From the NCBI RefSeq assembly GCF_022690685.1, contig NZ_JALCYY010000025.1, positions 21,938 to 78,954 of the forward strand: a stretch of DNA of 57,017 bases, in the 5' to 3' direction. The translations under genes and the position numbers were made by a program. Below are positions 1-57,017 of the stretch, piece by piece. Origin of the DNA: Anaeromyxobacter terrae. GTDB lineage: Bacteria; Myxococcota; Myxococcia; Myxococcales; Anaeromyxobacteraceae. A model generated the notes under the pieces. It had not been told where the DNA came from. It saw only the letters and a program-made list of their open reading frames with translations, and ran no database searches. How positions within the stretch are numbered: position 1 is the first letter of the stretch; each line of letters begins with the position of its first letter.

Positions 1-273
1 GCTTGTTTTGAAACCGTGCTCCGCATCCTCGGGCAGCGCATGAGCCTCACGGCCGACGATGCCGTCATTGATTCCACGGTGGCGTTGATTCCAATCGAGA
101 ATGGGCGTTTCAAGCTCGGCGTCGAGCTCGACATATCATTGCCGTCCATCGCCGATACGCAGCAGGCCATCGACCTCGTCAGAAGGGCCCACCAGACCTG
201 CCCTTACTCCGCCGCGGTCCGCGGAAACGTCGAGGTCGCGCTCGTGGTGAATGGGGCGCTGGTACGCGAATAG
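1..273 (+). CDS. OsmC/Ohr-family peroxiredoxin, C-terminal part (cut by window edge)
   Basis: The frame is open from base 1, so this is the 3' end of a gene that begins outside the window. The visible residues begin with a cysteine region (ACFET), continue through a helix, and end with the block HQTCPYSAAVRGNVEV. That block matches the second catalytic cysteine region of OsmC/Ohr proteins, which reduce organic hydroperoxides with two cysteines. Both expected Cys regions are present. The family normally has about 140 residues, so roughly 50 are missing upstream. Family assignment is by recalled motif; whether it is Ohr or the more general OsmC type cannot be decided from this part. Confidence 0.75.
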   Translation, partial: ACFETVLRILGQRMSLTADDAVIDSTVALIPIENGRFKLGVELDISLPSIADTQQAIDLVRRAHQTCPYSAAVRGNVEVALVVNGALVRE

Positions 274-483
274 CTCGGGGACGCGAGCCCCGACGGCGCC
301 CGGTGACGAACGTTCAGCGGCAGTGGCATCGCCTTCCGACGGTCGTCGCATCGCTGGGCGCTGGACGGTTCCTGGTGCAGCGGGCGGCGGCTACGACTAG
401 CACCTCACGGATCGACTGCCCCCTGGCATCGGCCGACATGGCCTCACCCCAATACCGACCGCTCCCGAACGGAGGACGAGCAC

Positions 484-957
484 ATGGCCAAGAACACGAT
501 CGTTCTGTGGTACGACAAGGACGCCGAGGCCGCGGCCCGCTTCTACACCCAGACCTTCCCAGATAGCGCGATGGGTCGCATTTTCCGCGCGCCCAGCGAC
601 TACCCCAGCGGCAAGAAGGGCGACGTGCTGACGGTCGAGTTCACCGTAGCTGGGGTGCATTGTATGGGCCTGAATGGTGGACCCGAGTTCAAGCACAACG
701 AAGCGTTCTCGTTCCAGGTCGCGACCGACGACCAAGAGGAGACCGATCGCTACTGGAACGCGATCGTCGGCAATGGAGGCCAGGAAAGCGCGTGCGGGTG
801 GTGCAAGGACAAGTGGGGCGTGTCCTGGCAGATCACGCCGCGGGTCCTGACCGAAGCGCTCGCGGCAGGGGGTGAGGAAGCGAGGCGCGCTTTCCAGGCG
901 ATGATGCCCATGAAGAAGATTGACGTCGCCACGATCGAGGCCGCGAGGCGTGGCTGA
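484..957 (+). CDS. PhnB-like VOC superfamily protein
   Basis: This 157-residue protein has the pattern of the 3-demethylubiquinone-9 3-methyltransferase-like (PhnB) branch of the vicinal oxygen chelate fold. The N-terminus is TIVLWYDKDAEAAARFYTQTFPDS, the middle has GGPEFKHNEAFSFQV, and there is a DRYWNAIV helix followed by CGWCKDKWGVSWQITP. Members of this group are small dimeric proteins, many without a proven reaction. A clear GGAGG-type ribosome site lies 8 bases before the ATG. It is monocistronic here. A short GC hairpin (about 1014-1032) follows the stop. The 441 bases to the next gene otherwise hold only the 25-bp repeat at 1136. Confidence 0.8.
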   Translation: MAKNTIVLWYDKDAEAAARFYTQTFPDSAMGRIFRAPSDYPSGKKGDVLTVEFTVAGVHCMGLNGGPEFKHNEAFSFQVATDDQEETDRYWNAIVGNGGQESACGWCKDKWGVSWQITPRVLTEALAAGGEEARRAFQAMMPMKKIDVATIEAARRG

Positions 958-1135
958 CGCTTCGACTCTCCTCATCACGCGTCGCGACCTGCCCAGGGGG
1001 AGCCGCGCTGGGCCTGCTGAGCCCAGGGGACGCACACGGGCGGGAGCTCGCGCCACGCCCGAGCGGGCGAGGGCGGCGGTAGCAGCCTGAGCCTAGCAGG
1101 GCCTCGGAGCCGATTGAGTAGCCGCCGTGCCGGAG

Positions 1136-1160
1136 GATCGGCAATTGCCGAGTTCTCGGC
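1136..1160. repeat. 25-bp repeat, copy 1 (contains two inverted repeats)
   Basis: This 25-bp stretch is identical to 5171-5195 and in the same orientation. Inside it are the perfect 12-bp palindrome CGGCAATTGCCG and the adjoining inverted repeat CCGAG-TT-CTCGG. Copy 1 lies about 240 bp before the VOC gene at 1399. It could be a shared operator, a dispersed repeat, or a recombination scar; the sequence alone does not decide. Confidence 0.85.
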
Positions 1161-1398
1161 GTGCGCCTGCGGGCCCACCGGCGGGCGCTCGACCGGCGCC
1201 CACCGCAGGTCGCGTCGTGCCACGGACCGACGCGACTCACGATCCGGTCGCAGCCGGCGGGCATGCCACTTGCTGCTCCAGCGAGCGTGGGCGGGCAGCG
1301 CGCGTCACGCTCATCGCGAACCGAAGCGTCGACCGGGTCGCTGCCACACGCGCGGCCGACATAGCGCGGATGCATCGTTCCATGACGGAGAGCACGCA

Positions 1399-2079
1399 AT
1401 GGCCGAACCCCAAGTCGACATGAGGCTCGAAGTCGCGATGCTCGGCGTTTCCGACGTCGACCGTGCGAAGACGTTCTACGAGAATCTCGGCTGGCGGCTC
1501 GACGCCGACGTCGCGAGCGACGGCTTCCACGCCGTGCAGCTGACGCCGCACAACTCGGAAGCCTCGATCATCTTCGGCAAGGGAGTCACTTCGCCCAAGC
1601 CTGGCTCGGTGGACAGCCTGGTCCTCGTCGTGAACGACCTCGAGGCCGCCCGCAAGGACCTGATCACCCACGGCGTCGAGGTGAGCGAGATCTTCCACTA
1701 CGCCGGCGGCCCCTTCAACACCTCCGTGAAGAGCTCACGCGTCAGCGGGCGCGACCCGCAAGGTCGTCCCTACCACTCGTTTGCCTCGTTCGCGGATCCG
1801 GACGGGAACGAGTGGCTGCTCCAGGAGATCCAGACGCGGCTTCCCGGCCGCGAGTGGACGTCGACGCGAGCACGAGCGACAGACGTCGCAACGCTTGCAG
1901 AGCTCCTCCACGAGACGGCAGAGCACCACGACGACTTCGAGAAGACGCACGCCGAGCACCACTGGTGGGATTGGTACGCGCCCTACCTCAGCGCCCGTCA
2001 GAGCGGCAGCAGTCCGGAGCAGGCCGCCGCCGCCGCCGGCCGCTACATGGAGGACGTCGTTCATGTTCCTCCCCGATGA
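1399..2079 (+). CDS. VOC family (glyoxalase/bleomycin-resistance fold) protein
   Basis: Residues 1-125 carry a VOC domain: EVAMLGVSDVDRAKTFYENLGW at the start and SFASFADPDGNEWLLQEI at the end, where Glu and His positions usually bind a divalent metal. A helical tail of about 90 residues follows, rich in His and acidic residues (HETAEHHDDFEKTHAEHHWWDW). This tail is not part of the usual 120-140 residue family. The ATG at 1399 is preceded by GGAGAG at a good distance; a longer upstream frame has no ribosome site. The next gene starts 56 bases after the stop on the same strand, so co-transcription with the nitrilase is plausible. The substrate is unknown. Confidence 0.78.
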   Translation: MAEPQVDMRLEVAMLGVSDVDRAKTFYENLGWRLDADVASDGFHAVQLTPHNSEASIIFGKGVTSPKPGSVDSLVLVVNDLEAARKDLITHGVEVSEIFHYAGGPFNTSVKSSRVSGRDPQGRPYHSFASFADPDGNEWLLQEIQTRLPGREWTSTRARATDVATLAELLHETAEHHDDFEKTHAEHHWWDWYAPYLSARQSGSSPEQAAAAAGRYMEDVVHVPPR

Positions 2080-2135
2080 CGCTGTTGCTGGACGCATCGG
2101 CCGGACCGCGCCAGACGCTCCGGAAAGGGAATCAC

Positions 2136-3638
2136 ATGAGATTCGTCAAGGCCGCTGCCGTTCAGATGAGTCCCGTGCTCTACAGCCGCGAGGCAACGGT
2201 CGCGAAGGTCGCGCGGAAGATCCACGACCTCGGGCAGCAGGGCGTGCAGTTCGCCACGTTCCCAGAGACCGTGATCCCGTACTACCCGTATTTTTCCTTC
2301 GTCCAGACTCCCCTGCAGAACATCGCCGGACCCGAGCAACGGAAGCTGATCGAGCAGGCCGTGACGGTGCCGTCCCCCGCCACGGAGGCGATCGGCGAAG
2401 CTGCCGGACAGGCGGGAATCGTCGTGTCCATCGGCGTGAACGAGCGCGACGGCGGAACCCTTTACAACGCCCAGCTTCTCTTCGATGCCGATGGGACCTT
2501 GGTCCAGAGGCGCCGCAAGATCTCGCCCACCTATCACGAGCGCATGATCTGGGGCGAGGGAGACGGTTCGGGCCTGCGCGTCGTCGACAGCGAGGTCGGC
2601 CGCATTGGCCAGCTGGCCTGCTGGGAGCACTACAACCCCTTGGCGCGCTACGCGATGATGGCCGACGGCGAGAAGATCCACTCGGCCATGTATCCGGGCT
2701 CCATCTTCGGAGAGCTGTTTGCGCAGCAGACGGAAACGAACGTCCGGCAGCATGCATTGGAGTCCGGGTGCTTCGTCGTCACCGCGACGGCCTGGCTCGA
2801 CCCCGATCAGCAAGCACAGATCATGAAGGACACCGGCTGCAGCATCGGGCCGATCTCCGGCGGCTGCTTCACCGCGATCGTGGCTCCCGACGGGACCTTG
2901 CTGGGCGAACCCATCCGCTCGGGTGAGGGCGTGGTCATCGCCGACCTCGACTTCACGCTGATCGACAAGCGCAAGCAGCTGATGGACTCGCGCGGCAACT
3001 ACGCCCGGCCGGAATTGCTCAGTCTCCTGATCGACCGCACCCCGACCGCCCACGTTCACGAACGCGCCGCGCACGCCGGGCGAGCCGCCGAGCAAGGCTC
3101 CGAGGAGCTCCTCACGACGGTGGCCGGACGTGGAAGGAGCGAGAGAACAACCACAGAGGTCCAGGTCCGGAGAATCAGCGTCGTCTCGTCTAGCCCATTC
3201 GAGGAGACCGTCAGGCGCCTCACGGCGACCATCGGCCGTCCTGACATGATGGCGTTCCACAACGCGCTCGAAGCGGCAGCGAGCGTTGCGGAGCTGGAAG
3301 GGATCGTTCGGGCGGCCATCGGACCCTCGAACCTGATGGAGTTCGTCCGCTTCGACGCCGGCGAGGTCCTGCGCAAGGAGGGAGGCGGTCGAGTCCCGAG
3401 GATCCTCCGCCTCATGGTCGGTAATCCGCTGATCATGAAGGAGATGGCCAGGACGACTCCCGACGCAGCATCCTACGCGCCAGTGACGATCCTGATCGAC
3501 GAGCGCACCGACGGGGTGCACCTCTCCTACGACTCGATGGCGAGCCTCATCGCTCCCTACGGCAGTCAGGCGGCACTCGTCGTCGCCAGGGATCTCGACG
3601 CCAAGGTCGAGCACCTGCTCGAAACGGCGGCGCGGTGA
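2136..3638 (+). CDS. Nitrilase-family hydrolase fused to a C-terminal DUF302 domain
   Basis: Residues 1 to about 320 form a carbon-nitrogen hydrolase of the nitrilase branch. The catalytic triad is readable: Glu44 in FPETVIPYYPYFSF, Lys128 in RRRKISPTYHER and Cys162 in GQLACWEHYNPLARY. The HYNPLARY context after Cys is typical of true nitrilases rather than amidases. After a short linker, about residues 345-500 match DUF302 (starting near VRRISVVSSSPFEETVRRL). This makes the protein 500 residues, much longer than the usual 320-370. The start is the ATG with AAGGGA upstream. The amidase gene begins 9 bases after the stop. Nitrilases convert nitriles to acids plus ammonia; substrate and the role of DUF302 here are unknown. 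Confidence 0.88.
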   Translation: MRFVKAAAVQMSPVLYSREATVAKVARKIHDLGQQGVQFATFPETVIPYYPYFSFVQTPLQNIAGPEQRKLIEQAVTVPSPATEAIGEAAGQAGIVVSIGVNERDGGTLYNAQLLFDADGTLVQRRRKISPTYHERMIWGEGDGSGLRVVDSEVGRIGQLACWEHYNPLARYAMMADGEKIHSAMYPGSIFGELFAQQTETNVRQHALESGCFVVTATAWLDPDQQAQIMKDTGCSIGPISGGCFTAIVAPDGTLLGEPIRSGEGVVIADLDFTLIDKRKQLMDSRGNYARPELLSLLIDRTPTAHVHERAAHAGRAAEQGSEELLTTVAGRGRSERTTTEVQVRRISVVSSSPFEETVRRLTATIGRPDMMAFHNALEAAASVAELEGIVRAAIGPSNLMEFVRFDAGEVLRKEGGGRVPRILRLMVGNPLIMKEMARTTPDAASYAPVTILIDERTDGVHLSYDSMASLIAPYGSQAALVVARDLDAKVEHLLETAAR

Positions 3639-3647
3639 GAGGCAGGG

Positions 3648-5141
3648 ATGGAGAAGCACCGAACGTTGTCACGCAGCGGCGCTGAGCTGCACGACCTCGG
3701 CCTCGTCGCGGCAGCACGTGCAATCCGGAACGGCGACGTTTCCTCCGAGGATCTCGCCGGCCGGCTGCTGCAGCGGGCGCGTGCGCACGCCGACCTGAAC
3801 GCCTTCATCACGATCGATGAAGTCGCCGTGCTGGAGGCCGCCAGGCACGCCGACCGTCGGATCCGAGGAGGACGCAGTGCTCCCTTGCTCGGTGTGCCTC
3901 TCGCGGTGAAGGACAGCTATCTCACGAAGGGGCTGACCACCACCTTCGGCACCTCCGTGCTGGCGAATTTCGAGCCGATGCGCGACGCCTTGGCGGTTTC
4001 GACGCTAAGGGAGGCGGGGGCGATCATCTTCGGCAAGAACAACCTCGAGGAGATGTCGTACGGCCTCACCGGGCTCAACGCGCACCATGGCCAGGCGAAG
4101 AACCCGTACGACGAGGCTCACGTGACGGGCGGGTCCTCCAGCGGGTCGGGTGCCGCGGTGGCTGCCCGCATCGTTCCCGCCGCGCTCGGTGGGGACACCG
4201 TCGGCTCGATCCGTGTTCCTGCCTCGTTGTGCGGTGTCGTTGGGTACAAGCCGACGCCGGGCCGCTGGCCGACCCGGGGCGTCGCGCCGATCTCTGGAAC
4301 CCTGGACACGACCGGTCTCCTCGCGCGCAGCGTCGAGGATTGCGAGCTCGTGGATTCCATCCTCACCGGAAGCCCGCTTCGAAGCGCGAACGCAGCTCGC
4401 GACCTGACGGGCGTCCAGCTCGCCTACGCGCCCCGGCAGCATCTGGCCGGTGTGGACGTTCGGACGGAGACTGCGTTCCGCGAGACAATGCGCAAGCTCG
4501 AAGACGCAGGGGCCGGGCTGGTGGAGGTCGATCTGGGTGGAGACTTCCTGGACCTGACCGCTCGCACGACGTGGCCCATCTTCTTCCACGAGACGATGCC
4601 CGCCGTTCGGGAATTCCTCGCCTCCAACGAGGTGCCCGTTTCCTTCGAGCAGATCCATGCGGGCCTTGGTGAACACATCAACGCCAGCTGGTCACGCGCC
4701 GTCGTGCCCTCCGGCGCAGACTACGTCTCTGAGGAGAAGTATCTCACCGCGCTGAACGCGGGCAGGCCAGAGCTGCGCCGGCGGCTCGCGTCGATTGTAT
4801 TTGGACGCGCCGATGCGCTGCTCTTCCCGACGACGCCGTGTGCAGCGCCCCGGATCGAGAATCAATGGATGTTCCAGGTCGGCGGCAAGGACGTCAGCGA
4901 CATCTTCCTCGCCCGGAACACGCATCCCTCGAGCTCCGCCGGCATACCGGGGATCAGCCTTCCAATGGCACTGAACCCGGAAGGGCTTCCGCAGGGCCTC
5001 GAACTCGATGCGGCCTCCGGACGCGACCGCGACCTGCTCGTCCTGGCGCGCCGAGTTGAACAAGTGATCGGGCTGGTGCCCCGACCCGCTGGGATCCAGG
5101 GAGACGCGAGTTCGCGTCATGGCCCGACGCGCCCTCCTTGA
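3648..5141 (+). CDS. Amidase-signature family amidohydrolase
   Basis: This 497-residue protein belongs to the amidase signature family, which uses a Ser-cisSer-Lys triad. Lys88 (GVPLAVKDSY), the Gly/Ser-rich loop at 161-168 (GGSSSGSG) and the nucleophile Ser187 (GGDTVGSIRVPAS) are all present. The usual DTGGS reads DTVGS here, a modest variation next to the nucleophile. It sits 9 bases after the nitrilase gene with its own GAGAGGCAGGG ribosome site, so the two very probably form one operon. The pair could take a nitrile to an acid through either enzyme, with the amidase clearing amide by-product; this is inference. The substrate cannot be read from sequence. Confidence 0.88.
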   Translation: MEKHRTLSRSGAELHDLGLVAAARAIRNGDVSSEDLAGRLLQRARAHADLNAFITIDEVAVLEAARHADRRIRGGRSAPLLGVPLAVKDSYLTKGLTTTFGTSVLANFEPMRDALAVSTLREAGAIIFGKNNLEEMSYGLTGLNAHHGQAKNPYDEAHVTGGSSSGSGAAVAARIVPAALGGDTVGSIRVPASLCGVVGYKPTPGRWPTRGVAPISGTLDTTGLLARSVEDCELVDSILTGSPLRSANAARDLTGVQLAYAPRQHLAGVDVRTETAFRETMRKLEDAGAGLVEVDLGGDFLDLTARTTWPIFFHETMPAVREFLASNEVPVSFEQIHAGLGEHINASWSRAVVPSGADYVSEEKYLTALNAGRPELRRRLASIVFGRADALLFPTTPCAAPRIENQWMFQVGGKDVSDIFLARNTHPSSSAGIPGISLPMALNPEGLPQGLELDAASGRDRDLLVLARRVEQVIGLVPRPAGIQGDASSRHGPTRPP

Positions 5142-5170
5142 ATCGATTCGCGGCGGAAGCGTGCCGAACT

Positions 5171-5195
5171 GATCGGCAATTGCCGAGTTCTCGGC
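5171..5195. repeat. 25-bp repeat, copy 2
   Basis: Identical over 25 bp to 1136-1160. It lies 30 bases after the amidase stop and about 190 bases before the alpha/beta hydrolase gene at 5384. The bases just upstream (CGTGCCG-A) also resemble those upstream of copy 1, so the related region is slightly longer than the perfect core. Confidence 0.85.
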
Positions 5196-5383
5196 ATGGA
5201 CGCCTCGCCTCCCGCGACCCGGCAGCCCTCCCGACGGGCTCGCCGAGATCTCGCCGGTTCTGGCACAGCGGATGAACACGTCGGTTGAAGGCAGGTGGCG
5301 CTCGGCGAGGCGCGAGCGTCCCCTCCCCGGATGATCAGGCCTGTCCAACCGAAGGTCGTCAAGCCTCGTGAAAGGATCCCGTC

Positions 5384-6373
5384 ATGAGTTCACGGTCCAC
5401 GCACGTCACCCCGGAAGGCCCGGGCTCCGTCTCCGGTGCGCCCAATCTCCCGGCCGGGTTCACCGACACGTTCACCAGCCGTTACATCGACACCGACGGC
5501 CTCCGCCAGCACGCGGTGATCGGAGGCGAGGGGCAGCCGCTGCTGCTGGTGCACGGCTGGCCCGAGAACTGGTACGCTTGGCGGCTGGTGATGCCGGTGC
5601 TGGCGAAGGACTTCGAGGTCATCGCGGTCGACCAGCGCGGTATCGGGCTGTCCGACAAGCCGCAGGACGGGTACGACACTGGCACCCTCGCTGGCGACCT
5701 GATCGCGCTGATGGACGCGCTCGGCCACGAGCGGTTCGCCGTGGTCGGCCACGACACCGGTTTCGCGATCAGCTACGCGCTGGCCGCGGATCACCCGGAC
5801 CGGATCGACCGCGTAGCCCTCGCCGAGATCCCCGGGCCCCCACTGGCGAGTGCGTCACCGCCCCTGTTCGTTCCCGCGCCGCTCAACGCCAAGCTCTGGC
5901 ACCTCTTCTTCAACCGCGTCGAGAAGCTGCCGGAACAGCTCGTCGAGGGACGGGAGGACCTCTTCTTCGGCTACGAGTTCGCCATCCAGGGCGGGAAGCT
6001 GCCCGCCGACTTGATCGCGTTCTACGTCCGCCTTGTTTCCAATCCGGAAGCCCTGCGCGGCAGCTTCGGGTGGTACCGGGCGCTCGATGCGACCCTCGCA
6101 CAGAACGAGCAGCGCAAGACCCGGCGGCTGAAGATGCCCGTGCTAGCGATCGGCGGAGCGGCAAGCTGGGGTGAACACGTCGGCGATGCGATGAAGCCCC
6201 TCGCCGACGACGTGCAGAGCGTGGTCATCTCCGGTGCGGGCCACTGGGTCGCCGAGCAGGCTCCCGAGGACATGCTTGCGGCGCTGACGGCGTTCCTGGC
6301 CCCGTACCGCGACGCGGCGGCGCACACACTCAGGCCGGATGCTGGCGCGGGGCCGACGCCTGCGTACCCGTGA
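5384..6373 (+). CDS. Alpha/beta hydrolase, epoxide hydrolase-like
   Basis: The 329-residue protein has the HGWPE oxyanion motif (residues 57-61), a DQRGIGLSDKP loop, the nucleophile elbow GHDTGF with Asp124 as nucleophile, and a C-terminal GAGHW with the catalytic His. Asp as nucleophile together with HGWPE points to the epoxide hydrolase/haloalkane dehalogenase branch rather than a serine esterase. The first 25 residues are an extra Pro/Ser-rich stretch. An AAAGGAT ribosome site precedes the ATG. The MDR oxidoreductase follows after about 50 bases on the same strand. Epoxide hydrolase is the more likely activity; a dehalogenase cannot be excluded. Confidence 0.85.
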   Translation: MSSRSTHVTPEGPGSVSGAPNLPAGFTDTFTSRYIDTDGLRQHAVIGGEGQPLLLVHGWPENWYAWRLVMPVLAKDFEVIAVDQRGIGLSDKPQDGYDTGTLAGDLIALMDALGHERFAVVGHDTGFAISYALAADHPDRIDRVALAEIPGPPLASASPPLFVPAPLNAKLWHLFFNRVEKLPEQLVEGREDLFFGYEFAIQGGKLPADLIAFYVRLVSNPEALRGSFGWYRALDATLAQNEQRKTRRLKMPVLAIGGAASWGEHVGDAMKPLADDVQSVVISGAGHWVAEQAPEDMLAALTAFLAPYRDAAAHTLRPDAGAGPTPAYP

Positions 6374-6424
6374 ACGGGATGAGCAGCTGAAGATCCCGGA
6401 CCCTCAGAAATGACGAAGGCGACC

Positions 6425-7372
6425 ATGAAGGCGATCCGTATCCACCGTCGGGGTGGCCCGGAAGCGCTCGTCTACGAGGATGCCCCGATTCCCGCGCTCC
6501 AGCCGGGCGACGTGCTGGTCCGCGTCCATGCCGCCGGGATCTCCCCGGCCGAGTTCACCTGGCAGATCTGGGAGACGCCCGAGGGCCGCAGCCGGCTTCC
6601 GTTGATACCCTCCCACGAAGTCTCGGGCGTCGTCGTGGCTGTCGCACCGGACGTGCGAGATGTCGAGGTCGGCGGTGCCGTCTACGGGCTGACCGACTTT
6701 TTTCGGGAGGGAGGAGCGGCCGAGTACGTAGCTGTGCGCGCTACCGACCTCGCCCCGAAACCCCGCAGCCTCGACCATGCGAGCGCCGCGGCAACCCCGC
6801 TCTCCGCCCTGACAGCGTGGCAGGCTCTCTTCGACCACGCGCGGCTCACGCCCGGGCAACGGGTGCTGATTCATGGCGCTGCGGGCGGTGTTGGCAGCTT
6901 CGCCGTCCAGCTCGCCCGCTGGCGCGGGGCGCACGTCATCGGGACTGCCTCCGCCCGCAACGTTGACTTCGTGCGAAAGCTCGGCGCGGACGATGTCATC
7001 GACCGTGAGGCAACGCCGTTCGAGACCGTAGTGCACGATGTCGACGTGGTCCTCGACACCATCGGCAGCACGATCAGGGAGCGGTCGTGGTCCGTTCTGC
7101 GGCAGGACGGGCTGCTCGTCACGATCGTGAGGCCGCCGCCGCCGGAGTGGGTGGCCGGTCGCGCGGTGAGAGGCTTGTTCTTCATCGTAGAACCGAGCCG
7201 CACACAATTGAACGAGCTTTCTCGCCTGATCGACGCCGGCATCATACGACCGATTGTCGAAGCGGTCCTGCCGCTCCACCAGGCACGCGAGGCCTATGAG
7301 CGGGGGATCAGGGACCACCCCCGAGGAAAGCTGGTCCTCGCGGTGGTGGGCGAGAACGGAGGAACCCGGTGA
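6425..7372 (+). CDS. Zinc-free MDR oxidoreductase (quinone reductase/enoyl reductase-like)
   Basis: This is a medium-chain dehydrogenase/reductase. The N-terminal GroES-like half starts MKAIRIHRRGGPEALVYEDAP. The Rossmann half has HGAAGGVGSFAVQLAR, the NADPH-binding loop of quinone oxidoreductase-like members. The cysteines that bind zinc in alcohol dehydrogenases are absent. The ATG at 6425 has GAAGG upstream and matches the usual family start; an in-frame ATG at 6410 would add five residues but has no ribosome site. It likely reduces an enone or quinone with NADPH. The exact substrate is unknown, but the neighbours (epoxide hydrolase, NTF2-like) suggest small-molecule modification or detoxification. 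Confidence 0.83.
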   Translation: MKAIRIHRRGGPEALVYEDAPIPALQPGDVLVRVHAAGISPAEFTWQIWETPEGRSRLPLIPSHEVSGVVVAVAPDVRDVEVGGAVYGLTDFFREGGAAEYVAVRATDLAPKPRSLDHASAAATPLSALTAWQALFDHARLTPGQRVLIHGAAGGVGSFAVQLARWRGAHVIGTASARNVDFVRKLGADDVIDREATPFETVVHDVDVVLDTIGSTIRERSWSVLRQDGLLVTIVRPPPPEWVAGRAVRGLFFIVEPSRTQLNELSRLIDAGIIRPIVEAVLPLHQAREAYERGIRDHPRGKLVLAVVGENGGTR

Positions 7373-7459
7373 GATTCACGCCCTCGGCGTCCACGGGAGA
7401 GTCTGAAGCGAGTTCATCTGTCGGACACCGACCGCTGCCGGACCCTGTGGAGGCACGTC

Positions 7460-7846
7460 ATGTACATGGGAAAGCCCTATTACCCGTTGTGGCTGGACAA
7501 TCTGGCCGACGACGTCACCCTGGAGGGCGCGGCGATGCAAGGCGTCGCGCACGGCGCCGACGCCGTCCGGACCATCGTGGTCACCGCCCGCGAGCTGTAT
7601 GAGCAGCAGGAGTTCAAGTTCACCGGCGACTACGGCGACAACGGCTTCCTCGAGGACTACACCTGCAAGATCCGCGGTGAGCCTACCAGCGTCGTCGTAA
7701 CGGTCACCCGCAACGCCGCCGGGAAGGCCGAGCACGTGGTGGTGAACCACCGCCCACGCAGCTCGGTGCTCCTCTTCGCGCGGTTGATGGGCGAGAAGTT
7801 CGCCGGCCCCCCCCTCGCCAAGTACTTCATCACCACTGAGTCCTGA
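7460..7846 (+). CDS. NTF2-like (SnoaL-type) protein
   Basis: This 128-residue protein reads as a cone-shaped alpha+beta (NTF2-like) fold: an early segment NLADDVTLEGAAMQGVAHGADAVRTIV, then alternating strands ending in VVTVTRNAAGKAEHVVVNHRP. Proteins like this bind small hydrophobic ligands or act as isomerases and cyclases, but many are unassigned. GGAGG lies just upstream of the ATG. It is the last gene of the rightward accessory block; the next gene converges on it 90 bases later. No catalytic residues are recognised with confidence. Confidence 0.65.
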   Translation: MYMGKPYYPLWLDNLADDVTLEGAAMQGVAHGADAVRTIVVTARELYEQQEFKFTGDYGDNGFLEDYTCKIRGEPTSVVVTVTRNAAGKAEHVVVNHRPRSSVLLFARLMGEKFAGPPLAKYFITTES

Positions 7847-7936
7847 AACCGACGTATCCGGCCGCAGCACGACACCCAGCGTTCCACTCCGCTCAGGCAA
7901 TAGCGACCGCCGGATCGGAGGTCGGGCAGAAACGAT

Positions 7937-8551
7937 CTAGGTGCCCATCTGCCCGTACTCCGGTTTCCCGACGGGCTCGAACCGATGGTACGTCGCGCCC
8001 TTGCCGGTAGTGACCGACTCCACCTGTTTGAGCGCCACCGGCACCGTGCCGCTGCCGAAGAGCCTCTTGCCGGAGCCGAGCACCACCGGGTAGATGAACA
8101 GCCGGTACTCGTCGATCAGGTCGTTCTTCAGCAGCGTCTGGAGCAGGCCGGTGCTGCCCCAGGTGTGCACGGTCCGGCCGGGCTGCTGCCGGAGCTTCCG
8201 GAGCTCGGCGACGACGTCGCCCTTGATCAGGCTGGAGTTGTTCCAGGTGACGCGATCGAGGCTGCGCGACACCACATACTTTGGCCGCGAGTTGAGCGCG
8301 GTCGCGATTGGGTTGTTGGGGTCAGTGATCTTGGGCCAGTAACTGGCGAAGATGTCGTAGGTCCTTCGCCCGAGCAGGAAACCGTCGGCGTCCGTGATCC
8401 CCTCGGTGACCAGCCGTCCGGTGACGTCGTCGGAATAGGGGGCCTGCCAGCCTCCGTGCGCGAAGCCACCGTCGCGGTCCTCGTCGGGGCCGCCGGGGGC
8501 CTGCATGACGCCGTCCAGGGTCAGAAATGCATTCACGACGATCTTGGGCAT
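7937..8551 (-). CDS. RibD C-terminal/dihydrofolate reductase-like protein
   Basis: The 204-residue protein starts MPKIVVNAFLTLDGVMQAPGGPDED, the signature opening of the RibD_C/DHFR-like family. It continues with LLGRRTYDIFASYWP, a segment KYVVSRSLDRVTWNNS and a TWGSTGLLQTLLKNDLIDEYRLFIYPVVLGSGKRLF block that lines the NADPH site. Family members are soluble NADPH-dependent reductases of unproven substrate, common in soil bacteria. The ATG at 8551 has GGAGGACGAG directly upstream on the minus strand; the frame is open further upstream, but nothing there supports an earlier start. Confidence 0.85.
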   Translation of the reverse strand: MPKIVVNAFLTLDGVMQAPGGPDEDRDGGFAHGGWQAPYSDDVTGRLVTEGITDADGFLLGRRTYDIFASYWPKITDPNNPIATALNSRPKYVVSRSLDRVTWNNSSLIKGDVVAELRKLRQQPGRTVHTWGSTGLLQTLLKNDLIDEYRLFIYPVVLGSGKRLFGSGTVPVALKQVESVTTGKGATYHRFEPVGKPEYGQMGT

Positions 8552-9336
8552 ACGCTCGTCCTCCACCAGGACCACGAACCACACCGGCCCGAATCGACAG
8601 ACTCGGCACAGGAGAGATGCCCTCCCGACGAGCCGTTGGAAGGGAGGGCCCACGCATTCGACCCGGCGGCCGGGAAACGTCCATCGGTCGCGCCCCAAGC
8701 GAGCCGGCGCCGAGATCGTCGCCAGCGTCGAGGACGGCGGTCAGCCCGTCGCGCGCGAACACCTCGCCCGCGTCTCACTGCTGGGCACGACAGCCGGCGA
8801 GGTGCAGGCGGGCGACCGTGCACGCGCTGGTGAGTCCGGGAAGCTCCGGCACCGGCGCGTGGGGCTTCAGATCCGCGTGGCTGTCGGCGCTCGACGAGCT
8901 CCTCGCGGGCTCGCGACGAGCGCAGCGCCGCGCACGCCCTCATCGACGACGACGGCGATGACGGAGCACGTTCAAGAAATAGTTCGTGCTCGACGCGTGA
9001 CTCTCGGCGCACCGACGATGAACCAGGACGCGAGCACGTCTGTGAGGCCCTTCCACGACGAGACCTGATCGATCGTCAACGTCGACGATCACGCCATCGA
9101 GCTCAAGCCAGGTTTGGCTCTGAAGTTGCCCGCGCTGCTTCTCGGCGGAGACGAACACGGTGCGACGTCGTGGGTCGTCCAGAGTTGACGCGGCCGCTCG
9201 ATGTAGGACGTCACTTCGACTCGGATCCGACGTGCCGTCTACAGCTCACCAGGCGAGGCAACCTCTGGAGAGAGGAGCTCGGAGACGGCCGTACACGTGT
9301 TCCCGAGCAGTCACCTCGCTCGGTGCTGCGGCGCCG
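8552..9336. other. 785-bp stretch without a supported gene
   Basis: Several frames are open here, as expected at this GC content, but none has a recognisable domain, a ribosome site or codon bias like its neighbours. Minus-strand fragments around 8940-9158 (for example LELDGVIVDVDD) look faintly protein-like and may be debris of a decayed gene. Confidence 0.5.
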
Positions 9337-9690
9337 CTACCGCCGGAGGATGCTCGCCATCTTCTTGCCCTTGGCGAGCTCGTCGATCAGCTTGTCGAGG
9401 TAGCGGATCTTCTGCATCAGCGGGTCGGCAACGTCTTCCACGCGCACCCCGCACACCACCCCGGTGATGAGCCCCACGCTCGGGTTCATCCGGGGCGCCT
9501 GGGCGAAGAACGTCTCGACGTCGACCTCGGCGTCGATGGCGCGCCGAAGTTGCTCACCGCTGTAGCCCGTAAGCCACGTGATGATCTCGTCGACCTCTTC
9601 CTTCGTCCGTCCCTTCTTCGCTGCCTTCTGCACGTAGAGCGGGTACACGCTCCCGAACGGCGTGATGAAGATCCGTGGCTTCTTGTCCAT
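9337..9690 (-). CDS. DUF2200 family protein
   Basis: The 117-residue protein matches the DUF2200 family along its whole length: [38 protein letters not shown], then [28 protein letters not shown] and [17 protein letters not shown]. The family is a short, conserved cytosolic protein found in many bacteria and has no assigned function. It stands alone on the minus strand, about 170 bases from a leftover beta-barrel protein tail. The length is normal for the family and the gene looks intact. Confidence 0.88.
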
Positions 9691-9773
9691 GTTGGTCGAT
9701 ACAAGTACTTCTTCGAAACGCTCCTGACCAGCCTTCGAGCCGCCCTACTCGAGGCGGAGCCACTCGACGGATC

Positions 9774-9863
9774 TCAGAAGAAGTACAGGCCGTAGCCGAC
9801 GCTGACGGGCACGAGCAGTCCGAGCCGGTTCGCCCCGCCGACCACGAACTGGAGCCGAGGCAT
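9774..9863 (-). pseudogene. Possible tail of an outer-membrane beta-barrel protein
   Basis: A 29-codon minus-strand frame ends in VPVSVGYGLYFF and a stop. A final strand with alternating hydrophobic residues and a terminal Phe is typical of beta-barrel outer-membrane proteins. Upstream sequence is replaced by the RAYT-type repeat block that starts at about 9865. The likely reading is that the body of the gene was lost when repeat sequence arrived. Too short to be certain. Confidence 0.35.
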
Positions 9864-9864
9864 G

Positions 9865-10024
9865 ACGCTCCGCGCTCGATCAACCCGAAGAGGAACTCGG
9901 TCGCGCTCGCTTCCGGTGCCGCCCTATGCGCGGCGAGGCACCGACGAGCGGCTGCGCGTTGTCCGAGTCGTTCTCGTCCACGCGTTCTGCGCCGTCTCGA
10001 ATCACGCACACCTGGTGATGCGCC
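9865..10024 (+). mobile_element. Chimeric remnant of the RAYT-type element
   Basis: Bases 9865-9960 are a copy of the hairpin block that lies just after the intact transposase gene (21823-21912). Bases 9971-10024 match the internal HUH region of the same gene (around 21060-21115) and would encode LVHAFCAVSNHAHLVM. The order is scrambled relative to the intact element, so this is a rearranged, dead piece. Confidence 0.75.
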
Positions 10025-10075
10025 GCACGCGACGCGCGGCGCCATGCCGCAGGCAGGTCCGGAGTCGTCCCCGCG

Positions 10076-10675
10076 ATGATCACGCTCCCCATGTCCATCC
10101 CACAGCCGGAGCTCGTTGGCGGTCGGCAGCCCGCGCCCTCTTCACCTCTCGTCACGATCTTCCGCCGCCTGTCCGGGCCGGATGCGACCACCGCGGAGGC
10201 CACGGTCTGGCTCGCGGGTACGCTCGGCATCACTGCCGTCGCGGCCGTGGTCGCGGTCTCGCGGAGCCCGGGCTGGAGCGCGCTCCAGTGGGTGCTCGCG
10301 ATGGGGATCGCGTTCGACTTCAGCGGCGGCGTCGTCTCGAACGCCACCTCGGCTGCCAAGCGGTCCGTCCACCGGCCCGGCCGCACCCGGTCCCGCGCGC
10401 TCTTCTACGCCGCGCACGTGCATCCGCTGGTGCTGCCGCTAGCATTCTCGGTTCCGTGGACGGCCGCTGCCGCGCTTTACGCGGGCATGCTTGCGGCGGC
10501 CGCGCTGGTCGAGCTCGCGCCCCGCGCCGTCGCCCAGCCGGTCGCGTTTGCCGCGGTCGCGGCCGGGCTCTTCCTCGCCTGCGGGGCCGGGTGGCCGATC
10601 GGGCTCGAGTGGTTCGCGCCGGTCTATCTACTGAAGCTGGTCGGCGCGTACGCGGTGCCGCCCGAGCGGAGCTGA
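10076..10675 (+). CDS. Unknown integral membrane protein
   Basis: No family is recognised. The 199-residue protein has four to six hydrophobic segments, for example VWLAGTLGITAVAAVVAV, VLAMGIAFDF, PLVLPLAFSVPW, LYAGMLAAAALVELA and PVAFAAVAAGLFLACGAGW, separated by short Arg-rich loops (RSVHRPGRTRSRALF). It is probably an inner-membrane protein. A second ATG at 10091 is possible. It is 124 bases upstream of the sigma-54 activator and on the same strand. Confidence 0.6.
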   Translation: MITLPMSIPQPELVGGRQPAPSSPLVTIFRRLSGPDATTAEATVWLAGTLGITAVAAVVAVSRSPGWSALQWVLAMGIAFDFSGGVVSNATSAAKRSVHRPGRTRSRALFYAAHVHPLVLPLAFSVPWTAAAALYAGMLAAAALVELAPRAVAQPVAFAAVAAGLFLACGAGWPIGLEWFAPVYLLKLVGAYAVPPERS

Positions 10676-10799
10676 GCTGACGCGCGATGCTCCTCACCGC
10701 AACGCACGTGACGAAACCGCGCACCCAGACTGAGCGGCACCCCGTACCCCTTATGGGGCACACGATTCCGGCCCGCCGCGGGCATCATGTCCCTTGGGC

Positions 10800-12190
<1,391 letters not shown>

Positions 12191-12191
<1 letters not shown>

Positions 12192-12222
12192 CGACGTCGC
12201 GTTGCAACCAGTTGTCGCGACA
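12191..12222. promoter_or_regulatory. Candidate enhancer (UAS) for the sigma-54 activator
   Basis: Three perfect palindromes lie within 32 bases: GCGACGTCGC (12191-12200), GTTGCAAC (12201-12208) and TGTCGCGACA (12213-12222). They start right at the stop codon of the activator and sit 60-90 bases before the -24/-12 promoter, a normal distance for Fis-type enhancer sites. Binding is inferred, not shown. Confidence 0.5.
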
Positions 12223-12282
12223 GCGCGGGCGTGTCACCTGCGCCGGCGCCCGAACCTCGCGAAATGACGGGCGCACGCCCCA

Positions 12283-12298
12283 TGGCGTGCCCCTTGCT
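12283..12298 (+). promoter_or_regulatory. Sigma-54 (-24/-12) promoter for the multiheme cytochrome
   Basis: The sequence TGGCGTGCCCCTTGCT matches the sigma-54 consensus (TGGCAC-N5-TTGCA/T), with the invariant GG and GC exactly 12 bases apart. It lies about 165 bases before the cytochrome ATG and directly downstream of a gene for a GAFTGA-containing activator. Confidence 0.75.
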
Positions 12299-12461
12299 CA
12301 TGTGATGCTCAGGCGACGCGACCGCGATGCGGCACGGTTCGGAGCCCGGGCGCGTCGTGCGCGCGGGCTTCGCCCCGAGCGGGGGACGTGTGCGCGCTCG
12401 CCGGCGTCTGCGCTCGGTGCGCCGGCGCCAGCGATCACGAACGAACGTTGGGAGGATGCAC

Positions 12462-13931
12462 ATGACAAGACGCACCCTCGCCGTCCTCATCGCCTCCGCC
12501 GCCACGCTGGCCTGCGGCGGCGCGACGGATGGCGGCATGAGCGAGACGACGCAGGCCGCGAGGAGCCCGGGCGGGACGCCGAGCTTCAAGATCCTGGCGA
12601 GCAACGATCTCGGGATGCACTGCGCGTGTCCGAGCTTCAGCACGTTCATGCTGCTGCCGCCGTACAACACGCTCCGCGCCCAGGTCTTCCAGACCGGAAG
12701 CCTCGACCCGGTGCTGCTCGGCGCGAGCAGCCAGTACAAGGTGACCTACGACGTCGTAGAGAACAGCGACGCGGGCCTGAAGGCGGACCCGTACTTCGCC
12801 AACTGGATCCAGAACGCCCCCAAGCTCTTCCCAGGCTTCGCGCCGGTGCGTGCCGACGGCCGCATCCAGGGGCTCACGGGCGCGACCTTGAGCGGCGACA
12901 TGGAGCTCAAGACCACGGCGGCGACGACCTACTTCGAGAAGGCCGGCATCCCGGCCTATCCCGTCGTGACGGGAACGTCGACGGACATCATGACGGACCC
13001 GCTCGGCGGGCCGAAGCGGACGCCGTACCTCACCGGACGGATCAAGGTCGTGGAAACGGCGACCGGCAACGTCATGGCGAGCGATGACGTGACGGTGCCG
13101 GTCGCCTTCGGCGGCTGCTGCAACTGCCACGTGAAGCTCGCGGGCGAGTACGGGAAGCCCACGACGCCAGCGGGGTCGTTCGAGACCATGGGCATGCTGC
13201 ACGCGCGCGACGCCGGGATCGACTTCTCCAAGCTCGATCCGGACGGCGACGGCGTGGGCGGCCCCATCCGCTGCTCGGTGTGCCACTGGGATCCCGCGAT
13301 GGGCGAGAGCCAGGCGCCGGGGTTCGCGAGCGTGTACCCGAACTACCAGATCCTCGCGGGCGCCACGTTCACGAAGGCCGACGTGCGCGTCTCGCAGTAC
13401 TCGTTCTCCGACGTGCTGCATCGGTTCCACGCGCAGAGCTCCGCGGTGCTCACGTCGTACGACGCGAACATCGCGAAGAACTGCTACGACTGCCACCCCG
13501 GCAACAACGTGAACTGCTACCGGGACACGCACACGCAGAAGACCAACGCGAGCGGTCAGCCGATCTGGTGCACGGACTGCCACGGGGACCTGAACCAGCG
13601 GATCGCGCAGAACCAGATGGCGCAGCCGTGGTCGGAGCGGACGCTGCCCACCTGCGGGCAGTGCCATGGGCCGAAGTACGGTGAGTTGTCCTCGACCGAC
13701 CCGAACTCGCTCAAGCTCGGCATCTTTGGCAAGTACCTGAACTCGAGCGGCCACAAGTTCGACAAGGTGCTCTGCTCGTCCTGCCACGGCTCGCCGCACG
13801 GGCTGAACCCGTCGACGCTCGCCAAGGACAACGTGCAGAACATCGCGCTGCAGAACGACTCGCGGGCGATCGGCGTGTGCAACACGTGCCACACCGGCAA
13901 GTCGGCGTCGTGGGGAGTGCCGCCGCACTAG
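12462..13931 (+). CDS. Seven-heme c-type cytochrome lipoprotein
   Basis: The 489-residue protein begins with a lipoprotein signal (LIASAATLACGG, lipidated Cys18). A conserved-looking block with LASNDLGMHCACPSFSTFMLLPPYN follows. Seven CxxCH heme-binding motifs appear later: CCNCH, CSVCH, CYDCH, CTDCH, CGQCH, CSSCH and CNTCH. A calcium-like loop DPDGDGVGG lies between the first two. The likely role is electron transfer at the outer membrane or periplasm, as in metal-reducing deltaproteobacteria. The second ATG (12462) is chosen because GGAGG lies six bases before it. Expression probably depends on the sigma-54 promoter at 12283. No catalytic heme enzyme signature is seen. Confidence 0.9.
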   Translation: MTRRTLAVLIASAATLACGGATDGGMSETTQAARSPGGTPSFKILASNDLGMHCACPSFSTFMLLPPYNTLRAQVFQTGSLDPVLLGASSQYKVTYDVVENSDAGLKADPYFANWIQNAPKLFPGFAPVRADGRIQGLTGATLSGDMELKTTAATTYFEKAGIPAYPVVTGTSTDIMTDPLGGPKRTPYLTGRIKVVETATGNVMASDDVTVPVAFGGCCNCHVKLAGEYGKPTTPAGSFETMGMLHARDAGIDFSKLDPDGDGVGGPIRCSVCHWDPAMGESQAPGFASVYPNYQILAGATFTKADVRVSQYSFSDVLHRFHAQSSAVLTSYDANIAKNCYDCHPGNNVNCYRDTHTQKTNASGQPIWCTDCHGDLNQRIAQNQMAQPWSERTLPTCGQCHGPKYGELSSTDPNSLKLGIFGKYLNSSGHKFDKVLCSSCHGSPHGLNPSTLAKDNVQNIALQNDSRAIGVCNTCHTGKSASWGVPPH

Positions 13932-13948
13932 CGGCGTGACGGGAGCCG

Positions 13949-13978
13949 GTCGCGGGGGGCGCGCGCCTCCCGCGACCG
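13949..13978. terminator. Hairpin after the cytochrome gene
   Basis: A perfect 9-bp stem GGTCGCGGG/CCCGCGACC with a 12-base loop begins 17 bases after the cytochrome stop. There is no T-run. It could terminate or attenuate transcription into the gene at 14019. Confidence 0.5.
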
Positions 13979-14018
13979 CGCCATTCCACGGTCTTCTCGA
14001 AACACGGAGGCGGTTCCG

Positions 14019-15026
14019 ATGACCCGACGGGTCGTGATGGTCTCGGTGGCTGTGGCGGTGGTGTGGGCGGGCTTGCTGGGCGCGGTGCTGCGGCTCGGCC
14101 CCCCGCGCCTGCGCGACCCGGCGCGAGGCGTGGCCGCCGGGGGCGCGCCCGACGCCGCGAAGACGCTCGGGTACCTCGAGCAGTGGGCCCGTCGCGATCG
14201 CTGGGACCGCTTCCCGGAGTCCCCCTCGTTCGCCTTCTACAACCTGTACGCGACGCGCGCGCTCGGCGGGGCGATCTCGCCGGAGCTCCGCGCCCAGGTG
14301 ATCGACTACCTTCGCAGGTGCCAGGCGTCCGACGGCGGGTTCACCGTCGCGCCCGCGACGGGCGATTCGCACGTCGTGCCGACGCTCTACGCGATGCGCA
14401 CGCTGGCCCTCCTCGGCGCGCTCGACGCGGTCGACCGGCCACGCGCGGTGGCGTTCCTCGCGTCGCTGGCGGGGAAGGACGGCGGCTTCCGTGGCCGCGT
14501 CGCGGAGGCGGACGCGTCGCTCGGCACGACGTTCCACGCGCTCGCCGCCCTCGAGATCCTGGGCGCGCTCGATCGCGTCGACCGCCCCCGCACCGCTGCC
14601 TTCGTGTCGTCGCATCGCGCCGCGGAAGGGGGCTTCTCGCTTCGCCCGGGCATGATCCCCTCGCCGGCCGCGACTCACATGGCGGTGCGGTCGCTGAAGC
14701 TCGTCGGCGCGCTCGATCCCGAGACGGCAGCGGGCGTGGCGCGTCACCTGGCGGCGTCCCGGTACTCGGGGCGGTTCCGCGAAGGGAAGTTCACCTCACT
14801 CCCCGAGATCGAGGAGGAGGCCTACGTGCTGGGGGCGCTCGCGGAGGTCGGCCGCCTGGACGTCGTGGATGGTACGGAGGTGGAGAGGTTCGTCACGACC
14901 CTGTACGTCGCGGAGAACGGCGGGTTCGGGCCGCAGCCCGGCCTCGGCACGACGCCTCCGAGCACGTACCACGCGATCGCGTGCCTCGTCGCGCTCGGGC
15001 GGCTCCCCGTGCCCACGGGAGGATAG
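14019..15026 (+). CDS. Membrane-anchored prenyltransferase/terpene cyclase-like repeat protein
   Basis: Residues 4-27 form one hydrophobic segment (VVMVSVAVAVVWAGLLGAVL), probably a signal anchor. The rest has about six alpha-alpha repeats of the kind found in prenyltransferase beta subunits and squalene cyclase-like barrels: RRCQASDGGFTVAP, ASLAGKDGGFRGRV, SHRAAEGGFSLRPG and YVAENGGFGPQPG mark successive turns, each with a GGF core. No Asp-rich cyclase motif (DXDD) or prenyltransferase zinc triad is evident, so it may be a binding or scaffold protein. GGAGG precedes the ATG. It lies 87 bases after the cytochrome gene, on the same strand. Confidence 0.7.
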   Translation: MTRRVVMVSVAVAVVWAGLLGAVLRLGPPRLRDPARGVAAGGAPDAAKTLGYLEQWARRDRWDRFPESPSFAFYNLYATRALGGAISPELRAQVIDYLRRCQASDGGFTVAPATGDSHVVPTLYAMRTLALLGALDAVDRPRAVAFLASLAGKDGGFRGRVAEADASLGTTFHALAALEILGALDRVDRPRTAAFVSSHRAAEGGFSLRPGMIPSPAATHMAVRSLKLVGALDPETAAGVARHLAASRYSGRFREGKFTSLPEIEEEAYVLGALAEVGRLDVVDGTEVERFVTTLYVAENGGFGPQPGLGTTPPSTYHAIACLVALGRLPVPTGG

Positions 15027-15061
15027 GGCGGCGCGGCTCATCGTCCTCGCCTAGAGGCCCA

Positions 15062-15267
15062 TCTCGGGTTCCCGCCCGGGTTCCCGCCCGACAGTACTGC
15101 CGCACGAACCGGGGTTCCCGCCCGACAGTACTGCCGCACGAACCGGGGTTCCCGCCCGACAGTACCGCCGCACGAACCGTCGGCCGTCCCGCGGACGGTC
15201 TCGCATCGCGTAAGCCCCCGTGATGACGAGCGACAACCGCGGCACGGCTCCTACCTGCCGTCGCCGC
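15062..15267 (+). mobile_element. Left end of a RAYT-type element: 34-bp tandem repeats plus truncated gene start
   Basis: Three tandem units of 34 bp with the core CCCGCCCGACAGTAC lie at about 15080-15181. They are followed by a region (15182-15267) that aligns closely with 20824-20910, the sequence leading into the intact transposase. The copy includes the start codon at 15221 and encodes MTSDNRGTAPTCRRRVT before homology stops. It is therefore the 5' end of the same element, cut after about 17 codons. There are no spacers, so it is not a CRISPR array. Confidence 0.8.
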
Positions 15268-15291
15268 GTGACAGGAATTGAACCAGCGACC
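15268..15291 (-). repeat. tRNA-Pro T-arm-like sequence (possible distal attachment site)
   Basis: Twenty-one of 24 bases match 25621-25644, the T-arm of tRNA-Pro(CGG), in the same orientation. The acceptor stem is not conserved, and the copy has a mismatch in the T-stem, so it is not a functional tRNA. The geometry fits a decayed distal att site of an element integrated at the tRNA 3' end, but chance similarity is possible. Confidence 0.4.
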
Positions 15292-15311
15292 ACGCCATGG
15301 ACTCGTTCCGC

Positions 15312-16256
15312 CTACAACTGCACCCCGTACGCGGCTTCCCTGAACACCAGGACGTTCGAGTGGATGGTCGGCAGACCGTCGGGCAGATCAATATAGAACC
15401 CGGCCCGCCCTGACCCGTTCCCGATATAGGAAGTCGGCTGCACATAGACTCCCTGGATGCCCAAGATGCTATACGAACCGGCCGATTCAACGAAGACGAC
15501 CGGGTAGTCGGGCGCTGTGATGTCAAGGGTGAATCCCGCCACGTCGGCGTTGATCAGGTCGACGGTGCCGACACCCAACAACGTAGGCGGAGTCACGGAA
15601 AAGTTGAGGTTGAGGTAACTCCGCCAAGATGCTGGGTCATTATCTTCGAACGTAATGAGGCCGACGTTTCGCGGGGGGAAGGTGACCGTGACTTGCGTCG
15701 AGAAGTTCTCCGCCAATGTCGTCCCGCTGCTGGGCACGAAATTCGCCAGCCGAACCTGTGCACCGATGCCGTTGAGCGTGAAAGACAAGGAGTAGAGGCC
15801 GGTGGCGTCTCGGCTCAAGACGCCGGTGAAGGGAACGGCAAAGCCGGAGTTGGTTCCGAAAATGCCCATGGCGAGCAGGACGGCTTTGGGGTCGATCATG
15901 CCACCGCTGCCCGCCCTGGGACACATGCCGATCAGGCTCTCGCCATCGAGGCCGACGGAAACCCTACATGACAGGCCAGCGCCGCAGTCTGCATCCGTGC
16001 AGCATTGTCCTGCGGAGGGGTCGTAGACGAAGTCTCCGTGGTTGCCGACGTGGCTCTTGACGGCGGCTTCGGGAAGCCTGAGGGGAACCCATCGCCCGCC
16101 GGCGCGGTGGCACACGGAGACCTCCGCCGCCGACATCGCGTGCGACTCCAAGGTCAACGCTGATGACGCATGCGACCCGCTCACGGGATCGGCAACGTCC
16201 GGCGCCCCGCAAGCCAGCAACAGGCAACCGGCAATAGCCATCGCTGTTCGCTGCAT
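15312..16256 (-). CDS. Lipoprotein of unknown function with CH...HGD-like motif
   Basis: The 314-residue protein has a lipoprotein signal (MAIAGCLLLACGAPD). Near the N-terminus is SVCHRAGGRWVPLRLPEAAVKSHVGNHGDF, which resembles a short Cys-His...His-Gly-Asp motif seen in many exported proteins. A small Cys cluster follows (QCCTDADCGAGLSCRV). The remaining two thirds look like beta-strand-rich sequence (SLSFTLNGIGAQVRLANFVPSS). The start at 16256 has GAGAGGAG just upstream on the minus strand. The gene is flanked by the left end (15062) and a right end (16733) of the RAYT-type element. Function is unknown; base composition is lower in GC than the core genes. Confidence 0.7.
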   Translation of the reverse strand: MQRTAMAIAGCLLLACGAPDVADPVSGSHASSALTLESHAMSAAEVSVCHRAGGRWVPLRLPEAAVKSHVGNHGDFVYDPSAGQCCTDADCGAGLSCRVSVGLDGESLIGMCPRAGSGGMIDPKAVLLAMGIFGTNSGFAVPFTGVLSRDATGLYSLSFTLNGIGAQVRLANFVPSSGTTLAENFSTQVTVTFPPRNVGLITFEDNDPASWRSYLNLNFSVTPPTLLGVGTVDLINADVAGFTLDITAPDYPVVFVESAGSYSILGIQGVYVQPTSYIGNGSGRAGFYIDLPDGLPTIHSNVLVFREAAYGVQL

Positions 16257-16732
16257 AGAGTCTCCTCTCGTCAAGCAAGCCGATCATGCTCCGGGCTGCA
16301 CGACCATCAGGTCGGCTCCTGGGTAGGCCTCTGCGGTGTACGTCTCACCGGTGTGACCACCCGCCGCGTGGACGGCCGCGCGCTGCCGCTGATCGCCTGA
16401 CGCGCTCCCCGGGTCCGTGGGCGAAGATCAGCCGGGACCGCCCCGCTCTGCCCGCCGCTCGCACGCACGCCGAGCGCGGGGGCCGGCACTCGCCGACACG
16501 TACCGGCTGATCCCGCGGTCCAACCCAGGCAAACCGGTTTCGAACCTTCGATGCGGCAGTCTAGAAGCTGCTGCCGATCTCGAACGCGCGAGCGAGGTCC
16601 ATCTGAGCGGAAGTCTCCAGGCCCAAAAGCTACCGGCGACAGCCACCGCCCGGCATCCAGTCAGGTGGCCGCTTCGCGAGCCAGTCGCTCACGCTGCACA
16701 CCTCGACCACGCCCGTTCGCTTGTCCGGGTCT

Positions 16733-16772
16733 GCCCCGACGAGCTTCGCCGCCGGGTTACTCTCGGGCCGGG
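16733..16772 (-). repeat. Solo right end of the RAYT-type element
   Basis: TTACTCTCGGGCCGGG (16757-16772) differs at one base from the right-end motif at 22555. The 24 bases before it (CGACGAGCTTCGCCGCC...) also match the bases before that motif, so this is an end sequence and not a chance short match. It lies on the other side of the lipoprotein gene from the left end at 15062. Confidence 0.65.
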
Positions 16773-16806
16773 CGCCCAAACTGTCGCGAAGAGCACGTCG
16801 CACGAG

Positions 16807-16839
16807 CCCCGCCGCCGTCGAGCAGCAACGGCGGCGGGG
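16807..16839. terminator. Perfect 12-bp GC hairpin
   Basis: CCCCGCCGCCGT and ACGGCGGCGGGG form a perfect 12-bp stem around a 9-base loop. It lies 73 bases after the stop of the minus-strand gene at 16912 and most likely ends its transcript. On the plus strand it is followed by CCTTTCG. Confidence 0.6.
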
Positions 16840-16911
16840 CCTTTCGTGGAGCGCGGCCGCACCGCAGCTCAGGTGATGGCACTCGCGCGGTCCGGCTCAG
16901 GTCGTCCCGTC

Positions 16912-17376
16912 TCAGTTGTCCTGGTAGCTGGGTTTCAGATACCAGACGCGGAGGTCAACCCGGTACTCGCCGGCCTTGCAGCCGACAATGGGTCCGCTCA
17001 AGAGCGCGCCCTGCCTGATCACCTCGAATCCCGTGATGCTGCAGTTCCCCCCGTCGAGGGTCGGGAACTGATAACAGAGCTGCCCCCTGGCTCTCTCGAG
17101 TGCGTTCAAGAGCGCGACTTCGAAGAAGTTGCCGCCAACCGGCGCGAGCAAATCCAGGCAGTTGGGGTAGTCGGGGTTCTCGGGGCTGCACTCAGGGGGC
17201 GGCTTGGGAAGATCCATGAAAGCGCAGCCAAAGACGTTGATGCTAGCGCAATAGGAGCCGTTGATCGGCTGACAGAACGGCGTGCTCCCACCTTGATCGT
17301 TCCCCCCGCCCGCTCGGGCGACGTCGGCGACGGCCAAACCTGCAAGTACCACCCCCACGAACAGAGCCCGCACCAT
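16912..17376 (-). CDS. Small secreted protein of unknown function
   Basis: The 154-residue protein starts with a clean Sec signal peptide (MVRALFVGVVLAGLAVADVARAGGG). The mature part has eight or so cysteines (FCQPINGSYCASINVFGCAFMD, ECSPENPDYPNCLDLL, LCYQFPTLDGGNCSI, VGCKAGEY), which suggests a disulfide-rich extracellular protein. No family is recognised. AAGGAGGGG lies just before the ATG at 17376; an upstream extension of the frame has no such site. It faces away from the large lipoprotein gene at 17828, across a 450-bp divergent region. Confidence 0.7.
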   Translation of the reverse strand: MVRALFVGVVLAGLAVADVARAGGGNDQGGSTPFCQPINGSYCASINVFGCAFMDLPKPPPECSPENPDYPNCLDLLAPVGGNFFEVALLNALERARGQLCYQFPTLDGGNCSITGFEVIRQGALLSGPIVGCKAGEYRVDLRVWYLKPSYQDN

Positions 17377-17827
17377 GTCGCCCCTCCTTGCGTCGTGTTT
17401 CGACGCCGATCCAGTCACAGCCGACCTGCTCCCCGACGTCACCGCTGTCGAGCAATCACTCATTGTGTTCCCTGGGCGGCGCGTCCGTCGGAACGCGTCC
17501 AATGATTCCAGCGAGGAAGGCCCGGTGTCATCCCGCCCGGCGGGGCCTGTGACCGCTTTTCGCAGCGCTCGAATGCCTCGCATGCTCGCAAGCCCTCGTA
17601 GCGCCCGTACCAAATGCGAATGCGGTCACGAGACCGTCGCGCGGCGCGAGGCCGCGCGAACGTGGTAGTGCTCGCGGTGCATTGCCCGGTCACCATTGCC
17701 GGAGGCGTGCCGGTGGCGCGGGCGCGCGCCGCACCCTTCGATGGAAATGGCGGCCGAGCGCCTATCGGATCCATCTTCACCTGTCGGCGACTCGTCCCTG
17801 TGCGGATGCAGACGCGACGGGGTGACC
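17377..17827. other. 451-bp divergent intergenic region
   Basis: This region lies between a minus-strand and a plus-strand gene and should hold both promoters. No convincing -35/-10, -24/-12 or palindromic operator was seen. Confidence 0.5.
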
Positions 17828-20743
17828 ATGAAAGCGCAAACGATCCGGTTCGTCATCGCCGTCGTCGCTGCGACGCTCGCTTGCGGGGACTCGGGCGAGA
17901 TCGGAGAGCAACCGCTCGCATCGGCATCGGTGCTCTCGGACGCGAAGCTCGAGGCGAGCACCGTCCCGAGCGCAACCGCCTGCTCCCCGCTCCAGAACGG
18001 CGTGGCGCTCCCGAGCCTGTCGGCCCCGGCGGGCGCGACGCCCTGCTTCGTGATCAGCGTGCCTGCCGATCAGAGCTGGCTCACCGTGAGCGTGAGCGGC
18101 GGGAGCGGCAACGCCGATCTCTACGTGGCGGTCAACGCCGTCCCCACCCTGAGGGCCTACGACTGTCGGAGCGCGCGCACCGGAAACGACGAGGCGTGCA
18201 CGATCGATGCCCCCGCCGCGAACGCCTCGTACTACGTGATGCTGTACGCCCGCAGGGCCTTCTCGGGCGTCAGCCTCACGGCCAAGTACAGCGGCGCGAG
18301 CGCGTGCGTCCCGCTGCAGAACGGCGTCGAGACGAAGCTGGCCGCCGCGAAGGCGGATCGCCTTTGCTATACCGCCGACGTCCCTGCCGGTCAGGCCTCT
18401 CTCACCGTGCGCACCAGCGGAGGGGAGGGAAACGCCGACCTGTACCTCCGGTCCGGCGCGGTGCCGACCTTGAGAACCTTCGATTGCCGGAGCGCCGGCA
18501 GGACCACCATCGAGTCGTGCACGATCACCAGCCCCGCGGCTGGGACCTGGTACGTGATGTTGAACGCGACCACGGCCTTCTCTGGCGTCGCCCTGACGGC
18601 CACCTCCAATCGAGGGAGGCTCGTCCTCGTCTCGGGTGGAGACCAGGTCGGGTCGATCAACACCATGCTCCCAGAGCCGGTCGTCGTCCGGCTCGAGGAC
18701 CTCGCCGGCGTGCCGCTGTCGGGCCAGACCGTCGGGTTCCAGGTGGTCGCCGGCGGGGGATCCGTGACGGCCAGCTCCGTCACGACCGCCAGCGACGGGA
18801 CGGCCTCCGTTCGCTGGACGCTCGGGCCCACGGCGTCGCTACAGCAGCTGAGGGCGTCCGCGACCGATCCGCTCACCGGGGAGACGCTGACGCTGACGAT
18901 CTCGGCCCAGGTGATGAGCGCGGTTGGCGGGTCCCTGGTGGTGAACTCGCTCGAGGACATCGTTGCCCCACCGCCCGGCACCGTGACGCTCCGGTCGGCT
19001 CTCGCCGCGGCGGCGTCCGGCGACACGATCACCTTCGCCCCCGGCCTCGACGGCGGGACGATCCAGCTCGGCCTCGTCGGCGCGGAGCATTCGATCCTGC
19101 CGGGCGAGGTGTACTCGGGCATGACGTACGCCGGATACCAGGACCGCGACTACGGCCGGTCCGCACTGTACGCGCACAGGAACGTCGTCATCGACGCCTC
19201 GATGCTGCCGAAGGGGATCACGCTTCGCTGGAACGGCGGCGCCGCGCTCCACGCGCGCGTGCTCGCCGTCTACGGCAACCTGACGATGACGAACGTGACC
19301 ATCTCCTCCGGGTACTCCGCCGCCGAGGCGACGGGAAACACGGCCCAGCCGTACACGCTCGCGCGGGGCGGCGGGCTCGCGGTGTGGGGAACCGCGACGC
19401 TCACCCGGTGCACGATCGCGGGCAACACGGTCGAAGGCGACACGAGTGCGAGCCGGGACCGCGGCACCTACGGCGGCGGGATCTACGCCAACGGGCTGAA
19501 GCTCCTGGATGTCATCGTGAGCGGCAATGCCGCCATGGGGTACGGAGCCGCGGGTGGCGGCATCTACTCGGTGGGGGGAGCGAGGCTCGGCCCACCCTCG
19601 AGCTTCATCGGACAGGGCAATGACACGTCGCTGAGCCGGTGCACCATCAGCGGAAACAGGGTGACTGCCCAGCACGCATACGGCGGCGGCATCTTCACGC
19701 TGTCCGGCGGGCCGGACAACCTGGCCACGATGTACGTCTCGAACTGCACCGTGGCGCGCAATCTTGTCGAGGACAACACGGCCCTGCCCCAGACCGGGCA
19801 GTACTACTACCGCGGGGGCGGCATCTACATGGGCGGCGGTTCGCTCTACGTCGTCGCGAGCACCATCGCCGAGAACGAGGTGAACGGTCCGTCGCCCGAC
19901 GTTCCTTTCGGCGGAAAGCCCAACGTCGGCGGCGGCGGGGTCGCCGCCACGATCGGGAACGCGCACACGGTCGAGTACGTGTACCTGCAGAACTCGATCG
20001 TCGTCGGGAACAAGCTGAACGGCGCCGCGGAGGACTGGTTCCCCGGCTCCATCCTCGATTTCCGCAGCCGCGGATACAACCTCGTCGGGCGGATCGACTT
20101 CGGCCAGATCCTCGTGCCCGTCCCCGCCTGGATGGATCTCAACAGGAGACGCTGGCCGAAGCTGGGAGACGAGGAGGCGATCGCGCTGGCGGACGCGCTC
20201 GACCTCAACGGAGCCCATCGCTCCGACTCGGTCATCTCCGTCGGCACCGACACGGGAGAGCACGCCGTGCTCTGGTATCCGCCTTCGACGAAGGCGATCG
20301 ACAAGATCCCTGACGGTCAGTACACGCTGACGTACGTGGACGGCGGCTACTCCGGCTACGGTGTCGCGACCGACGACTTCTTGCGCCAGGTGATCCTGCA
20401 GCTCAGGAAGCAGTACGGCTCGATCCTGGGCAGTGACTTCGGGAGCGCGCTCATTCCACCGACCGGGACGACGTGGTACGAGCAGCCCGTGATCTGGCCG
20501 TCGGATCCGAACAACGAGAAATGGATCCAGTTCTGGCGCGCCCTCGACGTCGAGCTCGCCGGCAGGCTCGGACAGGTCGGCCTGGGCGACGGCTTCTGGG
20601 GGACCTTCCGCAGCGGGCCGGTCGGCAACGAGTGGATCACGATCCAAAGGGCGAGCTCCACGTTCGGCCACGTGGCGACGGACCAGACCGGCAAGGCGCG
20701 CCCGAGCGGTGCTCTCGTGGACATCGGCGCGATCGAGAAGTAG
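17828..20743 (+). CDS. Large lipoprotein: two PPC domains, Ig-like domain, parallel beta-helix
   Basis: The 971-residue protein has a lipoprotein signal (FVIAVVAATLACGDSG). Two tandem pre-peptidase C-terminal-like domains follow (about 50-145 and 150-250), each with the SGGxGNADLYLRxGAVPTLRxYDCRS pattern. About residues 258-365 form an invasin-like Ig domain (GQTVGFQVVAGGGSVTASSVTT). The rest is a right-handed beta-helix with TLRSALAAAASGDTITFAPGLDGGTIQL at its start, many GGGIY/GGGIF turns, and a DIGAIEK ending typical of choice-of-anchor Q proteins. It is most likely a surface adhesin or polysaccharide-binding protein. The RAYT element repeats begin directly after its stop, so it may have lost its native terminator. 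Confidence 0.85.
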   Translation: MKAQTIRFVIAVVAATLACGDSGEIGEQPLASASVLSDAKLEASTVPSATACSPLQNGVALPSLSAPAGATPCFVISVPADQSWLTVSVSGGSGNADLYVAVNAVPTLRAYDCRSARTGNDEACTIDAPAANASYYVMLYARRAFSGVSLTAKYSGASACVPLQNGVETKLAAAKADRLCYTADVPAGQASLTVRTSGGEGNADLYLRSGAVPTLRTFDCRSAGRTTIESCTITSPAAGTWYVMLNATTAFSGVALTATSNRGRLVLVSGGDQVGSINTMLPEPVVVRLEDLAGVPLSGQTVGFQVVAGGGSVTASSVTTASDGTASVRWTLGPTASLQQLRASATDPLTGETLTLTISAQVMSAVGGSLVVNSLEDIVAPPPGTVTLRSALAAAASGDTITFAPGLDGGTIQLGLVGAEHSILPGEVYSGMTYAGYQDRDYGRSALYAHRNVVIDASMLPKGITLRWNGGAALHARVLAVYGNLTMTNVTISSGYSAAEATGNTAQPYTLARGGGLAVWGTATLTRCTIAGNTVEGDTSASRDRGTYGGGIYANGLKLLDVIVSGNAAMGYGAAGGGIYSVGGARLGPPSSFIGQGNDTSLSRCTISGNRVTAQHAYGGGIFTLSGGPDNLATMYVSNCTVARNLVEDNTALPQTGQYYYRGGGIYMGGGSLYVVASTIAENEVNGPSPDVPFGGKPNVGGGGVAATIGNAHTVEYVYLQNSIVVGNKLNGAAEDWFPGSILDFRSRGYNLVGRIDFGQILVPVPAWMDLNRRRWPKLGDEEAIALADALDLNGAHRSDSVISVGTDTGEHAVLWYPPSTKAIDKIPDGQYTLTYVDGGYSGYGVATDDFLRQVILQLRKQYGSILGSDFGSALIPPTGTTWYEQPVIWPSDPNNEKWIQFWRALDVELAGRLGQVGLGDGFWGTFRSGPVGNEWITIQRASSTFGHVATDQTGKARPSGALVDIGAIEK

Positions 20744-20750
20744 CCCGGAA

Positions 20751-20820
20751 CCCCGCCCGACAGTAGGAACCCCGCCCGACAGTACCGCCGCGCGAACCCC
20801 GCCCGACAGTACCGCCGCGC
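20751..20820 (+). repeat. Left-end tandem repeats (three CCCGCCCGACAGTA cores)
   Basis: The GACAGTA core occurs at 20759, 20778 and 20805, with spacings of 19 and 27 bases. The unit is CCGCCCGACAGTACCGCCG followed by CGCGAACC. The same core occurs three times at 34-base spacing at 15080-15181. Confidence 0.85.
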
Positions 20821-20869
20821 GAACCGCCGACCATCCCGCGGCCGTTCTCGCATTGCGTAAGCCTCCGCG

Positions 20870-21814
20870 ATGACGAGCGACGGGCGCGGCACGGCCTCTG
20901 CCTGTCGTCGCCCCGTGACCCCGCCCCGTCGCGTTTTGCCCGGAACCACCTACCTCGTGACGCGCCGCTGCTCGGAGCGACGCTTCTTCCTGCGGCCGAG
21001 TCCGGTCGTGAACGAGATCTTTCTCTACGTCCTCGCCGTCGCCGCGCGCCGCTACGGCGTCCTCGTCCACGCGTTCTGCGTCCTCTCGAACCATGCACAC
21101 CTGGTCCTCACCGACCCTGACGGCCGTCTCCCCGCATTCATGCAGTACCTCGACTCCCTCGTCGCGCGAGCTGTGAACGCGTCCCTGGGACGCTTCGAGG
21201 GCTTCTGGGCCACCGACGGAAGCTACAGCGCGGTCGAGCCGCTCGACCCGGAGGACGTCGTCGCCAAGATTGCCTACGTGCTCGCGAACCCGGTCGCCGC
21301 CGGCCTCGTCCGCCGCGGCGCCGAGTGGCCGGGCCTCTGGACCGCGCCCGAGCAGCTGGCGGGCACGAAGCTCTCGGTGCGCAGGCCCAAGGTCTTCTTC
21401 GACCCGAAGAGCTACCTGCCCGACGTCGCGGAGCTCGAGCTGACCGTCCCTCCCGGCTTCGCATCGGCGGAGGACTTCCGCGCGCTCGTATCGGAGGCGC
21501 TCGACGGCCTCGAGGAGAAGCACCAGCGGGAGCTCGCCTCGGAGAGGCGCAGGTTTCTCGGAGCTGCGCGCGTCCTCGCCCAGAACCCGTTCTCGCGTCC
21601 GCCGTCCGGCGAGCCGCGCTTCGCGCTCAGGCCGCGGATCGCCGCCCGCGATAAGTGGAGGCGGATCGAGGGGATCTTCCGCTTGAAGACGTTCCTGCGC
21701 GAGTACCGGCAGGCCTGGACCGCGCGGCTGTCGGGCGCGTCCGACGTGAAGTTCCCCGCGGGCACCTACCTCCTCCGCCTCATGCACGGCGTGCAGTGCG
21801 CCGGCGCTGCGTAG
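20870..21814 (+). CDS. REP-associated tyrosine transposase (RAYT, IS200/IS605-like HUH family)
   Basis: The 314-residue protein has the features of the RAYT/TnpREP group of Y1 HUH transposases. The N-terminal PGTTYLVTRRCSERRFFLRP is followed by VLVHAFCVLSNHAHLVLTDPDGRL, which contains the His-Ala-His metal site, and by KIAYVLANPVAAGLV, where the catalytic Tyr is expected. A basic C-terminal extension (about 220-314) is longer than in the simplest members. The enzyme nicks single-stranded DNA at REP-type hairpins. The gene looks intact and is surrounded by short repeats that occur elsewhere in the window. It starts at the ATG within the conserved leader also found at 15221. Confidence 0.9.
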   Translation: MTSDGRGTASACRRPVTPPRRVLPGTTYLVTRRCSERRFFLRPSPVVNEIFLYVLAVAARRYGVLVHAFCVLSNHAHLVLTDPDGRLPAFMQYLDSLVARAVNASLGRFEGFWATDGSYSAVEPLDPEDVVAKIAYVLANPVAAGLVRRGAEWPGLWTAPEQLAGTKLSVRRPKVFFDPKSYLPDVAELELTVPPGFASAEDFRALVSEALDGLEEKHQRELASERRRFLGAARVLAQNPFSRPPSGEPRFALRPRIAARDKWRRIEGIFRLKTFLREYRQAWTARLSGASDVKFPAGTYLLRLMHGVQCAGAA

Positions 21815-21822
21815 GTCGCTCG

Positions 21823-21912
21823 GCGCTCGATCATCGAGCCGAAGAAGAACTCGGTCGCGCTCGCGTCCGGCGCCGCCCCATGCGCGGCGAGGCGCCGACG
21901 AGCGTCTGGGCG
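21823..21912 (+). repeat. 3' hairpin block of the RAYT element (copy next to the intact gene)
   Basis: The block holds GGCGCC twice, separated by 16 bases, within outer arms CGCTCG and CGAGCG, so it can fold into a long imperfect hairpin, as REP sequences do. Close copies are at 22354-22443 and 9865-9960. Confidence 0.75.
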
Positions 21913-22059
21913 TTGTCCGAGCCGTCCACATACCGGTTCGAGCGGTGCACACGGTCACTTGTTTCGGCGCCGGCGCGCCCCTTCCGCACACCACGAGGCT
22001 GGGCGGGGCCCGCCTTCACGTTTCGCGGAGCGGGTACTCTCGGGCGGGGCGCCGCCACT

Positions 22060-22346
22060 TGGAGCTCGCCTCGGAGAGGCGAAAGTTTCTCGGACCTGCC
22101 CGCGTCCTCGCCCAGAACCCGTTCTCGCGCCCGCAGCCCGGCGAGCCGCGCTTCGCGCTCAGGCCGCGGATCGCCGCCCGAGACAAGTGGAGGCGCATCG
22201 AGGGGATCTTCCGCGTGAAGACGTTCCTGCGGGAGTACCGGCAGGCGTGGACCGCGAGGCAGTCGCATGCGGCCAACGTGCTGTTTCCGGCCGGCACTTA
22301 TCTCCTCCGCCTCATGCACGGCGTGCAGTGCGCCGGCGCCGCGTAG
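22060..22346 (+). pseudogene. 3' fragment of a second RAYT transposase gene
   Basis: About 95 codons match the C-terminus of the intact transposase (21533-21814) from ELASERR to the final MHGVQCAGAA and stop, with only scattered substitutions. The catalytic HUH and Tyr regions are missing. Right-end motif sequence lies exactly at its upstream junction (22035-22049). The hairpin block after it (22354-22443) is also duplicated. Confidence 0.88.
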
Positions 22347-22554
22347 GTCGCTCCGCGCTCCACCATCAAGCCGAAGAAGAACTCGGTCACGCCTGCGTCC
22401 GGCGCCGCCATATGCGCGGCGAGGCACCGACGAGCGCCTGGGCGTCTGTTTCGTCCGCCGCGCGCCCACTTCCGCACGCAGGAGTCGTCCTCGTCAGGCT
22501 TCGCGAGATGGTTACCATCGCGCCCGAGGCCGACCGACGGGCTTCGCGGCGCGG

Positions 22555-22591
22555 TTACTCTCGGGCGGGGCACAGTTACTCTCGGGCGGGG
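22555..22591 (+). repeat. Two tandem right-end motifs of the RAYT element
   Basis: TTACTCTCGGGCGGGG occurs at 22555-22570 and again at 22576-22591. The phage-protease coding sequence begins immediately after the second copy, which marks an insertion or deletion junction. Confidence 0.85.
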
Positions 22592-22596
22592 CACAC

Positions 22597-23730
22597 GCGA
22601 TCTACGACGCTCTCCGTCGCTTCTCGGACGAGGGCGGGATCGTGGTCGTCTACATCGCGGGTCGCGCGGACAGCACCGGGACCGTGATCGCATGCGCGGG
22701 CGACTACGTGCTCGCGCACCCGGACGCGTGGATCGGGATCCACTCCGGCGTAGCCGAGTGCGCCGAGGAGCGGAACGAGGTCAACCGACGCTTTCTCTCG
22801 GTCTACGTCGCGCGCACCGGCATGACGCGGGAGGAGCTCGAGGAGGCACTCGCTCCGCCTCCCGAGGTCGTCACGGGGATCCCCGCGTCCGCGGCGGCCG
22901 CGCTCGGATGGGCGGACTTCATGGGCGACGAAGCGGAGGCGCGCAGGTTCGTGGACTCGATCGCGAAGGGCTGGCGGCCCGCGGGGCCTCGCCGCGACAT
23001 GCTGACGGCCCGCGCCGCGAACGGATGGCCGGCGGCCACGCTCGAGGCGACGGGGCTCACCAACGCGCCCGGCGCCGCGTACCAGGGCACGTGGTGTCGC
23101 GTCGTGCAGGCGACGGACACGAACTGGACCACGCTCGCGTTGACGCCCAGGATCCCGATAGCTGAGGGCGAAACCGTCTACGCCGAGGCGATGATCGCGC
23201 CGGAGGCGACCGCCGTGAACAACGGCAGCACCCTTAAGTGCGGCGTGCTCGTCGTGTCGTGGCTCGACAGCACCGGCGTCGAGATCGGGTCGGCCTCTGC
23301 CGCGCCATCGACCGCGGGGACATACGGGAAGGTCGCGTTTTCCGCGACGGCTCCCGCGGGCGTGAGCACGATGCGGCTTCGCGCCGACGTGCAGGGGCAG
23401 GCGAAGAAGGCGTACCTCGACAACCTCGTGCTGCGGAAGGAGCCGCGCGGCGGGCAGGTTCGCGGATACATCGCCATCGACGGCTCGATCCTCAAGGATT
23501 ACGGGTTCGGCTTCACCTGCTCCAAGATCGGAACCGGGACGTACGAGATCACCCACCCATCCATCAACGCCGCGAACACGATCGCCACGGTGAGCGGCGA
23601 GGGTTACGTCGCGGGGACCTTCGGGATGTGGCACGTGTTCTCGAGCCCCACGCGCCTGCGGTTCACGTTCTGGGACCACACGGGGACGATGACCGACGCT
23701 CGGTTCGCGTTTAGCTTCTGGTCGGCCTAG
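22597..23730 (+). pseudogene. 5'-truncated phage ClpP-like head protease with C-terminal extension
   Basis: The reading frame enters from repeat DNA and continues as AIYDALRRFSDEGGIVVVYIAGRADSTGTVIACAGDYVLAHPDAWIGIHSG. That is the core of the ClpP-type protease used by phages for head maturation: Ser in ADSTGTVIA and His in IHSG are the catalytic residues. The N-terminal 40-60 residues that normally precede this core are missing. The last 200 residues are beta-rich (SWLDSTGVEIGSASAAPSTAG, RLRADVQGQAKKAYLDN), as in tail or capsid decoration domains. No start codon with a ribosome site is evident. It is most likely a dead prophage remnant. Confidence 0.75.
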
Positions 23731-23739
23731 CGCCGCGAC

Positions 23740-23937
23740 TCAGAAGTGCGTGGGCGTCGTGTAGACCGGCTGGTGCGAGCGGTCCGTTCGCTCGTTCAGT
23801 GGGATCGGCTCGGGGCAGGCATTCTCGTAGGTCGATGAGCCATCGGGCGCCACGCGCTCGACAACGACGCAGCCGTTTTCGTCCGGCCCGCCGCACGCAG
23901 CGAGGATCAGCGCAGCAACCGCGAGTGCCTGTCTCAT
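23740..23937 (-). CDS. Small lipoprotein, unknown
   Basis: The 65-residue product starts MRQALAVAALILAACGG, a compact lipoprotein signal with the lipid-modified Cys near residue 15. The mature part (DENGCVVVERVAPDGSSTYENACPEPIPLN) has no recognised family. It converges on the phage protease remnant and lies in a cluster of phage-like genes. A phage outer-membrane spanin (Rz1-like) is one possibility, but there is no partner gene, so this is only a guess. Confidence 0.5.
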   Translation of the reverse strand: MRQALAVAALILAACGGPDENGCVVVERVAPDGSSTYENACPEPIPLNERTDRSHQPVYTTPTHF

Positions 23938-23996
23938 GCTCGCAGTGTAGAGCATCGGGCGGACACTCGCAGCGCGGCGATCCGATATGCGGGGGT

Positions 23997-24362
23997 GTGA
24001 ACCCCTCGCAGTGGATCGCGGAGCACCTCGCGGCCGACGACGGGCCGCTCGCCCCCGACGACCTCGTGCGCTGCCCGCGCATGTGCGCGCTCCTGAAGGC
24101 CGGGACGTGCGCGGCGAGACGAGCCGCACGCACGCCGTCCGGGGCCGGGCGCGGTTTCAGGGTGTTCGGCGCGTCGTGCGCGACGTGTGAAACGGGCCGA
24201 GAGTACGCCGCGCGGCTTCCCAAGTCCTTCCGGCCTCGCGGGTTCCGCACGTTCGATCCCGCCGGTGAGCAGCGACAGCGGGCCGCCCGCCAGCGTCTCT
24301 GGCGAATCGGCGCTCTCGACCGCGTGCCGACGTGCGACGACGGGCCCGACGACCCGGCTTGA
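23997..24362 (+). CDS. Cys-rich small protein, phage-like
   Basis: The 121-residue product from GTG 23997 starts VNPSQWIAEHLAADDGPLAPDDLVRCPRMCALLKAGTCAARR and contains CATCETGREYA further on. The Cys pairs (CPRMC, CATC) suggest a zinc-binding fold, as in small phage regulatory or morphogenesis proteins. The start is uncertain because the ribosome site is weak. Its stop overlaps the palindromic operator and promoter for the next gene. No family is recognised. Confidence 0.5.
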   Translation: MNPSQWIAEHLAADDGPLAPDDLVRCPRMCALLKAGTCAARRAARTPSGAGRGFRVFGASCATCETGREYAARLPKSFRPRGFRTFDPAGEQRQRAARQRLWRIGALDRVPTCDDGPDDPA

Positions 24363-24387
24363 CTTTTCACTAGCGACAAGTCTACCG
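24359..24387 (+). promoter_or_regulatory. Promoter with 20-bp palindromic operator
   Basis: TTGACT (24359-24364) is a strong -35. ACTTTTCACTAGCGACAAGT (24362-24381) is an interrupted palindrome with 16 of 20 symmetric positions and overlaps the -35; a plausible -10 (TCTACC) follows. It drives the small gene set at 24420-25529. The ribbon-helix-helix protein encoded last in that set is a natural candidate for the repressor. Confidence 0.6.
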
Positions 24388-24419
24388 TCTCTCCCGCAGC
24401 ACCAACCCAGGAGGACGGA

Positions 24420-24671
24420 ATGAGTGCCACCAAGAAGCGCATCACGAAGGCCGAGCTCCGCGGCGACGGGCTTCGCATCGCCCGCGAGTACCGGCGGGCC
24501 GCCGATCGCGTCGAGGCAGCGGCGCGGAGCGCCGACCCGCTGAGCGCGCTCGACGCCATGGGCGTGGGATCCGTGCGGCGCCCGGCGCTGCGGCTCATCG
24601 AGGTGAAGAACCGCCGCGACAGGCGGAGGAAGATCGGCCGGTACGCGCCGAGGAAGGCGGTGCGCTCGTGA
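24420..24671 (+). CDS. Small basic protein, phage-like operon gene 1
   Basis: This 83-residue, Lys/Arg-rich protein (MSATKKRITKAELRGDGLRIAREYRRAADRVEAAARS) has no recognised family. It has a strong AGGAGGACGGA ribosome site. Its stop overlaps the start of the next gene (GTGA), which shows translational coupling. It is the first gene after the palindromic promoter. The basic helical sequence would fit nucleic-acid binding, but nothing proves this. Confidence 0.65.
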   Translation: MSATKKRITKAELRGDGLRIAREYRRAADRVEAAARSADPLSALDAMGVGSVRRPALRLIEVKNRRDRRRKIGRYAPRKAVRS

Positions 24672-24964
24672 CCGCCAGGACGAAGCCGGGCTTCCCCGTG
24701 TTCGGACAGACGACCCGAAAGCTCGCCGACGACGATCGCGACCCAGGACCCGTCGCGCGAGCCGCGATCCGCGAGGCGGTCAGGCCGGTCGTGGAGGACT
24801 TGCGCCACCGGATGAACCTCGTGGCGCTCGGGCTCACGGGCCCGGATCCCGAGTACGCGCTGTGGGAGTTCGTCGAGGCGCTGCGCGCCGTTCCCGCAGC
24901 GTTGCAGTCCCTCGAGCGGGAGCTCTCGAAGCCGATCGGCAGCACGTCTCGGAGGGCCGCATGA
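24668..24964 (+). CDS. Small protein, phage-like operon gene 2
   Basis: The 98-residue product starts at a GTG that overlaps the preceding stop by four bases. The sequence is helical (AAIREAVRPVVEDLRHRMNLVALGLTG, ALWEFVEALRAVPAALQSLERELSK). No family is recognised. Its stop overlaps the next start (ATGA), so it is co-translated with both neighbours. Position and size resemble early-region genes of temperate phages. Confidence 0.6.
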   Translation: MTARTKPGFPVFGQTTRKLADDDRDPGPVARAAIREAVRPVVEDLRHRMNLVALGLTGPDPEYALWEFVEALRAVPAALQSLERELSKPIGSTSRRAA

Positions 24965-25272
24965 GCGCGCCCGCGAAGAAGCGCCAGCCGTTCGCCCACG
25001 CCGCGGACCTGCCCGCCGCCTACGCCGAGTTCTCGGCCGCCCTGGCGGGCATCGTGAAGCTGCGGGAGAACGGGCCCGCCCCCGTCATCGCCAAGGACGT
25101 CCGCAACGTGCCCAACCTCTCGGCGCACGCCCTCTGGAGGACCGCGGACGCGCAGATCGCGGCCTGGGAGCGCGTCGGGGCCGCTGCCCGGCGGGTCCAC
25201 GTCGCGATGTACGGGAAGGGCGCTGCGGCGCGCTGGGACGGCTTCCGGCGCACACGGCGGAGCGCCTTGTGA
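24961..25272 (+). CDS. Small protein, phage-like operon gene 3
   Basis: The 103-residue product (MSAPAKKRQPFAHAADLPAAYAEFSAALAGIVKLREN) is coupled to the previous gene by an ATGA overlap and to the next by GTGA. It has a basic N-terminus and C-terminus and a helical middle. No recognised domain. Confidence 0.6.
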   Translation: MSAPAKKRQPFAHAADLPAAYAEFSAALAGIVKLRENGPAPVIAKDVRNVPNLSAHALWRTADAQIAAWERVGAAARRVHVAMYGKGAAARWDGFRRTRRSAL

Positions 25273-25529
25273 TCCGTCCCTCGTCGCTCCCGCGCCTGCG
25301 CATCCGCCTCCCGGGCGTGCTAGATCGCCCGGCCATGCCGAAGGCACGCATGGGACGCCCGCCGACGGGGCACGTCGTTACGACCGTCAGCCTCGAGCCG
25401 GCGCAACTTCAGGCGCTCAAGGCCCAGGCGAAGAAGCGCGCCGCAGCCGAGGGCCGGACCCGTCCCGACGTCTCCGCCCTCATCCGCGAGGCGGTCGAGG
25501 CGTGGCTCGCGGCGAGCCGTCGGAAGTAG
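25269..25529 (+). CDS. Ribbon-helix-helix (CopG/Arc-like) DNA-binding protein
   Basis: The C-terminal 50 residues have the ribbon-helix-helix pattern: a short strand HVVTTVSLEPAQ, helix LQALKAQAKKRAA, a turn, and helix RPDVSALIREAVEAWLAAS. RHH proteins bind palindromic operators as dimers. The frame can begin at the overlapping GTG (25269) or at ATG 25335 (MPKARMGRPPTG), which would give a more typical 64-residue protein. As the last gene of the coupled cluster it may repress the palindromic promoter at 24359. The tRNA-Pro terminator lies 40 bases downstream. Confidence 0.75.
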   Translation: MIRPSSLPRLRIRLPGVLDRPAMPKARMGRPPTGHVVTTVSLEPAQLQALKAQAKKRAAAEGRTRPDVSALIREAVEAWLAASRRK

Positions 25530-25570
25530 TCCCCTGCGAAGTCCCCTGGGCCGGGCTGTCCCCTGTGACC

Positions 25571-25611
25571 TCAAAAACAAAGCCCCCGAATCCGTGAGGA
25601 TTCGAGGGCTT
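25571..25611 (-). terminator. Rho-independent terminator of tRNA-Pro
   Basis: A 14-bp stem with one mismatch (25580-25593 with 25598-25611) and a GTGA loop is followed on the minus strand by TTTGTTTTTG. It begins four bases after the tRNA 3' end. This is the clearest intrinsic terminator in the window. Confidence 0.9.
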
Positions 25612-25615
25612 AGAG

Positions 25616-25689
25616 TCGGGGAGACAGGATTTGAACCTGCGACCCCTTGGTCCCGAACCAAGTGCTCTACCAGGCTGAGCCACTCCCCG
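25616..25689 (-). tRNA. tRNA-Pro (anticodon CGG)
   Basis: All arms fold: a 7-bp acceptor stem CGGGGAG/CTCCCCG, D-arm with GGCTCAGCCTGGTAGAGC, anticodon stem CTTGG/CCAAG around loop TTCGGGA (anticodon CGG, for CCG codons), and T-arm GCAGG-TTCAAAT-CCTGT. Discriminator is A. CCA is not encoded. CCG is a common proline codon at this GC content. Confidence 0.95.
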
Positions 25690-25816
25690 ATGAAGCGCTT
25701 CGTCGGACGGATTCCGGGTCCCGGGAAGACCTCGAACCGACGTAAGGCGGCGTAGATACTGGAGTGCCGAGAGGGTGTCAAGGGGGAAGCGCAGGCCGGC
25801 TCGGCCCGCCGCTTCG

Positions 25817-28800
25817 CTAGAACACCGTCACCTCCGCGGACTCCGATCTGCCGTCGAGCTGGGCCTCGATCCGCACGGTTCCGGCGCGCTTCGCCAGGAA
25901 CTTCCCGGGCGCCGCGGGGTCGAACTCGACCACCGTCGGATCGGCGCTCCACCACGTCGCCTTGCTCGACACGTCGACCGTGGCGCCGTCCGCGAAGCGG
26001 GCGGTCGCGCGGAACCGGTAGCTCGTTCCCGCGGGGACCGTGGGCGCGACGCCTTCGAGCTCGAGGCGGTCGATGGGGGTGTTCGACACCGTCACGGACC
26101 AGGGCCACACCTGCAGCCCGGACGCCGCGGTGATGATGGCCGTCCCCGGAGCGACTCCCTCGACGACCGCGGGCCCGACCACCTTCGCCACCGCCGGGTT
26201 CGACGAGCTCCACGTCAGCGCCTTCTCGAAGTCGGAGAAGGTCGGGTTCTCGTAGGCGTTGAGGTACAGGCGCTCGTACGGGTGGAGGCCGCGCGGCCCG
26301 ATGTCCTGCGCGTACAGCCCGAACTCGCCCACGGGGTGCGTGACGTTCACGACCGTGGTCGCGGTCTTCCCGCCCCACGTCGCGGTGACCACCGCGCTCC
26401 CCATCTTCAGGCCCGTGAACGAGCCGTACTGGCCCGAGAACGAGGCCTCGACGACGTCGGCGGGGGAGACGGTCACCAGTGGCCCGGTCACGGCCCCCGC
26501 GCCGCTTCCCACGAGCGTCGCGCTGAGCTCCGCCGACACCCGGCCGCCGACGGGCAGCTCGTACGACGGGTAGCTGAATCGGAGGCCCACGACCTGCGGC
26601 TCCGCCGCCGCTGCGACCACCGGGACGGCGTCCGTTCCGATGAGCCCGTTCCAGGTCGCGTCGAGGGTCGCCATCCCCTCGGCGATCGCCTGCAGCTCCG
26701 GCATGGTGCCCGGCGTCCACGTGAGCGTCGCAACGCCCGGGCTCGAGGACGCAAACGTCGCGAGCTTGGTCACGTCCACGTAGTCGCCGCTGTCGAGCTG
26801 CACGTAGGCGCGCGGCGTCGTCTTCGCGCCCACCGTGAGCTGGTACGGGAGCGACAGGTAGAGGGTCTTCGGCGCCGCGGGCACGACCGTGCCCTGCGTC
26901 ACGACGGTCACGTCGTCGAGGCGCGCGCGCAGCTCCACCGTGCCGACCTTCCTCGCGACCACCGTCGCGCCGCGCACCTCGAGGATCGACGGATCGCTCG
27001 ACTCGAACGCGGCGAACGCCGTCGCCGAATAGGTCGCGGTGGCGGTCGGGACCGACAGGGTGAGCGCCGCCTTGCCGCCGAGCGGCACGGTGACGGGCGA
27101 GAGCGCGAGCTCCGCGGTGGGGGTCACCGTCGTGAGCGACACCGACGCCTGCATCGGCGCGCCGGCCGGGCTCGTCGTCGAGACGCGGATGGACACGGTA
27201 CCAGGGGCGAGCGCGCGCACCCTGCCCGGGCGCGCGGGATCGTCGAACGCGGCGATCGACGCGGCGCTCGTGGTCCAGGTGACCTCCCGATCCACGGGGA
27301 CGTCCACGTCCTGGCCGCCCACCGAGTACACGTACACGGCCCGATACTGGGCCGTGTGCCCGACCGGCAGCCGCTCCGAGGTGTACTGGAGCACGGGGCG
27401 GATGCCGAGCCCGCCGAAGCCCGGCTCGCGCACGACCGTGGCGGTCGCGGTCCCGAAGACGTCGCCGATCGCGGCGGTGATCTCGCCCGTGCCCGGGCCG
27501 GACGACCAGAAGCTGCCGCCGTTGACCGAGCCGATGACGCGGTCGCAGCGCCAGGTGACGAGGGTCGTCGCGTCGGTGGTGCGGCCGTCGGCGAGGTGGG
27601 CCGTCGCGCTCAGCTGCCGCGTCACGCCCGAGGCCGCGACGAACGACGCCGGGGAGATGGTGATCGAGGCGAGCGGCCCGAGCACCGTGATCGTCTTCGT
27701 CGCCGTCATCCCGCCGAACGCCGCCGTCAGCGTGGCGCTGCCGGGGCCGACCACGGTGGCGGTGCCCTTCGTGCCCGGCGCGTTGGAGATCGCGATCACC
27801 GCGGGATCGCTCGAGGACCACTCGGCGTAGCTCGAGACGTCCTCCGTCTCGACGACGTACTTCCCCTGCACGCGCGTCTCCGCCTTCACGTTCCAGCTCA
27901 CGCCCGCCGGCACCGACGCCGGCGCGTCGAGGGTGAACGACAGCGGCGCGGTCACCTGGAGGCTCGCGGTGACGGAGAGCCCCGCGTAGCGCGCCTCGAG
28001 GGTGGTGGTCCCGAGGCCGACCGCGCGGACGACCGTGTCGCCCGACCAGCCCACCTCGACGAGACCGACGGCGGGATCGGCGACGGAGAGCTTCGCCGAG
28101 CTCGAGACGTCGTAGCTCGAGCCGTCCGCGTAGCGCAGCCTCACCGTGGGGGGCGGCCAGGTGTAGGCGCCCAGGCCCATGGCGATGGCGGTCGCGTCGA
28201 GCGCGAGCCCGGTCGGCGCGTCGCCGGTGGCGGTCACCGCCGCGCGTCCCACCGCGCCGCCGTAGCTGGCGGTCACGGTGGCGACGCCGCCCGCGATCAT
28301 CGTCGCGACGCCGGCGGCGTCCACCGTCACGGCGGCCGAGTCGGACGACCAGGTCGCGAGCGCGGTCACGTCGGCGGAGGTGCCGTCCGCGTGGAGCGCG
28401 GTGGCGCGGAGCGGATACGCGACGCCCACCGGCAGCGGCGAGGGGACGGGCTGGACGAGCAAGAAGATGACGCTATCGGAGGCGACGGTGAGCTCGGCCG
28501 ACGCGGACTTCCCGCCGAACGAGGCGCCGATCGTGCTCGCGCCGGGCGCGAGCGCACGGATGCGCCCCGCGCTCTCCGCCACGCTGGACACCACGGCCGT
28601 CGCGGCCGCGCTCGACGTCCAGTCCGCGAGGAGCGTCACGTCGCGCAGGCCGCCGTCGGAGTAGAGGGCGAACACGCGGGCGTCGAGCGAGTCGCCCGCG
28701 GCGAGGGTGAACGCGGGAGGCACGCCGAGGAGGAGCGAGGCGAGCGAGGCCGCTTCCACGGTGACGTGCGCCTGCGCGGAGAGGCCGGCGTAGCTCGCCC

Positions 28801-29347
28801 GCACGTCGGTGCCGCCGACCTTCACGCCCGACACCACGCCGCGCGCCACGGTGGCGACCAGCGGATCGACGCTCGTCCAGGTGGCGGCCGCGGTCACGTC
28901 GATCTCGACGCCGCGATCGGTGGTCCCGAGGCAGCGGAGCGAGACGGACTGGCCCGCGGAGATCGTCGCGCTCGTCGGATCGGCGCGGAGGGACACGAAC
29001 GTCGGAGTGTCCACGGTGACGAGGGCCGTCCCCTGGATGGCGCCCACCGCCGCGGTGACGGTCGCCGTCCCCGCGGTGACCCCGGTCACGACGCCCGCCG
29101 AGACCTGCGCGATGCCGCCGTTGAGCGACGTCCAGCTCGCCTCGGCGGTCACGTCGCGCTTGCTGCCGTCGTCGTAGGCGCCGGTCGCGGTGAGCTTCAC
29201 CGTCGCGCCCACCACCGTCACCGCCGTCGCGGGCGACACCGCGATGGAGACGAGCGTCGCGGGAGGCTTCGAGCCGCCGCTTCCGCCGCCGCTGCTGCAC
29301 GCCGCCGCGAGCACGGCCGCGAGGCCGAGCGCCGAGATCCGCCGCAT
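25817..29347 (-). CDS. Surface lipoprotein with 13 bacterial Ig-like (Big_2) domains
   Basis: The 1176-residue protein has a lipoprotein signal (ISALGLAAVLAAACSSGGGSGG). Then come thirteen repeats of about 85-90 residues, each beginning like LVSIAVSPATAVTVVG and containing DGSKRDVTAEASWTSLNGGIAQVS and a GTATVTA turn; this is the Big_2 pattern. Such proteins form extended rods for adhesion or cell-wall attachment. No enzymatic domain is seen. The start at ATG 29347 has GGAGGGGAAC upstream; an upstream in-frame extension has no signal peptide. The gene follows the next one on the same strand with a 110-base gap, so they may be co-transcribed. Confidence 0.88.
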   Translation of the reverse strand: MRRISALGLAAVLAAACSSGGGSGGSKPPATLVSIAVSPATAVTVVGATVKLTATGAYDDGSKRDVTAEASWTSLNGGIAQVSAGVVTGVTAGTATVTAAVGAIQGTALVTVDTPTFVSLRADPTSATISAGQSVSLRCLGTTDRGVEIDVTAAATWTSVDPLVATVARGVVSGVKVGGTDVRASYAGLSAQAHVTVEAASLASLLLGVPPAFTLAAGDSLDARVFALYSDGGLRDVTLLADWTSSAAATAVVSSVAESAGRIRALAPGASTIGASFGGKSASAELTVASDSVIFLLVQPVPSPLPVGVAYPLRATALHADGTSADVTALATWSSDSAAVTVDAAGVATMIAGGVATVTASYGGAVGRAAVTATGDAPTGLALDATAIAMGLGAYTWPPPTVRLRYADGSSYDVSSSAKLSVADPAVGLVEVGWSGDTVVRAVGLGTTTLEARYAGLSVTASLQVTAPLSFTLDAPASVPAGVSWNVKAETRVQGKYVVETEDVSSYAEWSSSDPAVIAISNAPGTKGTATVVGPGSATLTAAFGGMTATKTITVLGPLASITISPASFVAASGVTRQLSATAHLADGRTTDATTLVTWRCDRVIGSVNGGSFWSSGPGTGEITAAIGDVFGTATATVVREPGFGGLGIRPVLQYTSERLPVGHTAQYRAVYVYSVGGQDVDVPVDREVTWTTSAASIAAFDDPARPGRVRALAPGTVSIRVSTTSPAGAPMQASVSLTTVTPTAELALSPVTVPLGGKAALTLSVPTATATYSATAFAAFESSDPSILEVRGATVVARKVGTVELRARLDDVTVVTQGTVVPAAPKTLYLSLPYQLTVGAKTTPRAYVQLDSGDYVDVTKLATFASSSPGVATLTWTPGTMPELQAIAEGMATLDATWNGLIGTDAVPVVAAAAEPQVVGLRFSYPSYELPVGGRVSAELSATLVGSGAGAVTGPLVTVSPADVVEASFSGQYGSFTGLKMGSAVVTATWGGKTATTVVNVTHPVGEFGLYAQDIGPRGLHPYERLYLNAYENPTFSDFEKALTWSSSNPAVAKVVGPAVVEGVAPGTAIITAASGLQVWPWSVTVSNTPIDRLELEGVAPTVPAGTSYRFRATARFADGATVDVSSKATWWSADPTVVEFDPAAPGKFLAKRAGTVRIEAQLDGRSESAEVTVF

Positions 29348-29457
29348 GTTCCCCTCCCCGCGCCGCGCACGGCGCGCGTCCCGGCGTTCACGCTGGGATA
29401 CGGCGCGCGAGGGTATACAGCGGGTCAACGAGCGGCAAGGTTGCGGCCGCACCTACA

Positions 29458-30570
29458 TCAGAACCGTCCTGCCACCCCCGCCGAGAACCCGCCACCCTCG
29501 AGCCGCGCCACCACCGGCATCGCCATGGCCCCGGCGCGCGCGGCGGGCCCCTCGTCGTGTTCCTCGTCCCAGCCGCGCGAGATGTACGTCCCGACCGCGA
29601 GCCCGACGGCCATGCCGGCGAGGCCGGCCGCGCCGATGGCAGGGCCGTTCTCGGCGTTCGCGAACGCCGGGACCGACACGCCGGCGAGCGTGCCGAGGAG
29701 CCCGCCCGCGTCGATGATGAGCGACCGGCCACGGCTCATCTCCACGCGCCGCGCGACGAGCGCCATCGCGAGGAGTCCGGCGTCGGTGCTGGCGAGGAGC
29801 ACGCTCTCGGCGGTCTTGTCGCCCGCGTCCTCCAGGATCGCGAGCGTGAGCCCGCCCGTCACGAGCCCCCAGATGCCGCCGCTGTTCGTGAGCGCCACCT
29901 CGCCCGACGACGGGCTGCGCTCGCGCGTCAGGAGCGCCGTCGTGCCGAGCGCGGCGAGGCCGGTGCCGAGCGTCGCCCCCACCACCCCCTTCCCGTCCGC
30001 GTCGGCGAGCGCGGCGAGGAGCCCGCCGTTGAGCGTTCCCCAGTTCGTCGCCGACTCGATCGCCTGCGCGCGGCCCTCGGGCATCGAGGCGTGGCGGGTG
30101 GGCAGGATCGCGAGCGCCAGCCCGCCCGCGCCGCCCGCGATCGCGAGCGCGGAGTACACCCGCCCGTCGTCCGCGCCGGCGAGGAGGCCGCTCGCGACGC
30201 CGGTCCAGATGCCGTAGGTGGTGCCGAAGAACGCGAGCTCGCCGCGGCCGCTCCGGTCGAGGCGCGCTCGACGCGCGGGCCGCGGCCGCTCGAGGCCGGG
30301 CTCGTGCAGCACGAACTGCCCCCGCGCGCTCAGCGCGCGGCTCACCTCGGCGAGCGTGCGGGCCCGGTCGGCGAGCGGGCCGGCGTCGGGAGCGGCGACC
30401 ACCGCGTCGAACGCGCGCGCCGCCTCCTCGAGCTTGCCGTCGAGGAGGAGCGCCATGGCGGTGTCGTAGCGGGCGGCGGCGTCCGTTCCTCGGGCTTCGA
30501 CGGGCTCGGCCCGAGCGGGCGGGCCCGGCTGCGCGGCGGCGAGGAGAACGGCGGCGACGAGCGTCAGCAT
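29458..30570 (-). CDS. Glycine/alanine-rich membrane-associated protein, unknown
   Basis: The 370-residue protein has a signal peptide (MLTLVAAVLLAAAQPGPP) followed by a short tetratricopeptide-like helix pair (AAARYDTAMALLLDGKLEEAARAFDAVVAAP). The remainder is a series of Gly-rich hydrophobic stretches (GIWTGVASGLLAGADDGR, LNGGLLAALADADG, GIWGLVTGGLTLAILEDAG, GLLGTLAGVSVPAF) of similar length. The C-terminus, PVVARLEGGGFSAGVAGRF, ends in Phe, as in outer-membrane proteins. I do not recognise the family. A REP-like palindrome falls inside the coding sequence near residue 20. Confidence 0.6.
   Translation of the reverse strand: MLTLVAAVLLAAAQPGPPARAEPVEARGTDAAARYDTAMALLLDGKLEEAARAFDAVVAAPDAGPLADRARTLAEVSRALSARGQFVLHEPGLERPRPARRARLDRSGRGELAFFGTTYGIWTGVASGLLAGADDGRVYSALAIAGGAGGLALAILPTRHASMPEGRAQAIESATNWGTLNGGLLAALADADGKGVVGATLGTGLAALGTTALLTRERSPSSGEVALTNSGGIWGLVTGGLTLAILEDAGDKTAESVLLASTDAGLLAMALVARRVEMSRGRSLIIDAGGLLGTLAGVSVPAFANAENGPAIGAAGLAGMAVGLAVGTYISRGWDEEHDEGPAARAGAMAMPVVARLEGGGFSAGVAGRF
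30493..30522 (-). repeat. REP-like palindromic sequence inside a coding region
   Basis: GGCTTCGACGGGCTCGGCCC and the following GAGCGGGCGG resemble the widespread REP of the form CTTCGACAGGCTCAGGACGAGCGG. In the reading frame it encodes ARAEPVEAR, the peptide that this repeat usually leaves in proteins. Confidence 0.5.
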
Positions 30571-30674
30571 GCGGCGGCTCCGTCGCTCCCGGTGAACGGC
30601 CGTGGGAGCTGCCGGAGCCTACCGCATGGGCGGCGCGGCGCGAATTCGCGTCGCGTGACGGAGCGATCGCGCCC

Positions 30675-31994
30675 CTACCGCACGCACACCGCCTCGACCT
30701 CCGCGACCTCCTTCGGCACCGCGGCGGTCAGGTTCTCGTGACCCTCGGGCGTCACGAGCACGTCGTCCTCGATGCGGATGCCGACGCCGCGCATCTCCTT
30801 CGGCGCGCTCTCGTCGTCCGCGGCCACGTAGATGCCGGGCTCCACCGTGAGCACCATCCCCGGCACGAGCGCCCGCGGCTTGCCGTCGACGTAGTAGTCG
30901 CCCACGTCGTGCACGTCCATGCCGAGCCAGTGGCTGGTCCGGTGCATGTAGTACTTGCGGAACGACTTGTCGGCGATCCGCTCGTCGGCGCTGCCCTGGA
31001 GGAGCCCGAGCGAGATGAAGCCCTCGGTGAGCTTCCGCACCACGAGGTCGTGGATCGCGTCGAGGTTCGCGCCCGGCTTCACCGCCTCGATGCCCTGCTT
31101 CTGCACGTCGAGGCAGAGCTCGTAGAGGTCGCGCTGCGCCTTCGTGAACTCGCCCGACACCGGGAAGGTGCGCGTCACGTCCGCCGTGTAGAGCTCGTAC
31201 TCGCCGCCCGCGTCCACGAGGCAGACGTCGCCGTCCTTCAGGACGTCCGGGCCGGCGCGGTAGTGGAGGATGGTCGAGTTCGCGCCGGCGGCGACGATCG
31301 TGCCGTAGCCGGGGCCCGAGCCGCCGCGGCGGCGGAACGCGTACTCGATCTCCGCCTGCACCTGGTGCTCGCGCCGGCCGGGCTGGCCGTCGCGCATCGC
31401 CGCCATGTGCGCCTCGGCGGTGATCTCGGCCGCCTTGCGCAGCCGCCTCAGCTCGTCCGGCGCCTTCACGAGCCGCTGCTCGTGGAGCACGCGGCCGGGG
31501 TCCACGATCGCGCGCGGCGGGCGCTTGCCGAGGCGCGCGCCGGCCCGCAGCTCCTTCAGGACCCGCGCGAGCCGCGCGTCCCAGAGCGCGTCGTGACCGA
31601 CGCGGAACCAGAGCGTCTCCGCGCCCTCGAGCAGCCCCGCCAGCTTCGCGTCCATCTCCGCGACCGGGTACGCCTCGTCGGCGCCGTACTGCTCCTTCGC
31701 GCCCTCGATCCCGGCGCGGCGGCCGTTCCAGATCTCCTTCTCACGGTCGCGCGGCCGCACGAACAGGACCAGCTTCGCCTCGCCCGCGGGCGACGCCACG
31801 AGGACCGCGCAGCCCTCGGGCTCGTCGAGGCCGACCAGGTAGTGGTAGTCGCTGTCCTGGCGGAAGAGGTACTCGGTGTCGGCGTTCCGGAGCTTCTCTT
31901 CGGCGGCCGGGAGCAGCATCACGCCGCCCCCCTGGCGCGCCATCTGCGCGGCCGCCGCCCGGCGGCGCTCGGCGAAGGTCGAGTTGGAGTCCAT
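30675..31994 (-). CDS. pepP: Xaa-Pro aminopeptidase (M24B)
   Basis: The 439-residue protein is a creatinase-fold metallopeptidase. The N-terminal domain (FRQDSDYHYLVGLDEPEGCAVLV) precedes the catalytic domain. The two-metal ligands are visible: DAGGEYELYTADVTRTFP (both Asp), HRTSHWLGMDVHD (His), VLTVEPGIY (Glu) and GIRIEDDVLVT (Glu). It removes N-terminal residues that precede proline, in the cytosol. Length and domain order agree with the PepP family. The ATG at 31994 sits where family members begin. It is followed at 190 bases by the M61 peptidase on the same strand, so both may serve peptide breakdown. Confidence 0.93.
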   Translation of the reverse strand: MDSNSTFAERRRAAAAQMARQGGGVMLLPAAEEKLRNADTEYLFRQDSDYHYLVGLDEPEGCAVLVASPAGEAKLVLFVRPRDREKEIWNGRRAGIEGAKEQYGADEAYPVAEMDAKLAGLLEGAETLWFRVGHDALWDARLARVLKELRAGARLGKRPPRAIVDPGRVLHEQRLVKAPDELRRLRKAAEITAEAHMAAMRDGQPGRREHQVQAEIEYAFRRRGGSGPGYGTIVAAGANSTILHYRAGPDVLKDGDVCLVDAGGEYELYTADVTRTFPVSGEFTKAQRDLYELCLDVQKQGIEAVKPGANLDAIHDLVVRKLTEGFISLGLLQGSADERIADKSFRKYYMHRTSHWLGMDVHDVGDYYVDGKPRALVPGMVLTVEPGIYVAADDESAPKEMRGVGIRIEDDVLVTPEGHENLTAAVPKEVAEVEAVCVR

Positions 31995-32183
31995 GCCCGC
32001 CCATATAGCGCACTCCCGGCGGGAGCGCGGCCGTGCTGCCGTCGCGGGGCAGGCGGGCCTCGCTGGGGGCGCCTGACCCCACCGCGCGGAGGCGTCGAGC
32101 TCTCGGCGATGACTCCGGCCCAGAAGCGAAACCACTCTGGGTGGGGACGAGAAATCGATCGTGATTTCCGAAAGATGACGCAG

Positions 32184-33929
32184 CTACCTCCCCGGCCAGC
32201 GCGTCCCCGACCACGCCTCGAACGCCGCCCGCTGGGCGTCGGTCGCCCCCTCCTCGGGCTCGAGCCAGACGGTGTCCTCGGGCCACGGCGCGAGCGGCAC
32301 CTCCACCTCGACGAGCTCGTCCCGGCGGAAGACGGTGAGCCGGAGCGAGCCGCCTGGCCCCTTCTCGCAGAGCCGGTCCCACAGGGCGGCGCGGTCCACC
32401 CGGAACCCGCCCTCCGCCACGAGCTCGTCCTCGGCGTAAAGGCCGGCCCGATGCGCCGGGCTCCCCTCCTGCACCGACGCCACCGCGAGCTTCGGCCCCT
32501 GGGCGAGCTCGAGGCCGGCCCAGCCGGGCGCGGGGCGCTCGTCGCCGTTCTTCGCCGGCGCGCCGCCCTTGTCGTCGAACGCCTGCGCCGGCCGGCGCCG
32601 GAGCCGCAGGCCCACGAGCTCGAGGTCGAGGTCGAGCGGCTCGGTGCCGCGCACGTGGCGGTCGAAGAAGCGCCGCGCCGCGTCCGCGCCGAGGAGCTCC
32701 GCCGCCGCCTTCTCGACGCCGTCCTCCGGCAGGCCGCGCCCCTCGTACCGCGCGTAGAGCGCTCGCAGCAGCGCGTCGAGCGAGGACCCCGCCCGCCGCA
32801 GCGCGAGGTCGAGCGCGAGCGCGACGAGCTCGCCCTTCAGGTAGTAAGAGATCGCGCTGTTCCCGCTGTTCTCGTCCGGCCGGTAGTGCTTCACCCACGC
32901 GAGGAAGCTCGCCTCCTCGACGCTCATCTTCTTCGCGCCGGGGGTGCGCTCGAGCTGCGTGAGCGCGCGGCCCAGGTTCTTCAGATACTTCTTCGCGTCG
33001 AGGATGCCGGCGCGCGCGAGCGCGAGCCCCTCGTAGTAGGACGTCGCGCCCTCGAACCACCAGAGGAGCCGCGTGTACTGCTCGCGCCCGTAGTCGAACG
33101 GCACGAGCGCCGCGGGGCGCATCCGCTTCACGTTCCAGAGGTGGAAGAACTCGTGCGAGAAGAGCCCGAGCGTCTCCTCGTACGCGTCGCGCGGGAAGAA
33201 CTGCATGCGGCCCACGTTGAGCGTCGTCGAGCTCGCGTGCTCGAGGCCGCCGCGCCGCTTCTCGGTGAGGTGGAGGATGAACAGGTAGCGCTCGTAAGGG
33301 AGCCCGCCCATGAGCGCCCCCAGCGTCTCGACGAGCCGCCGGGCGTCCTCCGCGAGCCGCGCCTCGTCGACGTTCCCCCGCCCCCAGATGGCGATCTCGT
33401 GCGGCTTGCCGAGCGCGGTGAAGGGCACGAGCCGGTGGCGGCCGAGCTCCACCGGCGAGTCGGCGAGCTCGTCGTAGTCACGTGCGGTGAACGTGGTCGG
33501 CCCGCCGGGGAGCGCCGTCGCGACCGACCAGCCCACGGGCGGCGCGATCTCGAGGACGTGGGGCTCCTGCTCCCGCCCCGGCGCGTACAGGAACACCGCC
33601 GCGCCGTTCAGGAACCCGTGCGTGCCGTCGAGGTGGCAGGTCCGCACCGTGAGCTCGTTCGCGTAGACCCGGTAGCGCAACACCACGCGCTCCGCCCCGC
33701 CCGCGGCCACGCGAAAGCGCTGCTTGTCGAGTCGCTCGATCGCGAGACGGCGGCCCTGGCCGTCGTCGGCCTCCACGCCCTCGAGGTGGCGCGCGAACTC
33801 GCGCACCAGGTAGCTGCCGGGCGTCCAGACCGGGAGCGCGAGCTCCGGCGCGGGGCCGGGCCGCTCTAGGATCGCCTCGACGTGGAAGAGATGGGTGTGC
33901 GGTTCGGGGAGCGAGAGCCGGTAGCGCAT
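32184..33929 (-). CDS. M61-family metallopeptidase with PDZ domain
   Basis: The 581-residue protein has the M61 N-terminal beta domain (PVWTPGSYLVREFARHLEGVEA), the zinc site HEFFH (His259, Glu260, His263), and the third ligand Glu293 in WWFEGATSYYEGL. A PDZ domain near the C-terminus (LAVASVQEGSPAHRAGLYAEDELVAEGGFRVD) follows. M61 includes glycyl aminopeptidases. No signal peptide is present, so it acts in the cytosol. It is transcribed away from the BTAD regulator, with 76 bases between start codons, so the regulator might control it. Confidence 0.88.
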   Translation of the reverse strand: MRYRLSLPEPHTHLFHVEAILERPGPAPELALPVWTPGSYLVREFARHLEGVEADDGQGRRLAIERLDKQRFRVAAGGAERVVLRYRVYANELTVRTCHLDGTHGFLNGAAVFLYAPGREQEPHVLEIAPPVGWSVATALPGGPTTFTARDYDELADSPVELGRHRLVPFTALGKPHEIAIWGRGNVDEARLAEDARRLVETLGALMGGLPYERYLFILHLTEKRRGGLEHASSTTLNVGRMQFFPRDAYEETLGLFSHEFFHLWNVKRMRPAALVPFDYGREQYTRLLWWFEGATSYYEGLALARAGILDAKKYLKNLGRALTQLERTPGAKKMSVEEASFLAWVKHYRPDENSGNSAISYYLKGELVALALDLALRRAGSSLDALLRALYARYEGRGLPEDGVEKAAAELLGADAARRFFDRHVRGTEPLDLDLELVGLRLRRRPAQAFDDKGGAPAKNGDERPAPGWAGLELAQGPKLAVASVQEGSPAHRAGLYAEDELVAEGGFRVDRAALWDRLCEKGPGGSLRLTVFRRDELVEVEVPLAPWPEDTVWLEPEEGATDAQRAAFEAWSGTRWPGR

Positions 33930-34005
33930 GCGGTCACAATCTAGCCCGGGATCAACCGCGTGCCCGGGAGTTCTGTTAGCCTCTCGGCCCCAGGGGGTTC
34001 TCGCA

Positions 34006-37000
34006 GTGTCGATGCTGAAGCTCCACCTCCTCGGGCGGTTCGAGGTGGTCCGCGCGGACGCGCCCATCCCCGCCCAGGCGTGGCGGCGGCGGCGCCCGGC
34101 CGATCTGCTGAAGCTCGTCGCGCTCGCGCCGGGCCGCGTCCTCGGTCGCGACGCGGCCATCGAGGCGCTCTGGCCCGACAAGGACCCGGCGAGCGGCGCG
34201 AACAACCTGCACCGCGCCCTCTACGACCTCCGCCAGATCCTCGGGGGCCGCTGGGTGGACATCGAGCGCGGCCAGCTCGCGCTCCGGCCGGACGTCTGGG
34301 TGGACGTGGACGCGTTCGAGGAGGCGGCGGCCGCGGGCGGTCCGGAGCGCTGGTCGCAGGCGGTCGCGCTCTACCGCGGCGAGCTCTCGCCGGAGGATCG
34401 CGACTCCCCCTGGCTTCAGGGCCGGCGCGCGGAGCTCCGGAGCCGCTTCGTCGACGTGGCGCTGCCGCTGGCGCGCGACGCCGCCGGGCGCGGAGACGCC
34501 GGCACCGCCGTCCCCCTCCTCCGCCGCGTGCTCGAGGTGGACCCGGCCGCGGAGGAGGCGCACCGGCTCGTCATGCGCCTCCTCGCCGAGACCGGCCGGC
34601 GCGCAGAGGCGCTCCGCCAGTTCGACGCGTGCGAGAGCGCGCTCCGCACCGCCGGACGGGCCGGCGCGTCGGACGACACGCGCGCGCTCTGGACCGCCAT
34701 CCAGCGCGGCGAGGTCGGGCCCTCCCAGGCGCGGCCGGCGCTCGACGGCGCGCGGCGCGCCGCGCGGCGGCTGCTCGGCACGGTCGATCCGCCCCCGGTG
34801 CGCGGGCGCGGGCCGGTGGTGCTGCTCCTCGAGTCCCTGCTGGAGCAGGGCTCGGGGACGCTCGTGCTCCTCGGCGAGCGCGGCGTCGGCAAGACGCGGC
34901 TCGCGGTGGAGGGCGCGCGGCTCGCCCAGGCGCGCGGCGCGGTGGTGCTGTGCGGGATCGCCACCGGCGGCGGCGCGCCGTACGGCGTGCTCGCGGACGC
35001 GTTCGCCGAGGAGGCGCGCGCGAACCCCGCCTTCGCGAGCCCGCTCGCCGGCGCGGCGCCCGGCTCGGGGGTGGCCGGCGAGGACGTGCGGCTCGGCATC
35101 TTCGACGCGGTGGAGCGGGCGCTGCGGGAGGTCGCGGAGGGGCGCCCGATCTACCTCCTCCTCGACGACGTCCACGCGGCCGACGAGTCCTCGCTGAACG
35201 GCGTCCACCTCCTCGCCCGCGACGCGCGCGCCCTGAAGCTCATGATCGTCGCCACCTGCAACGAGGCAGCGATCCACGCGGGGACCCCCATCCAGATGGC
35301 GCTCGCGCACCTCGACTGCGCGCGCCTCGCGCGCGGCGTCCGCATCCCGCGCCTCGGGCTCGCCGCGACCCGCGAGCAGGTGGCGGACCTCCTCGGCGAG
35401 CCGCCGCCCGAGGCCACCGTCGCCCAGCTCTACCGGATCACCGACGGCTCGCCGCTCCTCACCGAGGAGGTCGTGCGGGCGCAGCGCGAGTCGGGGGGAC
35501 CGTCGCTCCCCACCGATCCCTCCGCGGCGATCCGCACCCGCGTCGAGCGGCTCGGCGCGCGGGCGGAGGCGCTGCTCGCCGCCGCAGCGGTGGCCGGGGC
35601 GCGCTTCGACTTCGAGCTCGTCCGGCCGGTGTCCGGCCTCACGGCGCACGAGGCGCTCACCGCGCTCGACGGGTGCCTCGAGGCGCGGCTCCTCGACGAG
35701 GACGGCGCGGGGTACCGCTTCCACCACGCGCTCGTGCGGGACGCCGTCTACGACGGCCTCTCCCCCGCCCGCCGCGCCGCGCTCCACGGCGCGCTCGCGG
35801 ACGCGCTCGAGGCCGCGCTCCCCGCGGGGGCCGAGCCGCCCTCCGAGGCGCTCGCCTGGCACCGCCGCCGCGCCGGCGATCCCGATCGCGCCCTCGTCCA
35901 CCTCGTCGCCGCCGGCCACCGCGCCGCCGCGCGAGCCGGGCTCCGCGAGGCGCTCGCCTTCTATACCGAGGCGCTCGACCTGCTCGACCGCTCCGGCGCG
36001 GACGGGCCGCAGGAGCTCGAGCTCCTCGACGCCGTCGGCCGCGTCCAGCTCGGCCTCGGCGAGCTCGCCGGCGCGGCCCGCTCCTTCTCCGACGCAGCCC
36101 ACCTCGAGGACGGCGGCGGCTTCCGTCCCACCCCCGAGCAGCGCGCCCGCGCCCACCGCCTCGCCGCGATCGCGCTCGCCTCCGCGGGCCAGCTCCGCGC
36201 GGCGAACGCCGAGCTCGAGGACGGCCTCCACGCGGTCGAGTCGCAGGGCGAGGAGGCGGCGGCGCTCCTGCACGTGCGCGCGCAGCTCCTCTGGCACGAG
36301 CGCCGGCCCGCCGAGGCGCTCGCCGCCGCCCAGGCCTGCCTCGAGCGCGCGCGAGAGGCCGGCGACGCCGACCTCGCCGGCCGGGGCGCCGCCCGCGCCC
36401 CCCACTCCCGCGCGACGCTCGGCGACCCGCTGCGCCCGCCCGACGACGCGACCGGCGCCCGCGAGCGCTCCCGCCAGGACCTCGCCCCGGAGCACCCCGT
36501 CCCGCTCCACCTCGTCCTGTGGGACCGCGATCTGCTCTGCGACGCGTCGGCCGGCGAGGTCGGCCACGCCGCGGCGCTCCTCGCGCAGCGCGCGCGCCAG
36601 CGGGAGGCGGCCGGCTCCGTCGCGGCCGGGCGCCACGGCGAGGGCGTCGCCGCGCTCGCGGCGGGCGACCTCGATCTCGCCGAGGCGGCCCTGCGCGACG
36701 CGCTCGAGCGCCACCGGGCGGGCGGCTCCGCCATCGGCGAGGCGCTCGCGCTCGAGCGGCTCGCCTGCCTCCTCACGCTGCGTGGCCGGCTCGACGACGC
36801 GCTCGCGCTCGTGGACCTCGGCATCGTGGTCGCCGAGCGCGCGGGGCTCCGCCGCCACGCGCTCACCCGGCTCCACGCGACGGAGGCCCGCAACCGGCTC
36901 GCCGCGGGCGCGCTGTACGCGGCCGAGGACGCCGTCCGCGAGGCGAGCGAGACCGCGGCGCGCCACGGCGACTGCGCCGCGTGCGACGCGGTGTTCCGGC

Positions 37001-37332
37001 CCGAGGCGGTGCGCGTCGCGCTCGCGCGCGGCCGGGTCGGGGAGGCCGAGGCGGAGGCCGAGGCGCTCGAGGAGATCGCGCGCCAGCGCGGAGGCCGCGT
37101 GCTCGTCGCGACCGCCCGGCTCACCCGCGCCCGCGTCCTCGCCGCGCACGGGCGCAAGGACGACGCGCTCGCGGCGCTCGCCCACGCGCGCGCCGGGTTC
37201 CTCGGCGCCGGCCACCGGCTCGAGGCGAGCCGCACGGTCCGGCTCGAGGCGCGGCTGCGCGGCGCCGGCTGGGCGATGCCCGATGACCTCCGCGCGCTCG
37301 ACGCGCTCGTCCAGGTCGACGCGGACGCCTGA
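34006..37332 (+). CDS. Large BTAD/ATPase/TPR transcriptional regulator (SARP-like)
   Basis: The protein has about 1108 residues. It begins MLKLHLLGRFEVVRADAPIPAQAWRRRRPADLLKLVALAPGRVL, an OmpR-like winged-helix region, then the bacterial transcriptional activator domain (about 100-250). A P-loop ATPase follows with GERGVGKTRLAVEGA and YLLLDDVHAADESSL. The C-terminal half is made of TPR-like helices (AEAALRDALERHRAGGSAIGEALALERLACLL). This architecture belongs to AfsR/LuxR-like STAND regulators. The GTG at 34006 follows GGGGG at eight bases; the ATG at 34012 is an alternative. Targets are unknown; the M61 gene and the dehydrogenase at 37401 are neighbours. Confidence 0.86.
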   Translation: MSMLKLHLLGRFEVVRADAPIPAQAWRRRRPADLLKLVALAPGRVLGRDAAIEALWPDKDPASGANNLHRALYDLRQILGGRWVDIERGQLALRPDVWVDVDAFEEAAAAGGPERWSQAVALYRGELSPEDRDSPWLQGRRAELRSRFVDVALPLARDAAGRGDAGTAVPLLRRVLEVDPAAEEAHRLVMRLLAETGRRAEALRQFDACESALRTAGRAGASDDTRALWTAIQRGEVGPSQARPALDGARRAARRLLGTVDPPPVRGRGPVVLLLESLLEQGSGTLVLLGERGVGKTRLAVEGARLAQARGAVVLCGIATGGGAPYGVLADAFAEEARANPAFASPLAGAAPGSGVAGEDVRLGIFDAVERALREVAEGRPIYLLLDDVHAADESSLNGVHLLARDARALKLMIVATCNEAAIHAGTPIQMALAHLDCARLARGVRIPRLGLAATREQVADLLGEPPPEATVAQLYRITDGSPLLTEEVVRAQRESGGPSLPTDPSAAIRTRVERLGARAEALLAAAAVAGARFDFELVRPVSGLTAHEALTALDGCLEARLLDEDGAGYRFHHALVRDAVYDGLSPARRAALHGALADALEAALPAGAEPPSEALAWHRRRAGDPDRALVHLVAAGHRAAARAGLREALAFYTEALDLLDRSGADGPQELELLDAVGRVQLGLGELAGAARSFSDAAHLEDGGGFRPTPEQRARAHRLAAIALASAGQLRAANAELEDGLHAVESQGEEAAALLHVRAQLLWHERRPAEALAAAQACLERAREAGDADLAGRGAARAPHSRATLGDPLRPPDDATGARERSRQDLAPEHPVPLHLVLWDRDLLCDASAGEVGHAAALLAQRARQREAAGSVAAGRHGEGVAALAAGDLDLAEAALRDALERHRAGGSAIGEALALERLACLLTLRGRLDDALALVDLGIVVAERAGLRRHALTRLHATEARNRLAAGALYAAEDAVREASETAARHGDCAACDAVFRPEAVRVALARGRVGEAEAEAEALEEIARQRGGRVLVATARLTRARVLAAHGRKDDALAALAHARAGFLGAGHRLEASRTVRLEARLRGAGWAMPDDLRALDALVQVDADA

Positions 37333-37400
37333 TGGCGCTGTCCGCCCGCCCCGCCTCGTCCCTGGCGCCCGGCGCGACCTCCTCCTAAGCTCTCGCGCCC

Positions 37401-38426
37401 ATGGATCCCTACGGGCTTCGCCGCGTCGTCTCGCCGAAGGGCGCGCTCCCCCAGCGCGCCGACGTCCTCGATCCCTCCCTCCCCCTCGGCGAGGACGAGC
37501 TCTCGATCGCGGTCGAGGCGCTCAACGTGGACGCGGCGAGCTTCCGGCAGATCGAGGGCGCCGTAGGCCGCGACCCGGCGCGGATCGCGGCCGAGGTGCT
37601 CCGCATCGTCAGCGCGCGGGGGAAGCTCCAGAACCCGGTGACGGGCTCCGGCGGCATGCTCATCGGGCGCGTGCGCGCGGTGGGGGCGCGCCACCCGGCC
37701 GCGGCGACGCTGCGCCCGGGCGACCTCATCGCGACGCTCGTCTCGCTCTCGCTCACGCCGCTGCGCCTCGACCGGATCCGCGCCGTCCGCCCGGAGATCG
37801 ACCGGGTCGAGTGCGACGGCGAGGCAATCCTGTTCGCGAGCGGCCTCTGGGCGCGACTGCCGGCCGATCTCCCCGAGACGCTCGCGCTCGCCGCGCTCGA
37901 CGTGTGCGGCGCCCCCGCGCTCGCCGCCCGCCACGTCCGGCACGGCGCGCGCGTCCTCGTGCTCGGGGCCGGCAAGTCCGGCCTGCTCGTCGCGGCGCAC
38001 GCGCGCGAGCTCCTCGCCGGCACGGGCGGCGAGGTGGTCGCAGCGGATCGCTCCGAGGCCGCGCTCGCCGCCATCCGCGGCGCGGGCGCCTGCGACCGGA
38101 CGATCGCGCTCGACGCCACCGACGCCGTCGCCGCGCTCGCTGCGGTCGAGGCGGCGGGCGGGCCGTTCGACCTCGTCGTGAACTGCGCGAGCGTCGCCGG
38201 CACCGAGATGGCCTCCATCCTCGCCGTCCGGGACGGCGGCACCGTGCTCTTCTTCTCGATGGCGACGAGCTTCACCGCCGCCGCCCTCGGCGCCGAGGGC
38301 GTCGGCAAGGACGCGACGCTCCTCGTCGGCAACGGCTACGTCCCGGGCCACGCCGAGCTCACGCTCGACCTGCTCCGCCGGAACGCGAAGCTGCGCGCGC
38401 TGTTCGAGGAGCGGTACGCGCGGTGA
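37401..38426 (+). CDS. kdd: L-erythro-3,5-diaminohexanoate dehydrogenase (Kdd)
   Basis: The 341-residue protein matches the Kdd family: NPVTGSGGMLIGRVRAVG, GDLIATLVSLSLTPLRLDRI, AILFASGLWARLP and the Rossmann segment RVLVLGAGKSGLLVAAHAR. Kdd oxidises and deaminates 3,5-diaminohexanoate to 3-keto-5-aminohexanoate in lysine fermentation. That pathway also needs lysine 2,3-aminomutase, 5,6-aminomutase, Kce and Kal, and none of these are encoded in this window. It begins 68 bases after the regulator and ends convergently with the DUF2845 gene. Confidence 0.85.
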   Translation: MDPYGLRRVVSPKGALPQRADVLDPSLPLGEDELSIAVEALNVDAASFRQIEGAVGRDPARIAAEVLRIVSARGKLQNPVTGSGGMLIGRVRAVGARHPAAATLRPGDLIATLVSLSLTPLRLDRIRAVRPEIDRVECDGEAILFASGLWARLPADLPETLALAALDVCGAPALAARHVRHGARVLVLGAGKSGLLVAAHARELLAGTGGEVVAADRSEAALAAIRGAGACDRTIALDATDAVAALAAVEAAGGPFDLVVNCASVAGTEMASILAVRDGGTVLFFSMATSFTAAALGAEGVGKDATLLVGNGYVPGHAELTLDLLRRNAKLRALFEERYAR

Positions 38427-38517
38427 GCGGATCGCGCCCGCGGGTGGCGCGCCGTCCGGATCGTGCTCGCGCGCCTGCCTTCCGCCCACCGCCGCTCGCG
38501 GCGGAGCGCGCGCTCCC

Positions 38518-39156
38518 TCAGCGCTGGTACCCGTATCCCCCGCGCTCGACGGCGACGACCTTGCCGTTCTCGAGCGTGACGATGTGCACGAACTGATTCG
38601 GGCCGAAGTCGTAGGTCCACACGTCCACCTCGACGGACCGCTCGGCGGTGATCGTCGACTCGCTCGCCTCGAGCCGTTGCACCTGTCGCACGTCCTTCGC
38701 GGCCGGCTCGCCGCACCTCGCGAGCAGGTCGAGCTTCAGGTCGCCGACCTTGAGCCTGGAGGAGTCGCACGAGGCGGGCTTGCTCTCGCGGGCCGCGGCG
38801 ACGTCCCCGGACTCGTACCCGTAGCTGCCGCGCTCGATGCCGATGACCTTGCCGCCCTCGAGCGTCACCACGTACATGAAGCGCTGCGGCCCGAAGTTGT
38901 AGGTCCAGGCGTGGACCACCGTGCTGACGCGCACCCCTGACACGGCGCGCGAGCCCTCGTCGCGCACCGCCGTCGCGCTCTCCTCGGTCCGGCTGTCCCG
39001 CAGCGCGGGCTCGCCGCACTTTCCGAGGACGTCGAGCTGCGAGTCGCCGAGCGAGATCACGCCGCGGTCGCATCGGAGGGACGACTCCGACGCGCGCGAG
39101 GCGGTCGCCGCCGCGAGGAAGACGAGCGCCAGGGCACATCGAGCGGTCGTGTTCAT
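38518..39156 (-). CDS. Exported protein with two DUF2845 repeats
   Basis: The 212-residue protein has a signal peptide (ALALVFLAAATASRASESS) and two tandem copies of a DUF2845-like unit. Each unit has LRCDxGxISLGDSQLDVLGKCGEPALRD, a basic middle, and a WTYNFGPQRFMYVVTLEGGKVxxIERGxYGY ending. The repeated Cys pair in each unit may bind or form disulfides. The family is periplasmic and functionally uncharacterised. Internal duplication is the notable feature. Confidence 0.82.
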   Translation of the reverse strand: MNTTARCALALVFLAAATASRASESSLRCDRGVISLGDSQLDVLGKCGEPALRDSRTEESATAVRDEGSRAVSGVRVSTVVHAWTYNFGPQRFMYVVTLEGGKVIGIERGSYGYESGDVAAARESKPASCDSSRLKVGDLKLDLLARCGEPAAKDVRQVQRLEASESTITAERSVEVDVWTYDFGPNQFVHIVTLENGKVVAVERGGYGYQR

Positions 39157-39342
39157 CGCTTCACGGTATCACCGGGACCGCTGTCGGGGGTTCTCGCATC
39201 GTGAGCGCCGTGGGCCGCGCCCGCCTCGTCCGGCGTGCTGGCCGGCGGCCTCGTCCACCCACATCGCGCACCTCCGCGCGACCTCGGTCCGTGAAGCGAG
39301 CCCGTCCTTGTGGAGCCCGCCGGCCCGTTCTACCCTCGGGAA

Positions 39343-39969
39343 ATGCCGCTCCTCGCCGGGCTCGTGGCCGCCCTGCTCGCCGCCGCGCCCGCGCCCGCAT
39401 CGCCGGGGTCGGCCCCGCGTTCCGCCGAGTCGATCCAGGCGCGTGCAAACGAGATCCTCGCGCGCGGCGACCTCCAGACGACGCTCCCGCACGCGTGGAA
39501 GCCGGTCGAGCTCCCCGACCTCCTCGCGCGCCTGCTGGTGGTCCTCCTCTACGCGGGGCTCGCCCTCCTCGCGGCGCTCGCCGGCACCTGGCTGTTCCGT
39601 GCGCTCCGCGCCGGCACCCGGGATCCCGAGGTCGAAGGCGCGCCCGGAGCGGGCGCGGGCCCGGAGCCGATCCCCATCCCCTCCGCGGAGGCCGCCGCGG
39701 CGGCGGGCCGGTACGGCGAGGCGATCCACGCCCTGCTGCTCGACACCCTCGCGGCCCTCTCGCGCGCCGCGCGACTCGCGCCCTCGCTCACCTCGCGCGA
39801 GATCGTCGGGCGCGTCCGGCTGGCGGCTCCCGCGCGCGAGGCGCTCGCCGGCCTGGTGGCCGCGGTGGAGCTCTCGCACTTCGGCGGCGCCGCGCCGGGC
39901 GAGGCGGACTACCGCGCCTGCCTCGACCGGTTCCACGTCTTCCTCGAGAGCTACCGGGGCACGACGTGA
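39343..39969 (+). CDS. DUF4129-domain membrane protein, operon gene 1
   Basis: The 208-residue protein has an N-terminal signal or anchor (LLAGLVAALLAAAPAPA), one clear transmembrane helix (LLVVLLYAGLALLAALAGTWLF) and a C-terminal DUF4129-like segment (AAAAAGRYGEAIHALLLDTLAAL, LTSREIVGRVRL). DUF4129 commonly precedes DUF58/MoxR genes. The stop overlaps the next gene (GTGA). An upstream GTG (39310) would add 11 residues and is not supported by a ribosome site. Confidence 0.72.
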   Translation: MPLLAGLVAALLAAAPAPASPGSAPRSAESIQARANEILARGDLQTTLPHAWKPVELPDLLARLLVVLLYAGLALLAALAGTWLFRALRAGTRDPEVEGAPGAGAGPEPIPIPSAEAAAAAGRYGEAIHALLLDTLAALSRAARLAPSLTSREIVGRVRLAAPAREALAGLVAAVELSHFGGAAPGEADYRACLDRFHVFLESYRGTT

Positions 39970-41217
39970 GCGGGCCCTCCTTCTCCCGGCGCGGCGCGAC
40001 CTGGCTCGCCGTCGCCGCGGTCGCCTCGCTCGCCGCGGCCGGCTTCCTGGGCGTCTTCGGAGACGAGCTCTCCGAGCCAGCGTCCGTCGCGCCCGGCGCG
40101 TACAGCCGGTCCGCCATCGGCCACCGCGCGTTCGTCACGCTCCTCCGCGAGCTCGGGGTCCCGACGCTCGTCTCGCGCCACCGGACCGCGGACAAGGCCG
40201 CCGACGGCGCGGTCGTCGTCCTGGCCGAGCCGGCGCTGGAGCCTCGTCCCTTGTCCCCTTGGAGAGGGCCGGCCGAGAGAGACGGCAGGCGGGCCGCGGT
40301 CGCGGAGGAGATCGCCGCGGGCGCGTCGCGGCTGCTCGTCGTGCTCCCGAAGCGGACCGGCTACCCCGATTCGAATCGGCCGCGCTGGCTCGGGGGCGCG
40401 GACCTCCTGCCGCTCGGGGAGGTCCGGCGGGTCCTCGAGGTGCTCGAGCTCGACGCGGAGGTGGTCCGGCCCAAGCAGATCACGGCGCCGCGCGGCGCCC
40501 TGCCGGCGCCCGCGCTGGACGCGCCGCAGCTCCTGCGCTCCCCGCCCGACGAGATCACGCCCCTCGTCTGGTTCGAGCAGGGCATCCTCGCCGGCGAGGT
40601 CGTCGACCAGGAGACGGGTCGCCGGATCGTGGTGCTCTCGGATCCCGACGTCCTCGCGAACCACGGCCTCGGACGCGGCGAGAACGCGGCGCTGGTGCTG
40701 CGGCTCGTCGAGCGCCTCGGCGCGGGCGAGGTGCCCGTGGTGATCGACGAGACGCTCCACGGCCTCGACGTCCAGCCGTCCGTCGCCCGCGAGCTCTTCA
40801 GATTTCCCCTCGCCCTCGCCACGGCGCAGGCCCTGCTCGTCGCGGCGCTCGCCGTCTGGGCCGGGCTCGTCCGCTTCGGCCGGCCGCGGCCTCCCGACGC
40901 GCTCCTCGCGCCCGGCAAGGCGTTCCTGGTCGAGAACACGGCCGCGCTCCTCGGCCACGGCGGGCACGTCGCCCACGCGCTCGGCGCCTACCTGCGCGCG
41001 GCGAAGGACGAGGTGGCGCGGCGGCTCCGGGCGCCCGGCGACCGCGCCGAGGCCCAGGACGCCTGGCTCGCGCGGCTCGCCGCGGCGCGCGGCCGGGACG
41101 GCGCGCTCGCGGCGATCGAGGCGCGCATCCGCGCGCTCGGGGGGCGGCGGCGCGGGGCGGAGGAGGACGCGCTGCGCGCCGCGGTGGAGATCCACGCATG
41201 GCGGGAGGAGATGACGC

Positions 41218-42170
<953 letters not shown>

Positions 42171-42174
<4 letters not shown>

Positions 42175-43484
42175 TCCACCCGACCCGCCGCGCCATCCTG
42201 CTCGCAGCCGCAGGCTTTCCGGTGGCGCTCCTCCCCGCGCTCGTGCACCCGCGGCTCTGGGGCGCCTGGCTCGCCGTCGCGGCCCTCACGGTCGCCGCCA
42301 TCGCGGTCGACGCGATCCTGGCGCTGCCGCCGGGTGCCCTCGCCGCATCGATCGAGGTCCCCGAGTCGATCTTCGTCGGCGAGGCGGGCGCCGCGCGCGT
42401 CGTCCTGACGGCGGCACGCGGGGCCGCGGCGGTGCAGGTCGTCGCCGATCTGCACGCGGACCTCGACCCCCAGCCGGCGGCGGAGCTCCACGTCCGCGCC
42501 GGCGAGCCGGCGGCGCTGGCGCTCGAGCTGCGCGCCCGGCGGCGCGGGAGGCCCACCGTCGACGCGCTCTGGCTCCGCTGGCCGGGCCCGCTCGGCCTCG
42601 CCGCGCGGCGCAAGCGCGTCGCGGTCGACCGCGCGGTCGCGGTGCTGCCGAACCTGCGCCCCGTCCGCGCCGCGGCGTTCCGCTACTTCGGCGCCCGCGA
42701 GCTCTCCGCCGGCGTGCAGGTCGAGCGGTTCGTCGGCGACGGCTCGGAGTTCGACGCGCTGCGCGAGTGGGTGCCCGGGCTCGACCCGCGGGCCATCAGC
42801 TGGAAGGCGACCGCGCGCCACCGCAAGCTCCTCGCCCAGGAGTTCCGCGCCGAGCGGAACCACCAGGTGGTCCTCGCGCTCGACACCGGCCACCTCATGG
42901 CCGAGCCGCTCGACGGCGTGCCGCGCCTCGACCACGCCGTGACCTCGGCCCTCCTCCTCGGCTACGTCTCCCTCCGCCTCGGCGACCGCGTGGGGCTCTA
43001 CGGCTTCGATCGCGCGGCACGCGCCTGGACGGAGCCGCAGGGCGGGCTGGGAGCGTTCCCGCGCCTGCAGGCGGCCTCCGCCGGCCTCGCCTACTCGACC
43101 GAGGAGACGAACTTCACCGTCGGCCTCGCCGAGCTGTCGGCGCGGCTGCGGCGACGCTCGCTCGTCGTGGTGTTCACCGAGTTCGTCGACACCGTGACCG
43201 CGGAGCTCATGCTCGAGAACCTCTCCCGGCTGGCGCGCCGGCAGCTCGTCGTGTTCGTGTCGCTGCGCGATCCCGGCGTCGAGGCGCTCGCCGGGGCGGC
43301 GCCGCGGCGGCTCGGGGACGTCTACCGCGCGGTGGTCGCCTCCGAGCTCGTCCGCGAGCGGGAGCGCGTCCTGGCGCGGCTGCGCCGCATCGGCGTCCAC
43401 TGCGTGGACGCTCCCCCCGGCGCCGTCTCGACGCGCCTCGTGAACCGCTACCTCGACATCAAGCGCCGGGAGCTCATCGCGTGA
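42171..43484 (+). CDS. DUF58-domain protein (MoxR partner)
   Basis: The 437-residue protein has two N-terminal transmembrane segments ([18 protein letters not shown] and [22 protein letters not shown]). The DUF58 region has [37 protein letters not shown], and a von Willebrand-like fold is suggested by [16 protein letters not shown] start overlaps the MoxR stop. It is a membrane protein probably folded or regulated by the MoxR ATPase. Confidence 0.9.
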
Positions 43485-44470
43485 CCGTCGTGCTGAAGAG
43501 CGCCGCCTTCCGCGCGGAGCGGGAGCCCTCGTGGCGCGAGCTCGAGGGGCTCCTCGACCGGGTCGAGCGCTGGGGCCTGCCTTCCCTCGCTGCCGGCGAG
43601 GTCGCGCGGCTGCCGGCGCTCTATCGCGCCGCCCTGTCCTCCCTGTCCGTCGCGCGCGCGATCTCGCTCGACCGGAACGTCCTCGACTACCTGGAGACGC
43701 TCTCGGCGCGCGCGTACCTCGTCGTCTACGGAACGCGGCGGCACCTCCGCGACGCGCTCGGAGACTTCTTCGTCCGCAGGTTCCCGGGAGCGGTCCGGGC
43801 CCATCGGCGCGAGCTCGCGCTCGCGATCGCCCTCATCGCGGTCGGCGCGGGGGTCGGTCACGCGCTGACCGCGGCCGACGCCGAGCGGTTCTACGCGTTC
43901 GTGGCACCGGAGATGGCGCAGGGGCGCGGCCCGACCTCGTCGACCGAGTCGCTCCGCGAGGTCCTCTACGCGCCGCGGGACGCCGCGCAGCTGCTCAAGA
44001 CCTTCGCGATGTTCCTCTTCCAGCACAACGCGACCATCGGCCTGCTCGCGTTCGCGGTGGGGTTCGCGGGTGGCGTCCCGTCAGCGCTCCTCCTCTTCAC
44101 GAACGGGCTCGTCCTCGGCGCGTTCGGCGCGCTCTACCGCTCGCGCGGTCTCGCGCTCGACTTCTGGGGATGGGTGCTGCCGCACGGCGTGACCGAGCTC
44201 CTGGCCGTGGCGCTGTGCGGCGCAGCCGGGCTCGCCCTCGGGCAGGCGGTCCTGTTCCCCGGCCGCGAGGAGCGGCTCGCCGGGCTCGCGCGCCGCGGGC
44301 GGGAGGCCGGCGTCCTCGCGGTCGGCGCCGTCGCCCTGTTCTTCGCCGCCGCCCTGGTCGAGGGGCTGTTCCGGCAGCTCGTCCACTCGGTCCCGGTGCG
44401 CTACGCCGTCGCCGCTGGCACGTTCCTCTTCTGGACCGTCTACCTCGGTCGCGCCGGGAGTCGGGCGTGA
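43481..44470 (+). CDS. Stage II sporulation protein M (SpoIIM-like) membrane protein
   Basis: The 329-residue protein starts at GTG (GTGA overlap). A soluble N-terminus is followed by membrane helices (LALAIALIAVGAGVGHAL, FLFQHNATIGLLAFAVGFAGGVPSALLLFTNGLVLGAFG, LAVALCGAAGLALGQAVLF, GVLAVGAVALFFAAALVEGLF). The phrase HNATIGLLAFAVGFAGGVPSALLLF is typical of the SpoIIM/DUF95 family. In endospore formers SpoIIM takes part in septal peptidoglycan degradation; in myxobacteria the job is not known. Confidence 0.88.
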   Translation: MTVVLKSAAFRAEREPSWRELEGLLDRVERWGLPSLAAGEVARLPALYRAALSSLSVARAISLDRNVLDYLETLSARAYLVVYGTRRHLRDALGDFFVRRFPGAVRAHRRELALAIALIAVGAGVGHALTAADAERFYAFVAPEMAQGRGPTSSTESLREVLYAPRDAAQLLKTFAMFLFQHNATIGLLAFAVGFAGGVPSALLLFTNGLVLGAFGALYRSRGLALDFWGWVLPHGVTELLAVALCGAAGLALGQAVLFPGREERLAGLARRGREAGVLAVGAVALFFAAALVEGLFRQLVHSVPVRYAVAAGTFLFWTVYLGRAGSRA

Positions 44471-45333
44471 CGCACGGCGGGGCGCGCACGCGCGAGGTCG
44501 TGACGCCCGACGGCGTGCCGCTGCGCTTCGCGATCGCGCTCGCGGGCGACCGCGCCGGGGCGTTCCTGCTCGACTACCTCCTCGTGCACGCCGCGGTGCT
44601 CGTCGCGGTGCTCGCGATCTTCCTCCTGGTGGGGTGGGCGGCCGGTGCAGACCTCGCGCTGGCCACCGCGCTCCTCGCGTTCTTCCTCGTCCGCACCTTC
44701 TACTTCACCTTCTTCGAGCTGACGTGGCAGGGCCAGACGCCCGGCAAGCGCAAGCTCGGGATCCGCGTCATCGACGCACGCGGCGGTCCGCTCACGGCCG
44801 AGGCGATCATCACGCGGAACCTCACCCGCGAGGTGGAGGTGTTCCTGCCCATGACGGCGCTCGCCGGCCCCGACCTGGTCTACCCGGGCGCGCCGGCGGG
44901 CGTGGCCATCGCGGCGCTCGGCTGGATGCTGCTGTTCGGGCTGCTGCCGCTCTTCAACCGCGATCGCCTGCGCGTGGGCGATCTCGTGGCGGGGACGATC
45001 GTCGTGCGCGCACCCGACGCGCGGCTGCTCGACGATCTGGTCGCCGCGCCGGCGTCGCCCGCGGCGGAAGGCCTCGCCTTCACGCGCGAGCAGCTCGACG
45101 TGTACGGAGAGTACGAGCTGCACGTCCTCGAGGGATTGCTCCGCGATGGGCCCGCGGCGCGCCCGGACGCGATGGCGGCCGTCGCGGCGCAGATCCGGGA
45201 GAAGATCGGGTGGGAGGCCCCCGCGCCGGACGACCGCGCGTTCCTGCGCGCCTACTACGCGGCGCTGCGCGGTCGGCTCGAGCGGCGCCTGCTCCTGGGC
45301 AGACGCCGGGCGCACAAGCTCGACCGCTCCTGA
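44467..45333 (+). CDS. RDD-family membrane protein, last gene of the MoxR operon
   Basis: The 288-residue protein starts at a GTG overlapping the previous stop. RDD signatures are AGDRAGAFLLDYLLVHAAVLVAV, LTWQGQTPGKRKLGIRVIDARG and RDRLRVGDLVAGTIVV. Three to four transmembrane helices are visible. A C-terminal soluble domain of about 110 residues (ARLLDDLVAAPASPAAEGLAFTREQLDVYGEYELHVLEGLL) extends the common RDD length. A perfect hairpin that would serve as a terminator lies directly after the gene. Confidence 0.88.
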   Translation: MTHGGARTREVVTPDGVPLRFAIALAGDRAGAFLLDYLLVHAAVLVAVLAIFLLVGWAAGADLALATALLAFFLVRTFYFTFFELTWQGQTPGKRKLGIRVIDARGGPLTAEAIITRNLTREVEVFLPMTALAGPDLVYPGAPAGVAIAALGWMLLFGLLPLFNRDRLRVGDLVAGTIVVRAPDARLLDDLVAAPASPAAEGLAFTREQLDVYGEYELHVLEGLLRDGPAARPDAMAAVAAQIREKIGWEAPAPDDRAFLRAYYAALRGRLERRLLLGRRRAHKLDRS

Positions 45334-45340
45334 CGGAGGC

Positions 45341-45369
45341 GGCGCGATCCGCGCCTCGCGGATCGCGCC
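45341..45369. terminator. Bidirectional 13-bp hairpin between convergent genes
   Basis: GGCGCGATCCGCG and CGCGGATCGCGCC form a perfect 13-bp stem with a CCT loop. It lies between the stops of the RDD gene (plus) and the membrane gene at 45385 (minus), so it can end both transcripts. Confidence 0.75.
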
Positions 45370-45384
45370 CGCCGACGGCCGGCC

Positions 45385-46218
45385 CTACCCGAAGACCTTC
45401 ACGAGCGAGGCGGTGTCCACGCCCTCCTTCTCGGCGCGCAGGTCGTGGTACGCGACGGCGGGCGCGATCGCGGGGAGCGACCCGAAGGCGAGGTTGACCA
45501 CGGTGGAGATCCCGAGGCCGACGACGGCCGCCGCCTGACCGAGCGGGGCCGCGACGAGCGGGAACACGAAGTTCACGATCGCGCTCATGCCCATGAACAC
45601 GACGAAGAAGACCAGGAACGCGGCGAAGATGGCGAGGCGCCGGCCCTTCGTGAGCCGGAAGCTGCGCCGCACGGAGCCGAAGACCCCGTTGCGCTCGACG
45701 ACCGCCACCGGGACCGACACGCACATCGCCGTCAGCAGGATCAGTCCCGGGACGACGAGCAGCACGAATCCGAGGACCAGCGCGACGTAGCAGACCACGC
45801 CCACCCCGAGCACGGCCGGGGCGCGGCTCAGGCCCGCCCGGAGGAGGTCCGCGAACCGGACCGGAAGGCCGGCGAGGCTCTGGATCGCCCCGTAGGTGAG
45901 CGCCGCCATCTGCACGAGGGCGAGCACCATCATGGCCACCCAGACGACGGCGAAGGATCCCATGACCGCAGACATCCTCGCCGGGTCCACCTGCGTGCCC
46001 GGCGTCCGGAAGAAGAGGTCGCCGACGCCGAGGCCCCAGCCGAGCGCGAAGACCGGAACGTAGACCGCGAGCGCGAGCAGCGAGAACTTCACCAGGTTCC
46101 TCCGCCAGATCGAGAAGCTGCGGGAGAGCAGGTTGCCGACGGTGAAGTGCCGCTCCGCGCCGACGGCGAGCGGTGCCGGCGTCGGCGGCTGGGCGGGGAT
46201 CATTGCGGGCTGGCTCAT
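45385..46218 (-). CDS. Multi-pass membrane protein (glycerophosphodiesterase membrane-domain-like)
   Basis: The 277-residue protein has a soluble N-terminal 40 residues, then six hydrophobic stretches: LLALAVYVPVFALGWGLGVG, VVWVAMMVLALVQMAAL, PAVLGVGVVCYVALVLGFVLLVVPGLILLTAM, FAAFLVFFVVFMGMSAIVNF, FPLVAAPLGQAAAVVGLGIS. The SRSFSIWRRNLVKF and SVRRSFRLTKGRR motifs resemble the membrane domain found beside glycerophosphodiesterases and in stress-related permease-like proteins. Function is unknown. GGAGGTCACG lies before the ATG. Confidence 0.7.
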   Translation of the reverse strand: MSQPAMIPAQPPTPAPLAVGAERHFTVGNLLSRSFSIWRRNLVKFSLLALAVYVPVFALGWGLGVGDLFFRTPGTQVDPARMSAVMGSFAVVWVAMMVLALVQMAALTYGAIQSLAGLPVRFADLLRAGLSRAPAVLGVGVVCYVALVLGFVLLVVPGLILLTAMCVSVPVAVVERNGVFGSVRRSFRLTKGRRLAIFAAFLVFFVVFMGMSAIVNFVFPLVAAPLGQAAAVVGLGISTVVNLAFGSLPAIAPAVAYHDLRAEKEGVDTASLVKVFG

Positions 46219-46682
46219 CTCGTGACCTCCAGGGAGAGACGGCGAGCATAGTGTGCACCCACCGTGACGTCGAGGATCCACAAAGTGTGCGGGCTCCGCC
46301 CACAGCCCCTCGCCGCGCCGCGTTGCGGCGGGATCTCTCGGCCCGCGGGCCGCGGAGCGCCCCGACGTGACGCGGCTTCCGTGCAGCGCTCCCTCCTCGC
46401 GAGCGCTGGCCATCGTCGCCAGGGGCCGCCCACGGGAGGCCTGGACCTCACCCGCGCGCGGCGTGGTGGTAAGCGCCTCGGAGCGGCTCTTGCCCGCCCG
46501 CCGTCCCGGCCCCGCGCTGCCGGGTCGGGGGGTGAGCGCTCCCGCCAAGTCTCCATCCGTTGACGCGGCGTTCCTTCGCCGAGGTTGCTGAGTTTCCGGA
46601 CCTTCGCGCGCTGCAAGAGCTACACGCAACGTGCGACCGGCACGACGCGTGAATGAGTCCTGCTCGGCAAGGAGGGGCTCGA
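46219..46682. other. 464-bp divergent intergenic region
   Basis: Divergent promoters should lie here. I saw no convincing promoter consensus or operator, and no frame with a domain or a good start. Confidence 0.5.
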
Positions 46683-48110
46683 ATGCGACGATGGCTCGGC
46701 GTGGTGACGCTCGCGGTCGGCCTGGGGTGTGACACCGGTACGGGGGGCAGGGCGCCGCTCCCTGCTACACCCGCACCCGACGCGGCCCCGGACCCGGTGG
46801 CGTCTCCGTCTTCGACCCCGGCCCCGAACGCGACGCCGACGGCGACTCCGATCCCCGCCGAGCCAGCGACGCCGCTCCCGGGCGCGACTCCGACGCCGAC
46901 TCCGGCGAAGCCCGCGTCGCCGCTGCCGACTCCGGCGACCCCGACCGAGCCTGCCACGGCGAACCCGACCGTCCTGCCCGCGACACCAGGACCATTCGCC
47001 TGGGCGGGCACGCGGCGCATCGGCGTTCCGTTCGAGCAGGAAGACGGCAACTTCGTCGTGCGGCTCCCGTCCGGCGGCGTGCTCGTCGCCGGGAACGGCA
47101 TCGGCACCTTCGAGCCCCACCTCCCCAGCGACGTGAGCTACCTCCACGGCTTCCTCGCCTGGCTCGACGAGACGGGCGCGTTCCTCGGAGCGCGCGACGT
47201 GGGCGTCGAGAGCGGCGCCACCATCGACGGGTTCGCCGTCTCGGCGGAGGGAAACATCGCGATCGCCGGCTGGTTCGTCGCATCGGGCGGTGCGTTCGTC
47301 GAGCTGCGCGATCCTCGCGGCGAGCCCTTGTGGCACCTCGACCTCTCGTCTCCGGACGGCGCGGTGGCGCCTTACGGCGCCGTGTTCGCGCCTGACGGCG
47401 ACCTCATCGTGGCGGGCTCGTCGTATCCGCCTCCCGATCCGGCCGACCCGACGGCGCGCGGACCCTGGGTCGCGCGCTACGACGCCACCGGGAAGCGGCG
47501 GTGGCTGCGCGTGCTCGGGCGCGACGACACCGGCTACGCGCGTGCGCCGGTGCTCGCACCGGACGGCGGCATCGTGGTCGTCGGGCGCGCCGGAGGGTCC
47601 TTTGTCGCGCGCCTCTCGCCGAGCGGCGAGCTCGCGTGGCTCACGCGTCTGCCGATCCTCCACTACGCGGGACCCGACGACGTGGGGGTGGACTCGCGCG
47701 GGGAGGCGTACGTTGCCGCGACGACGGGGGATCTCGACGCGTACCTCGCGCGCGTCGACGCGACCGGCCACGTCGTTTGGGTGAGGACGATCGTGACGGC
47801 CGGCATCGACACCGGGAGAGGTGTCGTGGTCTTCCCCGCGGGCGGAGCGGTGCTCGTGGGCAAGCTCGGCGGCGACTCGGACAGCTTCCAGAGCGGCGGA
47901 TCGCGCGCGTTCGCGGCGCGGTTCACGGCCGAGGGAGACCGGACGTGGCTCACCGAGATCCCGCTCTCCGCCGGCGGGTACGCGAGCGGCGCAGCGCTCG
48001 AGCCCGACGGCGGCGTGCTCGTCGTCGGCGCCGTGGACGAGCTCGGGGGCGGCTCCTTCTCCCGGGACGCCTTCGTCGCGCGCCTCGACGCTTCAGGGGT
48101 CGTGAGATAG
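46683..48110 (+). CDS. Lipoprotein with Pro-rich linker and beta-propeller-like repeats
   Basis: The 475-residue protein begins with a lipoprotein signal (RRWLGVVTLAVGLGCDTG). About 80 residues rich in Pro, Ala and Thr follow (TPAPNATPTATPIPAEPATP), probably a flexible stalk. The rest has repeated segments of about 55-60 residues (NFVVRLPSGGVLVAGNGIGTF, DGFAVSAEGNIAIAGWFVAS, PYGAVFAPDGDLIVAGSSYPP, RAPVLAPDGGIVVVGRAGGSFVARL), the layout of delta-60/SBBP-type beta-propellers. It is likely surface-exposed; the ligand is unknown. AAGGAGGGG lies before the ATG. Confidence 0.82.
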   Translation: MRRWLGVVTLAVGLGCDTGTGGRAPLPATPAPDAAPDPVASPSSTPAPNATPTATPIPAEPATPLPGATPTPTPAKPASPLPTPATPTEPATANPTVLPATPGPFAWAGTRRIGVPFEQEDGNFVVRLPSGGVLVAGNGIGTFEPHLPSDVSYLHGFLAWLDETGAFLGARDVGVESGATIDGFAVSAEGNIAIAGWFVASGGAFVELRDPRGEPLWHLDLSSPDGAVAPYGAVFAPDGDLIVAGSSYPPPDPADPTARGPWVARYDATGKRRWLRVLGRDDTGYARAPVLAPDGGIVVVGRAGGSFVARLSPSGELAWLTRLPILHYAGPDDVGVDSRGEAYVAATTGDLDAYLARVDATGHVVWVRTIVTAGIDTGRGVVVFPAGGAVLVGKLGGDSDSFQSGGSRAFAARFTAEGDRTWLTEIPLSAGGYASGAALEPDGGVLVVGAVDELGGGSFSRDAFVARLDASGVVR

Positions 48111-48306
48111 GTGCCCGCGCGGCGCCTTCCCGGTCGGGCGCGGCTCTCGGCCACGTCGTTTCGACACCGCTCCGCCGGAACGCCGATCCCGCGCGACGCT
48201 CGCACGCCGCCGCCAGCCACGACGGAGGGCCAGCGTTGCCCTCTCGACCGCGACGATTCGCTGTCGTTCGACTGGACGATCGGGCGAGAATGCACGAGAC
48301 GATCGA

Positions 48307-48392
48307 GGGGCCGTGGCGGAACTGGCAGACGCGGCGGACTTAAAATCCGCTGCCGCGGAAGCGGCGTCCCGGTTCGATCCCGGGCGGCCCTA
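48307..48392 (+). tRNA. tRNA-Leu (anticodon TAA)
   Basis: The 86-base sequence has a 7-bp acceptor stem with one G-U pair, an anticodon stem GCGGA/TCCGC around loop CTTAAAA (anticodon TAA), a long variable arm (GCCGCGGAAGCGGC) as in tRNA-Leu, and the T-arm CCCGG-TTCGATC-CCGGG. No encoded CCA. The anticodon reads UUA and UUG. Confidence 0.95.
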
Positions 48393-48500
48393 CTCTCCCA
48401 TCTCGCCGGGTCTCGGCACCGTCGCGGCCGCGGCTCGGGCATGCGTCACTGAGGGCCCGAGCTCTCGCGAGGCATCCGACGCGGGTGCTATCGTCACCCG

Positions 48501-49388
48501 ATGCCGCTCGATCCCGACGTCCAAGACCAGCTGCGCCGCGTCCTCTCGTCGATGGAGCTCTTGCTCCCGAAGCCGATCGAGAAGCTCGACTGGGAGAGGT
48601 GCCACGCGGCGAACTGGAGGCGCCACTCGTTCGCCGGCTACCTCGAGCCGGTCGCGAGCGTGGAGGGCATCCAGCTCTCGGACCTGCTCGGCATCGAGGA
48701 GCAGAAGCGCGTCGTCGAGGCGAACACGCGCCAGTTCCTCGCCGGCTACCCTGCGAACAACGTCCTCCTCTGGGGGACGCGCGGGACGGGGAAGTCCTCG
48801 CTCGTGCGGGCGCTCCTGCGCGCCTACGCTCCCGAGGGCCTGCGCATCATCCAGGTCGACAAGGACGACCTGGTGAGCCTCCCCGCCATCGTGGACGAGG
48901 TCGCCGGGAAGCCGTACCGCTTCATCCTCTTCTCGGACGACGTCTCCTTCGAGGTCGGCGAGTCGAGCTACAAGATGCTGAAGAGCGCGCTCGACGGCTC
49001 CGTGTACGCGCCGCCCGAGAACGTCCTCATCTACGTCACGTCCAACCGGCGCCACCTCATCCCGGAGTTCGAGACGGACAACCTCGGGGCGCTGCTCGTC
49101 AAGAGCGAGATCCACCACGGCGAGGCAGTCGAGGAGAAGATCTCGCTCTCCGGGCGGTTCGGCATCTGGGTCGGGTTCCACGCCTTCTCGCAGGACGAGT
49201 ACGTGGCCGTGGCGAGGCAGTGGGTCACGAAGCTCTGCGAGAAGGCAGGCGCCGAGCTGGCGTGGAACGGGCAGGCGGCAGAGGCGGCCATCGCCTGGTC
49301 GAACCAGAAGGGCGATCGCAGCGGTCGCATCGCGTACCAGTTCGCGAGCCACTGGGTGGGCCAGAGCCTGCTGCTGCGGTCGCGCTAG
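48501..49388 (+). CDS. DUF815-family AAA+ ATPase
   Basis: The 295-residue protein has Walker A (LLWGTRGTGKSSLVRALL), a probable Walker B (YRFILFSDDVSFEV) and the DUF815 sequence LLGIEEQKRVVEANTRQFLAGYPANNVLLWG, NVLIYVTSNRRHLIPE and SLSGRFGIWVGFHAFSQDEYVAVARQWV. DUF815 ATPases are widespread in Proteobacteria and their role is not settled. The gene is monocistronic, downstream of tRNA-Leu. Confidence 0.9.
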   Translation: MPLDPDVQDQLRRVLSSMELLLPKPIEKLDWERCHAANWRRHSFAGYLEPVASVEGIQLSDLLGIEEQKRVVEANTRQFLAGYPANNVLLWGTRGTGKSSLVRALLRAYAPEGLRIIQVDKDDLVSLPAIVDEVAGKPYRFILFSDDVSFEVGESSYKMLKSALDGSVYAPPENVLIYVTSNRRHLIPEFETDNLGALLVKSEIHHGEAVEEKISLSGRFGIWVGFHAFSQDEYVAVARQWVTKLCEKAGAELAWNGQAAEAAIAWSNQKGDRSGRIAYQFASHWVGQSLLLRSR

Positions 49389-49638
49389 CGGACGGTCGAG
49401 CGATCCCGACTCTGCTGGCGATCGGCGCGAGGCCCGCCCGCACGCCCGTCAACGACGCACTGCGTCCCAGAAGTGGCCCGGGTCGACTTTACTGACGATC
49501 CCGGAACGATTCGGTTCGGGCAACGCGTTTGCACCTTCAGCGGCCTCGCGAGGCCCGGGCTCCGCCCTGCGACATTCTCCGTGTCGGTACGGCACGGTGG
49601 CGTGGCGGCGGTTCACGGGCTCGGCGGGGGACACGAAG

Positions 49639-50061
49639 ATGGCATTCATCCCAGCTCAGGCACACCCACTGTCCTCCGTCGCCCGCCGCATGCGGTCACG
49701 CGGAGCCATCCTCATCGTCGAGGACGATCCCGACATCCGGGAGGCGCTCGCCGAGGCCCTCGGCTGCGAGGGCTACGACGTCGCGCTCGCCGAGAACGGG
49801 CAGGACGCGCTCGACGTGCTGCACGACGGCCCGCGACCGGACGTCATCCTCCTCGACCTCCTCATGCCCGTCATGAGCGGGTGGCAGTTCCGCCAGGAGC
49901 AGCTCGCGGACCCAGCCCTGGCGGGCATCCCAGTAGTCATCGTCTCGGCGTCGCCCCCCGGTGACGCCCATCCGGACCGCTACCTCCCGAAGCCGTTCAG
50001 CATCGACGACCTGCTCTCGGCGGTGGCCGAGCTCTCCGCCGCCGCGGCTGACCGGATCTGA
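49639..50061 (+). CDS. Stand-alone CheY-like response regulator
   Basis: The 140-residue protein is one receiver domain: ILIVEDDPDIREALAEALGCEGY (acidic pair), DVILLDLLMPVMSGW (phospho-acceptor Asp), IPVVIVSASPPGD and DRYLPKPFSIDDLL (conserved Lys). No output domain. The start at ATG 49639 follows GGGGGACACGAAG; a longer frame from 49597 is possible. The cognate kinase is not adjacent. Confidence 0.85.
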   Translation: MAFIPAQAHPLSSVARRMRSRGAILIVEDDPDIREALAEALGCEGYDVALAENGQDALDVLHDGPRPDVILLDLLMPVMSGWQFRQEQLADPALAGIPVVIVSASPPGDAHPDRYLPKPFSIDDLLSAVAELSAAAADRI

Positions 50062-50094
50062 GGCTCGACTCCGGACCGCGGCGCGACGCCTGGA

Positions 50095-50613
50095 TCACGC
50101 CCGCCGCGCCGGCCCGCGAGCGGCCTCCGGCACGAGCTGGTGGAACAGGCTCGACTCGCGCTTGAAGAAGCCCTCGGTGTGAAACGACCACTCGAGCCCG
50201 AGCACCTCGAGGTCGAGGTGGTGAACGAGCTCGTGGAGGAGCGTCCTGAGGAAGGTGCGGAACGCGACGACGCGCGCGTGGCGGGCGGTGCGCATCCAGA
50301 CGCGGATGCAGGGCGGCTCGTCGGGATCGGGGGTGTAGAGGCCGTGCAGCTCGCCCCAGTCCGCGCTCGGCCGCACGGCGTGGATCTCGAGCTTCGGGGT
50401 GCGCGCGCCGAGGGCCCGGGAGATCCCGGCGCACAGCGCGAGCGAGGAGCGCGCGACCGCCTCGCCGTCGTCGCGCGCGAGGGCCTCCCGCAGCGCCTCG
50501 ACGTCCGGATGGAGCGAGGAGACGCCCGGCACCGGGATCGCCGGGACCGCGTCGCTCGCCCGGTAGATGGCCTTCTCCCGGGGTGAGAGGCGCGCGTAGT
50601 ACGCGAACGGCAC
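50095..50613 (-). CDS. Putative metallopeptidase with HELVHHLD motif
   Basis: The 172-residue cytosolic protein has the zinc-peptidase motif HExxH in FLRTLLHELVHHLDLEVLG, followed by SFHTEGFFKRES, where a further ligand might lie. The fold is reminiscent of SprT-like proteases, but I cannot place it in a named family. No signal peptide. It lies downstream of the DUF2203 gene (26-base gap), both on the minus strand and probably in one transcript. Confidence 0.65.
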   Translation of the reverse strand: MPFAYYARLSPREKAIYRASDAVPAIPVPGVSSLHPDVEALREALARDDGEAVARSSLALCAGISRALGARTPKLEIHAVRPSADWGELHGLYTPDPDEPPCIRVWMRTARHARVVAFRTFLRTLLHELVHHLDLEVLGLEWSFHTEGFFKRESSLFHQLVPEAARGPARRA

Positions 50614-50638
50614 GGCGGCGGCGCCGGGGCGCCCTCCC

Positions 50639-51097
50639 TCAGTTCCGGAACGCGGGCGGACGGACGCTCACCCCGGCGATCTCCTCGCGGGCCGCGAACC
50701 CGCCCTCGAGCGGGTGCCAGTGGCTCACCGCCGGCTCGCCGAACTGCCAGCAGAGGAACGCCGGCTCGCCCTCGACCACCGCGTAGAAGTCCACGAGCCC
50801 GATCTCGACGTCCTTCACGAGGCAGCCCATGCCGTTCACGCGCTCGATCACGGCGGTGATCTCGCCCGCCAGCCGCTCGAGGCGGGCGGCGTCCGCCTCC
50901 CTGCCCTCCGGGGGGTCGCCTCCCTGGAGGAGGGCGACCGCGACGTCGGCGCCGCCGAGCGACTCGACGAGCGGGGCGAGCTCGGCGCGCGCGGCCGCGA
51001 GGCGCCCGAAATCGAGCTCCAGCGCGGCCACGAGCGCGTTGGCCTCCTCGACGGTGAAGAAGCGTGGACCCACGTCCATGGGCGGATTCCCAGCCAT
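50639..51097 (-). CDS. DUF2203 family protein
   Basis: The 152-residue protein matches DUF2203: RFFTVEEANALVAALELDFGRLAAARAEL at the start, then RLAGEITAVIERVNGMGCLVKDVEIGLVDFYAVVEGEPAFLCWQFGEPAVSHWHPLEGGFAAREEI. The family is small, cytosolic and uncharacterised. The gene is divergent from ffh with 44 bases between starts. ATG 51097 is preceded directly by an in-frame GTG, so the start is uncertain by one codon. Confidence 0.88.
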   Translation of the reverse strand: MAGNPPMDVGPRFFTVEEANALVAALELDFGRLAAARAELAPLVESLGGADVAVALLQGGDPPEGREADAARLERLAGEITAVIERVNGMGCLVKDVEIGLVDFYAVVEGEPAFLCWQFGEPAVSHWHPLEGGFAAREEIAGVSVRPPAFRN

Positions 51098-51141
51098 CAC
51101 CGTGTTATAAGCCCGGCCCTGGCGGAGGCACCCGGAGTCCC

Positions 51142-52794
51142 ATGCTCGAGACCGTATCCAAGGGGTTCAAGGCAGCGCGGAACAAGCTGAAGGGGCGGAC
51201 GGAGATCACCCCCGAGGTGGTCGACGACGCGCTGCGCGACATCCGCGTCTCGCTCCTCGAGGCCGACGTCTCCTTCGACGTCGTGAAGCGCTTCGTCGCG
51301 CGCGTGCGCGAGAAGGCCATCGGCGAGGTCGTCGAGACCAAGGTCAAGACGGAGAAGGGCGTCGTGCGGGTCACGCCGCAGGACCACTTCGTCAAGATCT
51401 GCCACGACGAGCTCGAGGCGCTCATGGGCCCGGTCGACACCTCGCTCCGCGACGCGGCGCGGGGCCGGCCGACCGGCGTGATGATGGTCGGCCTGCAGGG
51501 CTCCGGCAAGACGACCACCGCCGGCAAGATCGCGAACAAGCTCCTCAAGGAGGGGAAGAAGCCGCTCCTCGTCGCCGCCGACGTGTACCGCCCCGCCGCC
51601 GTCGATCAGCTGAAGGTGCTCGGCGAGCGGCTCGGCGTGCCGGTGTTCCACGAGCCCGGCGTGTCGCCGCCGGAGATGTGCCTCCACGCCTTCGAGGCGG
51701 CGCAGCGCGAGAAGGCGAACGTCGTCATCTACGACACCGCGGGCCGCCTCGCCGTCGACGAGGAGCTCATGGTGGAGCTCGAGGACATCAAGCGGAACGT
51801 CGCGCCGGAGAACATCCTCCTCGTCGCCGACGCCATGATCGGCCAGGACGCGGTGAAGACCGCGGCCGAGTTCGACCGCCGCCTCGCGCTCGACGGCTTC
51901 ATCCTCACGAAGCTCGACGGCGACGCGCGCGGCGGCGCGGCGCTCTCCATCAAGGAGGTCACCGGCAAGCCCATCAAGTTCCTCGGCATGGGTGAGGCGC
52001 TCGACCGGCTCGAGGAGTTCCGCCCCGAGGGGCTCGCCTCCCGCATCCTCGGGTTCGGCGACATCGTCGGCCTCGTCAAGGACTTCGAGCAGCACGTCGA
52101 CGAGGAGACCGCGGAGGCCGAGGCGCAGAAGATCCTCTCGGGCGACTTCACGCTCGAGGACTTCGTGAACCAGATCCGGCTCGTCCGGAAGATGGGCCCC
52201 CTCGGCGACCTGATGGAGAAGTTCCCGCTCTTCGGCGACCTGCCGGAGGGCTTCCAGTTCGACGACCAGGCGCTCACCAAGATCGTCGCGATGGTCGACT
52301 CGATGACGAAGGTCGAGCGACAGCGCCCGGACGTCATCAACGACGCGCGCCTCAAGCGGATCGCGCGCGGCTCGGGTCGCGGCGAGAAGGAGGTCCGGGA
52401 CCTCCTCAAGCAGTACAACTCGATGCGCGGGGTGATGAAGCAGATCGGCTCCGCCCCCGGCCTGCTCTCGCGGCTGCCCGGAGTGAAGCAGCTCATGAGC
52501 CTGCGCAAGCTCCAGGGCAAGGGCATGGAGGACGTGCTCGGCGCCGACGCGCAGGCGGTGGAGCGCGCGCTGTCGGGCGGGCTCGTGCCCGACGCGGCGA
52601 TGGCGCAGCAGATGGGGCTGCCGAAGGGCTACACGCCGCCCATGTCCGCGGGCGCCATGGCGCGCGCGCGGCTCATGGGCTACGCGCCCGAGCCGATCGC
52701 GCTCGAGTCCAAGAAGGACCGCGACGCGCGCAACAAGAAGCGCAAGGCGGAGCGCCAGGCGCGCAAGAAGGCGCGCAAGCGCGGCCGTAAGTAG
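51142..52794 (+). CDS. ffh: Signal recognition particle protein Ffh
   Basis: The 550-residue GTPase targets membrane proteins to the translocon with SRP RNA. The N-domain (LETVSKGFKAARNKLKGR) is followed by the G-domain with GLQGSGKTTTAGKIANKL (P-loop), DVYRPAAVDQL, DTAGRL and TKLDGDARGGAAL. The M-domain contains FNQIRLVRKMGPLGDLMEKFPLF-like sequence and the Met-rich RNA-binding stretch (MRGVMKQIG). A basic tail of about 25 residues (ARNKKRKAERQARKKARKRG) makes it longer than the standard 450-residue Ffh. GGAG lies before the ATG. Confidence 0.96.
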   Translation: MLETVSKGFKAARNKLKGRTEITPEVVDDALRDIRVSLLEADVSFDVVKRFVARVREKAIGEVVETKVKTEKGVVRVTPQDHFVKICHDELEALMGPVDTSLRDAARGRPTGVMMVGLQGSGKTTTAGKIANKLLKEGKKPLLVAADVYRPAAVDQLKVLGERLGVPVFHEPGVSPPEMCLHAFEAAQREKANVVIYDTAGRLAVDEELMVELEDIKRNVAPENILLVADAMIGQDAVKTAAEFDRRLALDGFILTKLDGDARGGAALSIKEVTGKPIKFLGMGEALDRLEEFRPEGLASRILGFGDIVGLVKDFEQHVDEETAEAEAQKILSGDFTLEDFVNQIRLVRKMGPLGDLMEKFPLFGDLPEGFQFDDQALTKIVAMVDSMTKVERQRPDVINDARLKRIARGSGRGEKEVRDLLKQYNSMRGVMKQIGSAPGLLSRLPGVKQLMSLRKLQGKGMEDVLGADAQAVERALSGGLVPDAAMAQQMGLPKGYTPPMSAGAMARARLMGYAPEPIALESKKDRDARNKKRKAERQARKKARKRGRK

Positions 52795-52803
52795 GAGCGG
52801 GCG

Positions 52804-53709
52804 ATGGGCGGCGCGGTCGACGGCGAGACCTCCGGCGCGCTCTCGACCTTCCGCGCCCTCCCCTCCCGCCCCGCCGCCTGGGCCGGCGCGGTCTACCCCG
52901 ACGACCCGGCCGCCCTCCGCAGCGCGCTCGACGGCTGGCTCCGCGACGGGGCCGCGCCCGCGCCGTCCGGGCCGGTCCGGCTCCTCGTCGCACCGCACAT
53001 CGATTACCCGCGCGGCGCCGCCGGCTACGCCCGCGCCTACCGCGCGCTCGCCGCGACCGACGCCGACCTGTTCGTCGTCTTCGGCACGGCGCACGCGACC
53101 CCGCCGCACCTCTTCACCCTCACCCGCCTCGACTACGCGACGCCGCTCGGCCCGGCGTCGACCGATCGCGCTGCGGTGGAGGCGATCGCCTCGCGGCTCG
53201 GCGAGGCGGAGGTGCTCGCCGACGAGCTCTGCCACGCCGACGAGCACTCGGTGGAGCTCCAGGTCGTCGTGCTGCGCCACCTCCTGCGCCGACCGTTCAC
53301 GGTCCTGCCGGTGCTCTGCTCGAGCATCTCCCACCTCGCCGCGCCGGCCGACGCGACGCGCCCCTTCCTCGCCGCGCTCGCCGCCGCGACCGCCCGCCGG
53401 CGCGTCTGCTTCGTCGCCGCCGCCGACCTCGCGCACCTGGGCCCGCTCTACGGCGATCCGGCCCCGCCCACGCCGGCCGAGCTGTCGGCGCACGCCGCCG
53501 CCGACCGGCGCACGCTCTCGTATCTCGCGGCTGGAGACGCGGAAGGGTTCCACCGCGACGCGGTCCGCGACGACGCCCGCCGGCGGCTCTGCGGCGTCGC
53601 CCCCATCTACGCGGCGCTGCGCGCGAGCGGGCGCGGCGCGCGGCTCCTCCACTACGCGCAGTGGACCGACGGAACGGACTCGGTGAGCTTCGCCGCCGCC
53701 GCCGGGTGA
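52804..53709 (+). CDS. MEMO-family protein (AmmeMemoRadiSam system protein B-like)
   Basis: The 301-residue protein has the MEMO family pattern: LLVAPHIDYPRGAAGYARAYRAL, VVFGTAHATPP, DEHSVELQVVVLRHLL, VAAADLAHLGPLYGD and LHYAQWTDGTDSVSF. The fold is related to extradiol dioxygenases; conserved His residues in PHID, TAH and DEHS probably bind iron. The gene begins nine bases after ffh, so it may share its transcript. The usual partners (AMMECR1, radical SAM protein) are not next to it. Confidence 0.85.
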   Translation: MGGAVDGETSGALSTFRALPSRPAAWAGAVYPDDPAALRSALDGWLRDGAAPAPSGPVRLLVAPHIDYPRGAAGYARAYRALAATDADLFVVFGTAHATPPHLFTLTRLDYATPLGPASTDRAAVEAIASRLGEAEVLADELCHADEHSVELQVVVLRHLLRRPFTVLPVLCSSISHLAAPADATRPFLAALAAATARRRVCFVAAADLAHLGPLYGDPAPPTPAELSAHAAADRRTLSYLAAGDAEGFHRDAVRDDARRRLCGVAPIYAALRASGRGARLLHYAQWTDGTDSVSFAAAAG

Positions 53710-53875
53710 GGCTCCGGAGGCGGGCGAGCGCCCGCACGCCGCCCCCCCGAAGGCCGAGGGACGCGCGCCCTGGACGAGCGCGCTGCGGACTCCGCGCATA
53801 ATCTCCCACATGGCTCGACCGCGTGGCCGCGGCGACCGGCCCCGACCCGAGACCTCGCGAGAGACACCCGCCGCA

Positions 53876-54997
53876 ATGCCCCCCACGCGCATCCTCAACG
53901 TCAACGACCGTACTGCCGCCCGCTACCTCGTCTCCCGCATGCTCCGCAGCGCGGCCTTCGAGGTGGACGAGGTCGAGACGGGCGAGGAAGCCCTCGCGGC
54001 CGTCGCGGCGGCCCTGCCCGACGCGGTGGTCCTCGACGTGCGGCTCCCCGGCATCGACGGGTACGAGGTCTGCCGCCGGCTGAAGGCGTCCGCCGCCACC
54101 TCCTCCGTCCCGGTGCTCCTCACCTCCGCCGCGCTGGTGGACTCCGGCGACCGCGTCCACGGGCTCGAGGCCGGCGCGGACGCCTACCTCGTCCAGCCGT
54201 TCGAGCCGGCCGAGCTCGTCGCGCTCCTGCGCGCCCTCCTCCGCACGCACGCCGCGGAGCGGCAGGCGCAGGCGCTCGCGGCCGAGCTCTCCGAGGCGGT
54301 GCGGGTGCGCGACGAGTTCATGGCGGTCGCCTCGCACGAGCTCAAGACGCCGATCACGAGCCTGCAGCTCCGGCTCGAGGCGCTCGGCCGCGAGCTCGCC
54401 GGCTGCGAACCGCGCCTCGCCGCGAAGCTCGACGCGGCGCTCCGCCAGACGGGACGGCTCGCAGGCCTCGTGGACGGCCTCCTCGACGTCTCGCGCATCG
54501 CCTCCGGGCACATGCGCCTCTCGCGCGAGGAGCTCGACCTCTCCCGCCTCTCGCGGGAGCTCGGCGCGCGGTTCGCGCCCGACGCGCGCCGCGCAGGCTG
54601 CCTCCTGTCCATCGTGGCCCCCGCGCCGGTCATCGGCCGGTTCGACCGGCTCCGCGTCGAGCAGCTCCTCTCGAGCCTGCTCTCGAACGCGCTCAAGTAC
54701 GGCGCCGGCAAGCCCGTGCACGTCGACGTGACGGCGGCCGAGGGCGTCGCCCGCCTCGAGGTGAGGGACGAGGGCATCGGCATCGACCCCGCGGACGTCG
54801 AGCGCGTCTTCGGCCGCTTCGAGCGGGCGGTCTCGCCGCGCAACTACGGCGGGCTCGGGCTCGGCCTATTCATCGCGCGCCAGATCGCCGAGGCGCACGG
54901 CGGCGCGATCGTCCTCAGCAGCCAGCCGGGCGAGGGGGCCCACTTCACCGTCGAGCTCCCGCTCGAGGCGGACGTCGTGGTCTCCGCGGGGACCTGA
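53876..54997 (+). CDS. Receiver-histidine kinase hybrid, cytosolic
   Basis: The 373-residue protein has an N-terminal receiver (RILNVNDRTAARYLVSRMLR, DAVVLDVRLPGIDGYEVCRRLK with the phospho-Asp, and YLVQPFEPAELVALL where Gln replaces the usual Lys). A HisKA domain follows (EFMAVASHELKTPITSLQLRLEAL, His in SHELKTP) and an ATPase domain (NALKYGAGKPVHVDV, DEGIGIDPADVERVFGRF, GGLGLGLFIARQI). No transmembrane helices, so it is a soluble switch that may be controlled by another kinase. The Lys-to-Gln change in the receiver is unusual. Confidence 0.88.
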   Translation: MPPTRILNVNDRTAARYLVSRMLRSAAFEVDEVETGEEALAAVAAALPDAVVLDVRLPGIDGYEVCRRLKASAATSSVPVLLTSAALVDSGDRVHGLEAGADAYLVQPFEPAELVALLRALLRTHAAERQAQALAAELSEAVRVRDEFMAVASHELKTPITSLQLRLEALGRELAGCEPRLAAKLDAALRQTGRLAGLVDGLLDVSRIASGHMRLSREELDLSRLSRELGARFAPDARRAGCLLSIVAPAPVIGRFDRLRVEQLLSSLLSNALKYGAGKPVHVDVTAAEGVARLEVRDEGIGIDPADVERVFGRFERAVSPRNYGGLGLGLFIARQIAEAHGGAIVLSSQPGEGAHFTVELPLEADVVVSAGT

Positions 54998-55040
54998 TGG
55001 CGCTGTCCGCGCCCCACGCCCGGGCGCGAGGGTCCGCGCG

Positions 55041-55226
55041 CTAGCTCTCGTCCTCGTCCGTCGCGACCGCCTCGCCGTACTCGATCGCGCAGCGCGCGCA
55101 GAACTCGTTCGGCGGCGGGGCCGACGGCACCGCGATGGTCTTCCCCTCGGCGCCGCAGACCTGGCAGCGGCCGGGCAGCTCCACCTCGCCCCGATCCACC
55201 GGGCTGTCCTTCGTCGTCTCCCTCAT
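55041..55226 (-). CDS. Small zinc-ribbon protein
   Basis: The 61-residue protein has two CxxC pairs: CQVCGAEGKTIAVPSAPPPNEFCARC. This spacing suits a zinc ribbon. The ATG overlaps the stop of the upstream gene (ATGA), so the two are translationally coupled. It is acidic at the C-terminus (GEAVATDEDES). Probably a partner or regulator of the upstream protein. Confidence 0.7.
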   Translation of the reverse strand: MRETTKDSPVDRGEVELPGRCQVCGAEGKTIAVPSAPPPNEFCARCAIEYGEAVATDEDES

Positions 55227-56335
55227 CCCCCACCTCGCTTCCCCTTCTTCGGGACGACCAGCCCGCGCGAGAGCCGCCGCAGCACGCGGTGGTGCTGCCG
55301 GCGCTTGTAGCGCTCGTGCGACGAGTCGCCCTCCTCGTTCCGCGCCGCGGTGGCGGCGTCGACGACCTGGAACTCGACGAGGGAGAACACGATCCGGCCG
55401 AGCTCGTCCGCCATGGGATCGAGCTGCGGCAGGAGATCGTCGATCCGCACGGGCAGGTCGACGACGAAGTTCAGGACCCGGAAGTCGCGGCCGCTGAACT
55501 CGTTCCGGCGCGCGGCCGGGTCGCGCCGCTCGAGGTCCGCAGGGAGCTGCAGCTCCGCGGCGATCGCCGGTCCGTGCGGGTGGGCGGCGAGCAGCTCCTG
55601 GAAGCGGACCAGGCTGTTCTGCGTCTGGCCGGGCACCGCGTAGTTGAACGGGAAGAGCGTCTGGGTGAGGTGCCACACGACCGGCGCGATCTGGTCGGTG
55701 CGCTCGGTCACGACCCGGTAGCGGACGCGGTCGAACACCTGGGCCGCGACGGACTCCTTCTTGGCGAGGAGCTTCGTGACGAGCGAGTCGCGCGACTTGG
55801 AGTTGCCGGCGAACTCGACCACCGGCAGGCCCGCCGCGCGCATCCGGTCCGCCTCGGTCATGATCCGCCGGTGCGCGCGCTGCGCGAGGTCGGACTCGCG
55901 GAGCGGCGTGCGGAACAGGAGCTCGCGCGCCTCGAGGTGGTGGATCACGTGCATCACCTTGAGCACGACGCAGGCGATCCGCCGGAAGCGCCGGGGATCG
56001 AGGGTCCCCGAGGCGAGGAGGAACAGGTCTCGGACGTCCTCCGGCTCGGCGACGGGCGCGGCGACGCGGTAGCCGAACACGGAGCGGAGGTACTCGACGG
56101 CCTGGGCGAGGATGGCGCGCAGGCGCCGCACGTCGCGGGCGTCGTCGTGGTCGAACTGGTTCAGGCGGAGGTAGGACTCCACCTCCGTCCGATCGCGGAA
56201 GTTGAGGCGGCGCCAGTCGATGACCGAGCCGCCGCGGAGGATCACGCGCAGCGCCTCGAGCTCGGCGATGCCCATCCGCTCGAGAGGTCGGTACCCGCCG
56301 GTGGGCGCCGGCGCGAGCTTCGTGTGCAACGCCAC
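55223..56335 (-). CDS. Uncharacterised protein, TIGR04552-like, with a RelA/SpoT-like segment
   Basis: The 370-residue protein resembles a family described mainly from myxobacteria that I recall as TIGR04552; the name is from memory. The region FAGNSKSRDSLVTKLLAKKESVAAQVFDRVRYRVVTERTDQ looks like the KxxxSxxxKxxxK...DxxxxRvvv pattern of RelA/SpoT-type nucleotidyltransferases. About 50 residues later comes NYAVPGQTQNSLVRF, similar in place to the YxxPK..GYxS block. Catalytic residues cannot be confirmed. It is coupled to the zinc-ribbon gene by ATGA. Cytosolic, no membrane segments. Confidence 0.7.
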   Translation of the reverse strand: MALHTKLAPAPTGGYRPLERMGIAELEALRVILRGGSVIDWRRLNFRDRTEVESYLRLNQFDHDDARDVRRLRAILAQAVEYLRSVFGYRVAAPVAEPEDVRDLFLLASGTLDPRRFRRIACVVLKVMHVIHHLEARELLFRTPLRESDLAQRAHRRIMTEADRMRAAGLPVVEFAGNSKSRDSLVTKLLAKKESVAAQVFDRVRYRVVTERTDQIAPVVWHLTQTLFPFNYAVPGQTQNSLVRFQELLAAHPHGPAIAAELQLPADLERRDPAARRNEFSGRDFRVLNFVVDLPVRIDDLLPQLDPMADELGRIVFSLVEFQVVDAATAARNEEGDSSHERYKRRQHHRVLRRLSRGLVVPKKGKRGGG

Positions 56336-56457
56336 CTCTCCTGGTCCGCGGGGTCCGCGGGACAGTGGCAGCGGCGCGCCCGCCGGTCAAGCCGGCCCGG
56401 CGGGCCGTCCGCGTGCTCGTCCGCTCGCTCGAGCCGGCGTCCGGCGCGGCATCCTGT

Positions 56458-56489
56458 CGCGGGGGCGCGCGCGACGCGCCACCCCCGCG
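56458..56489. terminator. Possible terminator hairpin
   Basis: CGCGGGGG and CCCCCGCG form an 8-bp stem around a GC-rich loop. It lies just after the stop of the minus-strand gene at 56502 and may end its transcript. No T-run follows. Confidence 0.4.
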
Positions 56490-56501
56490 ACGGCCGTCGG
56501 A

Positions 56502-57017
56502 TCAGAACCGGAACGGGAAGGTGACCTCCTGACCGCTCGTCGTGGAGCGGGGGAACTTGATGCTCTTCACGACGCCGGCGAGGCACTGGGCGAACTGGCC
56601 GCTCGCGAACTCGGGCGTGAGGCACTTGACGTCGCGCACCGAGCCGTCGGCGTTGATGAGCCAGCGCATCTTGAGCGTGCCGGTGGCCTCGGCGTCGCGC
56701 GCCTTCTGCTCCGACATGCAACGCTGCAGGCTGTCGATCCGCTGCGCGACCGCCTCGTTGATCTGCGCGGAGCTGAGCTTCGCGGGAAGCTCGCCGCCCG
56801 GGCGCGGGGGGACGTAGACGGACCGGCGGGAGGCGGTCGAGCCGCCGCCGAGCGCGTCGTCGAGGGCCGCGTCGTTCGACTCGAAGTCGAGCACGTCCTT
56901 CTTGCGGGCAGGGGCCGGCGCGGGGGTCGGCGCGGGCGCGGGCGGCGGCGTCGCCTGGGCGACGCGCGTCTCGCGCGGGCGCGCCGGGGGCGGCTCGCGC
57001 CGGACGGCGCGGGCGGG
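56502..57017 (-). CDS. AgmX/PglI C-terminal domain protein (N-terminus beyond window)
   Basis: The frame is open to the right edge, so the gene continues outside the window. Visible residues are a Pro/Ala-rich linker (PPPAPAPTPAPAPARKKD) and a TonB-like C-terminal domain with INEAVAQRIDSLQRCMSEQKARDAEATGTLKMRWLINADGSVRDVKC and FAQCLAGVVKSIKFP. Cysteines in LQRC, VKC and QC are typical of the AgmX/PglI C-terminal domain, named for gliding motility proteins of Myxococcus. A motility or envelope role is plausible but not shown. Confidence 0.82.
   Translation of the reverse strand, partial: PARAVRREPPPARPRETRVAQATPPPAPAPTPAPAPARKKDVLDFESNDAALDDALGGGSTASRRSVYVPPRPGGELPAKLSSAQINEAVAQRIDSLQRCMSEQKARDAEATGTLKMRWLINADGSVRDVKCLTPEFASGQFAQCLAGVVKSIKFPRSTTSGQEVTFPFRF

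What the first reader, a model, noticed from the sequence alone, without database searches (positions are those of the whole stretch)
20744..22591. RAYT-type transposase unit with inverted terminal repeats
Short repeats flank the intact RAYT gene. The left repeats (CCCGCCCGACAGTA) and right repeats (TTACTCTCGGGCGGGG) are inverted copies: the reverse complement of the right motif matches the left at 14 of 15 positions. RAYTs are usually thought of as domesticated single-copy genes that act on dispersed REPs. Here the gene itself looks to sit inside a unit with defined ends, and further end copies occur nearby. This suggests that the whole unit moved or was shuffled.
Basis: partly seen in the sequence, partly recalled or inferred. 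Interest (0 to 1): 0.7.

Follow-up and report, generated by a model that had tools for sequence, protein, structure and literature searches.

The report
Jumping-gene unit with paired ends
The RAYT-type transposase gene in this Anaeromyxobacter genome sits between short mirrored end sequences, and a sister unit in a related species is cleanly absent from the same spot in another, which suggests that these supposedly settled, single-copy genes can still copy themselves around a genome.

Summary
A RAYT-type gene (window 20915-21814) lies between three left motifs (CCCCGCCCGACAGTA) and inverted right motifs (TACTCTCGGGCGGGG). The interval holds two elements: an intact unit (about 20745-22050) and, joined to it, a 5'-truncated relative (22061-22591).

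The design is family-wide. Of 41 related units in Anaeromyxobacteraceae, 39 carry the left and 32 the right motif in the expected orientation, against 0 and 3 in the opposite one. Paralogue homology stops at the motifs. One unit in A. oryzisoli has a near-exact empty site in A. oryzae (1,361 bp absent, flanks aligned to within a few bp, no duplication seen). Short gene-less inverted pairs look like non-autonomous derivatives. Distant relatives (Sorangium, MAGs) carry tandem arrays of a related motif.

The closest described kind is the TIRYT/TIRtron (RAYTs with terminal inverted repeats instead of REP hairpins); a canonical REP hairpin was tested and not supported. Transposition of the window's own unit is likely but unproven: only its left junction has a comparison, and its right end abuts a truncated phage protease gene. 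What stands out is whole-unit mobility, since RAYTs are described as single-copy genes that do not copy themselves.

The parts
20751..20765 (-). left end motif 1, TACTGTCGGGCGGGG on the - strand (outermost)
20770..20784 (-). left end motif 2
20797..20811 (-). left end motif 3, the innermost; its equivalent sits at -71 to -75 from the same reference point in most units
20812..20914 (+). leader between left motif and gene; in the family it holds alternating CGGMC/GTCCG/CGGAC half-sites conserved as sequence, without covariation for a hairpin
20915..21814 (+). RAYT/TIRYT-type Y1 HUH transposase, 299 aa from the family's conserved GTG start (alternative ATG 20870); HxH at residues 60/62 and Tyr121 invariant in 37 sequences; C-terminal domain of about 140 residues
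22035..22049 (+). right end motif that closes the intact unit
22061..22445 (+). 3' part of a second, 5'-truncated unit (89.9% identical to 21529-21913)
22556..22570 (+). right end motif of the truncated unit, copy 1
22577..22591 (+). right end motif of the truncated unit, copy 2
17696..20743 (+). left neighbour (PPC, beta-helix and choice-of-anchor Q domains); its stop codon directly precedes the unit. G005 has this gene without the unit, homology ending at about 20747
22594..23730 (+). right neighbour: ClpP-like phage head-maturation protease; phage profiles match only from position 67-136 onward, so its 5' part is missing at the unit's edge
15082..15164 (-). three left-type end motifs (15082, 15116, 15150) of a second end pair
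15117..15272 (+). left-end stretch 83% identical to the RAYT unit's left end and first codons; it breaks off at 15272
15312..16274 (-). non-RAYT gene of unknown function between the second pair of ends; an 89% identical stretch occurs in G005 without nearby motifs
16758..16772 (+). right-type end motif of the second end pair

Best explanation
This is an IS-like transposable unit that encodes its own Y1 (HUH-tyrosine) transposase of the RAYT branch and is bounded by short linear terminal inverted motifs, often repeated in tandem. The intact copy runs from the left motifs at 20751-20811 through the gene to the right motif at 22035-22049, and it abuts an older, 5'-truncated copy. Shown here: the paired ends across the family, homology that stops at the ends, within-genome amplification, an almost exact empty site for a sister unit, and a HUH core closest to TnpA_REP. 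Inferred: a dimer of the protein recognises the end motifs (perhaps through its C-terminal domain), cuts one strand next to the motif through Tyr121 and moves the unit as single-stranded DNA, leaving no target duplication, as IS200/IS605 elements do. Tandem ends and short gene-less pairs would arise when the enzyme or recombination joins one end to another.
For: Motif enrichment in the window. Left motif in 39/41 units in the expected orientation and 0/41 opposite; right 32/41 against 3/41. Units tend to carry their own motif variant at both ends. Paralogue homology ends at the motifs: window versus L100 from -100 to +241; the G017 pair 99.2% identical over 1,283 bp; L113 versus L117 from -75 to +252. 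Empty site: L114 unit 2065-3425 (1,361 bp) is absent in G006, where the flanks (83% and 80% identity) are 5 bp apart. For L117, homology in seven genomes without the unit stops within about 5-15 bp of its left edge. Lineage-specific copy clusters, for example in G003, G006, G009, G011 and G000. Gene-less inverted pairs of 130-220 bp, one present in G001 and G004 and absent in G002. Model matches E. coli TnpA_REP 4er8 first, E 8e-7.
Against: No empty site for the window's own unit; only its left edge has a comparison, and its right neighbour is truncated, so a rearrangement contributed. In G001, G002 and G004 several copies are at orthologous places. NF047646 and Pfam Y1_Tnp scores are below the curated cut-offs. 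Nine of 41 units lack a recognisable right motif at 3 or fewer mismatches. Activity and the site of cleavage were not tested.
Confidence: 0.8

Rival explanations
1. A domesticated, non-mobile RAYT whose flanking motifs are transposase or operator sites (as REPs flank ordinary RAYTs). Copies spread by ordinary duplication, gene conversion and horizontal transfer with homologous recombination, not by transposition.
For: Copies are syntenic in G001, G002 and G004. The leader holds conserved half-sites that could be operators. Several flanks are rearranged, and tandem partial copies exist (G007, L102).
Against: Paralogue homology ends at the motifs and not in the flanks, and the empty site in G006 fits the unit edges to a few bp. 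Duplication by homologous recombination would carry flank along.
Confidence: 0.13
2. The window interval is a scar of rearrangement: an old unit, now dead, broken and joined next to a decayed prophage, so the apparent double-ended unit at this place is a mosaic.
For: Truncated second copy between right motifs. The phage protease lacks its 5' part at the edge. A second pair of ends nearby surrounds an unrelated gene.
Against: The first unit has an intact reading frame with invariant catalytic residues, complete ends and the family spacing. Its closest relatives at other loci (C110 in the same genome, 92%; G007, 91%) have matching edges.
Confidence: 0.25
3. A canonical REP/RAYT system (REPtron) whose hairpin REPs have simply diverged.
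For: The inverted arrangement around a RAYT-like gene is that of REPtrons (PMC2817692), and some left ends hold GTCCG-N5-CGGAC.
Against: No consensus fold, no covariation clearly above shuffles, mean folding z-scores of about 0 for both ends, no GTRG foot at the motif, and only about 5-60 motifs per genome instead of hundreds.
Confidence: 0.08

Closest known systems
TIRYT / TIRtron (Di Nocera 2013, PMC3733652; tentatively equated with TnpA_Y1 subclass 2.1 in Quentin 2018, PMC6006769)
   Same: RAYT-like HUH transposase longer than ordinary RAYTs, flanked by terminal inverted repeats and not by GTAG REPs; some repeats form dimers or clusters elsewhere in the genome; subclass 2.1 is prevalent in deltaproteobacteria among others
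   Different: The motif is CCCCGACCSAGAGTA, not GGGGWSAS. The protein is about 300 aa (subclass 2.1 median 238) with no detected HTH family. Ends are often tandem arrays. Copy number reaches up to about 19 matches in one genome, with an empty site. The two papers report no whole-unit movement in the passages read
RAYT / REPtron / REPIN system (Nunvar 2010, PMC2817692; Bertels and Rainey)
   Same: Gene inside an inverted pair of repeats; same catalytic core; short gene-less inverted pairs resemble REPINs
   Different: No conserved hairpin or GTAG foot, few dispersed copies, and the gene itself is multi-copy and mobile, whereas RAYTs are described as single-copy genes that do not copy themselves (PMC8049555)
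IS200/IS605 insertion sequences (IS608, ISDra2)
   Same: Single-gene mobile unit with a Y1 HUH transposase and no visible target duplication
   Different: IS200/IS605 ends are subterminal hairpins without terminal inverted repeats, and the transposases are about 130-150 aa. Here the ends are linear inverted motifs and the protein has an extra C-terminal domain
TnpA_Y1 subclass 2.3 (Quentin 2018, PMC6006769)
   Same: Long proteins, several copies per genome, no REPs
   Different: Defined by a 55-residue core insertion and NHYH/YVDLNP motifs; here YVLANP, and no large core insertion is evident from the alignment

Membership tests
Y1 HUH transposase, RAYT branch | HUH motif, catalytic Tyr with NP, TnpA_REP-like fold | tested here: met
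   SxHxH and Y121-x-x-x-NP conserved in 37 sequences; all 37 hit NF047646, though the window's protein is below its cut-off; best PDB fold match 4er8
RAYT / REPtron | REP hairpin with 5' GT[AG]G foot flanking the gene | tested here: not met
   No consensus fold, no clear covariation, mean z about 0; motif is linear, GAGTA in place of GTRG
RAYT / REPtron | REPs abundant across the genome (tens to hundreds) | tested here: not met
   About 5-60 motif matches per genome in the family, many of them at RAYT units
RAYT / REPtron | repeats in inverted orientation on both sides of the gene | tested here: met
TIRYT / TIRtron | RAYT-like gene flanked by terminal inverted repeats unrelated to GTAG REPs | tested here: met
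TIRYT / TIRtron | GGGGWSAS motif (reported for some TIRs, not all) | tested here: not met
   Inspection of the window's ends; not a required feature in PMC3733652
TIRYT / TnpA_Y1 subclass 2.1 | clusters with subclass 2.1 sequences; HTH-like C-terminal domain | not tested
   Subclass profiles were not available; no HTH family was found in Pfam
IS200/IS605 | precise insertion without target duplication | tested here: met
   One empty site, L114 against G006: flanks meet within about 5 bp, no duplication seen
IS200/IS605 | subterminal hairpins and no terminal inverted repeats | tested here: not met

The most novel reading that the evidence does not exclude
A family of RAYT-derived transposases in Myxococcota and some other phyla has given up REP hairpins for tandemly repeated linear end motifs. 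It still transposes as whole units, mobilises short gene-less derivatives in trans and may also carry passenger genes between its ends (window 15082-16772).
Probability: 0.35. Interest if true: 0.7.

Novelty: new variant of a known kind. Interest (0 to 1): 0.55.

Why it matters
RAYTs are the textbook case of a transposase that became a resident, single-copy gene; the literature states that they are vertically inherited and do not copy themselves (PMC8049555, citing Bertels 2017). A RAYT relative that amplifies as a bounded unit, with an empty site, gives a living intermediate between IS elements and domesticated RAYTs. It would allow a direct test of how a HUH enzyme that works on hairpins came to use linear ends, and of what the C-terminal domain adds.

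Tried and rejected
Empty sites were sought for L082, L120, L034, L100, L117 and the window's own locus: flanks matched on one side or were rearranged, and none was as clean as L114. For the 149-bp pair in L120, G002 lacks it, but about 30 bp of different sequence with a terminator-like repeat stands in its place, so it counts as a presence/absence difference and not as a precise empty site. A REP-like hairpin at the left end looked plausible by eye, but was not supported by folding or covariation. The idea that the gene at 15312-16274 is a passenger moved by the ends was weakened: its homologue in G005 has no end motifs beside it. An apparent extra motif shared by contigs C61 and C99 is the same sequence twice (contig overlap). 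Rfam found only tRNAs in the window.

Full report
Observation. The motif TACTSTCGGGCGGGG is present exactly as described: three copies on the - strand at 20751, 20770 and 20797, three on the + strand at 22035, 22556 and 22577, far above chance (10 matches with up to 2 mismatches in the window, 0.65 expected). The gene between them encodes a Y1 HUH protein (NF047646 E 1e-15, below its cut-off; Pfam Y1_Tnp E 0.001, below its cut-off). Alignment with 36 relatives places the conserved start at GTG 20915 and shows invariant HxH (60, 62) and Tyr121. The stretch 22061-22445 is 89.9% identical to 21529-21913, so the reported interval is one intact unit followed by the 3' part of another.

Genome context. 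The window lies in a 5.65-Mb draft genome of 142 contigs. The same genome holds further full or partial copies (C110 92% identical; C63, C92, C62, C134), and genomes of the genus and most of the family hold between 1 and 19 matches.

The ends are a family trait. In 41 units with enough flank, the left motif is found upstream in the expected orientation in 39 and in the opposite orientation in none; the right motif in 32 against 3 (up to 3 mismatches). Spacing from the innermost left motif to the reference point of the gene is mostly 71-75 bp, with some at 64-100. Ends are often repeated 2-6 times. In more distant relatives (Sorangium and MAGs labelled Deltaproteobacteria, Acidobacteria and others) the same places carry tandem arrays of GACC[CG][AG]GGTTG, forward on the left and reverse on the right; several distant members show no such motif.

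Evidence for movement. (a) Paralogue homology ends at the motifs. (b) Two units 4.4 kb apart in G017 are 99.2% identical over 1,283 bp from -81 to +258. (c) The unit at L114 in G003 (A. oryzisoli) occupies 2065-3425; in the complete genome G006 (A. oryzae) the left flank ends at 6557326 and the right flank begins at 6557332. Read side by side: G003 GACGTTCTGAA|CCCGACC...GGTCGGG|TTCAGCGG; G006 GACGTTCTAGCGC|TTCACCGC. Other relatives also lack the unit there, but carry other sequence or lack a flanking gene. (d) For the unit at L117, seven relatives without it share the left flank up to about 5-15 bp from its edge. (e) In the tree, several genomes have their own clusters of copies, while G001, G002 and G004 share syntenic copies. 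The last point shows that movement is episodic.

The window's own copy. The left neighbour's stop codon directly precedes the unit; G005 has the neighbour without the unit, and homology ends at window 20747. On the right, a phage head-maturation protease lacks its 5' part and starts at the last motif. So the right side was altered by deletion or rearrangement, and a clean insertion at this place is not shown.

Non-autonomous pairs. Gene-less inverted pairs about 130-220 bp apart occur, for example at G004 2157466/2157599, G007 4272051/4272183, G002 347676/347874 and G006 1640511/1640713. All such close pairs that I listed point the same way as in the gene-bearing units. One is present in G001 and G004 and absent in G002.

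What the ends are not. REPs are GTRG-footed hairpins. Here the left end has conserved half-sites CGGMC/GTCCG/CGGAC, but RNAalifold predicts no pair, pair counts do not clearly exceed shuffles, and mean z-scores are about 0. Motif counts of about 5-60 per genome contrast with the hundreds usual for REPs.

Mechanism. The AlphaFold2 model (mean pLDDT 82.5) matches TnpA_REP 4er8 and IS200/IS605 transposases over the core. I infer single-strand cutting by Tyr121 next to the end motif, transfer without target duplication, and recognition of linear motifs, perhaps by the C-terminal domain, which has no known family. None of these steps was shown here.

Comparison. The inverted arrangement is known for RAYTs (PMC2817692). 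RAYTs flanked by terminal inverted repeats were named TIRYTs (PMC3733652) and tentatively equated with subclass 2.1 (PMC6006769), described as low-copy and without REPs. In the held papers I found no description of this family in Anaeromyxobacter. RAYTs are stated to be single-copy genes that do not copy themselves (PMC8049555). The present family departs from that statement, and this is the reason for its interest.

Noticed in passing
window 15082-16772: A second outward pair of end motifs (three left, one right) surrounds an unrelated secreted-protein gene; the left-end stretch is 83% identical to the RAYT unit and breaks off at 15272 beside a stretch that resembles a tRNA 3' half (resemblance by eye, untested).
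   Followed up: partly
L100:1580-1993, L237, L238: A glyoxalase-family gene of about 420 bp is 93-95% identical in G007, G005 and G000 in three different contexts; the RAYT unit in G007 starts just after its stop codon. It looks like a mobile single gene.
   Followed up: partly
L042 (C99:143000-151000) and L043 (C61:12000-26000): 8,001 bp are 100% identical at the end of contig C99 and the start of C61; other shared hits keep the same offset, so the two contigs probably overlap by about 22 kb in the assembly.
   Followed up: partly
L102 (G007:2624500-2638000): Two partial RAYT copies with equal match lengths lie 3.26 kb apart beside a full copy, with tandem end motifs; this looks like a tandem duplication.
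   Followed up: no
L084 versus L080 and L088: G002 has about 250 bp more than G001 and G004 between the RAYT gene and its right motif, at an otherwise syntenic copy.
   Followed up: no
L113 (G003:C2:15000-25500): Several full and partial RAYT copies follow one another in one cluster, joined near end motifs.
   Followed up: no
window 25817-29452: Large gene with repeated bacterial Ig-like (Big_2) domains on the - strand.
   Followed up: no
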